DNA from: Phycisphaerae bacterium
Lineage (GTDB): Bacteria > Planctomycetota > Phycisphaerae > Phycisphaerales > SM1A02
Length of the DNA: 64,000 bases
NCBI GenBank assembly: GCA_002711415.1
Contig: PARI01000032.1
Location: 84,861-148,860, forward strand
Direction: 5' to 3'
The notes beneath the pieces are model-generated. The model saw only the letters and a program-made list of their open reading frames with translations. It did not search any database and was not told the DNA's origin. The position numbers and the translations under genes are program-made. Below are positions 1 through 64,000 of the stretch, piece after piece (position 1 is the first letter of the stretch; the number at the start of each line of letters is the position of its first letter).

Positions 1-78
1 ATCGATGGGGATTGCACGGTGTCTGGCACCGACCTGGGCATCCTCCTTGCGGAGTGGTCAGCCGGGAAGCCCGCCTGA
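1..78 (+). CDS. C-terminal end of a dockerin-type secreted protein (partial)
   Basis: Only the last 25 codons are inside the window, read in the first frame up to TGA at 76-78. The peptide contains DGDCTVSGTDLGILLAEW, which has the calcium-loop plus aromatic-end pattern of one dockerin type I half-repeat. The same pattern closes five other secreted proteins in this window (24595, 30359, 35676, 37957 and 42482), so this is most likely another exported protein with a C-terminal dockerin-like module. The rest of the protein is upstream and its function cannot be judged. Confidence 0.75.
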   Translation: MDGDCTVSGTDLGILLAEWSAGKPA

Positions 79-152
79 GACGGTTTGCCCGGAAACCGAT
101 CAGCCCCGCCCTCTCCCAGTGACTAGAATCTACCCGTTCCATCGGTTCCTAC

Positions 153-158
153 AGGAGG
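153..158 (+). promoter_or_regulatory. Shine-Dalgarno of the BFN gene
   Basis: A perfect AGGAGG lies 9 bases before the ATG at 168 and fixes that start. A TAGAAT at 124-129 could be a -10 box, but no good -35 accompanies it. Confidence 0.6.
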
Positions 159-167
159 ATCGATCCT

Positions 168-656
168 ATGGCAGTTCGCATGGCTCTCTCGAGGATCTTC
201 ATCCGGGAGATGACCGACATGCAGATCATCGAGCTCAGCGAGGTCGATGGCCTGGGTCGTACGTTTCCGATCGTCATTGGTCTGCCCGAGGCCTTCGCCA
301 TCGAGAGGCGGCTCAACGGCATCGAGATCCCCCGGCCCCAGACACATGACCTGCTTGCGAGCGGCATCAACCAGATGGGTGGCACGCTGACATCCATCGT
401 CATCCACGATCTGGATGACGGAACCTACTACGCGAACCTGGTCATCGACCAGGACGGCGTGGAGCATGCCATAGATTCAAGGCCGTCTGACGCGATTGCA
501 CTGGGCATCGCCAGCGGTGTTCCCATCTACGTTGCCGAGGAGGTGCTGGAGAGCGCCTGCGCCGATCCGATGCTCGATATCGACAACCTCGGAGATCCGA
601 CCAGCGAGTTCGACATCGGCTTTGATGATGAGGAGGAACATGAGGACGATGGTTGA
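168..656 (+). CDS. Bifunctional nuclease family protein (BFN/DUF151)
   Basis: A 162-residue soluble protein of the BFN/DUF151 family, whose founding plant member has RNase and DNase activity; bacterial members are mostly uncharacterised. Seen: RTFPIVIGLPEA near residues 31-42, a His-containing segment near 60, and the family signature RPSDAIALG at about 105-113, followed by VPIYVAEEVLE. The C-terminus (from about 145) is a short acidic tail of Asp and Glu. The start is supported by AGGAGG 9 bases upstream; an internal Met at residue 5 would also give a normal family N-terminus. It is followed 31 bases later by truD on the same strand. Family assignment is firm, biological role unknown. Confidence 0.88.
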   Translation: MAVRMALSRIFIREMTDMQIIELSEVDGLGRTFPIVIGLPEAFAIERRLNGIEIPRPQTHDLLASGINQMGGTLTSIVIHDLDDGTYYANLVIDQDGVEHAIDSRPSDAIALGIASGVPIYVAEEVLESACADPMLDIDNLGDPTSEFDIGFDDEEEHEDDG

Positions 657-687
657 TCATGGCTGATCGTCCCTGACCGGCCCACCA

Positions 688-1977
688 ATGATGTCAAGAT
701 TGGATCAACAGCCAGAATGCCTTATCGAGGATCCGCTGCCGAAGAAGAAGATCCTCGAGGATGTTTCCATGGGTGGGCTGGTCAAGAGCCTTCCTGAGGA
801 TTTCACCGTCGAGGAGGTTCCCCTTTACGAGCCCTGTGGCGATGGCGAGCACCTCTACCTCTGGGTCAGGAAGTACAACATGCCGCACACGGAGATGCGA
901 TCGATCCTCCAGTCGCACTTCGGTGTCGGGCCCAAGTGTTTCGGTGCCGCAGGCATGAAGGACAAGGTTGCGGTCACGACCCAGATGGTCTCGATCCACC
1001 TGCCAGGCGGACCATTCGAGTATCCGCCCCTGGAGCATGATCGACTCCAGATCCTCGGTTCGAATCGTCATCTGAACAAGCTCCGGCGAGGTCACCTGAA
1101 GGGAAACAGATTCCACATCAGGGTCCGCCAGGTCGATCCGGTGAAGGTGACCACTGTCGCCGCTCGATTGAAGAAGCTGGAACAGGTCGGGATACCCGAT
1201 TACTACGGATACCAGCGATTCGGGTACAGGAGGAACAACCATGTGCTTGGATGCCACCTGGCCAACGGTCGTTTCGAGTCACTTGTCAGGGAACTGCTGG
1301 GCGCGACCGGGTCGAGCTATCCGGAGCAGCAGGAGGATGTCCGAAGGTTGTTCGACGCCGGTGACTATGCAGCTGCGCTTGATGGCTGGAGCAGTCGGAA
1401 CCAGGCCGAGCGAGCCGTCCTTCGTGGCTTGATCCGTGGTGATGACTGGGAGTCCTCCGTCATGTCGATTGAGCACCATACCCTGCGGTTCTGGCAGAGC
1501 GCGCTGCAATCGGCGATCTTCAATGACGTGCTGGACAAGCGGATCGATGAGGGGCAGCTCGCGTCACTCGTCGAGGGAGACATCGCGTGGAACGTCGTGG
1601 ACAAGTCCCTCACCCGGATCACTGCCGAGCACCTGGCTTCCGGTGATCTGGAGCAAAAGGTCCGCAATCTCGACCTCACCGCCACCGGGCCGATGTACGG
1701 ACCGAAGATGCTGTCGCCCACGGGAAGGCCGGGTCTGATCGAGGCCGAGTCCGTACTGCGAGGTGGGATCGACGACGGGACGTTCCAGCATGGCATCTTC
1801 AAGGACAACGGTGTCCGGCGTCCGTTTCGAATGATCATCCGTGACACGTCGATCAGTGCTGGTGTCGACAAGCACGGGGGGTACATCAGCGTGTGCTTCG
1901 AACTGCCCAAGGGCGGGTATGCCACCGTGGTCCTGGAGGAGCTTCTCGGGTCAGGGCTCGTGATGGGTCAGGGGTGA
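688..1977 (+). CDS. truD: tRNA pseudouridine(13) synthase TruD
   Basis: Isomerises U13 of tRNA-Glu to pseudouridine in the cytoplasm. The catalytic Asp sits in GAAGMKDKVAVTTQ (Asp about residue 92), the TruD counterpart of the E. coli motif around Asp80. An N-terminal LPEDFTVEEV segment and a central YYGYQRFGYRRNNH segment are both typical of the family, and length (429) fits a TruD carrying its inserted TRUD domain. Two adjacent ATGs occur at 688 and 691 with no clear ribosome site; a later Met at about residue 28 is possible, since family members usually begin close to the PEDF motif. It ends 6 bases before the convergent HAD gene, with no visible terminator between them. Confidence 0.93.
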   Translation: MMSRLDQQPECLIEDPLPKKKILEDVSMGGLVKSLPEDFTVEEVPLYEPCGDGEHLYLWVRKYNMPHTEMRSILQSHFGVGPKCFGAAGMKDKVAVTTQMVSIHLPGGPFEYPPLEHDRLQILGSNRHLNKLRRGHLKGNRFHIRVRQVDPVKVTTVAARLKKLEQVGIPDYYGYQRFGYRRNNHVLGCHLANGRFESLVRELLGATGSSYPEQQEDVRRLFDAGDYAAALDGWSSRNQAERAVLRGLIRGDDWESSVMSIEHHTLRFWQSALQSAIFNDVLDKRIDEGQLASLVEGDIAWNVVDKSLTRITAEHLASGDLEQKVRNLDLTATGPMYGPKMLSPTGRPGLIEAESVLRGGIDDGTFQHGIFKDNGVRRPFRMIIRDTSISAGVDKHGGYISVCFELPKGGYATVVLEELLGSGLVMGQG

Positions 1978-1983
1978 AATGCG

Positions 1984-2655
1984 TCAGCAGGCCCCGCCCT
2001 GCAGTACGATCCCATTGGCGGCAAGGCCCGTGATCAGTTGCGGCGCGGTCGGTGCGGTTGGGTCGACGTGAACAGAAATCCATCCGAGTTCCCGTGCCGC
2101 CTGGACGTTCTCGAACGTGTCATCGAAGAAGAGGATCTCCGGTCCCCGGGCCTGGACCACTTCCTCCAGTTTCAGGTAGATGGCGTGCTCCGGCTTGGCC
2201 AGGCCGACCATGTGTGACGCCACATGATGCTTCATCGACTTGAGTGAGGGCCAGGAGACCATCCGTTTCCAATGTCTTTCGTTGGTGTTGGACAGGCATG
2301 CAGTCGACAGGCCGGACTTTCCCAACTGCTCGATGATCCCTGCGACGCCCGCGTACTCCTCGATGACGATGCTGTCGATCGCCCTGCTGATGGTGTCCAG
2401 GTCGATCCCCTCGCCCAGCGCCGCCCCCATTCCGGACAGGAGCTGGTCGAACCCGATCGTTCCGAGCTGATACGTCTCGAACAGGTCCGTGATCCTCGCC
2501 TCCAGCTCCTGGTCGATCCGGTTGGCCACGTCCTCGTGAGCAAAGCGGGCGAAGAGTGCCTTCCAGTTTCGATGGATTCTCACCACGACGCCGCCGAGGT
2601 CGAAGCAGACGACACGGATCCCCGTATCAACTTCGAATTGCGCACTTGAAGTCAT
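1984..2655 (-). CDS. HAD-superfamily hydrolase (subfamily IA type)
   Basis: A 223-residue haloacid-dehalogenase-like hydrolase, probably a small-molecule phosphatase. Seen: motif I VVCFDLGGVVV with nucleophile Asp about 19, motif II CLSNTN near 120, a conserved Lys in LAKPEHAIY, and motif IV ILFFDDTFENVQAARELG. In motif I the second Asp of the classical DxD is replaced by Gly (DLGG), a known variant among YihX-like and related members. The gene starts 28 bases after the end of the upstream exported-protein gene on the same strand, so the two may be co-transcribed. Substrate cannot be inferred. Confidence 0.88.
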   Translation of the reverse strand: MTSSAQFEVDTGIRVVCFDLGGVVVRIHRNWKALFARFAHEDVANRIDQELEARITDLFETYQLGTIGFDQLLSGMGAALGEGIDLDTISRAIDSIVIEEYAGVAGIIEQLGKSGLSTACLSNTNERHWKRMVSWPSLKSMKHHVASHMVGLAKPEHAIYLKLEEVVQARGPEILFFDDTFENVQAARELGWISVHVDPTAPTAPQLITGLAANGIVLQGGAC

Positions 2656-2683
2656 GCCACGAGTGTATCCCGAAGCACGTGAA

Positions 2684-3862
2684 TCAGTAGGTTCGAGTTC
2701 TGCGACTTCGATTCCTGTTCAACAGTGCTCCGGCCAGAAGCATGACCGATGTGGCGGGAACGGGAATCGTGTGGAAGTTCATGTTCCCGTCGAGGTCGTG
2801 ACCGAGGCCTGCCATGTACAGGTCAATGGGTTCGCCCCACGAGGTCAGCATGAATCCCAGTGTCGGCCTGCCAGGCTCGGCACGCATCAGCTTGCTGTCA
2901 CTGAGATCCGTGATCGAAACCGGGTAGAGGAGCCCGCGTCGATCCAGGTCTTGTTCAAGCCTGAATCGATGGGGCCGCGGGCCCTCCCTCCGGTTCGTTC
3001 TGCGTGAGGATCGTGCCAGGACCTCGAGGACCGCTCCCGGCCCGAGACGTCGCTCGAGGTGCATCTGTTGTTCCATTCGTGCAGTCGCGACCATGTTGAT
3101 GAGCGACGGATCCCCGGGTTCGATCATCACCATGTAGCCCTCGACCCGTTCGTGTGACCTGATGCCGAGATCTCCCGACTGGTCCAGTGGATAGAGGCCG
3201 ATTGGAGTCTCTCCCGATTGTCCCTTCAACATCAACCGAACGTCCGTCATGAATCGGTTCGCTCGGCTCCGCTCCAGCAGGGTCACGGATGAACCGACAT
3301 GCGGCCTGCCCGGTTCGCCGCCGAGGATGGGCTGGATTCTTGCCCTGATCCCCGGATCGCTGAAGAGCATCACGGCCTCTGGATGCGGATCATGGTGTCC
3401 GGGATCATTGTCCACGACCGGGACATGGAACCGGAACTCGATCCTCACAGCCGCGGTTCCGTCGACAAGAAGCGAAGCGGGCAATTGATCGAATCTCGTC
3501 GCGTCGTGCGCCGTTCTCGGGAGATGTCCAACAGATCCGTCCGGGAGCACGAACCTGACGGGGGCATTTCCGATCCGCATCAGTCGATCGCTCAATCGCC
3601 TGAATAGACCATCGCCGTCCTCGTCCACCCACACATTGACATGCAGTGGTGACAGGATCTCCAGGCTGTCCCTGTTGAACACCGAGTCCCCGAATCGAAG
3701 GGCATGAACACCGACGGCACGGTTGAAACGACCGAAGTCGAACGTGCTGTCGAGCCCGATCGAGACCGGGTTTGACTGTTCGGTTCCGCCCCCCATGCAC
3801 GACATCGCAGTCACGGCCAGCGCGGCCGTGATCACGGACATCGCGTGGACGGCGGAGGACAT
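2684..3862 (-). CDS. Exported protein with PEP-CTERM-like C-terminal sorting signal
   Basis: I do not recognise the body of this protein (392 residues from the chosen start). It has a hydrophobic N-terminal export segment (MSVITAALAVTAMSC) and many short loops reading like a structural extracellular domain, including VDEDGDGLFRR. The C-terminus runs TIPVPATSVMLLAGALL followed by NRNRSRRTRTY. That is a Pro-rich motif, a hydrophobic helix and an Arg cluster: the three-part architecture of PEP-CTERM signals recognised by exosortases. The longer reading frame reaches 3931; the ATG at 3862 places the signal peptide at the N-terminus and is preferred. The HAD gene follows 28 bases later. No exosortase is in the window. 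Confidence 0.7.
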   Translation of the reverse strand: MSSAVHAMSVITAALAVTAMSCMGGGTEQSNPVSIGLDSTFDFGRFNRAVGVHALRFGDSVFNRDSLEILSPLHVNVWVDEDGDGLFRRLSDRLMRIGNAPVRFVLPDGSVGHLPRTAHDATRFDQLPASLLVDGTAAVRIEFRFHVPVVDNDPGHHDPHPEAVMLFSDPGIRARIQPILGGEPGRPHVGSSVTLLERSRANRFMTDVRLMLKGQSGETPIGLYPLDQSGDLGIRSHERVEGYMVMIEPGDPSLINMVATARMEQQMHLERRLGPGAVLEVLARSSRRTNRREGPRPHRFRLEQDLDRRGLLYPVSITDLSDSKLMRAEPGRPTLGFMLTSWGEPIDLYMAGLGHDLDGNMNFHTIPVPATSVMLLAGALLNRNRSRRTRTY

Positions 3863-4052
3863 CCCTCCGCGGTATCCCACGATCCCCTCCCATGAGCCTG
3901 GACCAAGCACAAGGCTCACTCGCCGGCACAAGAGCTGCGGCCAGTGAATCCAGGACGTTGAATTGGATGGATCGCCCTCTTCCCTCCGAAGATCGACCCT
4001 CCAGGCTCAGATACGCATCCCCGGGCCGGCCTGATGCACAAACCCATCCAGA

Positions 4053-4622
4053 TCACGGAAGAATTCGGTTTCTCCTGCGGTCCCGGAAGAACCCTCTCAG
4101 CAACTGCCGGCACTGCTGCTCCTGGACAGGCCCGCTGACTCGAACGCGGTGGTTCAGGCGGCTGTCATCGGTGATCGAGTACAGGGTCCTGCACGCTCCG
4201 GCCTTGGGGTCGTCGACCCCGTAGATCACTCGGCCGAGTCTCGCGTTGACCAGTGCTCCAGCACACATCGGGCATGGTTCGAGCGTGACGGCGAGTGAAC
4301 AGTCGGAGAGTCTCCAGCGGTCGAGCTTCCTGCCGGCGCGTCTGATCGCGACCACCTCGGCATGTCCTGACGGATCGCCTGAAGCCTCCCGGTTGTTGGC
4401 CGCCTCGGCGATGATTCCATCCTGGTTGTAGATCACGGCACCGACCGGCACCTCGTTGTCTCGGGCTGCTTCCATCGCCAGGATGACCGCCCTGTCCATC
4501 ATCAGCAGGTCGGTCTCGTCCAGGTCCTCGTTGCAAAGGCGGGCATGGTGCAATCGTGACAGCCGGTTCCTTCTTCGAGCGGTCACGCCTCGTCTCCTGC
4601 TGGCGCAGGGCCGCCGGTTCAT
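4053..4622 (-). CDS. tadA: Nucleoside/tRNA-adenosine deaminase (TadA-like)
   Basis: A zinc-dependent deaminase of the CDA fold, most likely making inosine at the wobble position of tRNA-Arg. Zinc ligand and proton-shuttle motif SGHAEVVAI and the two-Cys motif EPCPMCAGAL are intact, and VPVGAVI and ALVNARLGRVIYG match TadA. An extra basic N-terminus of about 40 residues (RRRGVTARRRNRL) precedes the core. The start overlaps the tatC stop by 4 bases (ATGA), so translation is probably coupled; a start inside, at the MMDRAV methionines, would give a more typical length of about 149. Guanine deaminase-like members share these motifs, so substrate is not proven. Confidence 0.87.
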   Translation of the reverse strand: MNRRPCASRRRGVTARRRNRLSRLHHARLCNEDLDETDLLMMDRAVILAMEAARDNEVPVGAVIYNQDGIIAEAANNREASGDPSGHAEVVAIRRAGRKLDRWRLSDCSLAVTLEPCPMCAGALVNARLGRVIYGVDDPKAGACRTLYSITDDSRLNHRVRVSGPVQEQQCRQLLRGFFRDRRRNRILP

Positions 4623-5740
4623 GAGCGTTCATCCTGGTCCGTGTCGCCGTCAGGATCATGCGTCACGGTGCCGCTGGGCCCTGCCGGCGGATCCTGGCTT
4701 CGATCGTCGCGTTCATCGATGCCTCCGACGATTCCCCTCATGACTGTTCCATCGGCGATCTTGCGAGCCGGTGCGAACACGAGCAGGAGGATTCCAGCCT
4801 CGTAGAGGACGTACAGTGGGATGAACATCAGGATCATCGATGCGCCGTCGGCCGGCGTGATGATCGCGGCCACGACGGCGCATATGAGCAGTGCGTACTT
4901 GCGGTTCCTCCTCAGGAACCGGATGTCAACGATCCCGAGCCAGCCGATCAGAAGTATGACCAGCGGCATCTGGAACGCGATCGATATGCCGACCATGAGG
5001 ATCAGCACGAAGTTGACGTACTCCTTGAGCCTGTAGGTCTGCCCGACCATGCCAGTAGGCGTCAGCGGCGCGTTGAGAATTTCGACCGAGTTGTCCTCCG
5101 GATCGCTCGATGCCCGGACCGCGATCGACAGGAGATGTTCCGGAAGCTTGATCCAGACCTGCCCTGGCACGGGGTGTTCCGGATGCTCCTGGAGGATCGG
5201 GATCGTGGAGACTTCCGCCTGTTCCGATACGGCATCGGTCGGAACCTCGATCACCGTGTGGGTTCCTGCGATGCCGAAGCCGATCAGCACTCGAAGCATC
5301 AGCGGGAGCATCACGTAGTAGAGCAGCGCCAGTCCCATCAGGACCAGCAGTGCGCTGCCTGGAACGAAGAACCTCGCGAATCGCCGCTCGTGTACATAGA
5401 GGCCCGGCGAGATGAAGAGCCAGATCTGCCAGAGCAGCCAGGGGGCCGAGATGACCAGTGCCGCGATGATGCTGAGCTTCAGGTCGGTCGCAAGCGTCTC
5501 AGCCGGGCTCAGTGCCTGCAACTGGGCCGGCAGACCTGCCGATCGCAGCGCCGAGAACAACGGCCGGCACATGAAGTTCCTGATGTCGTTGGCGAAGAAG
5601 AACAGCACGATCGCCAGGGGGAGTGGTGCAGCCAGGCCGAGCAACAGGCGCATCCTGAGCTCCTCCAGGTGATCACCGAAGCTCATGATCTTCTCCCTGG
5701 TCTTCTCGAGGATGTCGTGTTGCTGGTCGAGTGGAGGCAT
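4619..5740 (-). CDS. tatC: Twin-arginine translocase subunit TatC with large periplasmic insertion
   Basis: Multi-spanning receptor of the Tat system that binds twin-arginine signal peptides. Seen: the N-terminal MSFGDHLEELRMRLL signature, the segment PWLLWQIWLFISPGLY, and six hydrophobic helices. The protein is 373 residues against about 250 for most TatC. The excess is a hydrophilic stretch of roughly 85 residues between the third helix (LLVLMGLALLYYVMLP) and the fourth (FVLILMVGISIAFQMP), hence in the periplasm, plus an N-terminal coiled segment and an Arg/Asp-rich tail. Such insertions occur in planctomycetes. A Tat substrate is present in the window: the molybdopterin-like ActB. tatA is not in the window. 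Confidence 0.92.
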   Translation of the reverse strand: MPPLDQQHDILEKTREKIMSFGDHLEELRMRLLLGLAAPLPLAIVLFFFANDIRNFMCRPLFSALRSAGLPAQLQALSPAETLATDLKLSIIAALVISAPWLLWQIWLFISPGLYVHERRFARFFVPGSALLVLMGLALLYYVMLPLMLRVLIGFGIAGTHTVIEVPTDAVSEQAEVSTIPILQEHPEHPVPGQVWIKLPEHLLSIAVRASSDPEDNSVEILNAPLTPTGMVGQTYRLKEYVNFVLILMVGISIAFQMPLVILLIGWLGIVDIRFLRRNRKYALLICAVVAAIITPADGASMILMFIPLYVLYEAGILLLVFAPARKIADGTVMRGIVGGIDERDDRSQDPPAGPSGTVTHDPDGDTDQDERS

Positions 5741-5769
5741 GTGCGGAAACCCGGGTTCAACCCGTCATC

Positions 5770-6567
5770 TTAGCTCAAGGGGTCAGCTTGCAGTGGGAGG
5801 CCGAAGAACTCGATCGAGTTGGCGTCAAGCCGACGCTCGAACTCCAACGGATCGCGGCCGCGGATCTCCGCGATAAAACGGCCGATGTGCACGACGTTGG
5901 CCGGCACGTTCGGCCTCATGCTACGCACGGGTTCAGGGCTCAGGAACGGGGCGTCGGTCTCCACCATGACCATGTCCTCTGGAACCAGCTTCGCCGCCTC
6001 GGCGACCTCGGGCGCGGTCTTGAAGGTCACCGCGCCGGCGAAGCTGATCCTGGCTCCGAAGTCGAGCACGTCGGTCGCCTGTTCAGGGGTCCCGGTGAAG
6101 CAGTGGAACACGAATCGTTCCGGAGCGATCCCTGAGTTGCCGAGCACGGGAATCAGGTCATCGAACGACTTCCGGCTGTGGACGATGATCGGCTTGTCCA
6201 GTCCCTCGTTCGACCAGGTGCGGATGTGATCCAGCTGGCACTCCAGGATCTCCCGTTGCAGCGCGTAGTCGGGTTCCTTGTAGTGCTTGTCCAGGCCGAG
6301 CTCGCCCCATGCAACGCACCGAGGATGCGCGCCCGCGTTCCTCACCACATCCCAGTCGAGCGGTTCATCGACATGAAGCGGATGCACACCCGCCGAGAAG
6401 AACACCATGTCGTGTGCTTCGGCCAGTGCGCGAGAGGTTTCGCAGTTTTCAGAAGTCGTCGAGACCGTGATCACTGCCCGGACGCCGACCTCCTTCGACT
6501 GCTTGAGCACTTCATCGACCTTGTCGATGAAGTGGTTGAATCCGAGGTGGCAGTGCGTGTCGATCAT
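5770..6567 (-). CDS. tatD: TatD-family metal-dependent hydrolase
   Basis: A 265-residue TIM-barrel metallohydrolase of the TatD DNase family. Ligand motifs are all visible: MIDTHCHLGF at the N-terminus, the Glu in AWGELGLDKHY, IIVHSRKSFDD, FVFHCFTGTPEQA, and VETDAPFLSPEPVRS. Known members are 3'-5' exonucleases or D-aminoacyl-tRNA deacylase-like; the historical link to Tat export is genomic rather than functional. The start overlaps the stop of the upstream antiporter by 4 bases (ATGA) and tatC follows 29 bases later, so it lies in the middle of a long minus-strand transcription unit. Confidence 0.93.
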   Translation of the reverse strand: MIDTHCHLGFNHFIDKVDEVLKQSKEVGVRAVITVSTTSENCETSRALAEAHDMVFFSAGVHPLHVDEPLDWDVVRNAGAHPRCVAWGELGLDKHYKEPDYALQREILECQLDHIRTWSNEGLDKPIIVHSRKSFDDLIPVLGNSGIAPERFVFHCFTGTPEQATDVLDFGARISFAGAVTFKTAPEVAEAAKLVPEDMVMVETDAPFLSPEPVRSMRPNVPANVVHIGRFIAEIRGRDPLEFERRLDANSIEFFGLPLQADPLS

Positions 6568-7985
6568 GCGTTCTTCTCACTCGCTGTCGTACGTGTCTTC
6601 AGGAGCCCGATCCGCATCAGCGGCGGACCGATCAACTGGGTGATCGCGATCGAGGCCAGTATGACGCTGGCGAACTGGCCGCTCCACGGCATGTCCCTGA
6701 ATGTATGTTGAATCTGCAGCGCCAGGGCCAGCGAGACGCCCGCCTGCGGGATGTACGTCGTCCAGAGCCAGCCCCGAGTCGTTCGATCCATCGAGGCCAC
6801 CCTGCAGGCGATGTCCGTGGAGAGCCAGATCATCAACAGCCGCACGCCGACGATCAGCAGTGCCAGCGGCCACAGGTCCATCAGGGCCTCGAGACTGATC
6901 ATCGCACCGGTCACCGCGAAGAAGACGCAGTAGACAGGAAGCAGCACGTCCTCCATTGACTCGAAGAAGCTCGATGTCCTGTCCGGCCACATGTTGGACA
7001 TCATGAATCCCGCCGTGAGCCCGACAAGCAGGGGGGCCAGGTGCATGGTCTCTGAGATGATCGCGATTCCGAATCCAGCTGCCAGGAGGAAGACGACCAT
7101 GTGGTCTCCCACCCGGGTGATCATCAATCTCATCACCATCGCGACGACAACGCCCATGCCCATCGAACCGAGCAGATGCCAGGCCATCTCCCCGATGAGT
7201 TCCCCGTTGGACCTGTCCTGTGCCGGATCCCCCATGAGTCCGATGCCGACCGAGACCAGGATGGTGAAGAGGATCACGAGGATCAGGTCCTTGCAGACCG
7301 TCGTCGACAGGGAGATGCTTGGAAGCCTGCCCGTCGCCCCCGTCTCGTTGAACATCGCGATGACGGTTGCCGGGGAGTTGGCCACCGCGAGTGTTCCGAC
7401 GACCAGACACAGGAAGAGGGCCTGCTCGATCGGGGCTTCAGCGAGAAACGGCACCAGTGGTCGAGACAGGGCCAGCAGCCCGAAGACCCCGCCGAGGATG
7501 ATCGGGATTCCGATGCCGAGTATCTGCGTGATCGCCCTGGAGTTCTTCCGGATGAACCCGATCTTGATCTCCGCCCCTGCGATCAGCGCGATCAGGCCGA
7601 TGGCCAGTCCCTCGACGAGCTCGAGATACTGAAGTTCCGCCATGGATATCAGCGACAGCGGCCATCCCGGCGCCACCATCCCGAGACCCGGTCCGAGGAC
7701 GATCCCGAAGACGAGGTACCCGGTGATCTGTGGAAGCCGGATGATCGAGAACAGGTGTCCCATGATCCATCCGCCGATCAGGAGCAGGCCGATTCCCGTC
7801 GTTGAACCGATCAGGCCGGGAGGGGGGGGCTGGAAGGGGCGGCCGATCGCGTCGATCAGTTCGAGCGAGACGAGTCCACCATCACCGGTCCCCTGGTAGT
7901 CGACGACCCAGGCGATCAGGAGCAGGCCCACCATCAGCAGGAGGAATCCACCGGCATGTCCGACTCGCGTGCGTGCAGGACTCAT
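6564..7985 (-). CDS. Cation:proton antiporter (CPA2-like), first of a pair
   Basis: An integral membrane protein of 473 residues with about 12-13 hydrophobic segments. Seen: GHLFSIIRLPQITGYLVFG near residue 70, the pattern with which CPA2/KefB-type exchangers open; an acidic pair in AGAEIKIGF; and ANSPATVIAMFNETG followed by STTVCKDL, which resembles the discontinuous-helix and ion-binding region of this superfamily. It probably exchanges Na+ or K+ for H+ across the inner membrane. The open frame extends to 8288 but the ATG at 7985 overlaps the upstream antiporter stop by 4 bases and starts just before the first helix, so that start is used. Ion specificity is unknown. Confidence 0.83.
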   Translation of the reverse strand: MSPARTRVGHAGGFLLLMVGLLLIAWVVDYQGTGDGGLVSLELIDAIGRPFQPPPPGLIGSTTGIGLLLIGGWIMGHLFSIIRLPQITGYLVFGIVLGPGLGMVAPGWPLSLISMAELQYLELVEGLAIGLIALIAGAEIKIGFIRKNSRAITQILGIGIPIILGGVFGLLALSRPLVPFLAEAPIEQALFLCLVVGTLAVANSPATVIAMFNETGATGRLPSISLSTTVCKDLILVILFTILVSVGIGLMGDPAQDRSNGELIGEMAWHLLGSMGMGVVVAMVMRLMITRVGDHMVVFLLAAGFGIAIISETMHLAPLLVGLTAGFMMSNMWPDRTSSFFESMEDVLLPVYCVFFAVTGAMISLEALMDLWPLALLIVGVRLLMIWLSTDIACRVASMDRTTRGWLWTTYIPQAGVSLALALQIQHTFRDMPWSGQFASVILASIAITQLIGPPLMRIGLLKTRTTASEKNA

Positions 7986-9310
7986 GTGGCCGCCTCCATG
8001 CTTGCGGAGGATCGGGCCGAACCATGAACCCTTAATGGTGCAGAGCCCATCACCGTCGAGATGATCGACACGATCACGATGATGGACAGAAGGCTCCTGT
8101 TGAGGTGGCTTGATTCCATCAGCACGAGGCTGCACCCGATCACGATGGCCAATGGAGCCTGCCTTGTCACGGCGCTCCACAGCCGGTGTCCACGCTCCTG
8201 GTCCTCGATCACTCCAGCAAGCATCCACTTCCCGACCAGGGGCTTCACGATCCAGCGGAACAGCACCAGGACGAGGATCACCACCCACGCCTGTACCGGG
8301 AGATTCGTCTCAAGCAGTGCTCCGGCGAGGACGTAGAAGAACACAGCCGTTGCGTGCTCGCCGCCAGTCAGGAGCAGTTCGAGCGACTTGGTGCCCCTGG
8401 CCATGTTCCCGATGATGATGCCGAAGATCATGGACGTCAGCAGTGGTGACAGCCCGAGGTCTGCGGAGAATCCACCCAGAAGCGCCAGTATTCCGAGCAG
8501 GACGAGCACGCGTTCACCGTGTCGCCCGCTTGTCCTGTCAAGCAGCCAGCGACAGCCCAGACCCAGGAGTACCGCGATCACGATCACCAGCGCGACATCC
8601 CCAATTGCTGCAAGCGGCATCACGTTCACTTCCTCCGTTGCCGTGCGTACATGCAGATGGCTGAGGATCCCGAAGAACAGGATCGCGATCAGTGACGAGA
8701 GTCCGCTGCCTCCCTGGATCAGGGAGGCCAGCGTGCTCGTGCCCGGGGTCATGTTCCTGGAGAGCGACCGTGTTTCCGGGGACCATCCGATCGTCGAGGT
8801 CGAGACCACGAGGATCGGCAGAAGAAGCCAGGCGGCGGAGAACCCCGACGCCGGGAACCACCAGTACCCGACGATGATCACGAGCGAGGCCGAGATCAGC
8901 AGGCTGGTGCACGTGTCCAGGCAGACCCATTTCCACAGCACCTTGGGCACCAGCCTCACGGCCTGCCGCGATGCCTGCATCCCGATGATCACGCCGATCC
9001 AGCTCAGCCCGATGTTGACCAGTGGACGGACTTCCAGCAGCGTCTCACCCTCGACCACACCCAGCACGTTCTTGCCGAGGATCACACCGACGATGAACGC
9101 CGGCAGTCCACCCGCGACCAGCGCCGCCAGGACTCGATTCCTCTGGAGTCTCATGAACCGCTTCGTGGTGGAGATCGCTGCCAGCGCAACGATGATCAGG
9201 ACCGCGATGAAGATGTCCAGGGCCTCGCGGGCCTGGATCTCGGTGGGGGAGGCGACGGGGCTCTCCGCCACGACCGGCACACTCTCTTGAGCAGTGTCAG
9301 TTGATCTCAT
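7982..9310 (-). CDS. Cation:proton antiporter-like membrane protein, second of a pair
   Basis: A 442-residue polytopic protein with about 12 hydrophobic helices and a hydrophilic N-terminus of some 30 residues. Its fold pattern resembles the first antiporter: GLPAFIVGVILGKNVLG near the third helix, STIGWSPETRSLSR in the middle and LTSMIFGIIIGNMARG near 300. Sequence identity to the neighbouring antiporter looks low, so the two are not a recent duplication. The stop overlaps the next antiporter start by 4 bases and the start is 13 bases after the PII-like gene. The arrangement suggests two transport subunits made together, but whether they form one complex is inference. Confidence 0.75.
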   Translation of the reverse strand: MRSTDTAQESVPVVAESPVASPTEIQAREALDIFIAVLIIVALAAISTTKRFMRLQRNRVLAALVAGGLPAFIVGVILGKNVLGVVEGETLLEVRPLVNIGLSWIGVIIGMQASRQAVRLVPKVLWKWVCLDTCTSLLISASLVIIVGYWWFPASGFSAAWLLLPILVVSTSTIGWSPETRSLSRNMTPGTSTLASLIQGGSGLSSLIAILFFGILSHLHVRTATEEVNVMPLAAIGDVALVIVIAVLLGLGCRWLLDRTSGRHGERVLVLLGILALLGGFSADLGLSPLLTSMIFGIIIGNMARGTKSLELLLTGGEHATAVFFYVLAGALLETNLPVQAWVVILVLVLFRWIVKPLVGKWMLAGVIEDQERGHRLWSAVTRQAPLAIVIGCSLVLMESSHLNRSLLSIIVIVSIISTVMGSAPLRVHGSARSSASMEAAT

Positions 9311-9323
9311 CGGCCCCTCGTCT

Positions 9324-9665
9324 TCAGTTTCCTGGGTTCACCAGCCCGATGGTCTGGTCGACCGGCACGGCCGCACCGATGGGCCGCTGTGTTTCAGGCA
9401 GTTCCGCAACGAATCGCTGTAATGCCTTGACGTTCTCACCGGTCGTGATCGAGAGAATCACCTTCGAACCCGTCTGCTGCGGCAGCAGCGCAGCCAGCCC
9501 GGCGAAGATCGGCATGTCCTGCCTGATGATCGCGCCCAGTCCACGGGATTCCACGACGGTCGCCCCGGTGATCCCGACATCCAGCAGTCCGGTGACCAGG
9601 TGATCGAAGGAGTCCTCATCCCGAGCAACCAGCATGAGCAGGACCCGTGTGCCTCCATCAGCCAT
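9324..9665 (-). CDS. PII-like signalling protein
   Basis: A 113-residue protein with the size and secondary-structure order of PII (GlnB/GlnK) proteins: RVLLMLVARDEDSFDHLVT as first strand and helix, then LLDVGITGATVVESRGLG, corresponding to the GlnB region leading into the T-loop, and SKVILSITTGENVKALQRFV as the second half. The Tyr and Lys of the classical T-loop uridylylation site are not evident, so it belongs with PII-like rather than true nitrogen-PII proteins. Such proteins often sit next to, and gate, transporters. It overlaps the EIIA gene upstream by 8 bases and precedes the antiporter by 13 bases. Confidence 0.8.
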   Translation of the reverse strand: MADGGTRVLLMLVARDEDSFDHLVTGLLDVGITGATVVESRGLGAIIRQDMPIFAGLAALLPQQTGSKVILSITTGENVKALQRFVAELPETQRPIGAAVPVDQTIGLVNPGN

Positions 9666-10119
9666 GGGATCGATCCTCTGCTAGCAGTGCCTGGAGCAGT
9701 TCGGACGGGTTGCTGGACTCCCTGAGGCGGTTTCTGGCTTGTTCGGAGTGAGAAATCCGGGCCAGCCGGGCCAGGATCCTCACGTGTTCCCATGGCTTTC
9801 CAGCGTCACCGAACAGGCAGAAGATGATGCCGGGTGTGGCTTGGTCTGGCCCGAAATCGACCTCGTCCCTGGCCGTGATGACCACGATCGACGCCCCGGG
9901 GAACCCCTCGATGATCGCATGTGGGAATGCCACCCCCTCAGGGGTCACCGTGGAGGTACTGGCTTCGCGTTCGACAAGGGCCTTGAGCAGTTGCTGGGAA
10001 TCGCAGTCGGGGTGGACCTTCTGGATCCGGGAGCAGACCTGCTTGAACAGGTTTTCGCAGGTGGTTCTTTCCTCGAGAACCAGTGCCAGTTCAGGATGGA
10101 GAAATAGTTCCAGAGTCAC
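9658..10119 (-). CDS. PTS EIIA type-2 (fructose/nitrogen-type) domain protein
   Basis: A stand-alone 153-residue EIIA domain of the fructose/mannitol/PtsN class. The phosphorylatable His is in GVAFPHAIIEGFPGA (His about 67), matching the family motif PHA, and the second half (ATPGIIFCLFGD, then HVRILARLARI) fits the fold. No EI, HPr, EIIB or EIIC gene is in the window, so a regulatory rather than sugar-transport role is likely, as for PTS-Ntr. It is the first gene of the minus-strand operon containing the PII-like protein and two antiporters, and is divergent from the ACIII operon across a 210-base gap. Confidence 0.87.
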   Translation of the reverse strand: MTLELFLHPELALVLEERTTCENLFKQVCSRIQKVHPDCDSQQLLKALVEREASTSTVTPEGVAFPHAIIEGFPGASIVVITARDEVDFGPDQATPGIIFCLFGDAGKPWEHVRILARLARISHSEQARNRLRESSNPSELLQALLAEDRSHG

Positions 10120-10329
10120 GTCCTGAGCCTACCCAAAGAATGTGGTTTTCGCATGCCTGAACACCGAAGGGGCACATTTGGATAATAAAAAGCGGACGTG
10201 CCGATCACGTGTAAATCCAGTTGGTTACAGTGGATTGGAACACGGCAGAATTGACCTTTCGGATCATGCCTCTTACCATCGTATGGTCGACATTGTGAAA
10301 TTTCGAACAATATACAGTCTGTTTCCAGC
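10120..10329. promoter_or_regulatory. Divergent intergenic region between the EIIA operon and the ACIII operon
   Basis: This 210-base gap must hold promoters for two long operons. For the plus strand a TTGACC at 10251-10256 is followed after 17 bases by TACCAT at 10274-10279, a fair sigma-70-like pair about 50 bases before actA. ACCAT-CGT-ATGGT at 10275-10287 is a small inverted repeat overlapping that -10 and could be an operator. An AT-rich tract near 10180-10190 may serve the minus strand. All of this is by eye. Confidence 0.35.
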
Positions 10330-10983
10330 ATGAGCCGTTTCCTTTTTCCCCGTTGGTCCAATGCGCTGCTTCCCACGATCATCATCGTTGGGGCCATTAT
10401 GCCGCTATATGCGGTCATGTTCGTTGCCTGGGGTTTCAGTCCAAAGACGCTCGAGGTCGGCTACCAGCCAGCACAGCCTGTTCCATATTCACATGCACTC
10501 CATGCGGGCGAACTCGGCATCGACTGCCGGTACTGCCACAACACGGTTGAGCGTTCATCACATGCAGCCGTCCCGCCGACGCAGACCTGCATGAACTGCC
10601 ACTTTTCGATCCGCAAGTCCAGCCCGAACCTGACGAAGGTCTGGGACAGCTACGAGACAGGCATGCCGATCGAGTGGGTTCGGGTCAACAAGATCGGTGA
10701 CTACGCCTACTTCTCCCATGAGGCCCACGTCAACCGCGGGGTCGGTTGTGTTTCCTGCCATGGCCGCGTCGACAAGATGGAGAAGGTCTACCAGGCCGAG
10801 CCGCTGAGCATGGGATGGTGCCTGGACTGTCATCGTGATCCCGTCAGGAACATCAGGCCCATCGACAAGATCGCCGATCTTGGCTGGAACCAGCAGGCTG
10901 AAATGACCGTCGACCAGCAGATGGCGTTGATTAGGCAATACGACATTCACCCCTCGGAGAACTGCTCCACCTGTCATCGTTGA
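10330..10983 (+). CDS. actA: Alternative complex III pentaheme cytochrome c subunit ActA
   Basis: Membrane-anchored multiheme cytochrome of alternative complex III (ACIII), which oxidises menaquinol and passes electrons to cytochrome c or the oxidase. Seen: one N-terminal helix (TIIIVGAIMPLYAVMFVAWG) and five heme-binding CxxCH motifs, CRYCH, CMNCH, CVSCH, CLDCH and CSTCH, the last at the C-terminus. Length (217) and five hemes match ActA. It is the first gene of the operon; actB begins 8 bases after its stop. Confidence 0.94.
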   Translation: MSRFLFPRWSNALLPTIIIVGAIMPLYAVMFVAWGFSPKTLEVGYQPAQPVPYSHALHAGELGIDCRYCHNTVERSSHAAVPPTQTCMNCHFSIRKSSPNLTKVWDSYETGMPIEWVRVNKIGDYAYFSHEAHVNRGVGCVSCHGRVDKMEKVYQAEPLSMGWCLDCHRDPVRNIRPIDKIADLGWNQQAEMTVDQQMALIRQYDIHPSENCSTCHR

Positions 10984-10990
10984 CGGCGAG

Positions 10991-13900
10991 ATGGATCCTC
11001 AAATGAGTGAAAAACCGGACAAGTCGATGCTTCAGCAGCAGGTGGAGACACCCGGTTGTGGTGCTGGTTCCGAGGACAGCACCGCTCCTCTGCCCCCGCC
11101 GGCTCCCGAGTACTGGCGCAGTCTGGAACACCACTCCCACACGGAGGAGTTTCAGCAGTTCATGGAGCGTGAATTCTCCGAAGGCGCTCAGGAACTTCTC
11201 GGGGACGATCGCCGCCAGTTCATCAAGGTGATGGGCGCCTCCTTCGCCCTGGCCGGTCTCGGTGTCGCCGGTTGCAGGCGACGTCCAGAATCGACCATCG
11301 TTCCATACGCCTATAGACCCGTCGACCGGATACCCGGCACGCCCCAGTACTTCGCCACCTCGATGGAGTACGGGGGAATCGCTTCGCCGCTGCTGGCCAC
11401 CAGCTTCGACGGACGGCCGATCAAGATGGAGGGCAACGCCGGCCATCCCGGCTCCTCCGGTGGTTGTGGAGCCATCGAGCAGGCGAGCGTGCTCCAACTG
11501 TACGACCCGGATCGAAGCCGGTTGCTCAAGCACGAGCAGAAGGCCTCCGACTGGAAGAGCTTCTCGGAATTCATGTCCAGCCGCTTCGACTCCCCTGGCA
11601 ACGGAAAGGGCGTCGCCGTACTGGCCCGCGGCGGGACGGGGCCGAGCATCCTCGATATGCGCTCGCGGCTCATGCAGCGGCTTCCGCAGATGCAGTGGTT
11701 CGAGTGGGAGCCGATCAACGACGACAATTCCAGGGAAGGCACGACGATCTCGTTCGGCGCTCCCTACCGACCCGTGTACAAGCTCGATCAGGTCGAGGCC
11801 GTCGTCTGCCTAGACAGCGACTTCCTGTACGGGGAGCCTGATTCGGACCGGTACCAGCACGACTTCGTCAAGACGCGCCAGGTGACCAATCCTGATCCCG
11901 CCAAGCAGGAACTGAGCCGCCTCTACAGCGTCGAGAGCCGTCACTCGCTCACCGGAGCATTCGCCGACGAGCGAATCGCGATCCGGTCGATGGAGATCCC
12001 GGCCTTCCTGGCCCTGCTCGTTGGCAAGCTGTCACTCGAGCAGATGGACCAGAGCGTCATCGATCAGGTGGCCTCGTTCAAGGTCGCCTCTGACATGCTG
12101 GATGCGCACCAGCTCGAGATTCTCGATGCGATGGCAACGGATCTTCGCTCCAGCCGTGGGCGTTCCCTGCTGGTCGTAGGAGAATCCCAGCCGCCGGCGG
12201 TGCATGCATTGGTCGCCATGATCAACGAGCGGCTCGGCAACGTCGGAAGCACGATCGAGTACGTGCCGGACCAGATGGTCGATCGCCCGGGTCGCTTCGG
12301 TGACATCAGCAGCCTCGTAGAGAAGTTGAACTCCGGTTCCATCGAGACGCTCGTCATTCTCGAGGGCAACCCCGTGTACGACGCACCGGCCGACCTGGAC
12401 TTTGCCTCGGCGATGTCAAAGGCTGGGGCCGTGGTTCACCTCGGGTACTACGACGACGAAACGGCACGTGCCAGCAACTGGCATGTGCCTTCATGCCATT
12501 ATCTCGAGGGGTGGGGTGATGCACGTTCCTGGGATGGAATGATCTGCCTCGTCCAGCCACTGATCGAACCAATGATCGATCCCGACCAGGGAGGCAAGAC
12601 AAGCCTGGACATCATTGCAATGATGCTCGGTGAGAGCAGCATCGACGGTCAGGCGATCGTCAAGCGGGCGCACCAGGCTCTTCTCGGCACGAGTGGCTCT
12701 GCATTCGAGCGCAAGTGGCGTCGGCATCTTGAACTGGGCTTTGTTCCCGATACGGCTATTCCCGCGAAGACCGGTCTGGCCGTGAATGCCTCCGCAATCG
12801 CCGCCGGGCTCCACAAGCTCACCAAGCAGGCGCCTGGGGATCAGGGCATGGAACTGGTCCTCTTCAACGATGGAAAGGTCTATGACGGCCGCTTCGCCAA
12901 CGTCTCATGGCTGCAGGAACTTCCGGACCCGATCACGAAGATCACCTGGGACAACTCGCTGATGATCAGCGTTGATGATGCCGAGAAGTTCGGTGTCAGG
13001 ACCGGTGACATGGTCCGCCTGGCCAGTGGAGACCGCACGCTGGAAGCCGCTGTCTGGGTCCAGCCGGGTCATGCCAATGGAAGCATCTCCCTCTGCCTGG
13101 GGTATGGTCGCGGCCAGGATGCCGGGTCGATCGCTGATGGTGCCGGATTCGATGCGTACACGCTTCGAACCACGACCGAGCCATGGGTGCTCCCGGGTGT
13201 CTCGATCAGCAAGGTCGCAGGCGCTGATCGCTGGAACTTCGCGAACACGCAGGATCACGGTGTCGCTGATTCGATGATCAAGGAGGTCCCCGAGCATGGA
13301 ATCCAGGAACGCCTTCCCACCCTGATCCGGGAGGCGAGTCTGAAGGAGTATCGCTCCCATCCGGACTTCGCCAAGCATGCCGTTCATGTCGCTCATCGGC
13401 TCTCCCTCTGGGAGGAGACCAACCTTGACGGAGCGCAATTCAGATGGGCGATGGCGATTGATCTGAATACGTGCATCGGCTGCAGCGCCTGCGTCACGGC
13501 CTGCCAGGCCGAGAACAACATTCCCGTCGTCGGCAAGGACCAGGTCAACCGTGGACGTGAGATGCACTGGCTCAGGATCGACCGGTACTACAAGGGGAAG
13601 AACCCCTCCAAGCCCGATGGCGTCCGCATTCAGCCGGTCACCTGCATGCAGTGCGAGAACGCGCCCTGCGAGCAGGTGTGTCCAGTGGCGGCGACCGTCC
13701 ATGACAAGGACGGTCTCAACGTCATGGTCTACAACCGCTGCATCGGAACCCGTTACTGCTCGAACAACTGTCCTTACAAGGTGAGGCGGTTCAACTACTT
13801 CGACTATCACCGGCGTGTACCCAGGCGTGAGCAGGAAGGCGCCTTCGCGGTCGACATGGACTACTACACCAAGGATGGTCCAAATGACTGGCTCCGCATG

Positions 13901-14362
13901 CAGTTCAACCCTGAGGTCACGGTTCGCAGCCGCGGCGTCATGGAGAAGTGCAGCTTCTGCGTGCAGAGGATCAACGCGGCCAAGATCAAGTACAAGAACG
14001 AGTGGGTTGCCGCCGGTGGCACCAAGAGCGGTACCAGCCGGTACTCGATCCCTGACGGGGCGATCACGCCGGCGTGTGCCCAGGCCTGTTCGACCAACGC
14101 GATTGTCTTCGGTGACCTCAACGACCCCGAGAGTCGTGTCTCGAAGATGCAGAAGAACCAGCTGTCATACCAGATGCTCGAGGAGCTCAACACTCGCACC
14201 CGTGTCAAGTACACGGCGCGCATCACCAACCCGGCCCTGGATCACGGGCATGGTGACCATGATCATCATCATCACGGTCATGGCCACGACCACGGTCACG
14301 ATCACGACCACGGCCACGACCACGGCCATGACCACGACCACGACCACGGGGGCCACTCATGA
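10991..14362 (+). CDS. actB: Alternative complex III iron-sulfur/molybdopterin-like subunit ActB with His-rich tail
   Basis: Large periplasmic subunit of ACIII (1123 residues): a molybdopterin-oxidoreductase-like N-terminal part that in known ACIIIs lacks the cofactor, fused to a ferredoxin-type electron relay. A Tat-like motif [19 protein letters not shown] lies at about 72-90, after a 70-residue N-terminal extension as in TAT-variant-translocated members, with a lipid-attachment-like Cys at about 95. Four Fe-S motif groups follow in the last third: [40 protein letters not shown] and CSFCVQR with CAQACSTNA. The final 40 residues (about 14240-14359) contain 20 His, mixed with Asp and Gly. Its stop overlaps the actC start (ATGA). 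The start could also be the ATG at 11003. Confidence 0.94.
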
Positions 14363-15819
14363 GCAGCATCCCCGTCGGAAAGGGCATCCCGGTCGATCAC
14401 GTGGTCGACAACACGGCCGAGCATCCAGGCGAGCGCGCCCCGCTTGTCCTGAACATGCACGAGTTCAACGATGTCACGACGACCGTCTGCCGCGTCGCCG
14501 AGAGCCGTCGCGTGCCGATGGCCTGGTACGTGGCGTTCGTCTTCAGCCTCGGTCTGCTTGGATTCCTCGGGTTCTGCATCGCGTACCTATTCGCCACCGG
14601 CGTGGGTGTCTGGGGGCTGAACAACCCTGTGATGTGGGCCTTCGACATCACCAACTTCGTCTTCTGGGTCGGCATCGGTCACGCTGGAACGCTCATCTCC
14701 GCGATCCTCTTCCTCTTCAGGCAGAAGTGGAGGACTGGCATCAACCGGTTCGCCGAGGCGATGACGATCTTCGCGGTCATCTGCGCCGGCATTTTCCCTG
14801 GCATCCACGTCGGGCGTGTTTGGGTGATCTACTGGGTCTTCCCGATTCCCAACCAGATGGAGATGTGGCCTCAGTTCAGGAGTCCGTTGCTCTGGGACGT
14901 CTTCGCGGTCAGTACGTACTTCACGGTCAGCCTTCTCTTCTGGTACACGGGTATGGTCCCCGACCTGGCGACGCTGAGGGACCGTGCCAGGGGCAAGATT
15001 CGGCAGATCGGGTATGGCCTTTTCGCTCTCGGATGGCGGGGCAGCAACCGGCACTGGCATCGCTACGAGCGTGCCTATCTCCTCCTGGCGGCGCTCTCAA
15101 CACCCCTGGTGCTCTCGGTCCACTCGGTCGTCTCCTTCGACTTCGCGGTCAGCCAGCTGCCCGGCTGGCATACGACGATCTTTCCACCATACTTCGTCGC
15201 GGGTGCGATCTTCTCCGGATTCGCGATGGTCGTCACGCTCGCCGTTCCGGCAAGGGAGCTGTTCGGCCTGAAGGACCTGATCACGCTTCGTCACCTGGAC
15301 AACATGAACAAGATCATCCTGGTGACCGGATCGATGGTCGGATACGCCTACAGCATCGAGTTCTTCATCGCCTGGTACAGCGGTGCGATGTACGAGAAGT
15401 TCGCCTTCCTGAACCGGGCATTCGGACAGTACTGGTGGGCCTACTTCATCATGGTCAGCTGCAACGTGATCACCCCGCAGCTGTTCTGGTTCAAGCGGAT
15501 CAGGACCAGTATCTGGGGCATGTTCATACTCAGCCTCATCGTGAACATCGGCATGTGGTTCGAGCGATTCGTCATCATCGTGAGCAGCCTGGCCAACGAC
15601 TTCCTCCCGACCTCGTGGGATGTCTTCATCCCGACGTGGGTCGATATCGGGACGATGATCGGCAGCTTCGGTCTCTTCATGACCCTCTTCCTGCTGTTCT
15701 GCAGATACCTGCCCATGATCGCGATGGCCGAGGTCAAAGCTGTCATGCCTGAGGCGGATCCCCATCACGATGACCACGCATCCGACGCCAAGGACGAGGA
15801 AGGAGGGGCGAACTCATGA
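14359..15819 (+). CDS. actC: Alternative complex III NrfD-like membrane subunit ActC
   Basis: Quinol-interacting membrane subunit of the NrfD/PsrC family with ten predicted helices (486 residues). Recognisable segments: [58 protein letters not shown] and [20 protein letters not shown], all typical of ActC. A hydrophilic tail contains [16 protein letters not shown]. It starts within the actB stop and its own stop overlaps the actD start (ATGA), so actB-C-D are translationally coupled. Confidence 0.94.
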
Positions 15820-16433
15820 CAACGCTGTCGAATACGCCTGACAAGCTCCAATCCTCTTCGGCTTCAAGGACCCGTTGCTACGGAATGATGGCTGAGTTCG
15901 CCACCCCGGGCGAGATCATGAAGGCCGCGGAGAAGGTCAGGGCCGCCGGGTATCGCTGGTGGGACTGCCACACTCCGTTCCCTGTGCACGGCTTGGACAA
16001 CGCGATGGGTATCAGCCCGACGATCCTCCCGGTCTTCGTCTTCTTCGCAGGGCTCACCGGCACCATGATCGCGTTCGGTCTCCAGGCGTTCACCAATGCA
16101 ACCGACTGGTCCATCTGGGCGTTCGTCTGGGTCACCGGCTACCCGTTCCTGATCAGCGGCAAGCCGCTCCTGAGCGTCCCCGCGTTCATTCCAGTGATGT
16201 TCGAGCTGACAATCCTGCTCTCGGCCCTGACGACCTTCGGGCTGATGTTCCTCCTCAATGGGCTGCCCCGCCTGCATCACCCACTGTTCACGTCGAATCG
16301 ATTCCTGCGGGCCAGCGACGACCGCTTCTTCATCGTCATCGAGGCGCGCGATCCGCGTTTCAGGAGACAGGCCACCCGGGATTTCCTCGAGGGTCTCTCG
16401 CCGATCGCGGTCGAGGAGGTGCTTGACACGTGA
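15816..16433 (+). CDS. actD: Alternative complex III membrane subunit ActD (DUF3341)
   Basis: Small two-helix ACIII subunit (205 residues). The family core is [20 protein letters not shown], then [18 protein letters not shown], then two hydrophobic helices ([20 protein letters not shown] and the stretch around [18 protein letters not shown]), and [18 protein letters not shown] in the cytoplasmic C-terminal half. All of this is DUF3341. The stop TGA shares its last base with the ATG of actE. Confidence 0.93.
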
Positions 16434-17107
16434 TGCCTCGCTGGATCATCTTCTGGGCCCTGATCATCGCCTCGCTCCTGTGCGTGCCGCCGTTCCTGTT
16501 CGCAATGATCCGTTCGACCCAGTCGGCCAAGCGGCCGGTCCATATCGTTCATGACATGGACTTCCAGCCCAGGTTCAACACCCAGACGGCCAATCCGATC
16601 TTCATGGATGATCGCGCCATGCGACCTCCGGTGCCTGGTGTCGTCGCCCGCGGCGAGGTTTTCGACGACTCCGCGCTCTACGGTGGTGCCATCGACGGTG
16701 AATGGATCACCGAGTTGCCCGAGCAGTTCCCGATGAGCATGGACCTGTTGAACCGGGGGCGTGAACGCTACAACATCTTCTGTTCGGCCTGTCATGGATT
16801 CGATGGCTCGGGAGGCGGAATCGTAAACCTCCGGGCCATCGCGCTCCGGGACAATTCCGAGGGCCCGGTCGACGAGACCACCTGGACCGAGGCGAAGAAC
16901 CTTCATGATCCGACTGTCAGCACCCAGCCGATCGGCGAGATCTACAACACCCTGACCAACGGCAAGAACACGATGGCGGGGTACGGCCCGCAGGTTCCGC
17001 TGGAAGACCGCTGGGCGATCGCCGCGTACGTGAAGGTGCTCCAGAGAAGCCAGGATGCGAAGATCCAGGACGTTCCTCCTGACCGCAGGGCGGAGGTGAT
17101 GCAATGA
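16433..17107 (+). CDS. actE: Alternative complex III monoheme cytochrome c subunit ActE
   Basis: Cytochrome c subunit of ACIII (224 residues from the ATG at 16433; a GTG just before it at 16430 is the alternative). It has one N-terminal helix (WIIFWALIIASLLCVPPFLF) as membrane anchor or signal, and a single heme motif FCSACHGFDGSGGG at about residues 115-128. The likely axial Met is in NTMAGYGPQVPLEDRW near 180. The stop overlaps actF by 4 bases (ATGA). Confidence 0.92.
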   Translation: MPRWIIFWALIIASLLCVPPFLFAMIRSTQSAKRPVHIVHDMDFQPRFNTQTANPIFMDDRAMRPPVPGVVARGEVFDDSALYGGAIDGEWITELPEQFPMSMDLLNRGRERYNIFCSACHGFDGSGGGIVNLRAIALRDNSEGPVDETTWTEAKNLHDPTVSTQPIGEIYNTLTNGKNTMAGYGPQVPLEDRWAIAAYVKVLQRSQDAKIQDVPPDRRAEVMQ

Positions 17108-18414
17108 GCCATGCCGCCCTTGATGCCGGCCGATTCGATCTCTCAAGCCAGAATCTCACGCTGGGTGCCCCTGCATCCCTTTTGTCGAGAGTGCTCGTGA
17201 TCATCGGTGTCGTGCTGCTGATCGTCAGCGGCATGATGGCCTGGGGGACCGATGACCTCGCGATGGTGTCCAAGAGCTATCTCGTCAGCTTCATGTGGAT
17301 TCTCGCGATCTCGCTCGGAGGCCTCTTCTTCACGTTCGTCCAGCACCTGACCCATGCGGGCTGGAGCGTCGCGGTGAGGCGGCCCGCCGAGGTTCTCGCG
17401 GCGAACCTCGCATGGATCTGGATATTCTTCCTCCCCATCGTGTTCATGTGGCTTCGTGGGGACCTGGACGCACTGTTCATCTGGGCAGACATGGAGCACC
17501 TCAGGGCGCACAACCCCGAAGAGGCCGATGTCGTCGCCAAGAAGGAGGCCTACCTCAATACGGGGTTCTTCTTTACCCGAGCAGTCGCCTACTTCGTCAC
17601 CTGGGCCATCCTGGGCACCTTCTTCTACCGCATGTCACTGAAGCAGGATTCCGAGGGTGGGTCCCGCATCACCGACCTGCTCCAGAAGGTTTCGGCGCCT
17701 GCAGCCCTGTTGTTCGGCCTGACGGTCACCTTCGCTGCCTTCGATTGGCTGATGTCGCTGAGCCCGGCATGGTTCAGCACGATTTTCGGGGTCTACTTCT
17801 TCGCCGGCACATGCACGGCCGGTTTCTCCGCGATGATCCTCATCTGCGTCTACATCCAGCGATCCGGGCGAATGAAGGGGCTGATCACTTCCGAGCACTA
17901 CCAGGACCTGGGCAAACTGCTCTTTGCCTTCGGCATGGTCTTCTGGGCCTACATCGGCTTCAGCCAGTACATGCTCATCTGGTACGGCAACATCCCCGAG
18001 GAGACCGGCTGGTTCCTCAGCAGGCAGGTCGGGGATTGGTCGCTCCTGAGCCTGGCCCTCCTGGCCGGCCACTTCATCATCCCGTTCCTGTGCCTGATTT
18101 CGCGGTGGCCGAAGCGGTATCCGCTCTTCCTGATGGTCGGTGCCGTCTGGATGATCATCTTCGCATGGCTCGACCTCTACTGGCTGGTCATGCCGGTGAT
18201 TCCCGAGGACGTGTACACGGCAACGAGTTACACGGAGTTCGCCGATGCGCATGAGAACGCTTCAACTCACCTGTCAACTCCAATAAACTGGTCACTATTC
18301 CTTGGGATGGCCTGCTGCTACTTCGGCATCACCCTGGGACGCCTGCGGCGACACCCGCTTCTGCCTGAGCGCGATCCCAGGCTCAAGGAGTCACTGTCAT
18401 TCGAGAACATCTGA
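17104..18414 (+). CDS. actF: Alternative complex III membrane subunit ActF (NrfD-like)
   Basis: Second NrfD-like polytopic subunit of ACIII (436 residues, ten helices), present in standard order after actE. Recognisable segments include FFTFVQHLTHAGWSVAVRRP, EVLAANLAWIWIFFLPIVF, AAFDWLMSLSPAWFSTIFGV and FWAYIGFSQYMLIWYGNIPE. The gene ends 35 bases before the small membrane protein at 18450, the first gap of more than a few bases since actA and a plausible place for a processing site or internal promoter. Confidence 0.93.
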   Translation: MSHAALDAGRFDLSSQNLTLGAPASLLSRVLVIIGVVLLIVSGMMAWGTDDLAMVSKSYLVSFMWILAISLGGLFFTFVQHLTHAGWSVAVRRPAEVLAANLAWIWIFFLPIVFMWLRGDLDALFIWADMEHLRAHNPEEADVVAKKEAYLNTGFFFTRAVAYFVTWAILGTFFYRMSLKQDSEGGSRITDLLQKVSAPAALLFGLTVTFAAFDWLMSLSPAWFSTIFGVYFFAGTCTAGFSAMILICVYIQRSGRMKGLITSEHYQDLGKLLFAFGMVFWAYIGFSQYMLIWYGNIPEETGWFLSRQVGDWSLLSLALLAGHFIIPFLCLISRWPKRYPLFLMVGAVWMIIFAWLDLYWLVMPVIPEDVYTATSYTEFADAHENASTHLSTPINWSLFLGMACCYFGITLGRLRRHPLLPERDPRLKESLSFENI

Positions 18415-18449
18415 TCTGGGAACACCGAGCCACCTATCATTAGAAACAC

Positions 18450-18842
18450 ATGAGTCACCAAGTCCAACATCATGACGCTGAAGAACAATACATCGATCCC
18501 GAACCCGGGTTGACCTGGTTCGTGTCGATCGTGGGTATCGTCATCTTCGTGGCCACGGTGCTCTTCGGGACCTGGGTCTACTACCACTGGGCCACCAAGG
18601 AGAATGACCTGAAGATCGTCGACCAGCCTTCTCGTGAAGCTGCCGAGCTCAGGCTCGACCAGGAGCAGCAACTCGTCGAGTACGGTCGATACACGCTCCA
18701 GATCGGTGAGCAGAAGTATGACAGGATCCGGATCCCGGTCTCCAGGGCGATGGAGATCGCAGTCGCGGAATCTCGCAAGGCCGCTTCGGCCGGAACAGGC
18801 TCCAGCAACACGGAGCTTGCCGGCAATGGGGGGCAGCCATGA
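18450..18842 (+). CDS. Unrecognised single-helix membrane protein in the ACIII-caa3 operon
   Basis: A 130-residue protein I cannot assign. It has a short His-containing N-terminus (MSHQVQHHDAEEQY), one strong transmembrane helix (LTWFVSIVGIVIFVATVLFG) at about 26-45, and a soluble domain of about 80 residues with RIPVSRAMEIAVAE near its end and a Gly/Ser-rich tail. The arrangement resembles the bitopic small subunits and assembly factors of oxidases, but the FixH/CcoH motifs are not visible. It lies between actF and the SCO gene and overlaps the latter by 4 bases. A subunit linking ACIII to caa3 or an assembly factor are both possible; this is inference from position. Confidence 0.6.
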   Translation: MSHQVQHHDAEEQYIDPEPGLTWFVSIVGIVIFVATVLFGTWVYYHWATKENDLKIVDQPSREAAELRLDQEQQLVEYGRYTLQIGEQKYDRIRIPVSRAMEIAVAESRKAASAGTGSSNTELAGNGGQP

Positions 18843-19675
18843 TCACGAGGCTCCTCTCCATCTCGGCGATCATGCTGATGACCCAGCCGGTGCTGGCCCA
18901 GTTCGATACAGAGCCGCCGCCCGAGCTGGTGGGTGTCGACATCATCGAGCACCTGGACGAGCACGTTCCTCTGGATCTGGAATTCATCGATGACCATGGC
19001 AAGCCCGTCATGCTCTCGGACTACTTCCACACCGACAAGCCGGTCATTCTCCAGATGGGCTACTTCCGCTGTCCGATGCTCTGCGACCTCGTGCTCAATG
19101 AGTTGATCGACACGCTCAAGGATCTGGACTGGTCGGCGGGTGACAAGTTCGATGTCATCAGTGTGAGCATCAACCCCGAGGAGACCCACGAGCTGGCCTC
19201 CGTGAAGAAGAAGGCCTACCTGCTTGATTACAACCGGGACGGTGCCGCCAGGGGCTTCCACTTCCTCACCGGAGCCGCCGAGGCCTCCTCCCAACTGGCC
19301 GAGGCCGTTGGATTCCAGTACCGGAAGCAGCCCGACGGGGAGTACGCGCACGCATCAGCCCTGTTCATCCTGACCCCCGACGGGCGGATCTCCCGCTACC
19401 TCTATGGCGTACGCTTCGAGTCCAAGAACATGCGGTTCGCTCTCCTGGAGAGTTCCGAGGGGAAGATCGGAAGCACGCTTGACCGGTTCATTCTCTGGTG
19501 CCACATCTACGACCCGGATGCCAACAGCTACGTGGTCTTCGCTCTCAGGCTCATGCAGATCGGTGGCGTGGTGACGCTGCTGTTCCTCGGCGCGACGATC
19601 ACCATCCTCCTCCTGAAGGAGAAGGGGCGCAGGAACAGGGAAGCCCGACGATCGGAATCGGAGCCCGTGCAATGA
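18839..19675 (+). CDS. SCO1/SenC-family copper chaperone for the CuA site
   Basis: Thioredoxin-fold copper metallochaperone that matures the CuA centre of subunit II, the next gene. Seen: signal peptide (MITRLLSISAIMLMTQPVLA), the metal-binding YFRCPMLCDLVLNEL with CxxxC near residues 77-81, ISVSINPEETHE, and the third ligand His in GEYAHASALFIL near 175. A transmembrane helix (IGGVVTLLFLGATITILLL) near the C-terminus anchors it to the membrane, giving 278 residues, longer than most SCO proteins. It overlaps its upstream gene by 4 bases and the coxB start by 4 bases. Confidence 0.92.
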   Translation: MITRLLSISAIMLMTQPVLAQFDTEPPPELVGVDIIEHLDEHVPLDLEFIDDHGKPVMLSDYFHTDKPVILQMGYFRCPMLCDLVLNELIDTLKDLDWSAGDKFDVISVSINPEETHELASVKKKAYLLDYNRDGAARGFHFLTGAAEASSQLAEAVGFQYRKQPDGEYAHASALFILTPDGRISRYLYGVRFESKNMRFALLESSEGKIGSTLDRFILWCHIYDPDANSYVVFALRLMQIGGVVTLLFLGATITILLLKEKGRRNREARRSESEPVQ

Positions 19676-20808
19676 ACCGCGTGATCGCTCCAGCCATGTT
19701 CCTTTTCTGCGGTGCATCCGCGGCATTCGCCTCCGGAGGCAACACGCCTCGGACGTTCTGGATGCCCGAGGGTGCTTCGACGATCGCACCCTCGATCGAT
19801 CACGTTTTCGACATGATCAACTGGGTGTGCTACTTCTTCTTCGCACTCGTCGTGATCATCATGTTCTGGTTCATGTGGAAGTACCGCCAGCGAGGCCGGA
19901 TCGTCGATGCTCAGGGGCCGACGCACAACATGGCGCTCGAGCTTACATGGACGATCATCCCGATATTCATCGTCGCGGCGATGTTCTTCGTCGGTTTCAA
20001 GGGCTTTCTCAACATCGTGACCCCGCCTGAGAACTCGTACGAGATAGACGTGGTCGCCCAGAAGTGGGCATGGGAGTTCAAGTATCCCAATGGCGCCACC
20101 TCCGAGGACCTCTACGTCCCCGCCGGCCAGCCAGTCAAGTTGATCATGAGCTCCCGGGACGTCCTGCACAGCCTGTACATCAAGGACTTCAGGGTCAAGC
20201 AGGATGTCATTCCCGGTCGCTACTCGTATCTCTGGTTCCAGGCGAATGAGCCGACCCTCAACGATGACTTTCACTGGTTGTTCTGCACCGAATACTGCGG
20301 ATTCGGCCATTCGAACATGAACCGAAAGGTCTACGTCCTTCCGGAGGATGACTTCGCCGAGTGGGTTGTTGAGCAGGGACAGTGGCTCGACAAGATCCTC
20401 GACGAGGACCTGTACTTCAAGGCGGGGCCGAAGCTCTTCGTCCGCTGCGTCCAGTGCCACTCTCTCGATGGCACACCGGGCATCGGGCCCAGTTGGGGTG
20501 ACCATGCGGGCCAAGGCAACATCTGGGAGCGAACGGTCAGTGGCGAGACCGTGTTCGACGACGGGACCAAGCTCTCCAGCCTGATCGGGCCCGGCAAGGC
20601 CTATGAGACCCCAGAGGACTATCTTCGTACGTCGATGCTGAACCCGGGCAAGCATCTCGTCCAGGGGTATGGCAACGCGATGGCCGTCCAGGCGCTCAAC
20701 GATCGTGCAGTCGACGCGCTGATCGGCATGATGAAGCGCATCGACGAGTTCGATGCGAATGGCAAGTGGCTCAAGGAATCGGAGTTGGTTGATCAAGAGC
20801 AACAGTAA
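19672..20808 (+). CDS. ctaC: Cytochrome c oxidase subunit II with fused cytochrome c (caa3 type)
   Basis: Subunit II of a caa3 oxidase (378 residues). After a signal peptide there are two helices ([18 protein letters not shown] and [17 protein letters not shown]), then the cupredoxin domain with [12 protein letters not shown] and the CuA motif [12 protein letters not shown] near residue 205. A C-terminal cytochrome c domain begins at [20 protein letters not shown] with a CxxCH heme site near 258. The fusion means the oxidase carries its own cytochrome c and can accept electrons directly from ACIII. The open frame reaches back to 19498, but the ATG at 19672 overlapping the SCO stop gives the correct signal peptide. 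Confidence 0.94.
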
Positions 20809-20846
20809 GGAGTAGGGGCCTAGATCCGGGTCCCGCCGCAAGACCA

Positions 20847-22559
<1,713 letters not shown>

Positions 22560-22575
22560 ACCGGAGCATGCTGAA

Positions 22576-23526
22576 TTGACCGAGATACATGCCAGCAACC
22601 ACGCGCACGATGAGGAACATGGGGACCACGGTCACCATGACCCTCATCTCGCGCACCACTTCGAAACGCCTGCTCAGCAGTTCGACAGTGGCAAGCTTGG
22701 CATGTGGCTGTTCCTCGCGACCGAAGTACTCTTCTTCGGGGGTCTCTTCGTCCTCTACTGCATCCTCAGGTACAACCACCCCGAGATCTTCTCCTACGCG
22801 AGCAACTACCTCGATACGGTCATGGGTGGAGTCAACACATGCGTGCTCATCCTGAGCAGCCTCACGATGGCGCTCGCGGTCCGATTCGCCCAGATCAACA
22901 AGCCGAAGTGGATGGTCATATGCCTCGTCCTGACGCTGCTCGGTGCGGTCGGGTTCCTCGTGATCAAGTACTTCGAGTACACGCACAAGATCCATGATCA
23001 TCTCGTGTGGGGCAGCACCTTCTACGTGCCGACGAGCGTCGAGGAGGCCGAGAAGCTGGGCGGCGGCGAGAATCCCGTCGTCACGACCGAGCCTGCTGCA
23101 GTCGCAGCGGACTTCGTCGACCCGTCCGACTCGGAGCAGGAACTGATTCCCGACTCGCTCATGCAGAAGCCCGCCACGTCCGTGTCCCAGATCAAGCCCG
23201 CCCAGATGGCCCCGGGCGGGATCGCGTCGATGGCCGAAGGCGAACCCGTGGTTGAGCCGCCGTATTCATCGGGCGCGAACCACCTCGAGGATGCGGACAT
23301 GCCCCCGAACACTCACCTGTTCTTCGGCATCTACTACTGCATGACCGGCCTGCACGGCGTTCACGTTCTCATCGGAATGGCGCTGATCGTCTGGCTTATC
23401 GTCCGTGGTCTGCGTGGTCACTTCAGCCACAAGTACTACACGCCGGTGGACCTTGGGGGCCTGTACTGGCACATCGTCGACCTAATCTGGATCTTCCTTT
23501 TCCCAATGTTCTACCTGATCCACTGA
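22576..23526 (+). CDS. ctaE: Cytochrome c oxidase subunit III with inserted hydrophilic domain
   Basis: Membrane subunit III (316 residues). I place the start at a TTG (22576) because no in-frame ATG follows until inside the first helix and a GGAG at 22563-22566 is 9 bases before it. The N-terminus is His-rich (HGDHGHHDPHLAHHF). Five helices follow: KLGMWLFLATEVLFFGGLFV, TCVLILSSLTMALAVRFAQ, MVICLVLTLLGAVGFLVI, then FFGIYYCMTGLHGVHVLIGM and GLYWHIVDLIWIFLFPMF. Between the third and fourth lies an extra, low-complexity acidic stretch of about 90 residues (23038-23310) not found in ordinary subunit III. Its role is unknown. Confidence 0.9.
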   Translation: MTEIHASNHAHDEEHGDHGHHDPHLAHHFETPAQQFDSGKLGMWLFLATEVLFFGGLFVLYCILRYNHPEIFSYASNYLDTVMGGVNTCVLILSSLTMALAVRFAQINKPKWMVICLVLTLLGAVGFLVIKYFEYTHKIHDHLVWGSTFYVPTSVEEAEKLGGGENPVVTTEPAAVAADFVDPSDSEQELIPDSLMQKPATSVSQIKPAQMAPGGIASMAEGEPVVEPPYSSGANHLEDADMPPNTHLFFGIYYCMTGLHGVHVLIGMALIVWLIVRGLRGHFSHKYYTPVDLGGLYWHIVDLIWIFLFPMFYLIH

Positions 23527-23547
23527 GGGCGACCAGAGAGAATTCGC

Positions 23548-23973
23548 ATGTCTTCATCACATACAGATACACATCAAAATGACGGCGGCGTCCATCCGGA
23601 GGTGGGACACCTGGTGAGCCCGGGCATCCTGATCGGTACCGGGCTTGCACTTCTGGTCCTCACCGTTCTCACGGTCGCGGTCCGCTACATCGATGTCGGT
23701 GAATTCAACATCTACATTGCGATCGGAATCGCGGTTGTGAAAGCGACTCTCGTGGCGCTGTTCTTCATGCACCTTCGATGGGATCGTCCCTTCAACTCCC
23801 TCTTCTTCGTCGCCAGCATCGCGGCTGTCGTCCTCATGATCGTCTTCACCACGATGGATACGGCTCAGTATGCGCCTGACGTGATCAAGGGCAATGCTCC
23901 AGAGGCGCAGAAGACGCTTGATGAACTGGCGCCCGACGCTCCCGTGGCGGTCAAGTATCCATACGGAATGTGA
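23548..23973 (+). CDS. Cytochrome c oxidase subunit IV family protein
   Basis: Small membrane subunit (141 residues) of the caa3/cytochrome o subunit IV family. It has a hydrophilic His-containing N-terminus (SSHTDTHQND), then three helices around LIGTGLALLVLTVLTVAVRY, IYIAIGIAVVKATLVALFFM and SLFFVASIAAVVLMIVFT. The signature KATLVALFFMHLRWDRP, with its Lys inside the helix and the HLRWD exit, is characteristic. An Ala/Pro-rich tail follows. The gene lies 21 bases after subunit III. Confidence 0.9.
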   Translation: MSSSHTDTHQNDGGVHPEVGHLVSPGILIGTGLALLVLTVLTVAVRYIDVGEFNIYIAIGIAVVKATLVALFFMHLRWDRPFNSLFFVASIAAVVLMIVFTTMDTAQYAPDVIKGNAPEAQKTLDELAPDAPVAVKYPYGM

Positions 23974-24000
23974 TCCGAGTACGGACCTGCCGGAAGGTCA

Positions 24001-24609
24001 ATGAATCGCCTCAACGACGAAAGCCCCTTCGAGGACTACCGACAGCAGTTCGCTGCCGGTCGTTTCGGGATGATCCTCTTTCTGATCTCGATCGGGATGT
24101 TGTTCGCAGCGACCATCCTGTGCTATCTCTTCGTAAGAATAAATCCGGATCCAACCATACCGTGGCGACTGCCTGGAGAGCCCGGGCTTCCAGGACTCCT
24201 TGCAGCAAGCACGGTCGTGCTGGTGGTCTCATCCATAACCCTGTGGGCCGCCCAGGTCGCCATCGTCCGTGGAACCCAGACACGATGGCTGGCTGCCACA
24301 CTCGTACTCGGGCTTGTGTTCCTGTTGATGCAGGCGATCGCCTGGTGGCAGCTCTATTCCAAGCAGGTCACCATCACCGACGGTCTGTTCGCCTGGACCT
24401 TCTACGTGCTCACCGGGCTTCATGCCCTTCACGTGATCGGAGGGATCGTCCCGATGGCCGTGGTGACCCGAAGGTCCGCCAGAGGGATGTACTCCGCCGA
24501 TCACCATGACGGAATCACGTACTGCGCCATGTACTGGCATTTCCTGGATGCGGTCTGGATCATCCTCTATGCGACACTCTGGTTCGGTTCGCTCTCAGGT
24601 GCCGCCTGA
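24001..24609 (+). CDS. Second cytochrome c oxidase subunit III-like protein
   Basis: A second heme-copper oxidase subunit III homologue in the same operon (202 residues, five helices), without the insertion of the first. Seen: AAGRFGMILFLISIGMLFAA, PGLLAASTVVLVVSSITLWA, AIAWWQLYSKQV, then FYVLTGLHALHVIGGIVPMA and TYCAMYWHFLDAVWIILYA, the standard ending of the family. Tandem unequal subunit III genes are also known in other caa3/ACIII clusters. The start at 24001 follows subunit IV by 27 bases with GGAAGG just upstream. Its last 15 bases overlap the convergent gene at 24595. Confidence 0.9.
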   Translation: MNRLNDESPFEDYRQQFAAGRFGMILFLISIGMLFAATILCYLFVRINPDPTIPWRLPGEPGLPGLLAASTVVLVVSSITLWAAQVAIVRGTQTRWLAATLVLGLVFLLMQAIAWWQLYSKQVTITDGLFAWTFYVLTGLHALHVIGGIVPMAVVTRRSARGMYSADHHDGITYCAMYWHFLDAVWIILYATLWFGSLSGAA

Positions 24610-25194
24610 GAAGTCGTCACATGATCCGAACCGATCGTAGATCATCTGAAGATCGAGCGAGTTCCTGATCCCGTTGCCGTCGATGTCATGCCGTGATCCC
24701 GGAAGTCCCAGCACGATGCCGCCCCATGCCAGGTCATGCTCGTCGATGATTCCGTTCCCCGTGAAGTCCTCCGGACATTGTTCGTTGCAGAGAACCTTCG
24801 CTTCCGCGGCACACAGGGAATCCCAGCTCTCCAGGCAGCATCGAGGGTCGATGGTGCAGACCAGTTCACAGCAGTCCTGCTCTCCACAACCGCGCCCATC
24901 ATGGGATTGCAGGCAGGGTGCAGTCGTACTTCCGCAACTCGAGCACATGACGGTGGCCGATTCCACACAGAGCCGGTCCCATGACTGATCGCAGCAGTAC
25001 TGGTCATGCTCGCATACGAGGTTCATGCACCATCGGGTGCTGCATCCGGCTGTCGTCCCGCTGAGGTGACATGGGGACAGATCGACTCTCTCATCGGTGT
25101 CGTGCCCGAGTGTCATGGATGCGCCGGCCATCATCAGCACCACGGCCAGCAGGCCCCGGGGGGGGAAGTTCATCATGGTGCGCATGGTGGTCAT
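24595..25194 (-). CDS. Small secreted Cys-rich protein with two Cys modules and a dockerin-like end
   Basis: A 199-residue predicted exported protein of unknown function. After a signal segment (GLLAVVLMMAGASMTLG, about 14-30) come two copies of a Cys-rich module: residues 42-87 (RWCMNLVCEHDQYCCDQSWD inside) and 94-140 (QDCCELVCTIDPRCCLESWD). The same module occurs once in the protein at 35676 and five times in that at 37957. The C-terminal part has two calcium-loop half-repeats, DFTGNGIIDEHDLAWGG and DIDGNGIRNSLDLQMIYDRF, a degenerate dockerin pair. There are four possible Met starts within the first eight residues and no clear ribosome site. It is convergent with the oxidase operon, overlapping by 15 bases. 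Confidence 0.75.
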   Translation of the reverse strand: MTTMRTMMNFPPRGLLAVVLMMAGASMTLGHDTDERVDLSPCHLSGTTAGCSTRWCMNLVCEHDQYCCDQSWDRLCVESATVMCSSCGSTTAPCLQSHDGRGCGEQDCCELVCTIDPRCCLESWDSLCAAEAKVLCNEQCPEDFTGNGIIDEHDLAWGGIVLGLPGSRHDIDGNGIRNSLDLQMIYDRFGSCDDFSGGT

Positions 25195-25263
25195 CGAAGG
25201 GTTCTGGAAAGAGGTGTCCTGCAGGTATCCTGTATCCAGACCCGGTTTCTATCAGGCAAACAG

Positions 25264-25297
25264 AAAAAAACACCATGAGCCGACCGGCATTCTCATG
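25264..25297 (-). terminator. Probable intrinsic terminator after the DUF3179 gene
   Basis: On the minus strand CATGAG (25297-25292, overlapping the stop codon) can pair with CTCATG (25279-25274), followed three bases later by seven T (25270-25264). The loop of 12 bases is GC-rich and could extend the stem. A short stem, so moderate confidence. Confidence 0.45.
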
Positions 25298-26393
25298 AAC
25301 CGGGTTCGAGCCAGTCCGCAGCCGACCCCGGGTGCATCGACGCCCAGGCGAACCATGCCGTTGGAACCGTGAGCACGTCGGCATCCGACTCGACGAGGGC
25401 GCTTCTTTCCCCGGTCTTCGCCACGGTCACCGGGGCACCGCCGATCTGGAACGTGACCGCTCCATCGGACTCTGTCAGTTGGTCGAGTCGTATGCTGCGG
25501 GTCTGCCCGGCCGCAGATACGACAAGGATCGGACTCATCAGTCCGATGGCCTGGTCCGCATGCTCCTGGGCGTTCCGGACCGGGTAGTCCAGCCTCCCGT
25601 TCGCAAGGTAGCGCATGTAGCTGAACGACTTGTATCGCCGCATGCTCTCGGGATCTGGCTTGATCACAGTCGTGTCCGGGTGCGCTTTCTTCCATTCCGA
25701 CCATGTCGTGATGCAGACTCCGGGGATGGGATCCAGAGCGGTTCCCGATTCGGATCCGGAGATCGATTTCATCAGGAGCTGACTCCACAGCCCCGGCGGT
25801 GAGGCGACAGGATCATCGGTCTTTTCGTACATCACGAGGTTCGAGTTCAGGAGCAGTCCGCTGACGCCGAACGCTCTCTCGCGGCCATCCACGGTTCTGT
25901 TGAAGACGACGGCCGAGTCACAGAGCGGGCTGAAGGTCACCACGATCGGCACATCCGCGAGCATGTCGTTGCAGATCTCGTGCGCGTTCATCACCCGGAT
26001 CGGGTAGGCCCTGTGCACACCGTCAATCGAGACCCCGATAACGCGATCGGCCGACACCAGATACTTGCCCCTGATCTGCGCGTTGAAATGCGCCACGTCA
26101 TCCGCAGCCATCACTTCGGGATCGTCGATACTCTGCAGGAAGTCTCGTGGCTGGCCCGAACTCACGAGAAACGCACGCTCCTCGCCGAGATTCTCCAGAG
26201 CGAACCCATAGGAATCGACCGTTCTTCCGTCACCGACCGGCCTCATGCCCATGAACAGTCCGCTGATGCTCCACCCGATGATTCCGATCGCGATGATGAA
26301 GGCCACCAGCAGGACCCAGCCACCGGAACCGAACGTCAACTTCGCCTGTTCGGTTGTCCCCATCGGTTGCTCCTGTGGATCGGTTTCCTGCAT
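25293..26393 (-). CDS. DUF3179-domain membrane-anchored protein
   Basis: A 366-residue protein with one N-terminal helix (GWVLLVAFIIAIGIIGWSI, about 26-44) and a large extracytoplasmic DUF3179 domain. Family motifs seen: VIGVSIDGVHRAYPIRVMNA, NDMLADVPIVVTFSPLCDSA with the conserved PLC, FGVSGLLLNSNLVMYEKTDD, and GLWSQLLMKSISG. The enzymatic role of the family is not established. It shares one base with the end of ctaB (TGATG arrangement), so it is probably translated from the same message as heme O synthase; that context hints at, but does not prove, a role connected with respiratory metal or heme centres. Confidence 0.88.
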   Translation of the reverse strand: MQETDPQEQPMGTTEQAKLTFGSGGWVLLVAFIIAIGIIGWSISGLFMGMRPVGDGRTVDSYGFALENLGEERAFLVSSGQPRDFLQSIDDPEVMAADDVAHFNAQIRGKYLVSADRVIGVSIDGVHRAYPIRVMNAHEICNDMLADVPIVVTFSPLCDSAVVFNRTVDGRERAFGVSGLLLNSNLVMYEKTDDPVASPPGLWSQLLMKSISGSESGTALDPIPGVCITTWSEWKKAHPDTTVIKPDPESMRRYKSFSYMRYLANGRLDYPVRNAQEHADQAIGLMSPILVVSAAGQTRSIRLDQLTESDGAVTFQIGGAPVTVAKTGERSALVESDADVLTVPTAWFAWASMHPGSAADWLEPGS

Positions 26394-27445
26394 CAGGCGT
26401 CTTCGTCTTCCTTGGTCATGGTGTTGGTTGCTGGAAGAGAGTCATCCAAAGGTTGTTCCTGGATGACCATGCGGCCGCCCTGGAACCACGCCCTTGGATT
26501 GATGGGTCCTCGATCCACGACCATCAGGATCAACAGCAGGGGCAGGTACGTGATGCTGGCGAGGAAGACGGATCTCGCGTTCCGGTTCGATCGACTCCTG
26601 TACAGTCGCACCGACAGCACGGTGAGCCAGAGGCCGAGGAAGGTGCTGCCGATGGCGTAGAGCCAGCCGGCCAGCCCGAGCATCGTGCCGGCCAGTCCGA
26701 GCGGAATCAGGATCAAGCTGGTCGCGAGGATGACCTCACACGTGAGCCGGCCGTCATGGTCGATGACCGGGAGCATCCGGAAACCACCCCTCTGATAGTC
26801 GTCCCTGTACATCCAGGCAAGGGCCATGAAGTGCGGAATCTGCCAGACGAAGAGGATTGTGCCGAGCAGCCAGGCACCCGGCTGGAACAGCCCCGTGACC
26901 GCGACCCATCCGATCATCGGCGGGATCGCACCGCACACGGCCCCGACAAGCGTGTTGAGTGTCGTCTGCGTCTTCAGCGGCGTGTACAGCAAGAGGTAGA
27001 TCAGCAGGTTGGACAGGGCCAGCCCGGCTGAGGCAAGATTGACCATGCCAGCCAGCACGGACACGCCTACGTACCCTGCAACGACTCCTATGACCAGGAC
27101 TGTGATTCGACCGACCCGGCCGCTGGGCAGGGGTCGCTGCCTGGTTCGATTCATCTTCCGATCGCGTTGTTCCTCGAGCAGTTGGTTCAGCATCCCGGCC
27201 GCAGCGGCCGCAAGCCCGGTTCCCAGAAGCGTCCATCCGAATCTCGCCCATTCGATTCTGATCGGATCCGCGATGATGTAGCCGACGGCCGTGGTACACA
27301 GCACCAGGAGCGTGAGGCGATCCTTGGTCAGCTCGGCGAGGATCGATCGCTGCTTGCGTGGAGGAAGCTCGGACTCATGCCCGGCGTCTGGATCAACCGC
27401 ATCTGCAGGAACGTCAACCTTGATGTCATCCTGATCGTCATGCAT
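26393..27445 (-). CDS. ctaB: Protoheme IX farnesyltransferase (heme O synthase)
   Basis: UbiA-superfamily membrane prenyltransferase that adds a farnesyl group to heme B to give heme O, precursor of the heme A used by the caa3 oxidase encoded next door. The first Asp-rich region is represented by MLNQLLEEQRDRKMNRTRQR followed by PLPSGRV, and the second by AWMYRDDYQRGGFRMLPV; nine hydrophobic helices are visible. The first motif reads NQLLEEQRD, compared with NxxxDxxxD in most members, and still keeps acidic residues. The N-terminus has an extra hydrophilic segment of about 30 residues rich in Asp. It is divergent from ctaA across 130 bases. Confidence 0.93.
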   Translation of the reverse strand: MHDDQDDIKVDVPADAVDPDAGHESELPPRKQRSILAELTKDRLTLLVLCTTAVGYIIADPIRIEWARFGWTLLGTGLAAAAAGMLNQLLEEQRDRKMNRTRQRPLPSGRVGRITVLVIGVVAGYVGVSVLAGMVNLASAGLALSNLLIYLLLYTPLKTQTTLNTLVGAVCGAIPPMIGWVAVTGLFQPGAWLLGTILFVWQIPHFMALAWMYRDDYQRGGFRMLPVIDHDGRLTCEVILATSLILIPLGLAGTMLGLAGWLYAIGSTFLGLWLTVLSVRLYRSRSNRNARSVFLASITYLPLLLILMVVDRGPINPRAWFQGGRMVIQEQPLDDSLPATNTMTKEDEDA

Positions 27446-27575
27446 CCTGGATCGAATCCGATTTGGAGGTTGGCCGGTCTCTCATGGCCCGGAACATCCA
27501 AGCAACATAGTATATCCAGATTGTGTCATCCGAGATCCCAGAGAACTCCCATCCCCCACGAGGTTTCGAACGAAC

Positions 27576-29012
27576 ATGGCCACCGATCCCGACAGCCACC
27601 GGACCACGGCCCCGACCGTCATCACGATGGGGTTCGCCACGACCGTTGGGATGTGGTTCGTCGGCTACGTGTGCATGACCAGCCCGGGCCTGGTGGTTGG
27701 TGAAGTCCTGTTCGTTGCGATGCTGGTTCTTCTTGTGGCCGGAGGCCTGATCGGCTCTAGATTGACTGCTCGCTGGTCGACCGGATTCAAGATCGGATTC
27801 GTCACCGCGACCGTCAATCTCCTGTTGATCGGTGCCCTTGCATCGGAGGATCGGAATGATCCTTGGGTTCTGCAGCTCATGTCGTTCATGAACCACAAGG
27901 TGCACCTGCGGGTCGAATCCCCATCCATGCTTGCATGGATTGCTGGAAGCTACGGTGTCAGCATTCTTCTCTGCGGGATCGGGGGACTGGTCGGTGCTCG
28001 GATGAGGCCAATCACGGCTGTGCCGAGTCCGTCATGTCTCTTCGCGATCGTGGCCTCATCAACGGTCTTCCTGTTGCTGATCACCGGCGGACTCGTGACC
28101 GGGCTCGAGGCGGGCTTGGCCGTTCCTGACTGGCCCAACTCGTTCGGGCACAACATGCTGCTGTACCCGCTGAGCGAGATGACGGGAGGGATCTATTACG
28201 AGCATGCGCATCGCCTCTACGGCATGCTCGTCGGGCTCACTGTACTGGTCATGACGGTACTCATGTTCGCATGTGAACGGCGACGTTGGATCGGCTGGCT
28301 GACGGCCGTGGTGCTCCTGATGGTCTGCCTGCAGGGCCTGATGGGAGGGCTTCGCGTCACTGGCACCCTGACCTTGAGCCAGGACGCTACCCAGCTCTCC
28401 CCCAGTACGATCCTCGCCATCATTCATGGTGTCTTCGGCCAGGTTGTCTTCTGCATGCTCGTCCTGATCGCCGCGTTCACCAGTCGGACATGGCTTGAAG
28501 GTTCCCGTCGAACGATCCCTGGAGCAGTATCCGACACCTGGGTTTCAGCGCTGCTGGTCCTGGTTCTCCTGGTCCAGTTGGTTCTCGGTGCCTGCTATCG
28601 ACATCTGCACGGGCACTCGGATGGGACCGAGGGCCTGCTCTACCCGGCATGGGCCCTCTATGGTCACGCGATGAATGCGACTCTCGTCCTGATCGTCGGT
28701 GCGGTCTGCGGGTTGAAGTGCTGGAGCAACCATCGCGAGATCCCGATCGTGCGACGAACCGGGGCCTCGATCCTCATCCTGATCGGCATTCAGTTGCTGC
28801 TCGGCGTGGGGGCCCTGATCGTCGTCCTGCTCAGGCGTGATGCTGAGATCCCGATCTATGAAGTGATCGTCACGACCGTGCACCAGGCGACCGGGGCGCT
28901 CCTGCTGGCGATGGCCGTGCTGCTGCTTGCCTGGAACGGGCGGTTGCTCGAGGAGGCGGGATCGCATGCAGCCGTATCCCGGGACGGACTCATCGCCCAG
29001 CCACGGGCTTGA
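27576..29012 (+). CDS. ctaA: Heme A synthase (COX15/CtaA family)
   Basis: Membrane monooxygenase that converts heme O to heme A. The protein has 478 residues and about 12 helices, with four more at the N-terminus than a minimal CtaA. Family signatures: ITGGLVTGLEAGLAVPDWPN, YEHAHRLYGMLVGLTVLVMT with heme-ligand His, LMGGLRVTGTLTLSQ, IHGVFGQVVFCMLVLIAAF, and VHQATGALLLAMAVLLLAW with the last His ligand. The pair ctaA and ctaB flanks a divergent promoter region (27446-27575) and serves the A-type oxidase upstream. The last 23 bases overlap the convergent gene at 28990. Confidence 0.93.
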   Translation: MATDPDSHRTTAPTVITMGFATTVGMWFVGYVCMTSPGLVVGEVLFVAMLVLLVAGGLIGSRLTARWSTGFKIGFVTATVNLLLIGALASEDRNDPWVLQLMSFMNHKVHLRVESPSMLAWIAGSYGVSILLCGIGGLVGARMRPITAVPSPSCLFAIVASSTVFLLLITGGLVTGLEAGLAVPDWPNSFGHNMLLYPLSEMTGGIYYEHAHRLYGMLVGLTVLVMTVLMFACERRRWIGWLTAVVLLMVCLQGLMGGLRVTGTLTLSQDATQLSPSTILAIIHGVFGQVVFCMLVLIAAFTSRTWLEGSRRTIPGAVSDTWVSALLVLVLLVQLVLGACYRHLHGHSDGTEGLLYPAWALYGHAMNATLVLIVGAVCGLKCWSNHREIPIVRRTGASILILIGIQLLLGVGALIVVLLRRDAEIPIYEVIVTTVHQATGALLLAMAVLLLAWNGRLLEEAGSHAAVSRDGLIAQPRA

Positions 29013-30333
29013 TCGCTTCCTGGAGTGCAAGGATCGAGTAGATCGTCACGAGTTCTGGATGACCTTCGGACCATCGATCCTCGGGATTGACCCAACTCCC
29101 ATCTTCTTTCTGCTTCTGGACCAGCGCATCGATCAGTTCGGCTCGCCAGTCGTGGACCTCTCCACCGTCATCAGTGATCGTCAACTGCTGCGTGGCATGC
29201 AGCGCACGGGCCATGGCATGGTAGTAGTAGTAGAGGCCCTGCTGGCCCAGCCCCGGATTCTCCTGGAAGCTCCAATGACTCCTGATCCAGTCGAATGCCG
29301 CCTTGACCCTGGGGTCATCACTGGTCAGGCCGGCATACAGCAGGCTCTTGAACCCCGCGTACGTCATTGATCCATAGCTCTTGAGGCTTCGTGGCGTACC
29401 TTCCGGAATCAGTTCGCCCCATCGACCATCGCCAGCCGCTTCCGAACCGAGGGATTCACCGCCGTTGGCCGGCGTGTAGATGAAGCCTCCGTCCTTGTCA
29501 CCGTTGATCGACCAGGTCGTCCTGTTGCTCGGAATGTTCTGTGTCCTCGAGACGAAGACGAGCGCCGCTTGGACAGCGGGATCGTCAGGGCTCACGCCCG
29601 CATCATGCAGTGCATCCAGCATCACCTGCGTGTTCGACAGGTCGGGCCTGCCTCGCTTGCCATACCCTGCGCCGCCGTACCAGTCCATGTCCGGTTCCAG
29701 TCCCTGCGCGTTGGTCCACTGGTTCTGCTTCAGCCACAGCACCCCGTCCTGAACGATCTCCCGGTACCGGAGTTCGTCGAAGCTGCTGAACGCGCTGACC
29801 ATGGCAGCCGTGACATAGTTGCCCAGCGGGCCGTCCCGGAGTTCCTGCAACATGTCGGGCTGTTGCAGTATCGCCTGGATGAATCGGACCGCCTGGAGGC
29901 ATGCCGGTGAACTGTCGGGCAGGTGCCCGGACTGGGTCAGTGCCTTGATTCCCATCGCGGTGACCGCGAGCGTGACCGGTGCCGGTGACTGCGGCTGGTC
30001 CGTCGGGACCTCGACCACCTCGGTCATCCAGCTTCCATCACCAGCCTGGGCCTTTGCCAGGTACGCGATTCCCTTGTTGATGGCGTTGACGGCATCGTCG
30101 TAGGTTGCTGCATCCATCGATGCCTCGTCGGCTGACGAGGCGATCGCCAGTGTCGCGGGCAGTGGCTGCATGATTGTCCCGGATGCTTCAGCAGCGGGGG
30201 AGCGGGTGATCCTGGTCGGATCGATGCGATTGTCAAGCGTGCTGCCATCATCGACCTGGGCATGCATGATGGTGGAGGTGCAGGCGAGAATGCATAGAAG
30301 GATGCAGCAGTCCTTGCCGATGGATTGTTTCAC
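28990..30333 (-). CDS. Secreted protein with terpenoid-cyclase (squalene/prenyltransferase) repeats
   Basis: A 447-residue protein with a signal peptide (LLCILACTSTIMHA) and an alpha-alpha barrel built from prenyltransferase/squalene-oxidase-type repeats. Examples are INKGIAYLAKAQAGDGSWM near 90, PDLSNTQVMLDALHDAGVS near 240, MTYAGFKSLLYAGLTSDDPR near 325 and LIDALVQKQKEDGSWVNPED near 410. It also has WYGGAGYGKRGRPDLSNTQ. The DxDD catalytic motif of true squalene-hopene cyclases is not visible, and export is inconsistent with terpene synthesis, so a structural or binding role is more likely. Such proteins are frequent in planctomycetes. Its end overlaps that of ctaA by 23 bases. Confidence 0.83.
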   Translation of the reverse strand: MKQSIGKDCCILLCILACTSTIMHAQVDDGSTLDNRIDPTRITRSPAAEASGTIMQPLPATLAIASSADEASMDAATYDDAVNAINKGIAYLAKAQAGDGSWMTEVVEVPTDQPQSPAPVTLAVTAMGIKALTQSGHLPDSSPACLQAVRFIQAILQQPDMLQELRDGPLGNYVTAAMVSAFSSFDELRYREIVQDGVLWLKQNQWTNAQGLEPDMDWYGGAGYGKRGRPDLSNTQVMLDALHDAGVSPDDPAVQAALVFVSRTQNIPSNRTTWSINGDKDGGFIYTPANGGESLGSEAAGDGRWGELIPEGTPRSLKSYGSMTYAGFKSLLYAGLTSDDPRVKAAFDWIRSHWSFQENPGLGQQGLYYYYHAMARALHATQQLTITDDGGEVHDWRAELIDALVQKQKEDGSWVNPEDRWSEGHPELVTIYSILALQEAIKPVAGR

Positions 30334-30358
30334 TGGTGATGCTCCTATGCAGGCAAAG

Positions 30359-32509
30359 TCAGTCCGTCCAGGCGGCCAGCAGCAGCGCTATGTCAAGTCC
30401 GTCGACCACGCCGTCCTGGTTGAGGTCGCCGGGCCCCGATGACTTCCACCCTGCCAGGAGGATCGCGAGATCCGCTCCATCAACGCTTCCATCGCTGTTG
30501 ATGTCGGCTGAGTTCGAGCACGAGACCCCTGATTTGGTGTTCCGAACGATGAACTGGTCCAGTGCGGCCTCGACGATTGACGGTTGGTCGAGGTCACATG
30601 CCGTGAACCTCGCCCTCATGTCTCCTGTTGGTTCGGCATGGTCGCTGATCCTGTACTCGTAGTAGTACCACCCGCCGTTGACCACTTCGCCGTCAGGCCC
30701 GATGGTATCCACGAGGATCCATGACCGCCCGCCGTCGGGCGAAATTTCCACCTGCATCGAGTCCTCGAGCGGAGCCGATCCGAAGGTGTTGGAATACCAG
30801 AGCCAGAACGAGACGTGGGGATCAGCCCCAGTCGCATCGAATCCAGGAGAAACCAGGTAGGTACAGCCTCCATCGATGTCCCAATCGCCATCGATGTTCC
30901 CGGTCAGCATGCAAGAGTCGCCGCTGAATGCGTAAGGCGGTTCTCCTCGATCTCCGAATCCGGCGGGGATGCCTTGCTCCCATGAGCCCGTCGTCAATGA
31001 TGGATCGTCGCTGACGGACCAGCCATTGGCGGTCTCGAAATCGTCGTTGAACGCTTGATCGAAATCATCCGCTGCGATCACCGCGTTTGTGACCCTGGGG
31101 GCCATCGATGGATCCGCCGCGGTCTCGCCGGTCGTCGTGGAGGCGGTGATGAAGAACTCGATGCTTGATGGACAGGGGGTCGCCGGGAACTGACCGATGA
31201 ACCGGCTGTCGCCCGAATGAGTCATCTTGATCGCGATGAACGGATTCGAATCGATGCTCACATGGAGCATCGGGGAATCCATATCGAGGATGAGATCATT
31301 CACGGGAAGTATGTCCACCTCGATCGAGGTCGTTCCCGCGGGAGAGACCAGCCCGGGAAGCCCGAAGGGATACTCGTACGAGATGATCGAAGGATGGTCG
31401 CAGATTCCCTGAGGTGCGGCCAGTGCGTCCTGAAGCGGCATCGCTGCGATCCTGGTTCCGGAGTTGGCGCCACCACCGGCATTGCATCCGCCATGTGTGT
31501 GAATGCCCACGGCCATGCCGCTGGTCTCATCGATCACCGGTGAACCGGAATTCCCACCGGTCGTGTCGGTCTGGTACTGCATGGAGGTCGAGTTCATGGA
31601 AGCCAGGGGGCCGAGATGCGTCTGCTGGACGTGGTTCCACTGCCATGGTGACGAATCGGAGCCATAGCCCGTGATGCGGATCGGCTCGGTCACGCCCGGC
31701 TCCATCGTGGAGATCTGGAAGAAGTCTCCCTGGGCCTCGGCGGCCGTAAGTCCCGTTTCCGTGTTCTGGAAGCATCCGAAGTACGCCCAGTCATCTCCGA
31801 CACCCTGGTTGGAGAACTGCATTGATTCAAAGTCGACCGCGTACTGGTCTTCCGGACCTGGATGCTGGAGGCTTCCGTTTTCGGTCGACTCGGGGACGTT
31901 GAACTGGATGACGCTTGCCCCGGGAGGAATGCAGTGCCCGGCCGACAGCATGCAGTGATTGAGGTCGTCGATGATCCATGCAGTACAGGTCGCTGGCATC
32001 AGTCTCCCGGCCCTGGGATCCGTCGAGGGAAGTCGGTCATCGATGTCCCCGCAGATGGTCGAGGCGACCGATCCTCCCCCCAGTTCCGTCCAGGCGCCCC
32101 TGATTGAGAATCGGCACTCCTCGATGACGTCTCCGGACAGGAGTTCCACGAGCACGATGTCGCCATTGAAGTACGCGGACGTGTTGGACCATTGCCGGAT
32201 CGACTCGGCATCGTGAACCTGCACCGCATCATCCAGGAGCGACCTGATGCGCAGCTGGCACGAGCCGATGTCGACACGCTCGAGTACGAGCCTGAGCCAG
32301 TGGGCCCCATCGACATGGACGACCTGCAGCAGGAGGGATTCCCCTTCGATTCCATTGGCCCGGACAGGGCCGGATTCAAAATCCAGATCCATCAGGATCC
32401 CCGGGTTCGGCGGAGCCGGCGTGACCTGTGCGTTCACATCTGTTCCTGTCAGGATCGATATGAATGGGCAAGCAGCCAGTGCCAGGATCGTCATGTGAAT
32501 TCGTGGCAT
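30359..32509 (-). CDS. Secreted trypsin/V8-like serine protease with dockerin-like C-terminus
   Basis: A 716-residue exported protease. Signal peptide: HMTILALAACPFISILTG. The S1-type triad is intact: His about 192 in MLSAGHCIPPG, Asp about 240 in VGDDWAYFGC, Ser about 321 in TTGGNSGSPVIDETSG, the last being the glutamyl-endopeptidase/V8 form GNSGSP. Beyond about 400 lie a region that may hold a beta-sandwich module (SVSDDPSLTTGSWEQG, then VSFWLWYSN) and a C-terminal dockerin-like pair (DINSDGSVDGADLAILLAGW and DLNQDGVVDGLDIALLLAAW). The start at 32509 is chosen over the frame start at 32668 because GGAGG lies 9 bases before it and the signal peptide then sits at the N-terminus. Confidence 0.87.
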   Translation of the reverse strand: MPRIHMTILALAACPFISILTGTDVNAQVTPAPPNPGILMDLDFESGPVRANGIEGESLLLQVVHVDGAHWLRLVLERVDIGSCQLRIRSLLDDAVQVHDAESIRQWSNTSAYFNGDIVLVELLSGDVIEECRFSIRGAWTELGGGSVASTICGDIDDRLPSTDPRAGRLMPATCTAWIIDDLNHCMLSAGHCIPPGASVIQFNVPESTENGSLQHPGPEDQYAVDFESMQFSNQGVGDDWAYFGCFQNTETGLTAAEAQGDFFQISTMEPGVTEPIRITGYGSDSSPWQWNHVQQTHLGPLASMNSTSMQYQTDTTGGNSGSPVIDETSGMAVGIHTHGGCNAGGGANSGTRIAAMPLQDALAAPQGICDHPSIISYEYPFGLPGLVSPAGTTSIEVDILPVNDLILDMDSPMLHVSIDSNPFIAIKMTHSGDSRFIGQFPATPCPSSIEFFITASTTTGETAADPSMAPRVTNAVIAADDFDQAFNDDFETANGWSVSDDPSLTTGSWEQGIPAGFGDRGEPPYAFSGDSCMLTGNIDGDWDIDGGCTYLVSPGFDATGADPHVSFWLWYSNTFGSAPLEDSMQVEISPDGGRSWILVDTIGPDGEVVNGGWYYYEYRISDHAEPTGDMRARFTACDLDQPSIVEAALDQFIVRNTKSGVSCSNSADINSDGSVDGADLAILLAGWKSSGPGDLNQDGVVDGLDIALLLAAWTD

Positions 32510-32588
32510 GGAATCAGACCTCCTGCATTCTTGGTCCCCTTCCGGGGTGGGCGGTTCCATCAATTGTACGAGTGGTCTCCGTGCGGAT

Positions 32589-33029
32589 TCAATCCCGATC
32601 TTCCTGGGCATCGGACCGCAGTCGACCGATGGCTCCAGCGATCGCATCCAGTGGTCGCGGGGCTGCATCGGATTCCGAGTCCCCTCCGAGTCCGTGTTCC
32701 GCCTTTTTCAGGACCGAATCCACGGCGAGGCCGACGCCATCAAGGACGCGCTGGAGCACGTGTTCGTTGCCCCTGATCAGGTCATGCAGCAGCCAGGAAG
32801 GGATCCGACTGAACCTGAGCGGGTCCTTTTCAAGAAGGATCCTTGCCAGGATGCTGCTGGTGATGTCCTGTTCATCCTGGTCAAGCACCCTGATCCGTGT
32901 GCCTGAACTGACCATCGCGTAGATCTCGTCATGGCTCAGGTGGTGCCCCTTGCCGGTGACGTGCAGTCGATGATCCTCACCGACCCGGATCTCGACGACC
33001 TCGACATCCTCGTTCCGATTCATGTTCAT
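32589..33029 (-). CDS. PhaR-like polyhydroxyalkanoate synthesis regulator (DNA-binding domain)
   Basis: A 146-residue cytoplasmic protein. Residues about 15-65 (RLHVTGKGHHLSHDEIYAMV, then SGTRIRVLDQDEQDITSSIL with ARILLEK after it) follow the PhaR N-terminal domain pattern: a beta-hairpin, a helix, then the VxDxxxxEDIT motif. The usual opening KKYPNRRLYDT is diverged. The second half (LDGVGLAVDSVLKKAEHG) is helical. Known PhaR proteins bind DNA and PHA granules and repress phasin genes. No PHA synthase or phasin gene is in the window. It lies 30 bases downstream of the DUF1573 gene and 79 bases before the protease gene on the same strand. Confidence 0.7.
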   Translation of the reverse strand: MNMNRNEDVEVVEIRVGEDHRLHVTGKGHHLSHDEIYAMVSSGTRIRVLDQDEQDITSSILARILLEKDPLRFSRIPSWLLHDLIRGNEHVLQRVLDGVGLAVDSVLKKAEHGLGGDSESDAAPRPLDAIAGAIGRLRSDAQEDRD

Positions 33030-33059
33030 GGTTGTCTCCTCATGATCCTGGGATTGATC

Positions 33060-34178
33060 TCACTCGACAAGGCAGTAGACCTGGACGGGTGCCGATCGGC
33101 CGGCCGCATGGAACGTGACCGGGAAGTAGAGCACGCCCGAGACTCCCTGTCGCGGGACTACTTCAACCGTGCACTGCACGTTGGTCCCGTCGGACACCTG
33201 ATCAACCAGGCGGACGGCCACCTCGGGAGTCGATGTCGATACCCCGGACACCCCGGCATTGCCGAGGTTCTTGATCTCCATCATGAACTCGCCCCGGCCA
33301 CCGACTGGGATCACGCCCGCGTTGGCGACGAACTGGCCGAGGCTCAGCTGCGGCTTGAACCGGGTACATTCATGTCGGATGCGCATGTCGAGTATCCGGC
33401 ATTCGGGATGATCCGTCTCGATGATCGCGTACATCGGCATCGCGTTGCATGGATAGCTTCGCAGGTCGTACCTGAGCGTGTAGTTGTTTCTGGGAGCATC
33501 CGAGCCGGGGTTGAATCCGACGAACACGGGTTTCTGGCCCATGACGGAGACGACATTGAATGGCCGACCGTCGATCGACTGGAGCCCGAACGTGCCCGTC
33601 ACGTTCTCCGGCGCCACGGCATCGATGTATGGTGTCGGTGTGCCCTTGATCTTGTAGGCGACCTGAGCGGTCAGGGTGATCTGAACGATCTGGTTCAATC
33701 CCTTGAAGACGATGTTCACGGCAGCCTGTTTGGTGCCGGTTGCGCTGGAGACCTTCATCTCGACGGGCACATTGATCGATGATCGTGCCGGTATGGTTTT
33801 CCCGTCAAGTTCCAGCGTGGTGCATGTGCAGCTGGGCCTGGCGGCCAGGACAGTGACCGGTTGACCAGAGGTGTTCAGCAGCTTGAAATCACCCTTGACT
33901 GTCGAGCCGGGCTCCACCAGGCCTGCATTGATCGCCGGCGGCTCTGCCTTGATCGGGCCTTCCGTGGTGTAGTTGGCTGTTCCGGGGCCACTGGGAAACG
34001 CCAGGTCGGGCCCCTTGGATCCTGCCTGTGCAGGGGGCTGTGTTGCCGGGGCCGTCGTGGTGGCGGTCGTCGTGCTGCCAGGGTCACCCTGGTCACTGCA
34101 GCCGGTTCCGAGCGATGCCACGAGCAGGATGACTGCTTGAATCACTCCCCGCGTGCTGTTGTTCTGGCATTCCATCAT
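33060..34178 (-). CDS. DUF1573-domain lipoprotein
   Basis: A 372-residue predicted lipoprotein: signal segment GVIQAVILLVASLGTGC with lipobox Cys about 27, then a Thr/Ala/Pro-rich linker. The first DUF1573 domain contains PINAGLVEPGSTVKGDFKLL (two residues overlapping an upstream Ala) and the family motif ARPSCTCTTLELDGKTIP, where Cys-Thr-Cys is characteristic. A second immunoglobulin-like domain follows (VANAGVIPVGGRGEFMMEIK). Such proteins are abundant on planctomycete surfaces and have no assigned enzymatic role. It is divergent from the MDR reductase gene across about 100 bases. Confidence 0.85.
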   Translation of the reverse strand: MMECQNNSTRGVIQAVILLVASLGTGCSDQGDPGSTTTATTTAPATQPPAQAGSKGPDLAFPSGPGTANYTTEGPIKAEPPAINAGLVEPGSTVKGDFKLLNTSGQPVTVLAARPSCTCTTLELDGKTIPARSSINVPVEMKVSSATGTKQAAVNIVFKGLNQIVQITLTAQVAYKIKGTPTPYIDAVAPENVTGTFGLQSIDGRPFNVVSVMGQKPVFVGFNPGSDAPRNNYTLRYDLRSYPCNAMPMYAIIETDHPECRILDMRIRHECTRFKPQLSLGQFVANAGVIPVGGRGEFMMEIKNLGNAGVSGVSTSTPEVAVRLVDQVSDGTNVQCTVEVVPRQGVSGVLYFPVTFHAAGRSAPVQVYCLVE

Positions 34179-34281
34179 GGATTCCTGGGTTGGTCGCCCG
34201 AAGGCATCTGTAGGTTCGTCACATCCTACCGGTCAAGCGGGATTCAGGCAGCCCCGGCTGCATCGCCATAGAATCCAAGCC

Positions 34282-35313
34282 ATGAAGGCAATCATCGTTA
34301 CCCGGCAGGGACATGATGTTTCGAACAACGTGGAGTTCGTGGCGGACTTTCCTGATCCGCGACCCGCCGCAGGCCAGCTGCTGGTCCGCACAGAGGCATC
34401 CTCCCTGAACCAGCTCGATCTCTGGGTCGGTCGTGGAGTCCCCGGCTTCGAGATGGACTATCCACGCATCGGAGGCAGTGACGGGGTCGGGACCGTGGTC
34501 GAAGTCGGTGATGGCGTTGATGAGTCCTGGCTTGATCAGCGAGTCATGATCAACGCCGCCGTATTCCAGGATCCGACCCCGAGGCCAGGTCGTCGGGCTG
34601 CCGGCGAGGACATCATCATGATCGGTGAGCATGTCAACGGCACCCATGCCGAATTCTTCGTGGTTCCGGCCACCAATGCGCTCGTGGTTTCCCAGGTCGA
34701 TCCGATCAATGCCGCGGCGTACGGACTCACGCACCTGACCGCCTGGAGGATGATGGTCACTCGAGCTCGCATTCAGCCGGGTTCGGACGTCCTGATCCCC
34801 GGGATCGGCGGGGGAGTCGCCCTGGCAGCTCTGGGGATCGCGCAGCACCTTGCATGTCGGACCATCGTGACGAGCAGGCACCAGCACAAGCTTGATGCCG
34901 CCTTGAGCCTCGGCGCGTCGGAGGGTGTCCTTGATGAAGGCCAGGACTTCTCCGGCCAGGTTCGATCCCTGACCGGCAAGAGAGGTGTTGACGTCTGCGT
35001 CGATTCGGTCGGGAAGGTGGTGCACGAGTCGTGCCTCAAGAGCCTGGCTCGAGGCGGCACGTTCGTCACCTGTGGCTGCACATCCGGTCGCGATCCAGCC
35101 ACGGATCTTGCTCGGATCTTCTGGAACCAGTTGTCGATCCTTGGATCAACCATGGGAGACATGGATGAATTCCAAGCCGCCTCGTCATTGCTCAAGTCAG
35201 GTGCGATCGAACCCGTCATCGACTCGACATGGAATCCGGTCGAGGGCAGGAATGCGTATGAGCGGCTTGAATCGAGCAAGCAGTTTGGCAAGATCGTCTT
35301 TGACTGGCGATGA
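34282..35313 (+). CDS. Zinc-type alcohol dehydrogenase-like / quinone oxidoreductase (MDR family)
   Basis: A 343-residue NAD(P)H-dependent medium-chain dehydrogenase/reductase. Seen: SSLNQLDLWVGRG and PRIGGSDGVGTVVEVGDG of the catalytic domain, then the Rossmann motif VLIPGIGGGVALAALGIAQ and DVCVDSVGKVVHESCLKS. The Cys cluster of structural-zinc alcohol dehydrogenases is absent, and the catalytic-zinc Cys/His pattern is incomplete, so it sits closer to quinone oxidoreductase/crotonyl-CoA reductase-like members. The frame extends upstream to 34153, but ATG 34282 (MKAIIVTRQG) is the family N-terminus. Substrate unknown. Confidence 0.87.
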   Translation: MKAIIVTRQGHDVSNNVEFVADFPDPRPAAGQLLVRTEASSLNQLDLWVGRGVPGFEMDYPRIGGSDGVGTVVEVGDGVDESWLDQRVMINAAVFQDPTPRPGRRAAGEDIIMIGEHVNGTHAEFFVVPATNALVVSQVDPINAAAYGLTHLTAWRMMVTRARIQPGSDVLIPGIGGGVALAALGIAQHLACRTIVTSRHQHKLDAALSLGASEGVLDEGQDFSGQVRSLTGKRGVDVCVDSVGKVVHESCLKSLARGGTFVTCGCTSGRDPATDLARIFWNQLSILGSTMGDMDEFQAASSLLKSGAIEPVIDSTWNPVEGRNAYERLESSKQFGKIVFDWR

Positions 35314-35675
35314 CAGCCCGATACGGGCCCCTTGGGTCGTTCCAGATACACATTCGAGTCAAGGCAGCATAAAAGGTTCTCGGACTTTGTCGTGCATGAA
35401 TTAGTGCGGTCCCTGTGGATAACCCATGTCTTACAGGACCGTGAGCGTATTCTTGCCCGATTTGTGTGGACGATTCAAGTTATGCCGGTATTTTGGGAAA
35501 AGTAGAGTCCTGCCGGATCTTGGCCACTCCAGTCCTGCACGGCTTACATCCTGGTGTCCTTTGTTCAACATGCATGGGTGAGTTTGGCCACACTGTCTTA
35601 CTCACGCATGTTCAAGATTTGTTCGTAATGCGAAACCAGTCGGCCGATCCATTGGCTGGCGACTTGGAGGAATAG
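35314..35675. other. Intergenic region upstream of the Cys-rich secreted protein
   Basis: This 362-base gap is less GC-rich than its surroundings. A 69-codon open frame (35466-35675) ends right at the next start but has no family resemblance or ribosome site and is not called as a gene. GCATAAAA at 35367-35374 recurs upstream of the next secreted-protein gene (37813-37820). The gap ends with GGAGG at about 35665-35669, a good ribosome site for the ATG at 35676 or 35679. Confidence 0.4.
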
Positions 35676-37658
35676 ATGATGGAAACTCGTTTGATTCTTG
35701 GTGCTGGTATCAGTGCTCTCTCGATTGCACTGTGCGCACCCATGACGTTCGCACAAGATTGCGATGTCACCCCGCCAGCCGGTGCGATCGAAGCCGACGA
35801 TGGCTGTGATCACGGCACGGAAGTAGATGCCAATGGTGGCTGTAACGAGGACCCTGTCGCTTGGCAGGATCTCGGGTCACTGACCGAAGCTGACAACAAT
35901 GTCGCTGTCTACGGTACAGTCGGTGGTTGGATCACGCCTGCTGATACCGAATCTCGTGATCTTGACTGGTTCACGTTCACCGTCGACGGTCCGGTCACCT
36001 TGAGCGTCACGTTCGACACGGCCAGCGTCACTGACGGATTGCCCATGGCTGACTTTCTCTGGTTCGTGACCAATTCCGACTGTAGTGACCTGGTGGTCAT
36101 CGCCAGTGGCGTCAACACCAATCAGGAGTGCCCGCAGAGCATCGATCCGGTGGTTCTTCCTGCTGCTGGCACCTACGGCCTCGTCGTGACCGTCAATTGC
36201 TTCGGTACGGCCGATTGCACCCCCTGTCCTTCGGACTACCTTGCGAGGATTGTTGCCGAGTACAGCGAATTCCCCGACTGTGGTGATCCGGGTGCCGGTT
36301 CCTGCGTCGAGTCAAACGGATCCCCGGGCTGCGACGACTTCTCATGCTGCGAAGCTGTCTGCAACTTCGATCCGATTTGCTGCGAGTTCGAATGGGACGA
36401 CACCTGCGTCAACAACGCAGTCGACCTGTGCGGCTTCTTCATCTACGACTGCCCTGATGATCCTGCTGCTCCCAGCAACGACTGCCCGTCTGGCGCGATT
36501 GCTGTTGGTGATAACGAAGTTCTTTCCTTCGACACCGAGCTTGCCAATACCGTTGGCCCGGATGAGGCTGCCTGTGCATCCGGCGAGAATGACCTTCCCA
36601 TCTGGCGCGACCTCTGGTACTCCTGGACCGCTTCGGATGAAGGCACCATGACCGCCTCCACGTGTGGCATCGCTCAATTCGACACCAAGATTGCTGCATA
36701 CGATGTCACCGATCTGGTCGATTTTGGCGAACTGCCTCAGTTCATCATCACGTGCAATGAAGATTGCGTCGATGATCCTGAGTTCTTCTCGTCCGAGTTG
36801 ACCATTCCTGTCGAAGCAGGTCGCAGCTACCTCTTCAGGCTTGGTGGTTATCTCGATGCATTCGGCAGTGGCGATATCAGCTTCAACTACGCTCCGCCGG
36901 TTCAGCCGGACGAGTGTGACGAGCCTGGTTCAGCGTTTGCTACCAACAACGACTCGACTGATCTGACCCTCAACGGCATCGCTTGTGCTGGTGCTGGCAT
37001 CACGGTCAACAACGAGTATGCGACAATCATCGACCTGTCCGGTCTGGGCGAAGTCGAGATCCGCTGCGTTGAGTTCGGTTGGTTCAACACTGGTTCAAGC
37101 CTTGTCGGCAACATCAACATCTACAAGGATCTTGATGGCGGCGATCCCATTTCGCCGGACACCGACCTGGAACTGGCTGCAACCGACGAGATCCTTCTGC
37201 CTGCCACCGATGGCGTGGAGGTCGTCAATATCGCCAAGTTTGATCCGTATGTCTGCCTGCAGCCCGAGGCTGACGGCAGTCTCTTCATCGTTGTCGAACT
37301 CGCGATTCCTGCAAGCTCAGATGGCTTTGCCACCTTTGCAGGTAATGATGTGGGCGCAGCCTACGAGACCTACCTCAAGTCAGCTCCTTGTGGCCTGACT
37401 GAATACCTCAAGCTTGCAGACATCGGCTTCCCGGGCTTCTACTGGGTTGTCCAGGTCAACTACGAGGCGGGTTGTGGTGGCGGCGACACCTGCGTTGGTG
37501 ATATCAACGAGAATGGTGTTGTTGATGGTGAGGACCTCGGTATCATGCTCGGCCAGTGGAACGCGACCGGCTCGAACCCTGCTGATCTGAACGGCGATGA
37601 CATCGTCGACGGTGAGGACCTGGGTCTCCTGCTCGGCAACTGGGGCCCATGCGTCTGA
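35676..37658 (+). CDS. Large secreted protein with one Cys module and a dockerin-like C-terminus
   Basis: A 660-residue exported protein without a recognised enzyme domain. It has a signal peptide (ILGAGISALSIALCAPMTFA). Two regions (about 60-175 and 270-410) look like bacterial pre-peptidase or adhesive beta-sandwich domains (LDWFTFTVDGPVTLSVTFDT; LWYSWTASDEGTMTASTCG). Between them, residues 202-252 are one copy of the Cys-rich module (FSCCEAVCNFDPICCEFEWD). A third sandwich-like region follows, then the dockerin-like pair DINENGVVDGEDLGIMLGQW and DLNGDDIVDGEDLGLLLGNW. Composition is very Asp-rich and acidic, as in secreted marine proteins. A strong terminator follows 60 bases after the stop. 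Confidence 0.8.
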   Translation: MMETRLILGAGISALSIALCAPMTFAQDCDVTPPAGAIEADDGCDHGTEVDANGGCNEDPVAWQDLGSLTEADNNVAVYGTVGGWITPADTESRDLDWFTFTVDGPVTLSVTFDTASVTDGLPMADFLWFVTNSDCSDLVVIASGVNTNQECPQSIDPVVLPAAGTYGLVVTVNCFGTADCTPCPSDYLARIVAEYSEFPDCGDPGAGSCVESNGSPGCDDFSCCEAVCNFDPICCEFEWDDTCVNNAVDLCGFFIYDCPDDPAAPSNDCPSGAIAVGDNEVLSFDTELANTVGPDEAACASGENDLPIWRDLWYSWTASDEGTMTASTCGIAQFDTKIAAYDVTDLVDFGELPQFIITCNEDCVDDPEFFSSELTIPVEAGRSYLFRLGGYLDAFGSGDISFNYAPPVQPDECDEPGSAFATNNDSTDLTLNGIACAGAGITVNNEYATIIDLSGLGEVEIRCVEFGWFNTGSSLVGNINIYKDLDGGDPISPDTDLELAATDEILLPATDGVEVVNIAKFDPYVCLQPEADGSLFIVVELAIPASSDGFATFAGNDVGAAYETYLKSAPCGLTEYLKLADIGFPGFYWVVQVNYEAGCGGGDTCVGDINENGVVDGEDLGIMLGQWNATGSNPADLNGDDIVDGEDLGLLLGNWGPCV

Positions 37659-37717
37659 GTCTGCTGAACTCTGGTCAACCGTGTTGACCTGACTCTGCAC
37701 CCAATGTGATGCAACCA

Positions 37718-37746
37718 GCCCCCGGCACGAGTGCCGGGGGCTTTTT
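37718..37746 (+). terminator. Intrinsic terminator after the 35676 gene
   Basis: A GC-rich perfect stem, GCCCCCGGCAC (37718-37728) with GTGCCGGGGGC (37731-37741), then TTTTT at 37742-37746. This is the clearest intrinsic terminator in the window and isolates the two Cys-rich secreted-protein genes into separate transcripts. Confidence 0.9.
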
Positions 37747-37956
37747 CGTGCCTTGGTGCAGTACATTCCAGTTCCCTGCTCTTGTGTACAGATCTGAATA
37801 CCGGACATTGCGGCATAAAATGTGTCCCATTGTGGGCTCAAGTCCAATATCAGTCTTTCGCATCACCCGGAGTCCGCTTATTCTAAATACATCGAAATGC
37901 CCACGCATTGACGACTCATGGGGTCCTTGCAAGAACACACAACTGTGGAGAAAGAG

Positions 37957-39810
37957 ATGTTTCATATCACTCATGCAAATATTCGTTGCACCTGTCTCTG
38001 GGCACTGTCAGCAGTGGCCATTTTGATGGTGTCATCAAACGCATTCGCCACTTACGGTGCATGTCCTGGTGCCGGCGACTGCTGCAGCCCCAACGGCAGC
38101 CCGAGCTGTGACGATGCTGACTGCTGTGAATCCGTCTGCGCCCAGGATGCATTCTGCTGCGAGACTGAATGGGACCAGTTCTGTGCCGATGCGGCTGCGG
38201 ATATCTGTGTTAATTGTGACGGTGGCGGTGGCGGCGGTGGTGGTGGCTGTGCCCCTGCATGCGGCAAGGACAACGTCGCCTGTCTTCCTGATGGATCGGG
38301 GCCTGCAGAAAATGCCCGACACGTTGGCCAGCTGCTCCTGAACGGATCGCCCTGGTGCACCGTCTGGATCGTTGCCAGCCCCAACCTGGTCATGACCAAC
38401 CAGCATTGTGTCGTCGGAGGAAATGCGAACCAGTTCTCGGTTCGTTTCAACTACGAATGTGATGCATGCACTGGTGGCAGCGAAGAATCCACGGTCACGT
38501 TCAACGTCACCGAGATCGTCGCCACCAATGCTGGTCTGGACTACGCGATCCTGAGATTGTCGGGTGATCCGGCCAGCCAGTTCGGCCAGGCCACCATCGA
38601 TCCGTCAGCTCACAGTGTTGGCACCGCGATCTACGAGATCCACCATGCCGATGGTGATGTCAAGGCCGTCGATGAGGGCCAGATCACCGCCCTGAACCAG
38701 GATGTCTGTGTCGACAACGAGTCGGCCGTGAGCGTGGTTGCTGCAGGCGGTGCCAGTGGTTCGCCCGTCTTCAGAACCGAGAACGACTGTGTGACCGGTA
38801 TCTGCAACTGTGGCCCGTTCTGTGCACCTGGCTTCATGGTTCCGATGTCGAACATCTGGCCGTCCGCCGGCCCCCAGATCGCAGCTGCAGGTGGCACCGT
38901 CCTCCTGTGCGGCGATGACCCGACAGAGTGCGGTGATCCCGGAACCGGGAGCTGCTTCGAGCCCAGTGCCACGCCGTTCTGTGATGATGCCGAATGCTGC
39001 AATGCAGTATGCAACACCGACAATTTCTGCTGCGAGACCGAGTGGGATGAGAAGTGTGCAGCCATGGCAGCACAGATCTGCGACACTCCATGTGGTGGTG
39101 ATTGCCTTGGTGATCTCAACTTCGACAACATTGTCAGTGGTGCCGACTTGGGGATTCTGCTTGCCAATTGGGACACCGATGGTTGTGGTGATCTGAACAT
39201 CGACGGCATTGTCGATGGCCAGGATCTTGGTGTCCTTCTCGCCCAGTGGGGCGAGTGTTCGCCGCCCAAGGGTGAATGTGGTGAAGTCGGCTCTGGGGAC
39301 TGCTGTGATCCCAACGGCACACCGTTCTGTGATGACGCGCTCTGCTGCGACCTGGTCTGCCAGTCCGATCCATTCTGCTGCGAATCCGAGTGGGACGACA
39401 CCTGTGCAGGTTCAGCTGGAGAACTGTGCGACTGCAGTGGCGGTGGTAACGAAGGTTGCGGCGAAGCCGGAACCGGCGACTGCTGCGAAGCGACCGGCAC
39501 CCCGTTCTGTGACGACCAGGTCTGCTGCGATGCCATCTGTGCGGCGGATGCGTTCTGCTGCGAGACCGAGTGGGACCAGATGTGTGCCGATATGGCCGCC
39601 AAGTCCGCTGACTGCGATTGCGGTGGCGGCGGCGGCGGCAAGGGATGCGGATCGCCCAAGTCGGGAAGTTGCTTTAAGCCCAATGGCTCCCCGTACTGCA
39701 ACGATGCAGCCTGCTGCGAGACGGTCTGTCTGGCTGATGCGTTCTGCTGTGATACCGAGTGGGACCAGATCTGTGCCGATGCGGCAGCGGACACCTGCGA
39801 CCAGAACTGA
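37957..39810 (+). CDS. Secreted V8-like serine protease with five Cys modules and a dockerin-like pair
   Basis: A 617-residue exported multi-module protein. Order: signal peptide (WALSAVAILMVSSNAFA); Cys module 1 (about 36-87); poly-Gly linker; an S1/V8-like protease domain with His about 150 (MTNQHCVVGG), Asp about 195 (LDYAILRL) and Ser about 267 (AAGGASGSPVF); Cys module 2 (325-379); dockerin-like pair at 383-433 (DLNFDNIVSGADLGILLANW, DLNIDGIVDGQDLGVLLAQW); Cys modules 3, 4 and 5 (441-493, 501-555, 564-614) separated by Gly-rich linkers. The dockerin pair is internal here, whereas it is terminal in the other proteins. The ATG at 37957 has GGAG 6 bases upstream; the frame start at 37918 would put 13 extra residues before the signal peptide. 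Confidence 0.83.
   Translation: MFHITHANIRCTCLWALSAVAILMVSSNAFATYGACPGAGDCCSPNGSPSCDDADCCESVCAQDAFCCETEWDQFCADAAADICVNCDGGGGGGGGGCAPACGKDNVACLPDGSGPAENARHVGQLLLNGSPWCTVWIVASPNLVMTNQHCVVGGNANQFSVRFNYECDACTGGSEESTVTFNVTEIVATNAGLDYAILRLSGDPASQFGQATIDPSAHSVGTAIYEIHHADGDVKAVDEGQITALNQDVCVDNESAVSVVAAGGASGSPVFRTENDCVTGICNCGPFCAPGFMVPMSNIWPSAGPQIAAAGGTVLLCGDDPTECGDPGTGSCFEPSATPFCDDAECCNAVCNTDNFCCETEWDEKCAAMAAQICDTPCGGDCLGDLNFDNIVSGADLGILLANWDTDGCGDLNIDGIVDGQDLGVLLAQWGECSPPKGECGEVGSGDCCDPNGTPFCDDALCCDLVCQSDPFCCESEWDDTCAGSAGELCDCSGGGNEGCGEAGTGDCCEATGTPFCDDQVCCDAICAADAFCCETEWDQMCADMAAKSADCDCGGGGGGKGCGSPKSGSCFKPNGSPYCNDAACCETVCLADAFCCDTEWDQICADAAADTCDQN
38062..39798 (+). repeat. Five copies of a Cys-rich protein module within one gene
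   Basis: Copies at 38062-38217, 38929-39093, 39277-39435, 39457-39621 and 39646-39798, each about 50-55 codons. Shared pattern: Cys-Gly, GxGxC, [ST]PxC[DN]D, a Cys-Cys pair, [VI]CxxDxxCC, xxWDxxC and an Ala-rich end with Cys. Eleven to twelve Cys per copy. Copies 3 to 5 are tandem; copies 1 and 2 flank the protease domain. Confidence 0.85.
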
Positions 39811-39833
39811 TCGCTTCTCCTGAAGATTTGCAA

Positions 39834-39861
39834 GGGTCCTGGCCTCGGCCAGGACCCTTTT
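39834..39861 (+). terminator. Intrinsic terminator after the 37957 gene
   Basis: Eleven-base perfect stem GGGTCCTGGCC (39834-39844) with GGCCAGGACCC (39847-39857) followed by TTTT and a T-rich stretch. It lies 24 bases after the stop and 12 bases before the end of the convergent gene, and may work for that gene too. Confidence 0.85.
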
Positions 39862-39872
39862 CATTTTCCTGG

Positions 39873-40298
39873 TCAGGAGCCGGATTCTGCCAGATGACGG
39901 ATCGCCCCGGCGGCGAGTTCACGCAACCTGCCATCGACCCCGGCATCCTCGGAGAGTCCCTCGAGCGCCTTGGTCAGTGCCTTGTCTGATTGGGTCGTGA
40001 TCCTCTTGGCATGTCGGACGAGAGCCGCCGCGATCGTTGCCGTGTAGAGGCGGGCTGCGAGCCTCCTGTCATCGGTGGACTCGCCCTCGACACGCATGCC
40101 CTTGAAGACGTCCTTGGCACTGGTGAGTTCCTCTGTTGTCCTGCCGGGATCCACGATGAATTCGACCGCCGACTCGCTGGCGGGATGGATCTCGTGAATC
40201 AACCAGTCGGCCATCGTCATGGCCGGGTCCTTGTCGCTGGAAAAGGCCCACTCGATGGATTCGCCGAGATTGGTGTGCCCTGGATTGTCGTTGTTCAT
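39873..40298 (-). CDS. Unrecognised soluble helical protein encoded with an ECF sigma factor
   Basis: A 141-residue soluble protein, mostly alpha-helical, with no transmembrane helix or known domain that I can name. Conserved-looking segments: TADWL-like MTMADWLIHEI near 30, TSAKDVFKGMRVEGE near 65 and DRRLAARLYTATIAAALVRH near 85. The ATG at 40298 overlaps the sigma factor stop by 4 bases and has GGAGG 7 bases upstream, so the two are co-translated. Position suggests a regulator or partner of the sigma factor, but it lacks the zinc or membrane features of usual anti-sigma factors. The longer open frame to 40613 lies inside the sigma gene and is rejected. Confidence 0.65.
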   Translation of the reverse strand: MNNDNPGHTNLGESIEWAFSSDKDPAMTMADWLIHEIHPASESAVEFIVDPGRTTEELTSAKDVFKGMRVEGESTDDRRLAARLYTATIAAALVRHAKRITTQSDKALTKALEGLSEDAGVDGRLRELAAGAIRHLAESGS

Positions 40299-41047
40299 CT
40301 CTGGTCCTCCATGAGTCGGAGCAGATCCAGCAGTTCGGCCTGCACCTGGGATTCGTCCTCGACGGTGTCCCTGATCGATTCGGCAATCGCCCTGGCGAAT
40401 CGCCGCTTCACCGTGACCAGCATGTTGGCGACCTGCGCGGTGCCCTTGAGATTCCAATCCCTGACGAGTGTCTCGTAGCTTGCCGGATCGTCGCCTTCCA
40501 GCATCGGAAGAATGAGTCTCCTGTTGAAGATGTCCCAGTGGGCCGCCTGATCCTTCTCGACGCACATCTTCTCGACCCGCACGATCACATCCTGGATGAT
40601 CGATGTCACCCATTGCCGGGTGAACGCCTGGTCCGGAGACAGTCCGCTTGATGCGATGTCGAAGCCGACCTGGCTGTCATCGATACGACCCATGTACCCG
40701 TCCTTCGGTGAGCGAAGCGTCGATGAATCGTATCGATGCCTGTCCCTGACGTAGTTGCTCACCGATCGGATGAGCAGTGATCGGAACCGCCCCCTGTTGG
40801 GATCCGCCGATTCAAGCAGATTCCGGCCGAGCATGACATCGGCCATGAATCCCTGGGTCAGATCCTCTGCCGCATCGGGATCCTTGCCGGTGGATCGTAT
40901 GTACGCATAGATCGCCGGGCGGTACCTGTCGGCCAGCTTCGAGAGGCTCTCGGAGGCCGATGGGCTGCTCTTGTCAATGGCATCGATGATGACCGACCAC
41001 TGTGTCTGGCCGTGTTGTGTTTCGTCCATATTCGGTGAACTTGCCAT
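40295..41047 (-). CDS. ECF-type RNA polymerase sigma factor
   Basis: A 250-residue sigma-70-family factor of extracytoplasmic-function type. Region 2: LADRYRPAIYAYIRSTGKDP, then DAAEDLTQGFMADVML, the planctomycete form of the core-binding and -10 recognition helices; region 2.4 NRGRFRSLLIRSVSNYVRDR. Region 4: YETLVRDWNLKGTAQVANML followed by VTVKRRFARAIAESIRDTV. A linker of about 60 residues separates them, longer than in classical ECFs. The ATG at 41047 is preferred over 41074 because GGAAGGA lies just upstream. It is divergent from the NhaP-type antiporter gene (117 bases) and overlaps the small gene downstream by 4 bases. Confidence 0.87.
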   Translation of the reverse strand: MASSPNMDETQHGQTQWSVIIDAIDKSSPSASESLSKLADRYRPAIYAYIRSTGKDPDAAEDLTQGFMADVMLGRNLLESADPNRGRFRSLLIRSVSNYVRDRHRYDSSTLRSPKDGYMGRIDDSQVGFDIASSGLSPDQAFTRQWVTSIIQDVIVRVEKMCVEKDQAAHWDIFNRRLILPMLEGDDPASYETLVRDWNLKGTAQVANMLVTVKRRFARAIAESIRDTVEDESQVQAELLDLLRLMEDQR

Positions 41048-41163
41048 GTGGATCCTTCCCGGATATCGGATCACTGGGACAACTCGACTCCATACACTAG
41101 GATATCCTCTTGCTTATGGCATGATCTGATTGCCAGATTTCACGTCCCCGGCAGGCTTCAGCA

Positions 41164-42447
41164 TTGCATCTTGTAGAGATCATCGCGCTGGTCGTCTCGA
41201 TTACGGCAGTAATCGCGTACCTCAACGACAGGTATCTCGGACTGCCTACGGCCCTGGGCACGTTCGTCGGGGCCTTGGCCTTCGCACTCATCCTGGTGTT
41301 TCTGGATGCGATCGGGCTGGTCTCGGACGACTGGGCTTCCCAGATGCTGTTCACGATCAAGTGGGGCGATCTGCTCCTGCATGGTCTTCTCGGGTTCCTG
41401 CTGTTCGCGGCGGCGATCCAGCTGGATGGGAGCCTCTTCGCACGGAATCGGTGGTCGATCACGTACATGGCCACGATCGGTGTCGTCCTCTCCGCATTGC
41501 TGACCACGATAATGATCGTGGCGGTCCTGGGATACCTGCACAGCTACTATCCGAAGATCGGTCTTTCGTGGTGGCCGGCATTCGTGTTCGCGGCCATGAT
41601 CGTTCCGACCGATCCAGTCCTCGTCGGCGGCCTTCTCAGGAAGCTGAAGATCACTCCAGCGGTCAAGGGCGTCATATTCGGCGAATCGTTGTTCAACGAT
41701 GCGGTCGCGATCGTTCTGTTCATCTTCGCCGTGGGGATGACCAAGCGACCCGACGACATGCATTTCTCCACGGCCACCCTCTACATACTCCAGATCGGCG
41801 GTGGCGGAGTGATCCTGGGCATCCTTCTCGGATCCATCGCAACATACATGCTGAACACGAGCAGGAGTGACAGCGTCCATCAGATGATCACGATCGGAGT
41901 GGTCGTCGGCGGATACTCCCTTGCCGAGTTCATCGGCGTCTCGGCGCCGCTGGCTCTGGTCCTGGCCGGCATCATCATCGCCAAGTATCGAGGGTACGCC
42001 CAGGCCAAGCAGGAGCACCCGGTTCTGAGCTTCTGGCGGGCGATCGAGGCGACCATCAACGCGATCCTCTTCGCGCTGATCGGGCTCGAGCTCGTCACGT
42101 TCGACTGGGAGTGGGGGTGGCAGCAGGGTGTCATTCTCTCATCACTCATCATCTTCCCCCTGATCATCATCGCCAGGTACATCAGCCTCCTGATTCCATG
42201 GGTGTTTTCAAGGGTCAAGAAGAAGGTGCGGCACAGTTCCATCGTCCTGATGACCTGGTGCGGCATGCGTGGCGGCGTCTCGTTCGCCCTGGCACTCAGC
42301 ATCGATCACGACGTGCCGTACCGTGAGCCCTTCATATTTGCGACCTTCATCATCGTGGTCCTCTCGATCATGATCCAGGGTTTCACCGTTCCCATGCTGG
42401 CCCGTTGGGATGCCTCCAAGTACGAGGACACATCACACGAGGAATAG
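41164..42447 (+). CDS. CPA1-family Na+/H+ antiporter (NhaP-like)
   Basis: Inner-membrane sodium/proton antiporter of 427 residues, about 12 helices. Diagnostic segments: MIVPTDPVLVGGLLRKLKI, the family motif FGESLFNDAVAIVLFIFAVG with the ion-binding Asn-Asp pair, GGYSLAEFIGVSAPLALVLA, and the Arg-rich helix start VLMTWCGMRGGVSFALALS near 365. The best start appears to be TTG at 41164, with GGCAGG about 8 bases upstream; no ATG lies near the beginning of the first helix. It is unrelated in detail to the antiporter pair at 6564-9310. It ends 34 bases before the convergent di-heme gene. Confidence 0.88.
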   Translation: MHLVEIIALVVSITAVIAYLNDRYLGLPTALGTFVGALAFALILVFLDAIGLVSDDWASQMLFTIKWGDLLLHGLLGFLLFAAAIQLDGSLFARNRWSITYMATIGVVLSALLTTIMIVAVLGYLHSYYPKIGLSWWPAFVFAAMIVPTDPVLVGGLLRKLKITPAVKGVIFGESLFNDAVAIVLFIFAVGMTKRPDDMHFSTATLYILQIGGGGVILGILLGSIATYMLNTSRSDSVHQMITIGVVVGGYSLAEFIGVSAPLALVLAGIIIAKYRGYAQAKQEHPVLSFWRAIEATINAILFALIGLELVTFDWEWGWQQGVILSSLIIFPLIIIARYISLLIPWVFSRVKKKVRHSSIVLMTWCGMRGGVSFALALSIDHDVPYREPFIFATFIIVVLSIMIQGFTVPMLARWDASKYEDTSHEE

Positions 42448-42481
42448 TGATCTGATCCGGTTTCTCCTGCGTGGTTGCGTC

Positions 42482-45262
42482 TCACCGGCTGCACGGTCCC
42501 CATTCGCCGAGAAGGTATCCGAGATCTCCACCACCGATCACACCATCTCCGTCAAGATCCCTTGATGGGTCGTTGCCGCCCCAGCTGGCAAGCAGCAGTG
42601 CCAGGTCCTTCTGGCCGACCGTTCCATCTCCATCCACGTCCGCGATGCATCCAATTGTCCCGCTCGTATGAAAGATAGGATCATCGAACGGATACTCCAC
42701 GAACGCGATCAGTGCCTGGCGGTCAACGGCGTTCATCGCCAGGACGGCCTGACGCGAGGCCTCCGCCTCGCCGCCATGCCAGAGGATCGCCTCCATGATC
42801 GTTCGAGCACGACCATCATGGAGAAAGTTGGCCTGGCCATCGGTCTGCCAGGGATCCTCACAGGTCTGTGGCAGCCCGTTGGCGTGCTTGACGTATCCCA
42901 GCGCCCAAAGGGGTGGCGTTCGCCACTCGTTTCCGTCTGCATTGAATTCCGGCATGGAATCGGCCAGTCCTGGTCCCATGTCATGAAGCAGCAGATCCGT
43001 GAACGGTTCGATGTGCTGTGACCGATACGACTCAATGGGGTGATCAGACCGGGTCAGCATCCGTGGCGTATGGCATGCATGGCAGTTCGCCTCCTTGAAC
43101 AGGTGCATGCCCTCGATGGCCATTGGGTCCTCGTAGTTGTATCGCGGCGGGGGGGCAAGGCCCAGCAGGTACTCCCGAACAAGGTCGAGCTCGACCGACT
43201 CGATCTCGAACTCGATTCCCGTGTCGGCGCAGTCGGGTTGACTGGAACCGCAATCCTGCTGGGGGAAGATCGGGTTTCGCATGCCCATGTCCCGGTTGAA
43301 GGCCTTCGCTGCCTGCTGCAGCAGGTCGGGTTGTGAAGCCTTCCATCCGAAGCGCCCCACCACCTGATCGCCGGAGGCCCTGTCCCACACGCGATTGGCT
43401 CTGCCTGATATCCCATCACCATCCAGGTCGAGTGCATCCTCCCGGGCGAGGATTTCCGTCTCACTGATCGCCTCGAGAAGACCGACCCCGGTCAGCATCG
43501 GCGTCATTCTCGCCGATACCATCGCCACGCCGTCATACCCGGGGGTCGAATCAACGTCGGGTACGTTCGAACCGATCGATCCGTGGGCCATGTTCTCGTA
43601 GATGAATACGGGTCTTCGAAGCTCGTAGGATGTCCCGTCATCGAAGGTGCCCTTGATGTACTTCCACTGCACGCCGATCCTCGCCTCAATGGAGGTCCCC
43701 TCGATCGCATCGAGATCAAGCTGTGTGCCATAGAGCGGGTGTGGCACAGGTTCGCCGTTGGGGCCGGATCCCGGGATGCCGACGTTGAAGACGATCGACT
43801 CGACGTGCTCTCCATCCTCCGGGTACCGGCCGCGACCATCCTGGACATGGCATCGAACGCACGACGTGGCGCTGTAGCGAGGACCCAGAACCGCCTCCCT
43901 GAAGCTCGGGCTGTTCGGGTACTGGAAGCCGAGCGGTCCGCTGCAGCAGTCGAACCTCATCTGCTCGTTCAGGAGCTTGCCGGATTCGAAATCGGTCTCG
44001 AATGTCAGCTTCCCCTGCATGAACCGGTCGAGCTGGCCCGGACTCATCCCCTGTGCATGCTGGACGAATCCGAATCGAGGTGAGATCACGTGCGGGATCG
44101 ACGCTCGCCCGGCCGGGTATGCCCGCCTGTTGCCGGTGTGGCCGAAACGACCTCGTCCGACCTGGTAGTAGTGAAAGTCGGAGTAGTAGCTCGCGACTGG
44201 ATTGCCTGCCGGCAGGTCGGTGAACGTGAAGTCGAAGTCGATGATCGATCCCGGAGTCACGTCCGGCACTCGCTTGCTGAAGACGTTCGGGGATTCGGTC
44301 GACTTGTCCATGACCAGGTTCACGCCCGTCAGCGGCCTGTCGCATTGGGCCGGATCGTTGTAGACGAAGTACTTGAAGTCCATGCGGCCGACCGGGAACC
44401 CCGGATTCGTCGTGACGACGACATCGAGCCACTTCCCGGAATCGATGATCTCGATGCCGAAGGAACGACCGTCATCATAGAGCTCCACGTAGTTGTCGAA
44501 TCGCCATTCATATGGATGCCGATCCCTGAACCGCCCGGCGGTCCTCGCGATGACCGGTGTCTCCGGGGTTGCGTTGGTCGCTCCCGGCTCCTCGCCGACC
44601 CGGTGCTGGAAGCTCGCTGTCTCGGCCTTGTGTTCCCCCATCTTCTGCACGAACCAGTACTCGACCTCCTGTCCTGGCCCGGCCGGCACCGGTGCATGGA
44701 AGAGTCCCGCTGATCCCGGAATCATGGGAACATCCTGGATCGGTCCTCCCTCGACCCTGATCCGAAGAAGGACATCCTCCGCCGGCTGTAGGCCATGACT
44801 GGAGATGCCTGCGTGAAATGTCATCGAAGGTGAACCATCGATGATCGCCAGTTCGTGCCTGAAACCACGGACCGGTGGGGGCATCACATCGTCTCTGGCA
44901 AAATCCGTGCACTTGCCTCCCACGATGAACTGGTGGACCGGGTAGATGTACTGCTGTGGGTTCTGCATGAGCAGGTTGAATCCAACCTCGACGCCTGCGG
45001 ACTGCCCCGGCATGGTCCAGTTGAAGACACCATCGCCCTCGGCCGTCATGACCTGTCCGCCATGATTGACCGGAAGCATCGGGTAGATGATCACCAGCGT
45101 GACGTCCGGATCGGTCCTGATCTCGAATCGGAGCCCGTCGCCTTCGGGGCAGACCGATCCGTCATAGTCAGGTGTCTGGGCCACGACCTGCGCGGCAGTT
45201 GCAGTCAGCAACACAAGCATCGGCAGGGTCAGCCTGCCAGGTGAACTGGGCATTGTCATCAT
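42482..45262 (-). CDS. Large secreted di-heme oxidoreductase (DHOR-like) with dockerin-like C-terminus
   Basis: A 926-residue exported protein. The signal peptide is LPMLVLLTATAAQVVA. The first 400 residues are a region I do not recognise, with beta-sandwich character. From about 430 comes the di-heme oxidoreductase/putative peroxidase family: heme motif 1 SATSCVRCHVQDGRGR near residue 480, TPMLTGVGLLEAISETEILA, then DALDLDGDGISGRANRVWD, heme motif 2 ANCHACHTPRMLTRSDHP near 730, and FLHDGRARTIMEAILWHGGE near 830. A dockerin-like pair closes it (DVDGDGTVGQKDLALLLASW, DLDGDGVIGGGDLGYLLGEW). The frame opens with GTG at 45280; ATG at 45262 is preferred. Electron partner unknown. Confidence 0.87.
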   Translation of the reverse strand: MMTMPSSPGRLTLPMLVLLTATAAQVVAQTPDYDGSVCPEGDGLRFEIRTDPDVTLVIIYPMLPVNHGGQVMTAEGDGVFNWTMPGQSAGVEVGFNLLMQNPQQYIYPVHQFIVGGKCTDFARDDVMPPPVRGFRHELAIIDGSPSMTFHAGISSHGLQPAEDVLLRIRVEGGPIQDVPMIPGSAGLFHAPVPAGPGQEVEYWFVQKMGEHKAETASFQHRVGEEPGATNATPETPVIARTAGRFRDRHPYEWRFDNYVELYDDGRSFGIEIIDSGKWLDVVVTTNPGFPVGRMDFKYFVYNDPAQCDRPLTGVNLVMDKSTESPNVFSKRVPDVTPGSIIDFDFTFTDLPAGNPVASYYSDFHYYQVGRGRFGHTGNRRAYPAGRASIPHVISPRFGFVQHAQGMSPGQLDRFMQGKLTFETDFESGKLLNEQMRFDCCSGPLGFQYPNSPSFREAVLGPRYSATSCVRCHVQDGRGRYPEDGEHVESIVFNVGIPGSGPNGEPVPHPLYGTQLDLDAIEGTSIEARIGVQWKYIKGTFDDGTSYELRRPVFIYENMAHGSIGSNVPDVDSTPGYDGVAMVSARMTPMLTGVGLLEAISETEILAREDALDLDGDGISGRANRVWDRASGDQVVGRFGWKASQPDLLQQAAKAFNRDMGMRNPIFPQQDCGSSQPDCADTGIEFEIESVELDLVREYLLGLAPPPRYNYEDPMAIEGMHLFKEANCHACHTPRMLTRSDHPIESYRSQHIEPFTDLLLHDMGPGLADSMPEFNADGNEWRTPPLWALGYVKHANGLPQTCEDPWQTDGQANFLHDGRARTIMEAILWHGGEAEASRQAVLAMNAVDRQALIAFVEYPFDDPIFHTSGTIGCIADVDGDGTVGQKDLALLLASWGGNDPSRDLDGDGVIGGGDLGYLLGEWGPCSR

Positions 45263-45341
45263 GGGGTTCCCGGGAGACACGCGGAGCGTGGGCGTTCAGT
45301 ACAACCACGATTGACCAGGCTGGCCCAGGATCCAAGTGGAA

Positions 45342-45390
45342 TTGTCCAAAATTGACAAACAGCTTGGCATTCACATCAGGAGAATGTGAA
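45342..45390. promoter_or_regulatory. Two inverted repeats between tmRNA and the di-heme gene
   Basis: TTGTC-N7-GACAA at 45342-45358 and TTCACAT-N7-ATGTGAA at 45370-45390 lie 80-130 bases upstream of the di-heme gene start and 80 bases downstream of the tmRNA 3' end. Both have perfect arms and 7-base spacers, as expected for dimeric regulator sites; neither has a T-run that would make it a clear terminator. The rest of the gap 45263-45468 shows nothing else. Confidence 0.3.
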
Positions 45391-45468
45391 ACCATTCGCA
45401 GCTTTTAATCATGTGATTTCGCCCATCGAACAGGCCGCCCGTGGGGGCAGCCGGTTCCAACGGGCCAG

Positions 45469-45816
45469 TGGAGCCGGGGGGATTCGAACCCCCGTGCCGA
45501 TACAGTCAGCGCGCCGCGTCTACACGTGTAGTCGCCACTTGAATCTCGATTCCACCAATGCGGGCGACAGCACGCAGTGAAATCCAGGCATGCGAATTTC
45601 TCGTTTCTCCAGGGCATGCCAGCCCTTTGAAACCAGCCTGATGTTTTTCAATCCATCTCCGTATCAGGCATCTGGAGATGGATTGCGCGACGATATTAGG
45701 CCGCGAGAGCGTACTGCGGGTTGGCAGTTATGGTTTGCATCCTTTTTACGTGGCCAGGATGCTCCACGACGCGCAACGACGCACCTTCCCTGTCCGGTCG
45801 ATTCCAGGTCGGCCCC
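45469..45816 (-). ncRNA. ssrA: Transfer-messenger RNA (tmRNA, ssrA)
   Basis: A 348-base one-piece tmRNA that rescues stalled ribosomes. The 5' end GGGGCCGACCTGGAATCGAC (minus strand, from 45816) and the 3' end GGGGGTTCGAATCCCCCC then GGCTCCA (to 45469) form the tRNA-like half; GGGGCCG pairs with CGGCTCC through seven pairs including one G-U. The tag frame is visible: after CCATAACT a resume codon GCC starts A-N-P-Q-Y-A-L-A-A and then TAA, with the conserved YALAA end (nine encoded codons against ten in E. coli). The terminal CCA is not encoded; CTG follows the discriminator A. Identification is by direct comparison with the known tmRNA pattern. Confidence 0.95.
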
Positions 45817-45838
45817 GATTGTCAAAGAGCTGATCCGA

Positions 45839-45865
45839 ATTATAGCACGGTAAATCCGGGGTCAA
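45839..45865 (-). promoter_or_regulatory. ssrA promoter
   Basis: On the minus strand TTGACC (45865-45860) and a perfect TATAAT (45844-45839), spacer 15 bases. The mature tmRNA begins 22 bases after the -10, so a short 5' leader would be removed by RNase P. The close-to-consensus boxes fit a constitutive, strongly expressed RNA gene. Confidence 0.7.
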
Positions 45866-45921
45866 TCGGCATCATGATCGTTCATCTCGAACATCATCCT
45901 CGTTTATGACACAATGGCGGT

Positions 45922-46383
45922 ATGCCAGGTCCCACCCGAATCCTGTTCGTCTGCATGGGCAACATCTGCCGAAGTCCCATGGCCGAAGGCGTGTTCCTGC
46001 ACATCAGCAAGCAGGCTGGCACTTCCGATCGATTCCACGTCGACTCGGCCGGCACCGGCGGCTGGCACGTGGGTGATCCGGCGGACCCGCGTTCACGGGA
46101 CGTGGCCAGCCGCCATGGGATCGAGCTGACCAGCCGGGCCCGGCAGGTGATGGACGAGGACTTTCATGAATTCGACCTGATCGTCTGCATGGATCGTGAC
46201 AACAGGGATCACCTGATCGCCGACGGTGCGCCCGCCGACAAGGTCGTCCTGCTTCTCCAGTACGACACGTCCATCACGTTGGACGAGGTGCCCGATCCGT
46301 ACTACGGCGGACCCGACGGCTTCGATCACATGTACGACCTCATCGACGCATCCTGCCGGAAGCTGCACGAGCATCTTGTCTGA
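45922..46383 (+). CDS. Low-molecular-weight protein-tyrosine-phosphatase family
   Basis: Cytoplasmic phosphatase of 153 residues. P-loop FVCMGNICRSPMAEG (Cys about 11, Arg about 17) and the general-acid loop VPDPYYGGPDGF near 130 are intact. It shares its last base with the start of the fructosamine-kinase gene (TGATG). In bacteria this pair is known: the LMW phosphatase homologue hydrolyses ribulosamine 5-phosphate on glycated protein, and the kinase acts on the dephosphorylated ketosamine. Given this context, a protein-repair role is more likely than tyrosine dephosphorylation, although both remain possible. Confidence 0.92.
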   Translation: MPGPTRILFVCMGNICRSPMAEGVFLHISKQAGTSDRFHVDSAGTGGWHVGDPADPRSRDVASRHGIELTSRARQVMDEDFHEFDLIVCMDRDNRDHLIADGAPADKVVLLLQYDTSITLDEVPDPYYGGPDGFDHMYDLIDASCRKLHEHLV

Positions 46384-47282
46384 TGCATGGAGATCCGATC
46401 GTGGGCCTGAAGGATGACCTTGCCAGTTGTCTCCGGGATTCCGGTCGCTCCGCTGAGCCTCGCCGAATCGAAGTCCTGGGGCGTTCCGGCGAGTGCAGTG
46501 TCCTGCGTGTCGAGGTCGGTGACGAGCAGATCGTCGCCAAGATCGTCCCCGCATCGAGCCACGCCCTGCTTGTCCAACAGCGAGAGGGACTCGAAGCGAT
46601 GCAGGTGACCGGTACCGTCTCCGTGTCGCGGCCACTGCATGACGGGATTCATGGGCGGAGTGGAATCCTCCTGATGGAGTCGATCCGGTCCGGCACGATC
46701 GATGAGGCCGGTTGGGAACGGTTCGGCCGTGAACTCGCCGCGCTCCACGATGTGGAGGCTGGTTCGGCGTACGGCTTCGCTCACGACAACCACATCGGCA
46801 GCACGATCCAGCCTAATGGATGGATGGACGACTGGGTCCGGTTCAATCGCGAGCGACGGATCGGCCACATGCTGGACATCCTGCGATCAGGTGGTTCGCT
46901 GCCGGCGGATCTGGAGTACGCGGTTCTCGGCGTGATGGATGCGATGGATCGACTGGTTCCGGCCAGGCCGGTTCCGTCCCTGATCCACGGGGATCTCTGG
47001 TCGGGCAACGCGATTGGGGCCGGCGACGGCCGGATCGTGCTGATCGACCCGGCCTGCTCGCATGGTGATGGTCTTGCGGATATCGCGATGATGCGACTGT
47101 TCGGTGGTTTTCCGGAATCGTGCTACCGGAGCTACTTCTCGATCAGGAGGGCACGGGAGGATCTCGATCAGATCATCGGGACGTACCAGCTCTACCACGT
47201 GCTCAACCACGCGGTGATCTTCGGTGGGGGATACCACGGACAGGCGCTGAGCCTGTGCCGGTCCCTGCTGGACCGAGCCTGA
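46383..47282 (+). CDS. Fructosamine/ketosamine 3-kinase family protein
   Basis: A 299-residue kinase of the aminoglycoside-phosphotransferase fold. Seen: N-lobe Lys in DEQIVAKIVPASSHALL, then LMESI at the hinge, AALHDVEAGSAYGFAHDNHI with the family GFxxDNxIG motif, the catalytic loop SLIHGDLWSGNAI with HGDLWxGN, and the metal-binding LIDPACSHGDGLADIAMM. It phosphorylates the 3-OH of ketosamines, which then fall off the protein, repairing glycation. It is translationally linked to the LMW phosphatase. It ends one base before the convergent serC gene. Confidence 0.92.
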   Translation: MHGDPIVGLKDDLASCLRDSGRSAEPRRIEVLGRSGECSVLRVEVGDEQIVAKIVPASSHALLVQQREGLEAMQVTGTVSVSRPLHDGIHGRSGILLMESIRSGTIDEAGWERFGRELAALHDVEAGSAYGFAHDNHIGSTIQPNGWMDDWVRFNRERRIGHMLDILRSGGSLPADLEYAVLGVMDAMDRLVPARPVPSLIHGDLWSGNAIGAGDGRIVLIDPACSHGDGLADIAMMRLFGGFPESCYRSYFSIRRAREDLDQIIGTYQLYHVLNHAVIFGGGYHGQALSLCRSLLDRA

Positions 47283-47283
47283 A

Positions 47284-48414
47284 TCAGCCGTTGCGGGCTG
47301 CGAACTCCTTCATGAAGGAGGCGAGGCACTCGCACCCCTCTCTGGGGAAGGCGTTGTAGATCGAGGCGCGGATGCCGCCGGCGTCACGGTGCCCCTTGAG
47401 TCCGTCCATCTTCTCAGCGGCGGCCTCCTCGACGAACCGATCATCCAGTTCCTCGGTCGGAAGCCTGAACGAGACGTTCATGTGCGAACGGGACGATTCC
47501 TGGGCGAGCCCGGTGTAGAAACCACCCGAGGTGTCGATCGCATCGTAGATGATGCTCGACTTCTCGCTGTTTCGACGTTCCATCTCGGTCAGTCCACCCT
47601 GCTCGTGGATCCAGTTGAACACCTGGCCCATCATGTAGATTCCGAAGGTCGGGGGCGTATTCAGCCTTGAACCGGCCTTGCTGTGCCGGGCGTAGCAGAA
47701 CATGGATGGAAGATCGGTCCGGCCCTGCTCGGCGAAATCCTTCTTGAGCAGCACCAGCGCCACGCCCGAAGGACCAAGGTTCTTCTGGGCGCCCGCATAG
47801 ATCGCGCAGTGGCGGTCCCAGTCGAACGGACGGCCGAACATCTCGCTGCTTGTGTCGCAGATCAGCGGGGAATCGCTGTCGGGGATGTTCTCGAACCGGG
47901 TTCCGAAGACCGTGTTGTTGGAGCAGTAGTGGAAGTAGGCCGCGCCCTCGGTCTGGTTGATCTCGTCGCTGCCCGGCACGTGATCGTAGTTGCACTGGGT
48001 GCCGTCGAAGGCGACGTTGACGTTGCCGAAGTGCCTGGCCTCGGCGATCGACTTGTGCGCCCACACGCCCGTGTCCAGGTAGTCGGCGGTTCCGTCGGCC
48101 GGGAGGAAGTTCATCGGCATCATCGCGAACTGGGTGGTGGCGCCGCCCTGGATGAACAGGATCTCCCAGTCGTCACCCAGGCCGGAGACCCTTCGGCAGG
48201 CTTCCTCGGCCTCGGCGAGGACGCGATCGAAGACCGGTCCGCGGTGGCTGTGCTCGAGGATGCCGATGCCCGAACCGTGGATGTTCCAGATGTCCTGCTG
48301 GGCCTTCTGGATGATCTCCTCCGGAAGCGCCGCAGGACCCGCGGAGAAGTTGAAGATCCGATCGACGTGTCCGCCGTGAGTGGTTGTCGTGCCTGGTGAG
48401 GTTGAAGTGCTCAT
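47284..48414 (-). CDS. serC: Phosphoserine aminotransferase
   Basis: PLP enzyme of serine biosynthesis converting 3-phosphohydroxypyruvate to O-phosphoserine (376 residues). Seen: RIFNFSAGPAALPEEIIQKA at the N-terminus, GIGILEHSHRGPVFD, LFIQGGATTQFAMMPMN, the PLP-lysine region IYAGAQKNLGPSGVALVLL, and GGIRASIYNAFPREGCE at the end; all are SerC signatures. An extra Thr/Ser-rich stretch of about 17 residues precedes the family start. It lies 48 bases downstream of serA, which makes its substrate, so the two form an operon. Confidence 0.96.
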   Translation of the reverse strand: MSTSTSPGTTTTHGGHVDRIFNFSAGPAALPEEIIQKAQQDIWNIHGSGIGILEHSHRGPVFDRVLAEAEEACRRVSGLGDDWEILFIQGGATTQFAMMPMNFLPADGTADYLDTGVWAHKSIAEARHFGNVNVAFDGTQCNYDHVPGSDEINQTEGAAYFHYCSNNTVFGTRFENIPDSDSPLICDTSSEMFGRPFDWDRHCAIYAGAQKNLGPSGVALVLLKKDFAEQGRTDLPSMFCYARHSKAGSRLNTPPTFGIYMMGQVFNWIHEQGGLTEMERRNSEKSSIIYDAIDTSGGFYTGLAQESSRSHMNVSFRLPTEELDDRFVEEAAAEKMDGLKGHRDAGGIRASIYNAFPREGCECLASFMKEFAARNG

Positions 48415-48462
48415 GCTGCTGTCCTTGCCGGTCTTCGGCGATGGTGTCCGTCTGTCCCGCTT

Positions 48463-49728
48463 TCACGCGATGTTCGTCAGCGTGATGCTCATGATGTTGG
48501 AGTTGGACTTGATTGATTCGAGGTCTTCAGTGGAGGGGCTGCTGGACAGCCGGATCCGCGCACAGGCGGCCTCCTCGCCGGTGTAGATCAGGTTCTCCAT
48601 CTCGTCCACGTTGATTCCCGACTGGCTCAGCGTGTCGAAGACATGGGCCAGGACACCGGGCTTGTTCAGGTGCCGGATGATCATCTGGCAGGTCGCGGCC
48701 GTCTTGTCGGCCCGGTTGACGCAGTTGCGGACGTCGCCGGTGGTCGCGTACGTCCTGACGATGTTGACCGCTTCGGTCGCGATGGCCTCCTGCGCCTGTT
48801 CCGTCGAGGCACCGATGTGGTGGGTGCCGATGACGTTCTCCAGCGAGACGATCTGGTCGGTGAACTCGCCGGTTCCGGATCCCGGCTCGTTCGCGAAGAC
48901 GTCCAGGCCGACCCGGAGGTTCTTCTGGCGAATGGTCTCGGCAAGCGCGGCCTGGTCGATGACGCTTCCACGTGACGTGTTGACCAGGATCGCCCCTGGC
49001 TTCATCGCCGCGAGGAACTTCTCGTCGATCATGTTCTCGGTGTCGTCGTTGGCGGCGACGCTGATCGAGATGACGTCGCTGATCCTGGCGAGATTGACCG
49101 GGTTCTCACAGAGATCCACTCCGTTGATCTCGGCGGTCTCGTGGGTAAGGCTCCTGCTCCATGCGGCGACGTTCATGCCGAAGGCGCGACCCCGCTGGGC
49201 GATCGCAAGCCCGATGCGGCCGAGCCCGATGACACCAAGCGTTCGCCCGGAGAGTCCTCGTGCTGCGGAGAACTCCTTCTTGTTCCACTTTCCGGCCTTC
49301 AGCTGCTCGGTCTGCTGGGGGATCCGCCTGTCACATGAGAGGATCAGTCCCCAGGCCAGTTCGGCCACCGCGAGCGAGTTCTTGCCCGGGCAGTTGGCGA
49401 CGAAGATGCCCCGGCTGCTGGCGGCCATGATGTCGATCGTGTTGTACCCGGCTCCCGCCCGGACGATCAGGCTCAGTCGGCGGCCCGCCTGGATGGACTC
49501 GGCCGTGACCTTCGTGCTGCGGACGATGATGCAATCCGGATCATGTTCCCGGATCAGGTCCGGCAGTTGATCGGCCGTGGCATCAGGATGGAAGTGCACG
49601 TCGCATCCGAGCCGCTGGAGATTATCCAGGCCGGCCTGGTCGAGCTTGTCGGCCACGAGAACGCACAGCAGGCTCCTGTCGGAGTCCGTTGTGCTGGGAT
49701 CCATCGTGCTCGTCGGCATGCCGGTCAT
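48463..49728 (-). CDS. serA: D-3-phosphoglycerate dehydrogenase
   Basis: First enzyme of serine biosynthesis (421 residues). NAD-binding motif GVIGLGRIGLAIAQRGRAFG, substrate residues in VRAGAGYNTIDIMAASSRGI, catalytic His in GTHHIGASTEQAQEA, and ILVNTSRGSVIDQAALAE. It ends in a regulatory-like domain of about 85 residues (IIRHLNKPGVLAHVFDTLSQ) resembling the short ACT domain of type II SerA, so serine feedback is possible. The start ATG 49728 lies 60 bases downstream of the DUF1015 gene on the same strand. Confidence 0.94.
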   Translation of the reverse strand: MTGMPTSTMDPSTTDSDRSLLCVLVADKLDQAGLDNLQRLGCDVHFHPDATADQLPDLIREHDPDCIIVRSTKVTAESIQAGRRLSLIVRAGAGYNTIDIMAASSRGIFVANCPGKNSLAVAELAWGLILSCDRRIPQQTEQLKAGKWNKKEFSAARGLSGRTLGVIGLGRIGLAIAQRGRAFGMNVAAWSRSLTHETAEINGVDLCENPVNLARISDVISISVAANDDTENMIDEKFLAAMKPGAILVNTSRGSVIDQAALAETIRQKNLRVGLDVFANEPGSGTGEFTDQIVSLENVIGTHHIGASTEQAQEAIATEAVNIVRTYATTGDVRNCVNRADKTAATCQMIIRHLNKPGVLAHVFDTLSQSGINVDEMENLIYTGEEAACARIRLSSSPSTEDLESIKSNSNIMSITLTNIA

Positions 49729-49788
49729 CGATCCATCATTGTACCTGAACTCCGGCCTCGTACGAAGCCCCTCCGGCGATGGCTGGAA

Positions 49789-51051
49789 TCAGCCCTTGCA
49801 GGCCAGGGTCGGCTGGAAGGAGTGGATGAACAGGCCGCTGCGAAGCTTGGGCTCGAACCACGTGGATTTCGGGGGCATGATCTTTCCGGCGTCGGAGACC
49901 TCCAGCAGCTGTTCAATCGAGGTCGGATGCATGGAGACCGCGAGGTCGCCATCACCGGAGTCGACGCGCCGTTGAAGTTCCTCCGTGCCACGGATGCCGC
50001 CGACGAAGTCGATCCTGGGATCCGTACGAGGGTCCTCGATTCCCAGGAGGGGTGCCAGGATGCGGTCCTGCAGCAGTGAGACGTCGAGTGAACCGATCGG
50101 ATCGTCCGCATCGATCGAGTCGGCCGCCAGCGTGAGCAGATGCCAGCCTCCACCATCACCCGGACCCATGTAGATGCAGAACGAGCCCGGCCCGGGCGGC
50201 GTGGGATCCGTGGTGGGGGAGAGATCCCCGACCTGTCCCAGCTGCTGCAGCAGTGTCTCACGGTCGAACCCATCCAGTCCGCGAACGACCCTGTTGTACG
50301 CGAGGATGTTCAGTTCCCCGGCGGGAAACAGCACGGCCAGGAAGCGGTTGTATTCCTCGGAGCCGTCATGGTCCGGGTTGCTCGCTGCGCACTCATGCGC
50401 CGCTCTGGCAGCGCCGGCGGATCGATGATGTCCATCCGCGATGTACAGGCATTCGGTTCGCTTCATCGCGTCGACGTAGAACCCGGGATCCTCGACGCGC
50501 CATCCCGTGTGCGTCACGCCGTCGGGAGCGACGAAGTGGAAGATCGGTCGCTGGTTCATGTCGGTCTCGATCCTGGCGATGATCTCCGGATCATCCCTGA
50601 AGGTCAGGAAGACCGGTTCGGCATGGGCGGACAGTTCGAGCATGTGCCGGGTCCGGTCATCCTCCTTGTCCGGCCGCGTTTTCTCGTGCTTCTTGATGGT
50701 GTCGTCATCGTAGTCGGCGACATCGCAGCAGCCGACGATGCCGACCTGCCGCCGTTGCTGCCACACCTGCCTGTAGATGAACAGGCCGGGCTGCTCGTCC
50801 TCGACGAGGCTGCCGTCCCTGATCATCGCCTCAAGGTTCTCCGCCGCCTTCTGGTAGACCGGGTCGGAGTGGACGTCGACCGATTCGGGCAGGTCGATCT
50901 CGGATCGAATCACGTGAAGGAAACTGTCCGGACGTTCCTTGGCGGCTTCCCTGGCCTCGGCCGTGGAGATCACGTCATACGGTTCGCTGGAGATCTTGGC
51001 CGCGTTGCTTGAAAGCGGCCTCAACGCCTTGAAGGGATAGAACTTGACCAT
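49789..51051 (-). CDS. DUF1015 family protein next to serA
   Basis: A 420-residue cytoplasmic protein of DUF1015, often found beside serA/serC in bacteria. Recognised by KFYPFKALRPL at the start, then SSEPYDVISTAEAREAAKER, LFIYRQVWQQRRQVGIVGC, then HEKTRPDKEDDRTRHMLEL and the motif LYIADGHHRSAGAARAAHE with Asp-Gly-His-His. The family function is not established for certain; the conserved DGHHR suggests a nucleotide-dependent (kinase-like) activity, and archaeal relatives have been linked to serine kinases. The ATG at 51051 is chosen over 51108 because it gives the family N-terminus. Confidence 0.85.
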   Translation of the reverse strand: MVKFYPFKALRPLSSNAAKISSEPYDVISTAEAREAAKERPDSFLHVIRSEIDLPESVDVHSDPVYQKAAENLEAMIRDGSLVEDEQPGLFIYRQVWQQRRQVGIVGCCDVADYDDDTIKKHEKTRPDKEDDRTRHMLELSAHAEPVFLTFRDDPEIIARIETDMNQRPIFHFVAPDGVTHTGWRVEDPGFYVDAMKRTECLYIADGHHRSAGAARAAHECAASNPDHDGSEEYNRFLAVLFPAGELNILAYNRVVRGLDGFDRETLLQQLGQVGDLSPTTDPTPPGPGSFCIYMGPGDGGGWHLLTLAADSIDADDPIGSLDVSLLQDRILAPLLGIEDPRTDPRIDFVGGIRGTEELQRRVDSGDGDLAVSMHPTSIEQLLEVSDAGKIMPPKSTWFEPKLRSGLFIHSFQPTLACKG

Positions 51052-51207
51052 GGGGGAATTGTATCTCCACGATGCCAGGTCCGGGAACCTGGCCGGATAA
51101 TCGTGCAAATCGATTCATTTGCCTGAAGTCGTCCCCGTTCCATGTCGATCGCACCAACCGCCCCACATGCGGGGCAGTGGATATCAACACAGATATGGAG
51201 AGCATCC

Positions 51208-51534
51208 ATGACAACCGCACCAGCACTTGTCCTGAACAATCCGATCGTGGAAATCGACGTCATCGAGCAGCAGGGCGACCCGATGTCGGGTTGCGCCACC
51301 GCCATGAGGGTCGGTGGAGACCAGTTCGGCGCCATGTACGAGCTCACCGACCTCGTCTGGTCCGGCGATCGGCTCCTGGCCAGGTCGTCCGAGCCGATCG
51401 AGCCGGGTTCCATCGTCTCCCTTGGTTTCCAGCACGCCGGATGCATGGCCCGTCGGGCCACCGTCTACGGCTGTCGATTCGAGGATGGTTCCTACCGGAA
51501 CCTGCTCTACATCGACCAGCAGATGGCCGCCTAG
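51208..51534 (+). CDS. Small unrecognised protein upstream of the secretion operon
   Basis: A 108-residue protein without clear family. The second half (EPIEPGSIVSLGFQHAGCMA, then RRATVYGCRFEDG) has the alternating strand pattern of a small beta-barrel such as PilZ, but the RxxxR and DxSxxG signatures for c-di-GMP are missing. The ATG at 51208 follows GGAG by 7 bases; the frame opens at 51142. It is separated from the pseudopilin by 347 bases and may be an independent gene. A PilZ-like adaptor is a guess only. Confidence 0.55.
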   Translation: MTTAPALVLNNPIVEIDVIEQQGDPMSGCATAMRVGGDQFGAMYELTDLVWSGDRLLARSSEPIEPGSIVSLGFQHAGCMARRATVYGCRFEDGSYRNLLYIDQQMAA

Positions 51535-51881
51535 GGTCCGTTGCTGGTCCGTCTGTGACGATTGTGCGATCAATCCGAGCAGTCGGGCCAACTTGGTTGT
51601 TCTCTTGACGAGGACATCATCGATCCGCATCGGACAATTGCCGATGTCCGTCAGTGTGGCTGGCTCCCTTGTCACCGGCTCGTGCCGCTGGAGGGACGGC
51701 ATCTGGCGGTTTCAAGCAGCCACTTCGTCGGTCGGCACCGAAAGGCCACGGCCGGCATTCCATGCGGGGTCACGTGACTTCGCGGTTTCCTTCCCCGGCA
51801 CTCTTCCGTTGATGAACGTGTGCCGGACCCTTGGATGCGATTCCTGATTCGCAGTCCCACATTTGTTGCAGGAGTTCGGCA
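51535..51881. other. Intergenic region before the major pseudopilin gene
   Basis: A 347-base gap. I see no credible gene. CGGACA-N8-TGTCCG at 51631-51650 is a hairpin-forming inverted repeat. No known riboswitch consensus (including c-di-GMP types) was recognised. It ends with GGAG at 51871-51874, 7 bases before the pseudopilin ATG. A long structured leader for a highly expressed pilin message is possible. Confidence 0.4.
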
Positions 51882-52310
51882 ATGTACACCCGCTCGAAAG
51901 CCCCCCGCGGCTTCACCTTGATTGAAATTCTGATCGTCGTGGTCATCCTCGGCATCCTTGCTGCAATCGTGATCCCACAGTTCACCGATGCCGCCCAGGA
52001 CGCCAACGTCTCCAGTGCTCGGAGCCAGCTGCAGTCCATGCGCAGCCAGATCGAGCTCTACCGTGTCCAGAACAATGGGCAGATGCCTGGTGCCAGCTCC
52101 GGCTCAAACGGAGCCGCTCCCTGGGGCTCCATGATCGATGACAGCCTGATCCGCTCGGCTCCCAACTGGCCGCTTGGCTTCGTGGAATCATGGAGTGCAA
52201 CCACGGGCCTCAGCCTGACGTTCGATACAGGCGCCAATCCATCCATTCCTGATGTGAATGGAGACGGGAATAACGATGCGACCGATGTTACGGCGATCGC
52301 AAACTGGTGA
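51882..52310 (+). CDS. gspG: Type II secretion major pseudopilin (GspG-like) with calcium-loop C-terminus
   Basis: A 142-residue type IV pilin-like protein. Short basic leader, prepilin peptidase site and N-methylated helix: RGFTLIEILIVVVILGILAA with cleavage after Gly10 and the conserved Glu5 of the mature protein. The helix continues to about 45 (ARSQLQSMRSQIELY), followed by the GspG-type loop. The C-terminus is unusual: DVNGDGNNDATDVTAIANW has an EF-hand-like DxNxDGxxDxxD loop ending on Trp, like one half of the dockerin repeats in the exported proteins of this window. Known GspG proteins bind calcium near the C-terminus. Good ribosome site; 80 bases with a hairpin follow it. Confidence 0.87.
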   Translation: MYTRSKAPRGFTLIEILIVVVILGILAAIVIPQFTDAAQDANVSSARSQLQSMRSQIELYRVQNNGQMPGASSGSNGAAPWGSMIDDSLIRSAPNWPLGFVESWSATTGLSLTFDTGANPSIPDVNGDGNNDATDVTAIANW

Positions 52311-52337
52311 TCACCTGAGATCACAATCTGATTGATC

Positions 52338-52367
52338 CAGGCGGTGTCGAGAACTCGGCACCGCCTG
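52338..52367 (+). promoter_or_regulatory. Stem-loop after the major pseudopilin gene
   Basis: CAGGCGGTG (52338-52346) pairs perfectly with CACCGCCTG (52359-52367), with an inner CGAG/CTCG extension. No T-run follows, so it is probably not a full terminator; more likely it attenuates read-through or protects the 3' end of the pilin message, allowing more pilin than downstream products. AGGAGG for the next gene begins 11 bases later. Confidence 0.55.
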
Positions 52368-52390
52368 ATTCGTACCTAGGAGGATGGAGA

Positions 52391-52888
52391 GTGAAGATGA
52401 CAATTGAATCGCACGTACACAGGCGTGGACTGGCCAATATGGGCGTACTGATGGTCGGCCTGGGGATGCTGGCCGCCGCCCTTGGCCATGCCCTCGTGGA
52501 CTCGAACCCGGGAGGGCCGAGGCAGCTGTCCGAGCAGGAGATGCGCCAGCAGTTGTGCAGCATGCCCATCGGGCAGGAAGCAGCGATCCTCGCGGTCCAC
52601 CAGTGGCCCAGGAGGGGACGAACCGAGCTGGTCTTCTGGGCCAGGGACGACTTCGACCCCGGCAGGATCAACGAGGACGAGCTCGCGGTTCTTGCCTGGA
52701 ACGGGCTGGCCGGCCACTGGGCCGTCTACACCAGCAGCCGTTCCGATCGAAGCAGGGTGGATCATTCCAGGGTCCTCGGTCGCGGTTTCAGCCATGAGTT
52801 CTGCTCCGATTCAAGCGTTGGAACCAGTTTCATCGCCTCCGAAGGCATCCTGGACGATTCGATCGATCCCTGGGGCGGATCTTTTTGA
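52391..52888 (+). CDS. Unrecognised exported protein in the secretion operon
   Basis: A 165-residue protein of unknown family. N-terminal signal or anchor (MGVLMVGLGMLAAALGHALV, about 17-36), then a hydrophilic domain with GPRQLSEQEMRQQLCSM and RRGRTELVFWARDDFDPGR, ending Ser/Gly-rich. Two starts are equally supported: GTG 52391 (AGGAGG 7 bases before) or ATG 52397 (GGAG 7 bases before). It lies between the two pseudopilin genes but has no pilin leader. Possibly a periplasmic accessory factor; no function assigned. Confidence 0.6.
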   Translation: MKMTIESHVHRRGLANMGVLMVGLGMLAAALGHALVDSNPGGPRQLSEQEMRQQLCSMPIGQEAAILAVHQWPRRGRTELVFWARDDFDPGRINEDELAVLAWNGLAGHWAVYTSSRSDRSRVDHSRVLGRGFSHEFCSDSSVGTSFIASEGILDDSIDPWGGSF

Positions 52889-52988
52889 TTCACTCATTCG
52901 GCGTCGACATCCGGCCGATGAAAGGCACATCCAGGCGTCGATTCACGTTTCGACAGGGGCAGGGGAGGCCAGCCACGGGAGCTTCTTC

Positions 52989-53333
52989 ATGCGCAAGCGT
53001 CTTGATCTGAATTCAGTACTGCTCGTCACGGGGCTCTGCCTCGCCGGCCAGTTCCTGGTGTCCCTTGCCCGGCCCGATCACGGATCGGCCGCCTGGGCGC
53101 AGGTGCGCAGTTCCAACCAGAATGCCAAGGGCGTCCTTCCCCCCAACGCATGGGCCCAGAGGGTCGAGCTGATCAACGAGGTCAAGGCGCTTCGAGCAGA
53201 GGTCGCACGTCTCGGCAGCAAGCTCGAATCCGGGGGCATCTCCGTCCGCATCGAGAACATCGACGAGCTGAAGACGGCCCTGACAAAGCCTGAATCCACC
53301 GGCAGCGTCGACATCAGCCGACACGTCAAGTAG
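52989..53333 (+). CDS. Unrecognised small exported coiled-coil protein in the secretion operon
   Basis: A 114-residue protein with an N-terminal signal/anchor (LNSVLLVTGLCLAGQFLVSL), a short Ser/Asn linker, then a likely coiled coil (VELINEVKALRAEVARLGSK, about 60-79) and a tail with ENIDELKTALTKPEST. The ATG at 52989 has GGGAG 7 bases upstream; the open frame from 52482 overlaps the previous gene and is not used. It starts 100 bases after the preceding gene and ends 15 bases before the GspH-like pseudopilin. Size and coiled coil suggest a periplasmic scaffold; function unknown. Confidence 0.6.
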   Translation: MRKRLDLNSVLLVTGLCLAGQFLVSLARPDHGSAAWAQVRSSNQNAKGVLPPNAWAQRVELINEVKALRAEVARLGSKLESGGISVRIENIDELKTALTKPESTGSVDISRHVK

Positions 53334-53348
53334 GCACGAGGATTCCTG

Positions 53349-53945
53349 ATGAATCGGCCCGCCCGTTCCCCGCACAATCGCACCCGTTTCCATGTCGCAT
53401 CGCGCGCATACACCCTGATCGAGCTGATCATGGTCGTCGCGATCCTCGGCCTGGCGGGGGCTCTCCTCGTGCCGCGGCTGATCGACCAGGATTCATTCGC
53501 CATCCAGGCCGCAGTGCGGAACATCGTCGCCGACCTGACCTTCGCGCAATCCGACGCCCTGGCCAACCAGGAGTTTCGCAGGGTTCATTTCTACGATGAT
53601 GGCAGTGGATACTGCATCTACAGGGTGGATGAGGCCACCTTCGCCTCTCCGTTCGACGCCGTCACCGCCGATTACATCAGCGATCCGATGGCCGGCAGCG
53701 GGGAACAGCATGCCTATATCGTCGATTTTTCCAATGATGACGTTTATGACGGCGTGACGATAGAAGCCGCCCAGATTGACAACGGCGTGCGGCACATCAC
53801 CTACGACCGCCTTGGTGGCACCGTCATGACGGGTGGACTGCCGGGAACCGGTGGGGATATCACCGTGCGTTCGGCGAACTTCACATATCAAATCACGATC
53901 AACGCATTTACCGGAAAGCTGAGTGTTCAAAGGGTCGATGGGTAG
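53349..53945 (+). CDS. Minor pseudopilin, GspH/FimT-like
   Basis: A 198-residue type IV pilin-like protein. Leader then ASRAYTLIELIMVVAILGLA: the prepilin site has Ala where Gly is usual (cleavage A/YTLIEL), with Glu5 retained. The body is GspH-like: FAIQAAVRNIVADLTFAQSD, the typical helix after the membrane segment, followed by beta strands (RRVHFYDDGSGYCIYRVD) and VRSANFTYQITINAFTGKLS near the end. It belongs to the assembly tip or minor pseudopilin set of a type II secretion system. It lies 78 bases before pilM. Confidence 0.82.
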   Translation: MNRPARSPHNRTRFHVASRAYTLIELIMVVAILGLAGALLVPRLIDQDSFAIQAAVRNIVADLTFAQSDALANQEFRRVHFYDDGSGYCIYRVDEATFASPFDAVTADYISDPMAGSGEQHAYIVDFSNDDVYDGVTIEAAQIDNGVRHITYDRLGGTVMTGGLPGTGGDITVRSANFTYQITINAFTGKLSVQRVDG

Positions 53946-54022
53946 GGCAGGACATCATGCCCGTCCAGGCCGTGTGAGTCTCACGGTCGGATTGGCTCGT
54001 CACTGCTTGATTCGAGGGCCCG

Positions 54023-55180
54023 ATGAAAGACCTGTGGTACCGATTTCGAACCACGCGCAGCCCGGTCGGACTCCATGTCTCCGGGAGGCGGCTCCACCTG
54101 GTGCAGCTCCAGGGGCGCTTCGATCGTCGTGACGAGCACGCGGTCAACGCCGCCGCTGTGATCGATCTCAAGACCGACCAGTTTGATCGGAACGTCGTCG
54201 CCGAGCAGTTGGCACGCGTCTTCGATGCCGGTTCGTTCAGCACCAGGAAGTGCCATGTCAGTCTTCCGAGCAACTCGGTCCAGGTCCAGCCCGTCCGCCT
54301 TCCTCACATGCCCGACAAGGACCTGAAGGAGGCCCTTCGCTGGGAGGCATCGGAGCGTTTCGGTCATGACCGCGACTCCATCGAGGTCGACTATCTTCGA
54401 ACCGGTGCATCGCTTCCCGGCTCCGAGAGCAAGGAGGAGGTCATCCTGGTCTGCTCGACGCACGAGGACCTGAACACCTGGCTCGAACCGATCTTCCAGG
54501 CCGGGCTGACCCCGGTCGGGCTCGAGCCGTCCTTCGCCGCATCGGCGAGGGCCTTGAGCCGTGGATTCAGGCGTGATGCCGATCGGAACACCGTGAGGGC
54601 GATCGTCGAGGTCGAGCATGACTGTTCGACCGTGATGATCCTCCAGGGCAGCCGCATCGTCTTCTGCAAGTCGCTTTCACTCGGAGGTGGACGCATGGAC
54701 GCAGCGGTCCAGGAGCACCTGAAGATTGACCTGGAGACGGCGGCCGCCCTTCGCCGGGCACGTCTGGTCGTCGCTGCGGGATCCAAGGACGCATCGAACG
54801 TCGATCCGACCGCCGATCGCGCCGCCTTCGACGCCACTCGCGGCATTCTCCAGGAACTGGCTCGCGAGATCAGCCTCTGCCTTCGCTATTACGGCGTGAC
54901 CTTCAGGGGAACGCCCCCGCTGGGCGTCATCCTCTCCGGGGCCGAGGCCCTGGAACCACACCTGGATGAGGCGATCGCCGAGGCGACCTCGCTCCAGGTG
55001 GATCATGACGACAACATCGGAAGCCTGAAGCGTCTCTACGGTTCTGGCATCAGTCCGCGACTCGGCTTCGGTGCGGGCCATTCATCCTGGAGCGCGGCCA
55101 TCGGGCTCGCCCTGCGCGGTGTCCAGGAGGAATCATCCGAACGACGTGATGAGCATGTATCCAGGGGGAGGGCCGCATGA
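54023..55180 (+). CDS. pilM: Pilus assembly protein PilM (GspL-cytoplasmic-like actin fold)
   Basis: A 385-residue cytoplasmic actin-like ATPase-fold protein of the type IV pilus or T2SS inner-membrane platform. Seen: VGLHVSGRRLHLVQLQGRFD at the N-terminus (phosphate-1 region), SLPSNSVQVQPVRLPHMPDK, LKEALRWEASERFGHDRDSI, VRAIVEVEHDCSTVMILQGS (phosphate-2), and LGVILSGAEALEPHLDEAIA (adenosine region). PilM binds the N-terminus of PilN. Its last four bases overlap pilN (ATGA), giving the standard pilM-N-O order. Confidence 0.88.
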   Translation: MKDLWYRFRTTRSPVGLHVSGRRLHLVQLQGRFDRRDEHAVNAAAVIDLKTDQFDRNVVAEQLARVFDAGSFSTRKCHVSLPSNSVQVQPVRLPHMPDKDLKEALRWEASERFGHDRDSIEVDYLRTGASLPGSESKEEVILVCSTHEDLNTWLEPIFQAGLTPVGLEPSFAASARALSRGFRRDADRNTVRAIVEVEHDCSTVMILQGSRIVFCKSLSLGGGRMDAAVQEHLKIDLETAAALRRARLVVAAGSKDASNVDPTADRAAFDATRGILQELAREISLCLRYYGVTFRGTPPLGVILSGAEALEPHLDEAIAEATSLQVDHDDNIGSLKRLYGSGISPRLGFGAGHSSWSAAIGLALRGVQEESSERRDEHVSRGRAA

Positions 55181-55839
55181 AGCAGCACCAGCTCGACCTC
55201 CTGCCCGAATCGCTTCGCGATCGATCACGGAGCGGTGTCATGACCGGGAAGCTGATCACCGTGATGATCATCGTGCTGGCCTTTCTGGTGCTGGCGACGG
55301 TGCATTCCTCGATGCGCCTCTCTGATGCCCGTGGGAGGCTCAACCAGGCTCGCAGCTCGGCCGAGCAGGCGGAACAGGCTTTCGCCCTGCTGGAGCAGGC
55401 CTCCGAGAGGCTTGCCGATTCGGAGCAGCGCATCCAGCAGTACCGGCGGGTCTCGCTGCAGATCCCGTTGACCAGATTGATGGCGACGATCATCAACGAC
55501 CTGCCCGAATCGATGACGCTCGAGTCGATCCAGTGTGAGCTCACCCCGCTGTCCGGATCGGTTGTACGTGGTGGGCAGGACCATCATTCCACGGATCCGA
55601 TCCATCTCGATGCCGAGCTCAGCGGATTCGCCGGTTCGGACGAGGATATCGCGACGCTGGTTTCGGCGCTGGATGCCTCGGATCCGTTCACAGAAGTCAA
55701 CTGGGACATGAGCAGGCACAGGATGATCCGCGACGAGCCAGCGCGCGAGTTCAGGGTCAGCTTCCGGATTCGCATGGATCTCCCGTACGAGGTCTCGACC
55801 AGAGAATACACGGCAGTGGAGGACCGGGATGAACACTGA
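55177..55839 (+). CDS. pilN: Pilus assembly protein PilN-like
   Basis: A 220-residue bitopic membrane protein: the N-terminal HQLDLLPESLRDRSRS resembles the PilM-binding motif of PilN (INLLP-type), one helix (LITVMIIVLAFLVLATVHSS), a coiled coil (about 50-90, RLADSEQRIQQYRRVS), and a periplasmic ferredoxin-like domain with IPLTRLMATIINDLPESMTL. The overlap with pilM and the next gene (11 bases with pilO) supports the assignment. It would form a heterodimer with PilO. Confidence 0.82.
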   Translation: MKQHQLDLLPESLRDRSRSGVMTGKLITVMIIVLAFLVLATVHSSMRLSDARGRLNQARSSAEQAEQAFALLEQASERLADSEQRIQQYRRVSLQIPLTRLMATIINDLPESMTLESIQCELTPLSGSVVRGGQDHHSTDPIHLDAELSGFAGSDEDIATLVSALDASDPFTEVNWDMSRHRMIRDEPAREFRVSFRIRMDLPYEVSTREYTAVEDRDEH

Positions 55840-56413
55840 CAAGCGACGATTCCTCATCGCGACGGCGATCATGTTCCTGCTCGTACTGCTGGTGTCATGG
55901 TTCCACGTGATCCCCAACCATGCCGCGGTCACCCGGATCAACGACAGAATCGACCAGCTGGAGGAACGATCCTCCCAGATCACATTGCTGCACCAGCGCA
56001 ACGACCAGTTCAGCGAAGCGCTGGACAGGTCACTGGATACCGAGGCAGCATTCAAGGCCATCCCCAGTTCGCCCGGTCATGCCGAGCTGATGCGGAGGCT
56101 CTCCATGAACATCAGGCCTGACGAGGTCATCGACCAGACGTTCACGGCAGGGCGGCCCTCGCCCGTGAAGATCCTCGAAGACGACGGCATCCACACGATG
56201 CCCCTGACCGTCGAGATGGTGGCTGACTTCCCGTCCATCTTCAGCCTGATCAGGACGGTGGAGAGCCAGGATCGCCTGGTCAGGATCAGTTCGCTGCGGA
56301 TCGACCGGATTCCGGATGAACGGTCCGATAATCCACAATCTCGCTTGGCCGAGGCGACGATCCAGCTTGATGCGATCTACGCCTCTCAGCCGGAGCAGGA
56401 GGATGTTCGATGA
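55829..56413 (+). CDS. pilO: Pilus assembly protein PilO-like
   Basis: A 194-residue bitopic protein with one helix (FLIATAIMFLLVLLVSWFHV, about 7-26), a coiled coil (INDRIDQLEERSSQITLLHQ) and a periplasmic domain with AELMRRLSMNIRPDEVIDQT and VEMVADFPSIFSLIRTVESQ, the PilO-type fold pattern (FPSIFxLIxxVExx). The start overlaps pilN by 11 bases; the stop overlaps the next gene by 4. Confidence 0.82.
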   Translation: MNTDKRRFLIATAIMFLLVLLVSWFHVIPNHAAVTRINDRIDQLEERSSQITLLHQRNDQFSEALDRSLDTEAAFKAIPSSPGHAELMRRLSMNIRPDEVIDQTFTAGRPSPVKILEDDGIHTMPLTVEMVADFPSIFSLIRTVESQDRLVRISSLRIDRIPDERSDNPQSRLAEATIQLDAIYASQPEQEDVR

Positions 56414-57111
56414 ATCAGGGTGCTGAACAACAGGACAGGCGTGCTGGTGCGATGGGATTCCTCAAGATCCTCAAGGATCACCTGGTGGCAGACAAGGCTC
56501 GCTTCAGGGCATTCCTGTTGATCCTGGCCGTCGGTACGGTCTTCTGGGCCAAGCCCCTGGGCCTGCTGCTGTGGACCAGGATCAAGATCATCACCAGCAT
56601 CCCCAGGACGGCGATTGCAGAGGAGGAAGTGGAAAAACTTTCCCTGGCCCCTGAAATCGATCTTCCTGCAGTTCCAGGGCGCAAAAAGCCCGTTTTAGTG
56701 GCCTTGGACGGGGTTGTGGTGCGAGATCCATTTCGCATCAGCCCGGCCAGTTTTCCCCTGGAACAGGAACTTGAAGCAACTTCTGAGGTCCCTCGAAAGT
56801 CGGGGGCTGCAATGGCCGAAACAGAGAACCACTCGGAGGCTTGGTTGACGGAGAAAGTGGCGGAACTGGCTGGTCAGTTCCGTTTGCAGGCTCTGATTCG
56901 AGGTCTACCGATGGCAGTCATCAATGGTCGGACATACAGGGAAGGACAGCTCCTGGATCCAGTGGATTCGGAGCAGATTCGCTTCCGTCTGATCAAGGTT
57001 GGCGACGACTCGGTCATTCTCGAGCACGAGAGCATCCGCCATGAATTGCGAATGTCCTTGCCCGGGATGAGCCAGCACCTGTCCCGACGAGGTTCCACAG
57101 GAGTTGAATGA
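56410..57111 (+). CDS. GspC/PilP-like linker protein of the secretin complex
   Basis: A 233-residue protein that probably connects the PilMNO platform to the secretin. It has one N-terminal helix (FRAFLLILAVGTVFWAKPLG), a proline- and charge-rich linker, the RDPFRISPASFP segment that resembles the PilP/GspC 'RDPF' element, and a C-terminal small beta domain (FRLQALIRGLPMAVINGRTY, then REGQLLDPVDSEQIRFRLIK) with the shape of a GspC HR domain. It lies between pilO and the secretin, where PilP is normally encoded. Assignment rests on position and pattern; sequence is diverged. Base composition is slightly more AT-rich around 56640-56900. Confidence 0.68.
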   Translation: MNQGAEQQDRRAGAMGFLKILKDHLVADKARFRAFLLILAVGTVFWAKPLGLLLWTRIKIITSIPRTAIAEEEVEKLSLAPEIDLPAVPGRKKPVLVALDGVVVRDPFRISPASFPLEQELEATSEVPRKSGAAMAETENHSEAWLTEKVAELAGQFRLQALIRGLPMAVINGRTYREGQLLDPVDSEQIRFRLIKVGDDSVILEHESIRHELRMSLPGMSQHLSRRGSTGVE

Positions 57112-59447
57112 GCATGCGTCTTCTCACCTTTGAATACAAGAGCGGCCTCGTCGTACTTCTCATGGTCATGGGACTCCTCGTCCCGACCAATACTCCTGTT
57201 CACGGGCAGGATGGAGACGGGCAGGCCGCCGACATGCCGGCTGATCAGGACGAGATCCAGATCGACGGCGAGGTCGCTGATGACGACTACAGCACCTTCG
57301 ATATCGCCGTCCAGGACACCGACCTGGCCGAGGTTCTCCAGATGCTCTCGATCCAGAGCCGGAAGAACATCATCACGAGCAAGAACGTCTCCAAGACCGT
57401 GACGGCGAACCTGTACGACGTCACGTTCCACGAGGCGCTGGACGTCATCCTTCACTCGGCCGGCTACGGCTACATCGAGGAAGGCAACTTCGTCTACATC
57501 TACACGATCGAGGAACTCGCCGAGATCGAGAAGCTCAACCGCAAGCGGGAGAGCCGTCGGTTCGAGCTGGAGCACCTCTCTGCCGTCGACGCCAACGAGT
57601 TCATCCAGCCGATGCTCAGCGGCGAGGGCAAGTCCTCGTTCGTCGGCAAGGTTGATCCCGGATTCACCCCGGACATCGCCGATGGCGGTGCCGACAGCTG
57701 GGCCTACACGGGCGTGATCGTCGTGAACGACTATCCCGACGTCCTGGACAACATCGCCCAGCTTCTCTACGAGATCGACACTCCCCCGGCCCAGGTCATG
57801 GTCGAGGCGACCGTCGTCAGCACCGATGTCAATGAGGCCACGGCCTTCGGTGTCGACTTCAGCGTGATCGGTGGAATCGACTTCAGCGATCTCGTGAACC
57901 CGCTTTCCGCCGTGACGGACCTTCTCATCGGAGACAACACCCCGGGTGACAAGGCCACCAAGGACAAGGGCTTCCAGCCGGCCAACAACAAGGCGTCCGC
58001 GATCACATCAAGCGTCGGGCAGACCCAGCGTGAAGGTGGATTCAAGGTCGGCTTCATCAGGAACGACATCAGCGTCTTTCTTCGCGTTCTCGACGAGGTC
58101 ACCGATGCAACCGTCCTGGCACGGCCGCGCGTGCTGGCCCTCAACCGTCAGCGTGCATCGGTCCTGGTCGGTGAGCGTGTCGGCTATCTCTCCACGACCA
58201 CGACCGAGACCACGAGCACCCAGACCGTCGAGTACCTGGACACGGGCATCTCGCTGATCTTCAGGCCGTTCATCTCACGTGACGGCACGATCCGCATGGA
58301 GCTTGCGCCCAGCATCTCGTCCTTCAAGCTTCGAGATGTCTCGACGTCCTTCGGCAACACGCAGAAGATCCCCGACCAGTTCACCAACGAGGTCACCACC
58401 AACGTCAGGCTCAAGGACGGTGAGACCGTCGTCCTGGGCGGACTGTTCCAGGAGATCATCACCAACACCAAGCGCCAGGTTCCCTATCTCGGGGACATCC
58501 CGCTGCTGGGTGAGGCGTTCAAGGGCCATGACGATACCGTGGATAGACAGGAGATCATCTTCCTCATCACCCCCAGGATCGTCAACGATCGCATCCTCGC
58601 CGAGGAAGGCGAGGAAGGCCTTCTCTTCAGTGAGATCGCCAGGGTCGGTGCCCGCGAGGGTCTCCTGCCGTTCAGCCGTGAGTACATCACGTCCAACCAC
58701 AACCAGGACGCGATGGAAGCGATCGCCGACGGCAATGACGAGCTGGCGATGTTCCACATCAATAATTCGCTGAGGCTCAGCCCGCAGCAGGGCCAGATCC
58801 GCAAGCTCAAGCACGAACTCTCCGCGAGCAAGCCATCCTCCGGTCACCAGCGAGGCTTCATGGATCGCGTCATCGACAAGGAGATTCAGGAGATGATCGA
58901 CGAGGATCCGTCCTCCGACACTCCCGACGACCAGGTCGATCCGCTCTCGATGAACTTCGACCCGGTCCCGGCAGATCGGGAGCCCGAAGATGACACCGTC
59001 AAGTTCGCCGAGGAGATCCTGGTCGCCCCGGTCGAATCCGACGAGCAGGCCGATGGCCCCGCATCTGAGCCGGTCATGGCATCAGAGGATCCCGATTTCT
59101 CCGACTCCGATCCCCTGGAGGGATCCGCAGGTGACCTGGACGATTCTTCCGGATCGATACAGGAGCAGGCGGACGACCTTCTCGAGGCCCTGGAGGCATT
59201 TGATTCCACTTTCATCGAGAACGATGAATCGAACGAGCAGTCGGACGGGTTGTCCTACGGGGAACCCGGTTCCACCGATCAAGAGCAGGCCGCCATCGAG
59301 GTCGTCGGCTCCACGGAGCCGAGCTTCTCGGTTCTCTCGCCGTTCCACCATTCCAACCGTGCATGGTGGTTCCTCGAGCTCCTGTCGGACCGATCCGGTC
59401 GGCAGCAGGGGGCCGGTGAGGGTTGGGCGAGTGTAACGGACGAGTGA
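57108..59447 (+). CDS. Secretin (GspD/PilQ family) with long acidic C-terminal tail
   Basis: Outer-membrane channel of the type II secretion or type IV pilus system (779 residues). Signal segment LVVLLMVMGLLVPTNTPVHG; an N0/STN-like domain (FDIAVQDTDLAEVLQMLSIQ, about 65-135); an N1-type domain with TGVIVVNDYPDVLDNIAQLL near 203-222; then the secretin core with VMVEATVVSTDVNEATAFGV, VLARPRVLALNRQRASVLVG, the VRLKDGETVVLGGLFQEIIT segment, VPYLGDIPLLGEAFKGHD and EIIFLITPRIV near residue 490. The remaining 290 residues are unusual: a TPR-like stretch, then an Asp/Glu/Ser-rich disordered tail. It overlaps its upstream gene by 4 bases (ATGA) with AGGAG before the start. Confidence 0.93.
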   Translation: MSMRLLTFEYKSGLVVLLMVMGLLVPTNTPVHGQDGDGQAADMPADQDEIQIDGEVADDDYSTFDIAVQDTDLAEVLQMLSIQSRKNIITSKNVSKTVTANLYDVTFHEALDVILHSAGYGYIEEGNFVYIYTIEELAEIEKLNRKRESRRFELEHLSAVDANEFIQPMLSGEGKSSFVGKVDPGFTPDIADGGADSWAYTGVIVVNDYPDVLDNIAQLLYEIDTPPAQVMVEATVVSTDVNEATAFGVDFSVIGGIDFSDLVNPLSAVTDLLIGDNTPGDKATKDKGFQPANNKASAITSSVGQTQREGGFKVGFIRNDISVFLRVLDEVTDATVLARPRVLALNRQRASVLVGERVGYLSTTTTETTSTQTVEYLDTGISLIFRPFISRDGTIRMELAPSISSFKLRDVSTSFGNTQKIPDQFTNEVTTNVRLKDGETVVLGGLFQEIITNTKRQVPYLGDIPLLGEAFKGHDDTVDRQEIIFLITPRIVNDRILAEEGEEGLLFSEIARVGAREGLLPFSREYITSNHNQDAMEAIADGNDELAMFHINNSLRLSPQQGQIRKLKHELSASKPSSGHQRGFMDRVIDKEIQEMIDEDPSSDTPDDQVDPLSMNFDPVPADREPEDDTVKFAEEILVAPVESDEQADGPASEPVMASEDPDFSDSDPLEGSAGDLDDSSGSIQEQADDLLEALEAFDSTFIENDESNEQSDGLSYGEPGSTDQEQAAIEVVGSTEPSFSVLSPFHHSNRAWWFLELLSDRSGRQQGAGEGWASVTDE

Positions 59448-59506
59448 ACACACGAATGAACACCCAGGCCAGATGGCCGACATCGCATGAATACAGGACC
59501 CGACAC

Positions 59507-60700
59507 ATGAACCGCATCACGATCTCAATTCTCATTCTCGCTTCCGCCGGACTGCTCCAGGCCTGCGGCGGCCCGACCAAGGCCGGTCTCAAGGCACGAT
59601 CGGCGGCCGGTGAACGCATGAGCATGTTCCGCAGCCGGGTCGGTTACGAGCAGGCTGAGCAGTCGCTGAATGCCGGTCGTTTCGACCGTGCCGAGAAGGA
59701 GATCACCTCGGCGATCCTCCAGACCCCCGAGATCCCCAAGTACCACGTGCTCCTCGGACGCGTCTACATGGAGACGAAGAGGCTCGAGAAGGCCGTCGAG
59801 TGCTTCGACACCGCGATCGAAATCGATGAGAAGACCGCTGACGCCCACTACTACCGCGGCGTCGTCCACCAGCGATGGTCCGAGGAGGCCGCCGCTCTGG
59901 AGGACTACATGGCCGCATACGAGGTGGACAAGTCAAAGGTCTCATACCTGCTCGCTGCCGGCGAGATGATGATCGAGATGGGCAACTATGACCGCGTCAA
60001 GGACCTGGTCATTCCGCAGTTGTCCTACTTCGAGCACAACGCGGCGCTGCACCAGCTGCTCGGGCACGTCTCGATGCTGGAGAACGATCCGCTGCTCGCG
60101 TCGGACTACTTCGAGAGGGCGGTGCTGCTCTCGGACGAGGACGACCTCCTGCTGCACGAGTGCGCCCGTGCGCAGTTCGAGGCCGGCCGGTACAGCCAGT
60201 GCCTGCTCAACCTGCGCAAGCTCTCGCAGCGATCCGAGAAGCAGTCCCTGGAGCTGATCCTCGCCGAGGCCAGGTGCCTCGTCGAGATGGGCAGGCTTCG
60301 CGAGGCTCGTAACGCGTACGTCGAGCTGACTCGACTCAATCCGGAGGATGTCGAGGCATGGGTCGGCCTGGGGATCGTGGCCCACCTGATCAACGACTAT
60401 CGTCGACTGGATTCATGCGCCGACCACATCATCGCGATCGCACCAGGTCGCTACGAAGGCTGGTTCTTCAGGGCGTTGTGCGCCCGGCAGGATGGTGACG
60501 TCGATCTGGCGATCAACCTCCTGGCACAGTCGATCCAGCATTGTGAGAACGACGACCTTGCGCCCCGGCTGGTTCTCGGCATGCTGATGCAGGAGACCGG
60601 GCAGGACGACAAGGCATTCAGGGCATACGCCGAGATTCTCCGGATGCATCCGGACCAGGACCAGGCCAGGCAGCTGATCTCGGTCGTCGACCTGGATTGA
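59507..60700 (+). CDS. TPR-repeat lipoprotein
   Basis: A 397-residue lipoprotein (signal ITISILILASAGLLQAC, lipid Cys about 19) built of TPR repeats, for example SLNAGRFDRAEKEITSAILQ, VYMETKRLEKAVECFDTAIE and ALEDYMAAYEVDKSKVSYLL, through to the C-terminus. It may serve as a pilotin-like or scaffolding factor for the secretin, as TPR lipoproteins do for PilQ (PilF/PilW). The ATG at 59507 gives the lipoprotein signal; the frame opens at 59423, inside the end of the secretin gene. It lies 59 bases after the secretin stop. Confidence 0.82.
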   Translation: MNRITISILILASAGLLQACGGPTKAGLKARSAAGERMSMFRSRVGYEQAEQSLNAGRFDRAEKEITSAILQTPEIPKYHVLLGRVYMETKRLEKAVECFDTAIEIDEKTADAHYYRGVVHQRWSEEAAALEDYMAAYEVDKSKVSYLLAAGEMMIEMGNYDRVKDLVIPQLSYFEHNAALHQLLGHVSMLENDPLLASDYFERAVLLSDEDDLLLHECARAQFEAGRYSQCLLNLRKLSQRSEKQSLELILAEARCLVEMGRLREARNAYVELTRLNPEDVEAWVGLGIVAHLINDYRRLDSCADHIIAIAPGRYEGWFFRALCARQDGDVDLAINLLAQSIQHCENDDLAPRLVLGMLMQETGQDDKAFRAYAEILRMHPDQDQARQLISVVDLD

Positions 60701-60729
60701 ATCAAGGTACTCGGAGGTCTACCAGGTCC

Positions 60730-62199
60730 ATGGCACTCGGTAAGGGCAACATCATCCCCGCGATGCTTCGATCGATCCTGTTGTCGCTGGTCACGGCCAC
60801 GACGGGACTGGTCTGCGGCATGATCTTCGGACTGGACTACCGGTCCGCCGTGCTGTTCGCGATGACCATCACCATCGTGGTCGTCTTGACCGACATGCTG
60901 CTGCAGCGACTGCTCTCCAGGAACAGCCGTCGTCGACCCTCCGACTGGTTCACGTGGGCGACAGACCGAATCGGCGGCCGCAGCGGTGTTGAACCCGCTT
61001 GGACCGGTGTCCATGCGGTCCATGCCAGGGAACTCTCCGCGGCCATCGCCGGGATCGTCGGGGAGAAGTCCGATCTCCAGGGTGAGCTTCGTGATCTCGA
61101 GGTGACCCACCAGGTGGCCCAGGCCGGGATCAGGCAGGTCCAGATGGCGCTGGACGCCCTGCAGGATGCCGTCATCGTCACGAACACCTTCGATGAGATC
61201 ACCGTCATGAACGATGCGGCATGCCGAATACTGGGTCTTGACGGCCCGGCCTCGGATCACCTGCAGAAGCCCTGCGGCGAGGTCGTCGCCAATGACTCGA
61301 TCACCACCGCGATCAACGACACCTGCCGGTCCGGAAGGGTGGCCGACACCCGTCGGCTCGAAATCGAGATCGACACTGGAAGCCAGCCCGGCGTCTTCGA
61401 GGCCTGCACATCCTGCTTCAGGTCGAGCCACGACTCGATCGGCGGGGTCATCACCGTGCTGCGCGACATCACCAGGGAGCGGGAGATCTCCCAGATGAAG
61501 ACGGACTTCGTGTCCAAGGCAAGCCACGAGCTGCGCACTCCTCTGAGCTCGATCCGCGCGTACGTCGAGATGCTCGTCGACGGTGAGGCGGATGATCCAC
61601 GCAGTCGTTCGGAGTTCTACAAGGTCATGCAGGGCGAGACCGAACGACTCAGTCGGCTCATCGACAACATGCTCAACATCAGTCGGATCGAGGCCGGGAT
61701 CGATCAGATCGAGCGCGTCTCGGTCGACATGTCCGTTCTCGTGGACCGGGCCATGGACACGCTTGCACCCCAGGCCCAGGCCAAGCAGATCTCGATGTCC
61801 AAGAGGACCGAGCCGGTCAGCGTCACCGTCGAGGGCGACGAGGATCTCCTCTACGAGGTCATCCTGAACCTGCTGTCCAACGGGATCAAGTACACCCCAG
61901 AGGGGGGCAGGGTCACGGTCAGCCTGGACCTGGACAACCTCTCCAGGAGCGTGGTCGTATCGGTCTCCGATACCGGACTGGGAATCCCGCCGGACGCCCT
62001 CCCGAAGCTCTTCGACAAGTTTTATCGGGTCGAGAATTTCAAGAGATTCGCCAAGGGAACGGGCCTGGGGCTGAATCTCTGCAAGAACATCGTGGAATCG
62101 GTTCACCGGGGGCAGATTGGTGTCGATTCAACACTTGGCATGGGTTCGAGGTTCTGGTTCTCGATCCCGATGCGTTACTCGGGCAGCCAGGCGGCCTAG
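60730..62199 (+). CDS. Sensor histidine kinase with PAS domain
   Basis: A 489-residue membrane sensor kinase. Two hydrophobic helices (SILLSLVTATTGLVCGMIFG; SAVLFAMTITIVVVLTDMLL) with almost no extracytoplasmic loop, a coiled linker, a PAS domain (IVTNTFDEITVMNDAACRIL) near 155-260, the HisKA box VSKASHELRTPLSSIRAYVE with His266, and the ATPase N box EVILNLLSNGIKYTPEGG, G1 VSDTGLGIPPDALPKLFDKF and G2 GTGLGLNLCKNIVES. The ATG at 60730 is preferred; a TTG at 60697 overlaps the previous stop. The response regulator follows 9 bases later. Confidence 0.91.
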   Translation: MALGKGNIIPAMLRSILLSLVTATTGLVCGMIFGLDYRSAVLFAMTITIVVVLTDMLLQRLLSRNSRRRPSDWFTWATDRIGGRSGVEPAWTGVHAVHARELSAAIAGIVGEKSDLQGELRDLEVTHQVAQAGIRQVQMALDALQDAVIVTNTFDEITVMNDAACRILGLDGPASDHLQKPCGEVVANDSITTAINDTCRSGRVADTRRLEIEIDTGSQPGVFEACTSCFRSSHDSIGGVITVLRDITREREISQMKTDFVSKASHELRTPLSSIRAYVEMLVDGEADDPRSRSEFYKVMQGETERLSRLIDNMLNISRIEAGIDQIERVSVDMSVLVDRAMDTLAPQAQAKQISMSKRTEPVSVTVEGDEDLLYEVILNLLSNGIKYTPEGGRVTVSLDLDNLSRSVVVSVSDTGLGIPPDALPKLFDKFYRVENFKRFAKGTGLGLNLCKNIVESVHRGQIGVDSTLGMGSRFWFSIPMRYSGSQAA

Positions 62200-62208
62200 G
62201 AGATGCAG

Positions 62209-62607
62209 ATGAGCAATGGAACGATTCTCGTGGTTGATGACGAGGCCCACATCGTGCAGGTCGTGTCGCTCAAGCTGAAGAATGCCGGCTACGACGTCCT
62301 CACCGCCTTTGATGGCGAGGAGGCGTTCGAGACCCTCATGCGTGAACCGGTCGACCTGGTCATCACGGACTACCAGATGCCGTACATGACCGGACTGGAA
62401 CTGGCCCGGTCGATGTCCCGGCATCCGCTGATGGCCGAGACCCCGGTCCTCATCCTCACGGCGCGCGGATTCGGGCTTGATGATTCGGACCTCCAGATCG
62501 AAAACGTCAAGGAAGTCCTCACGAAGCCGTTCAGCCCGAGGGGAATCCTCGATCGTGTCGCATCGATCATCGCACTGAACACCCGTGGCAAGTCGGAGGC
62601 AGCGTGA
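62209..62607 (+). CDS. Single-domain response regulator (CheY-like)
   Basis: A 132-residue receiver domain. Acidic pair in ILVVDDEAHIVQVV, phospho-acceptor Asp about 54 in VDLVITDYQMPYMTGLEL, Thr in VLILTARGFG and Lys in EVLTKPFSPRGIL. No output domain, so it probably transmits by protein-protein contact. ATG 62209 has GGAG 6 bases upstream (62199-62202); ATG 62203 is too near it. It is encoded right after its likely kinase, and its last bases overlap the GTG start of the HD-GYP gene (GTGA). Confidence 0.9.
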   Translation: MSNGTILVVDDEAHIVQVVSLKLKNAGYDVLTAFDGEEAFETLMREPVDLVITDYQMPYMTGLELARSMSRHPLMAETPVLILTARGFGLDDSDLQIENVKEVLTKPFSPRGILDRVASIIALNTRGKSEAA

Positions 62608-64000
62608 AGTCCACCCAGGTACAACCCGCTACAAGGGGACAGCTTGATCTGTCGGATCGACTTCGAGCGGCGGATGTCCTCTGGCTCGAGTGCGATGCCC
62701 GCGGCAGCATCATCAGGTGGCCATGGCCCGCAGGTGACTGGGAGGCCAGCATCTTCTCCAGGGGCGCCTTGTTCAGGAAATCCCTTCGACGCGCGGTCCA
62801 GGACTTCAAGGACAGTGCCGAACCGGACCCCGTCGAGGTGATCCCTGGCTGTTGGATCATCGGCTCCCCGATCATGCATCGACGACGATGCTCCGGGTGG
62901 GGGATCGGTCTGGTCATCACGGACGAGTTCACCCGCAGCGAGCAGTTCCAGTCACTGTGCCATGCGGCGGAGCTGGATGTCGCCATCACCCGTCACCTGC
63001 TGATGGAGGTCAGGCGCCCCGCTGCATGCGAGGTCCCCAGGATCGCCACGCTCGTGCGGATCCTGCACCAGCAGGACATGTCCCACTCCCGAAGTCGCAA
63101 CGACGTCGAGGAGATGGGGCGACACCTCTCGGCCAGCTACGAGGAGATGCACCTGCTCTACACGGTGATCTCCAGCATGAGCTTCAACGAGAAGCCGTCT
63201 GTGTTCCTTGCCGGCGCCGCCACCGAGCTGCTGGACACGACCCCATTCTGCTGGGGTGGTGTGATCCTCAATGACGACATCATCAACCTCGCCGATGACC
63301 GGGCAAGGCTGCTCCAGGTCGGCGACGGGCATCCCGGCGATGACGTGTTCGAGGATCTCGGTCTGCAACTGCTGGCCACGGCCGACTCCATGGAGCCGTT
63401 GATCATCGACCCTTCGCGGGATTCGGACTTCGAGCGTTTCAGCACGATCGGCGGCCCGATCCTCGCCTGCCCGATCAGGCGTGAGGACAAGCTTCTCGGG
63501 ATGCTCGTCACCGTCGACAAGGACGGCGAGGACGCATCGGTCTCCTCGATCGAGACCAAGCTCGTCGGAGCGACCGCCGATCACATGGGGATCTTCCTCG
63601 AGAACGCCATGCTCTACCAGGACCTGGATGCGATGTTCCTGGGCATGCTCCAGGCGATCACGTCGACCATCGATGCCAAGGATCCGTACACCCGTGGTCA
63701 CTCCCAGAGGGTCGCGTTGCTGAGTCGTGACCTGGCTCACGCGATCGGCCTGTCCGAGGAGGAGGTCAAGCGGGTGCACATCGCCGGCCTCGTGCACGAC
63801 GTTGGCAAGATCGGGATTCCCGAGGCCGTACTCTGCAAGCCAGGGCAGTTGACCGACCAGGAATACAGGCTGGTGCAGGAACACCCGGAGATCGGGTACA
63901 GGATCCTCAAGGACATCCCGCAGTTGAGGGACGTGCTCACCGGCGTGCTGCATCACCACGAGCGATGGGACGGTGCCGGTTATCCCAGTGGTCTCGCCGG
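62604..64000 (+). CDS. GAF/HD-GYP domain protein, c-di-GMP phosphodiesterase-like (partial)
   Basis: Open to the window end (465 codons seen, no stop). The GTG at 62604 overlaps the response regulator stop. Residues about 1-180 are not recognised; a GAF-like domain covers about 190-340 (FLAGAATELLDTTPFCWGGV; TADHMGIFLENAMLYQDLDA). The HD-GYP domain then follows: HSQRVALLSRDLAHAIGL near 366, AGLVHDVGKIGIPEAVLCKP near 398 with the HD pair, EHPEIGYRILKDIP, and HHERWDGAGYPSGLAG with the HHE and GYP motifs at the end. HD-GYP proteins hydrolyse c-di-GMP. With the kinase and regulator upstream, this would tie c-di-GMP turnover to the secretion/pilus operon. Confidence 0.9.
   Translation, partial: MKSTQVQPATRGQLDLSDRLRAADVLWLECDARGSIIRWPWPAGDWEASIFSRGALFRKSLRRAVQDFKDSAEPDPVEVIPGCWIIGSPIMHRRRCSGWGIGLVITDEFTRSEQFQSLCHAAELDVAITRHLLMEVRRPAACEVPRIATLVRILHQQDMSHSRSRNDVEEMGRHLSASYEEMHLLYTVISSMSFNEKPSVFLAGAATELLDTTPFCWGGVILNDDIINLADDRARLLQVGDGHPGDDVFEDLGLQLLATADSMEPLIIDPSRDSDFERFSTIGGPILACPIRREDKLLGMLVTVDKDGEDASVSSIETKLVGATADHMGIFLENAMLYQDLDAMFLGMLQAITSTIDAKDPYTRGHSQRVALLSRDLAHAIGLSEEEVKRVHIAGLVHDVGKIGIPEAVLCKPGQLTDQEYRLVQEHPEIGYRILKDIPQLRDVLTGVLHHHERWDGAGYPSGLA

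What the first reader, a model, noticed from the sequence alone, without database searches (positions are those of the whole stretch)
38062..39798. An 11-12-cysteine repeat module, apparently undescribed, in a secreted protease
Seen: five copies of a 50-55-residue module in the protein at 37957, with the pattern GxGxC..[ST]PxC[DN]D..CC..[VI]CxxDxxCC..xWDxxC..A..C. The module also occurs in two neighbouring exported proteins (24595 and 35676), eight copies in 20 kb in all. Inference: a disulfide-stabilised adhesive or metal-binding unit used like a lego piece in exported proteins of this lineage. I know of no named domain with this Cys pattern, but could not search.
Basis: partly seen in the sequence, partly recalled or inferred. 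Interest (0 to 1): 0.8.

Follow-up and report, generated by a model that had tools for sequence, protein, structure and literature searches.

The report
Undescribed disulfide-rich helical protein module
Exported proteins of one family of planctomycete bacteria, and of many myxobacteria, are built with up to about 120 copies per genome of a small cysteine-stapled domain that neither Pfam nor NCBIfam names; it most likely works as a tough, non-catalytic structural or binding bead.

Summary
Five copies of a 50-57-residue module with 10-12 Cys lie in the Trypsin_2-type exported protease at 37957-39810, one in the protein at 35676 and two in the protein at 24595 (minus strand). A profile built from the five copies alone finds the other three. 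Neither Pfam-A nor NCBIfam has a model that matches it, and nothing in the PDB matches by sequence or by Foldseek. The window's genome holds 76 copies in 26 proteins; 23 of these also carry dockerin-like repeats. In Planctomycetota the module was seen only in this one family (35 of 38 genomes; none among about 300 sampled genomes of other families). A homologous form is common in Myxococcota (70 of 237 genomes; profile-profile E = 2.7e-18), and two T4-like phage contigs carry it. AlphaFold2 gives the same confident three-helix layout for both bacterial forms (pLDDT 92 and 97). Cys residues are gained and lost in pairs, which points to disulfides. A 17-18-module protein keeps its repeat order across genomes. 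Best reading: an undescribed disulfide-stapled domain used as a structural or adhesive bead in exported proteins. Its ligand, if any, is unknown. Metal binding has no support.

The parts
37957..38049 (+). Signal peptide (probable) of the module-bearing protease: MFHITHANIRCTCLWALSAVAILMVSSNAFA
   Evidence: Read from the sequence: basic residue, hydrophobic stretch and A-x-A site; no dedicated predictor was available
38053..38220 (+). Module copy 1 (12 Cys)
   Evidence: HMM E = 3.7e-24 (this copy is in the training set); alignment A1
38365..38793 (+). Trypsin-like peptidase domain (PF13365)
   Evidence: Pfam E = 8.5e-14, residues 150-292 of the 37918 ORF
38920..39090 (+). Module copy 2 (11 Cys)
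   Evidence: HMM E = 1.7e-29; E = 2.0e-25 in the own-genome search
39100..39261 (+). Dockerin-like paired Ca-loop repeats
   Evidence: Weak phmmer matches to dockerin chains in the PDB, residues 395-448, E = 0.05 to 0.7; repeated DLNxDxxVxGxDLGxLLxxW motif read in the sequence; dockerin-like motif in 23 of 26 module proteins
39268..39438 (+). Module copy 3 (12 Cys); query of the structure prediction
   Evidence: HMM E = 6.7e-28; AlphaFold2 pLDDT 92.2, pTM 0.78
39448..39618 (+). Module copy 4 (12 Cys)
   Evidence: HMM E = 2.7e-27
39640..39807 (+). Module copy 5 (10 Cys)
   Evidence: HMM E = 1.8e-28
35676..37658 (+). Exported 660-aa protein with one module, a PPC-like region and a dockerin-like C-terminus
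   Evidence: Dockerin_1 E = 0.016 and PPC E = 0.049, both below the Pfam cut-off
36273..36437 (+). Module copy in the 35676 protein
   Evidence: E = 1.2e-18 with a profile built from the five protease copies only
24595..25194 (-). 199-aa exported protein: two modules and a dockerin-like C-terminus
24931..25086 (-). N-terminal, divergent module (9 Cys) that lacks both the first Cys and the second Cys of the CC pair
   Evidence: E = 3.4e-7 with the profile of the five protease copies
24775..24945 (-). Second module of the 24595 protein
   Evidence: E = 2e-7 with the profile of the five protease copies

Best explanation
The module is a self-folding extracellular domain of about 55 residues: an N-terminal loop region followed by three helices, stapled by five (sometimes six) disulfides. 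Shown here: the sequence family, its distribution, the paired Cys changes, and a confident predicted three-helix layout shared between two phyla. Inferred: that the Cys are all in disulfides, and what the domain does. The most likely job is non-catalytic and structural. It acts as a rigid, protease-resistant bead that spaces, presents and probably attaches exported enzymes and binding domains at the cell surface or in the extracellular matrix. It is used singly or in short runs next to proteases, lectins and beta-propellers, and as an ordered rod of 17-18 beads in one conserved protein. Whether the beads also bind a ligand (glycan, protein or matrix) is open; binding by at least some of them is likely, because positions in the long array are individually conserved.
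For: Copies and family; reversed and shuffled ORFs give 3 and 4 hits at E about 1 or less, best 0.0029, against 668. Disulfides: the extra Cys after GxC goes with an extra C-terminal Cys (32 with both, 46 with neither, 23 with one; Fisher 5e-10); the first Cys goes with the second Cys of the CC pair (phi 0.45), and the GxC Cys with the PxC Cys (phi 0.52). Most isolated copies with a Cys-free flank have exactly 10 Cys (29 of 45, strictest setting). The genome encodes a DsbA-like thioredoxin (Thioredoxin_4, E = 9.9e-22). Fold: pLDDT 92.2 and 96.9 for an independent Myxococcota alignment, with helices at equivalent places. Non-catalytic role: the module is joined to trypsin-like, M43 and S8 peptidases, C-type lectin, galactose-binding-like, FG-GAP, Kelch, SBBP propeller and CHRD domains. 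Non-Cys positions vary freely apart from a few (G, P, D, V, D, W, D, A). Rod: ten 15-19-copy proteins share repeat order (34 of 45 pairs at p <= 0.001) although repeats within a protein are no more alike than repeats of different proteins (0.32 against 0.30).
Against: There is no experiment. No coordinates could be read from the models, so the disulfide pairing is only partly inferred. Sequences are related, so the Cys co-variation p-values overstate independence. Phage-borne copies would be made in a reducing cytoplasm. Signal peptides could only be judged crudely: 22 of 26 module proteins against 28 of 59 background reading frames. Three module proteins, among them the 18-copy one, lack the dockerin-like tail in the test used.
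Confidence: 0.6

Rival explanations
1. The modules act as inhibitors or pro-parts that hold the neighbouring proteases inactive, like Kazal, TIL or other small disulfide-rich inhibitor domains.
For: In the window and in L204 a module sits directly in front of the trypsin-like domain; M43 and S8 peptidases carry modules too, and the M43 fusion occurs in both phyla.
Against: Most of the 26 module proteins of the genome show no peptidase domain; modules are also joined to Kelch, CHRD, lectin and propeller domains; the long array has no recognised enzyme. No conserved exposed loop of inhibitor type was seen.
Confidence: 0.1
2. The module proteins form a covalently cross-linked, Cys-rich protein coat or wall, a counterpart of the Cys-rich YTV wall proteins of Planctomycetales.
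For: Cys-rich YTV wall proteins are described as restricted to Planctomycetales (PMC8567305), so this family could use another protein coat; copy numbers of 76-120 per genome and the conserved 17-18-module rod suit a structural mass protein.
Against: Cys are even in number in most isolated copies and change in pairs, as expected for bonds within the module; the number of copies varies from 0 to over 100 among genomes of the family; several carriers are enzymes.
Confidence: 0.15
3. The module binds metal (metallothionein-like or zinc), as the first reader suggested as one option.
For: High Cys content; net charge about -6 per module.
Against: The module proteins look exported and Cys are gained and lost in pairs; a marginal Metallothio_Cad match for one of 58 copies has E = 3.9; the fold is predicted as helical and compact.
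Confidence: 0.05
4. The module is a secreted toxin-like or antimicrobial peptide domain.
For: Small Cys-rich secreted domains often are; many myxobacteria prey on other bacteria (general knowledge).
Against: Tens of copies as parts of large, varied proteins and ordered 17-18-copy arrays; no immunity or processing pattern was looked for; no defensin or toxin match in Pfam or the PDB.
Confidence: 0.05

Closest known systems
TIGR04201 Cys-rich tandem repeat of myxobacterial TraA
   Same: Cys-rich tandem repeat in exported myxobacterial proteins, suggested to act as a rigid stalk (PMC3325183)
   Different: Three invariant Cys in that repeat against ten here; NCBIfam release 20 gave no match at E up to 10 to any variant of the module
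YTV-domain Cys-rich cell-wall proteins of Planctomycetales
   Same: Cys-rich, extracytoplasmic, planctomycete-specific proteins (PMC8567305)
   Different: Described as confined to Planctomycetales; the module lies in another lineage of the phylum and in Myxococcota. The YTV sequence itself was not compared
Small disulfide-rich extracellular modules in general (EGF, granulin, defensin, LDLR-A, TIL)
   Same: Works alike as a mobile disulfide-stabilised building block of exported proteins
   Different: No match to any of their Pfam models, no PDB sequence or Foldseek match; predicted helical with two adjacent-Cys pairs, unlike the beta-rich EGF or granulin types
Dockerin type I repeats
   Same: Occur in the same proteins, usually at the C-terminus
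   Different: A separate domain; the module lies outside the dockerin-like stretch

Membership tests
EGF, granulin, defensin or any other Pfam Cys-rich family | Match to the family's curated Pfam model | tested here: not met
   58 copies and 8 variant copies scanned; only single chance-level matches with E = 0.2 to 5.5, all under cut-off
NCBIfam Cys-rich repeats (TIGR04201, TIGR02232 and others) | Match to the NCBIfam model | tested here: not met
   No family at E up to 1 for the three window proteins and up to 10 for nine single copies
A fold already solved | Structural match in the PDB | tested here: inconclusive
   Foldseek best E = 7 and none; Foldseek is weak for domains of 52-59 residues, and VIA-align had at most three chains to look at
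One homologous family shared by Planctomycetota and Myxococcota | Significant profile-profile similarity | tested here: met
   hhalign probability 99%, E = 2.7e-18 over 50 columns
One homologous family shared by Planctomycetota and Myxococcota | Same predicted secondary structure layout | tested here: met
   Helices 25-34, 37-40, 45-55 against 19-27, 30-33, 38-48; offset of 7 residues, equal to the offset of the VC..D..CC...WD..C core. Coordinates were not compared
Disulfide-bonded module | Cys paired with each other | tested here: inconclusive
   Indirect: Cys co-occur in pairs, 29 of 45 isolated copies have 10 Cys; no chemical evidence
Covered by SMART, PROSITE, CDD, Gene3D or other InterPro members | Match to a model of those libraries | not testable with these tools
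   Only Pfam, NCBIfam, PHROGs and PADLOC are offered; the last was not searched

The most novel reading that the evidence does not exclude
An unnamed domain superfamily with its own small helical disulfide fold is a main building block of the exported proteome of one planctomycete family, where a conserved 17-18-bead rod forms part of a surface scaffold. Myxobacteria share the domain, and T4-like phages have taken it up to display on their virions for attachment.
Probability: 0.25. Interest if true: 0.75.

Novelty: new variant of a known kind. Interest (0 to 1): 0.55.

Why it matters
A domain present in up to 120 copies per genome, without a name in the two main curated libraries searched here, leaves a large part of the exported proteins of these bacteria unannotated. 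A model for it would annotate many proteins in Planctomycetota and Myxococcota and point to how these bacteria build surfaces and hold exported enzymes. The ordered 17-18-module protein is a concrete target for asking what the surface of these cells is made of, and the phage copies suggest a role in binding. The fold is small, predicted with high confidence and readily testable.

Tried and rejected
Plasmids and annotated phages gave no match. A first parity script miscounted Cys and was replaced. The crude signal-peptide test does not separate well from background. A tree of single modules is poorly resolved (7 starred of 162 branches), but labels cluster by phylum (10 changes against 54 in shuffles). 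Metallothionein-like metal binding, defensin/EGF/granulin membership and a protease-inhibitor role were considered and set aside or ranked low. Literature searches for a description of the module found none; only open-access papers are held. A marginal BFVD match (best E = 0.24) to proteins of uncultured viruses was not pursued beyond the contig searches.

Full report
Observation. The window ORF 37918-39810 (probable start 37957) encodes an exported protein of 617-630 residues with five copies of a Cys-rich module around a trypsin-like domain (Trypsin_2, E = 8.5e-14) and dockerin-like repeats. One more copy lies in the protein at 35676-37658 and two in the protein at 24595-25194 on the minus strand. 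Their alignment has 11 invariant columns: seven Cys, two Asp, one Trp and one Ala. A profile made from the five protease copies alone finds the other three copies at E = 1.2e-18, 3e-7 and 2e-7; the best score among 20 shuffles of all window reading frames is 10.9 bits against 26-98 bits for the copies. The stated number of Cys needs a small correction: the core has 10, and many copies have 12.

Not in the curated libraries searched. Pfam-A and NCBIfam have no model for the module. The three window proteins, 58 copies and eight to nine variant copies were scanned with E up to 1 or 10, and only single chance-level matches appeared. Profile searches of PDB sequences gave nothing useful, and Foldseek against the PDB gave a best E of 7 for one model and nothing for the other. 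Foldseek is weak for such small domains, so a new fold is possible but not shown. No paper describing the module was found in the held library. The Cys-rich repeat of myxobacterial TraA is another family, TIGR04201, with three invariant Cys (PMC3325183), and NCBIfam did not match.

Distribution. The window's genome (2.80 Mb, 45 contigs) has 76 matches at E <= 0.01, in 26 proteins counting those of the window. Of 37 genomes of the same family examined, 34 have matches (up to 107), and none of 24 from other families of the order. An even draw of 294 Planctomycetota genomes gave matches only in the two of this family, both with the planctomycete profile and with the myxobacterial one. In the phylum of Sorangium 70 of 237 genomes match the myxobacterial profile at E <= 0.001. 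The two profiles are homologous: hhalign E = 2.7e-18. In a tree of 165 copies the phylum label changes 10 times against about 54 in shuffles; the tree is poorly resolved, so this shows clustering by phylum with few crossings, not their direction.

Fold. AlphaFold2 with 97 aligned copies gives pLDDT 92.2 and pTM 0.78 for window copy 3, with helices at 25-34, 37-40 and 45-55. A separate run on 30 Myxococcota copies, headed by a Sorangium copy, gives pLDDT 96.9 and pTM 0.79, with helices at 19-27, 30-33 and 38-48. The shift of seven residues is that of the shared VC..D..CC...WD..C core. The conserved Asp before the second helix and the Asp of WD just before the third fit helix N-caps (inference), and the invariant Trp fits a core residue. 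Coordinates could not be read, so the two models were not superposed and no disulfide was read from them.

Disulfides. Cys co-occurrence supports pairs: the extra Cys after GxC with an extra C-terminal Cys (Fisher 5e-10); the first Cys with the second of the CC pair (phi 0.45); the GxC Cys with the PxC Cys (phi 0.52); and the first Cys of CC exchanged for a Cys three residues on, one helix turn further, in the CVC variant (phi -0.67). The window shows one such paired loss itself: the N-terminal copy of the 24595 protein lacks both the first Cys and the second Cys of CC. Among isolated copies 29 of 45 have exactly 10 Cys at the strictest setting; part of the odd counts comes from Cys just upstream, as seen in the listed examples. 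Relatedness inflates these p-values. The full pairing remains undetermined.

Use in proteins. The module is joined to trypsin-like, M43 and S8 peptidases, C-type lectin, a galactose-binding-like domain (PF23759), FG-GAP and PPC-like regions in the window's genome, and to M43, Kelch, SBBP propeller and CHRD domains in Myxococcota. The M43-module combination occurs in both phyla (L207, L119). A dockerin-like motif is found in 23 of 26 module proteins against 1 of 59 other reading frames. The genome has one cohesin-like match, in a 1369-aa frame that also holds dockerin-like stretches, no VKOR and one DsbA-like thioredoxin. The variety of partners argues against a catalytic or purely inhibitory role.

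The ordered array. Ten proteins from as many assemblies hold 15-19 modules almost head to tail; the own one has 18 (L211, G000:C28). Repeats within a protein are no more alike than repeats of different proteins (0.32 against 0.30 outside Cys columns), yet equivalent positions in different proteins match each other: 34 of 45 protein pairs have a diagonal score not reached in 1000 permutations of repeat order, with offsets of 0 or 1 among those pairs. Linker lengths of L211 and L140 also agree at the start (0,0,0,0,4,3,0). An old array whose order has been kept points to selection on each bead, which favours a scaffold or multi-site binding rod over a loose spacer.

Phage copies. About ten virus contigs encode the module. 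In L084 and L074 the carrier lies among genes for T4-like structural proteins (tail sheath, portal, scaffold and major head protein in L084; portal in L074). In L084 the carrier is an RCC1-type propeller protein. This fits a virion-borne binding part but is only a hint, and the cytoplasm in which virions form is reducing.

Verdict. What it works like: the mobile disulfide-stabilised modules of extracellular proteins. What it belongs to: no known family tested. The most likely role is a structural or adhesive bead; the ligand is unknown and metal binding is unsupported. It is best called a new domain family, that is, a new variant of a known kind.

Noticed in passing
L084:444-14437 and L074:44-5275 (IMG/VR contigs): Module-bearing proteins encoded inside T4-like structural gene sets (tail sheath, portal, scaffold, major head protein); in L084 the carrier is an RCC1-type beta-propeller protein with two modules.
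   Followed up: partly
L211:2258-6946 (+), G000:C28: 18-module protein of the window's genome; its repeat order is shared with similar proteins of other assemblies.
   Followed up: yes
L206:3079-15791 (G000:C30): Five module-bearing genes in a row within about 13 kb, with related PPC-like and other unannotated domains.
   Followed up: partly
window 36945-37480 (residues about 425-600 of the 35676 protein); also in L206:8531-10576 (twice) and L206:3079-5268: A recurring domain of about 150 residues (GIACAGxGITxxNxY...NIYxDxDGG...GLxEYxxLADIGFPxxHWV) without a Pfam match where scanned.
   Followed up: no
G000:C32:4023-6428 (-): One 1369-aa frame holds a cohesin match (E = 1e-5) and three dockerin-like stretches, the only cohesin match in the genome.
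   Followed up: no
L134, L154 (titled Singulisphaera sp. GP187) and L202 (titled Bifidobacterium breve): Bins whose titles do not fit the module's distribution; probably misnamed assemblies.
   Followed up: no
window 45468-45816 (-): tmRNA gene with tag peptide ANPQYALAA.
   Followed up: no
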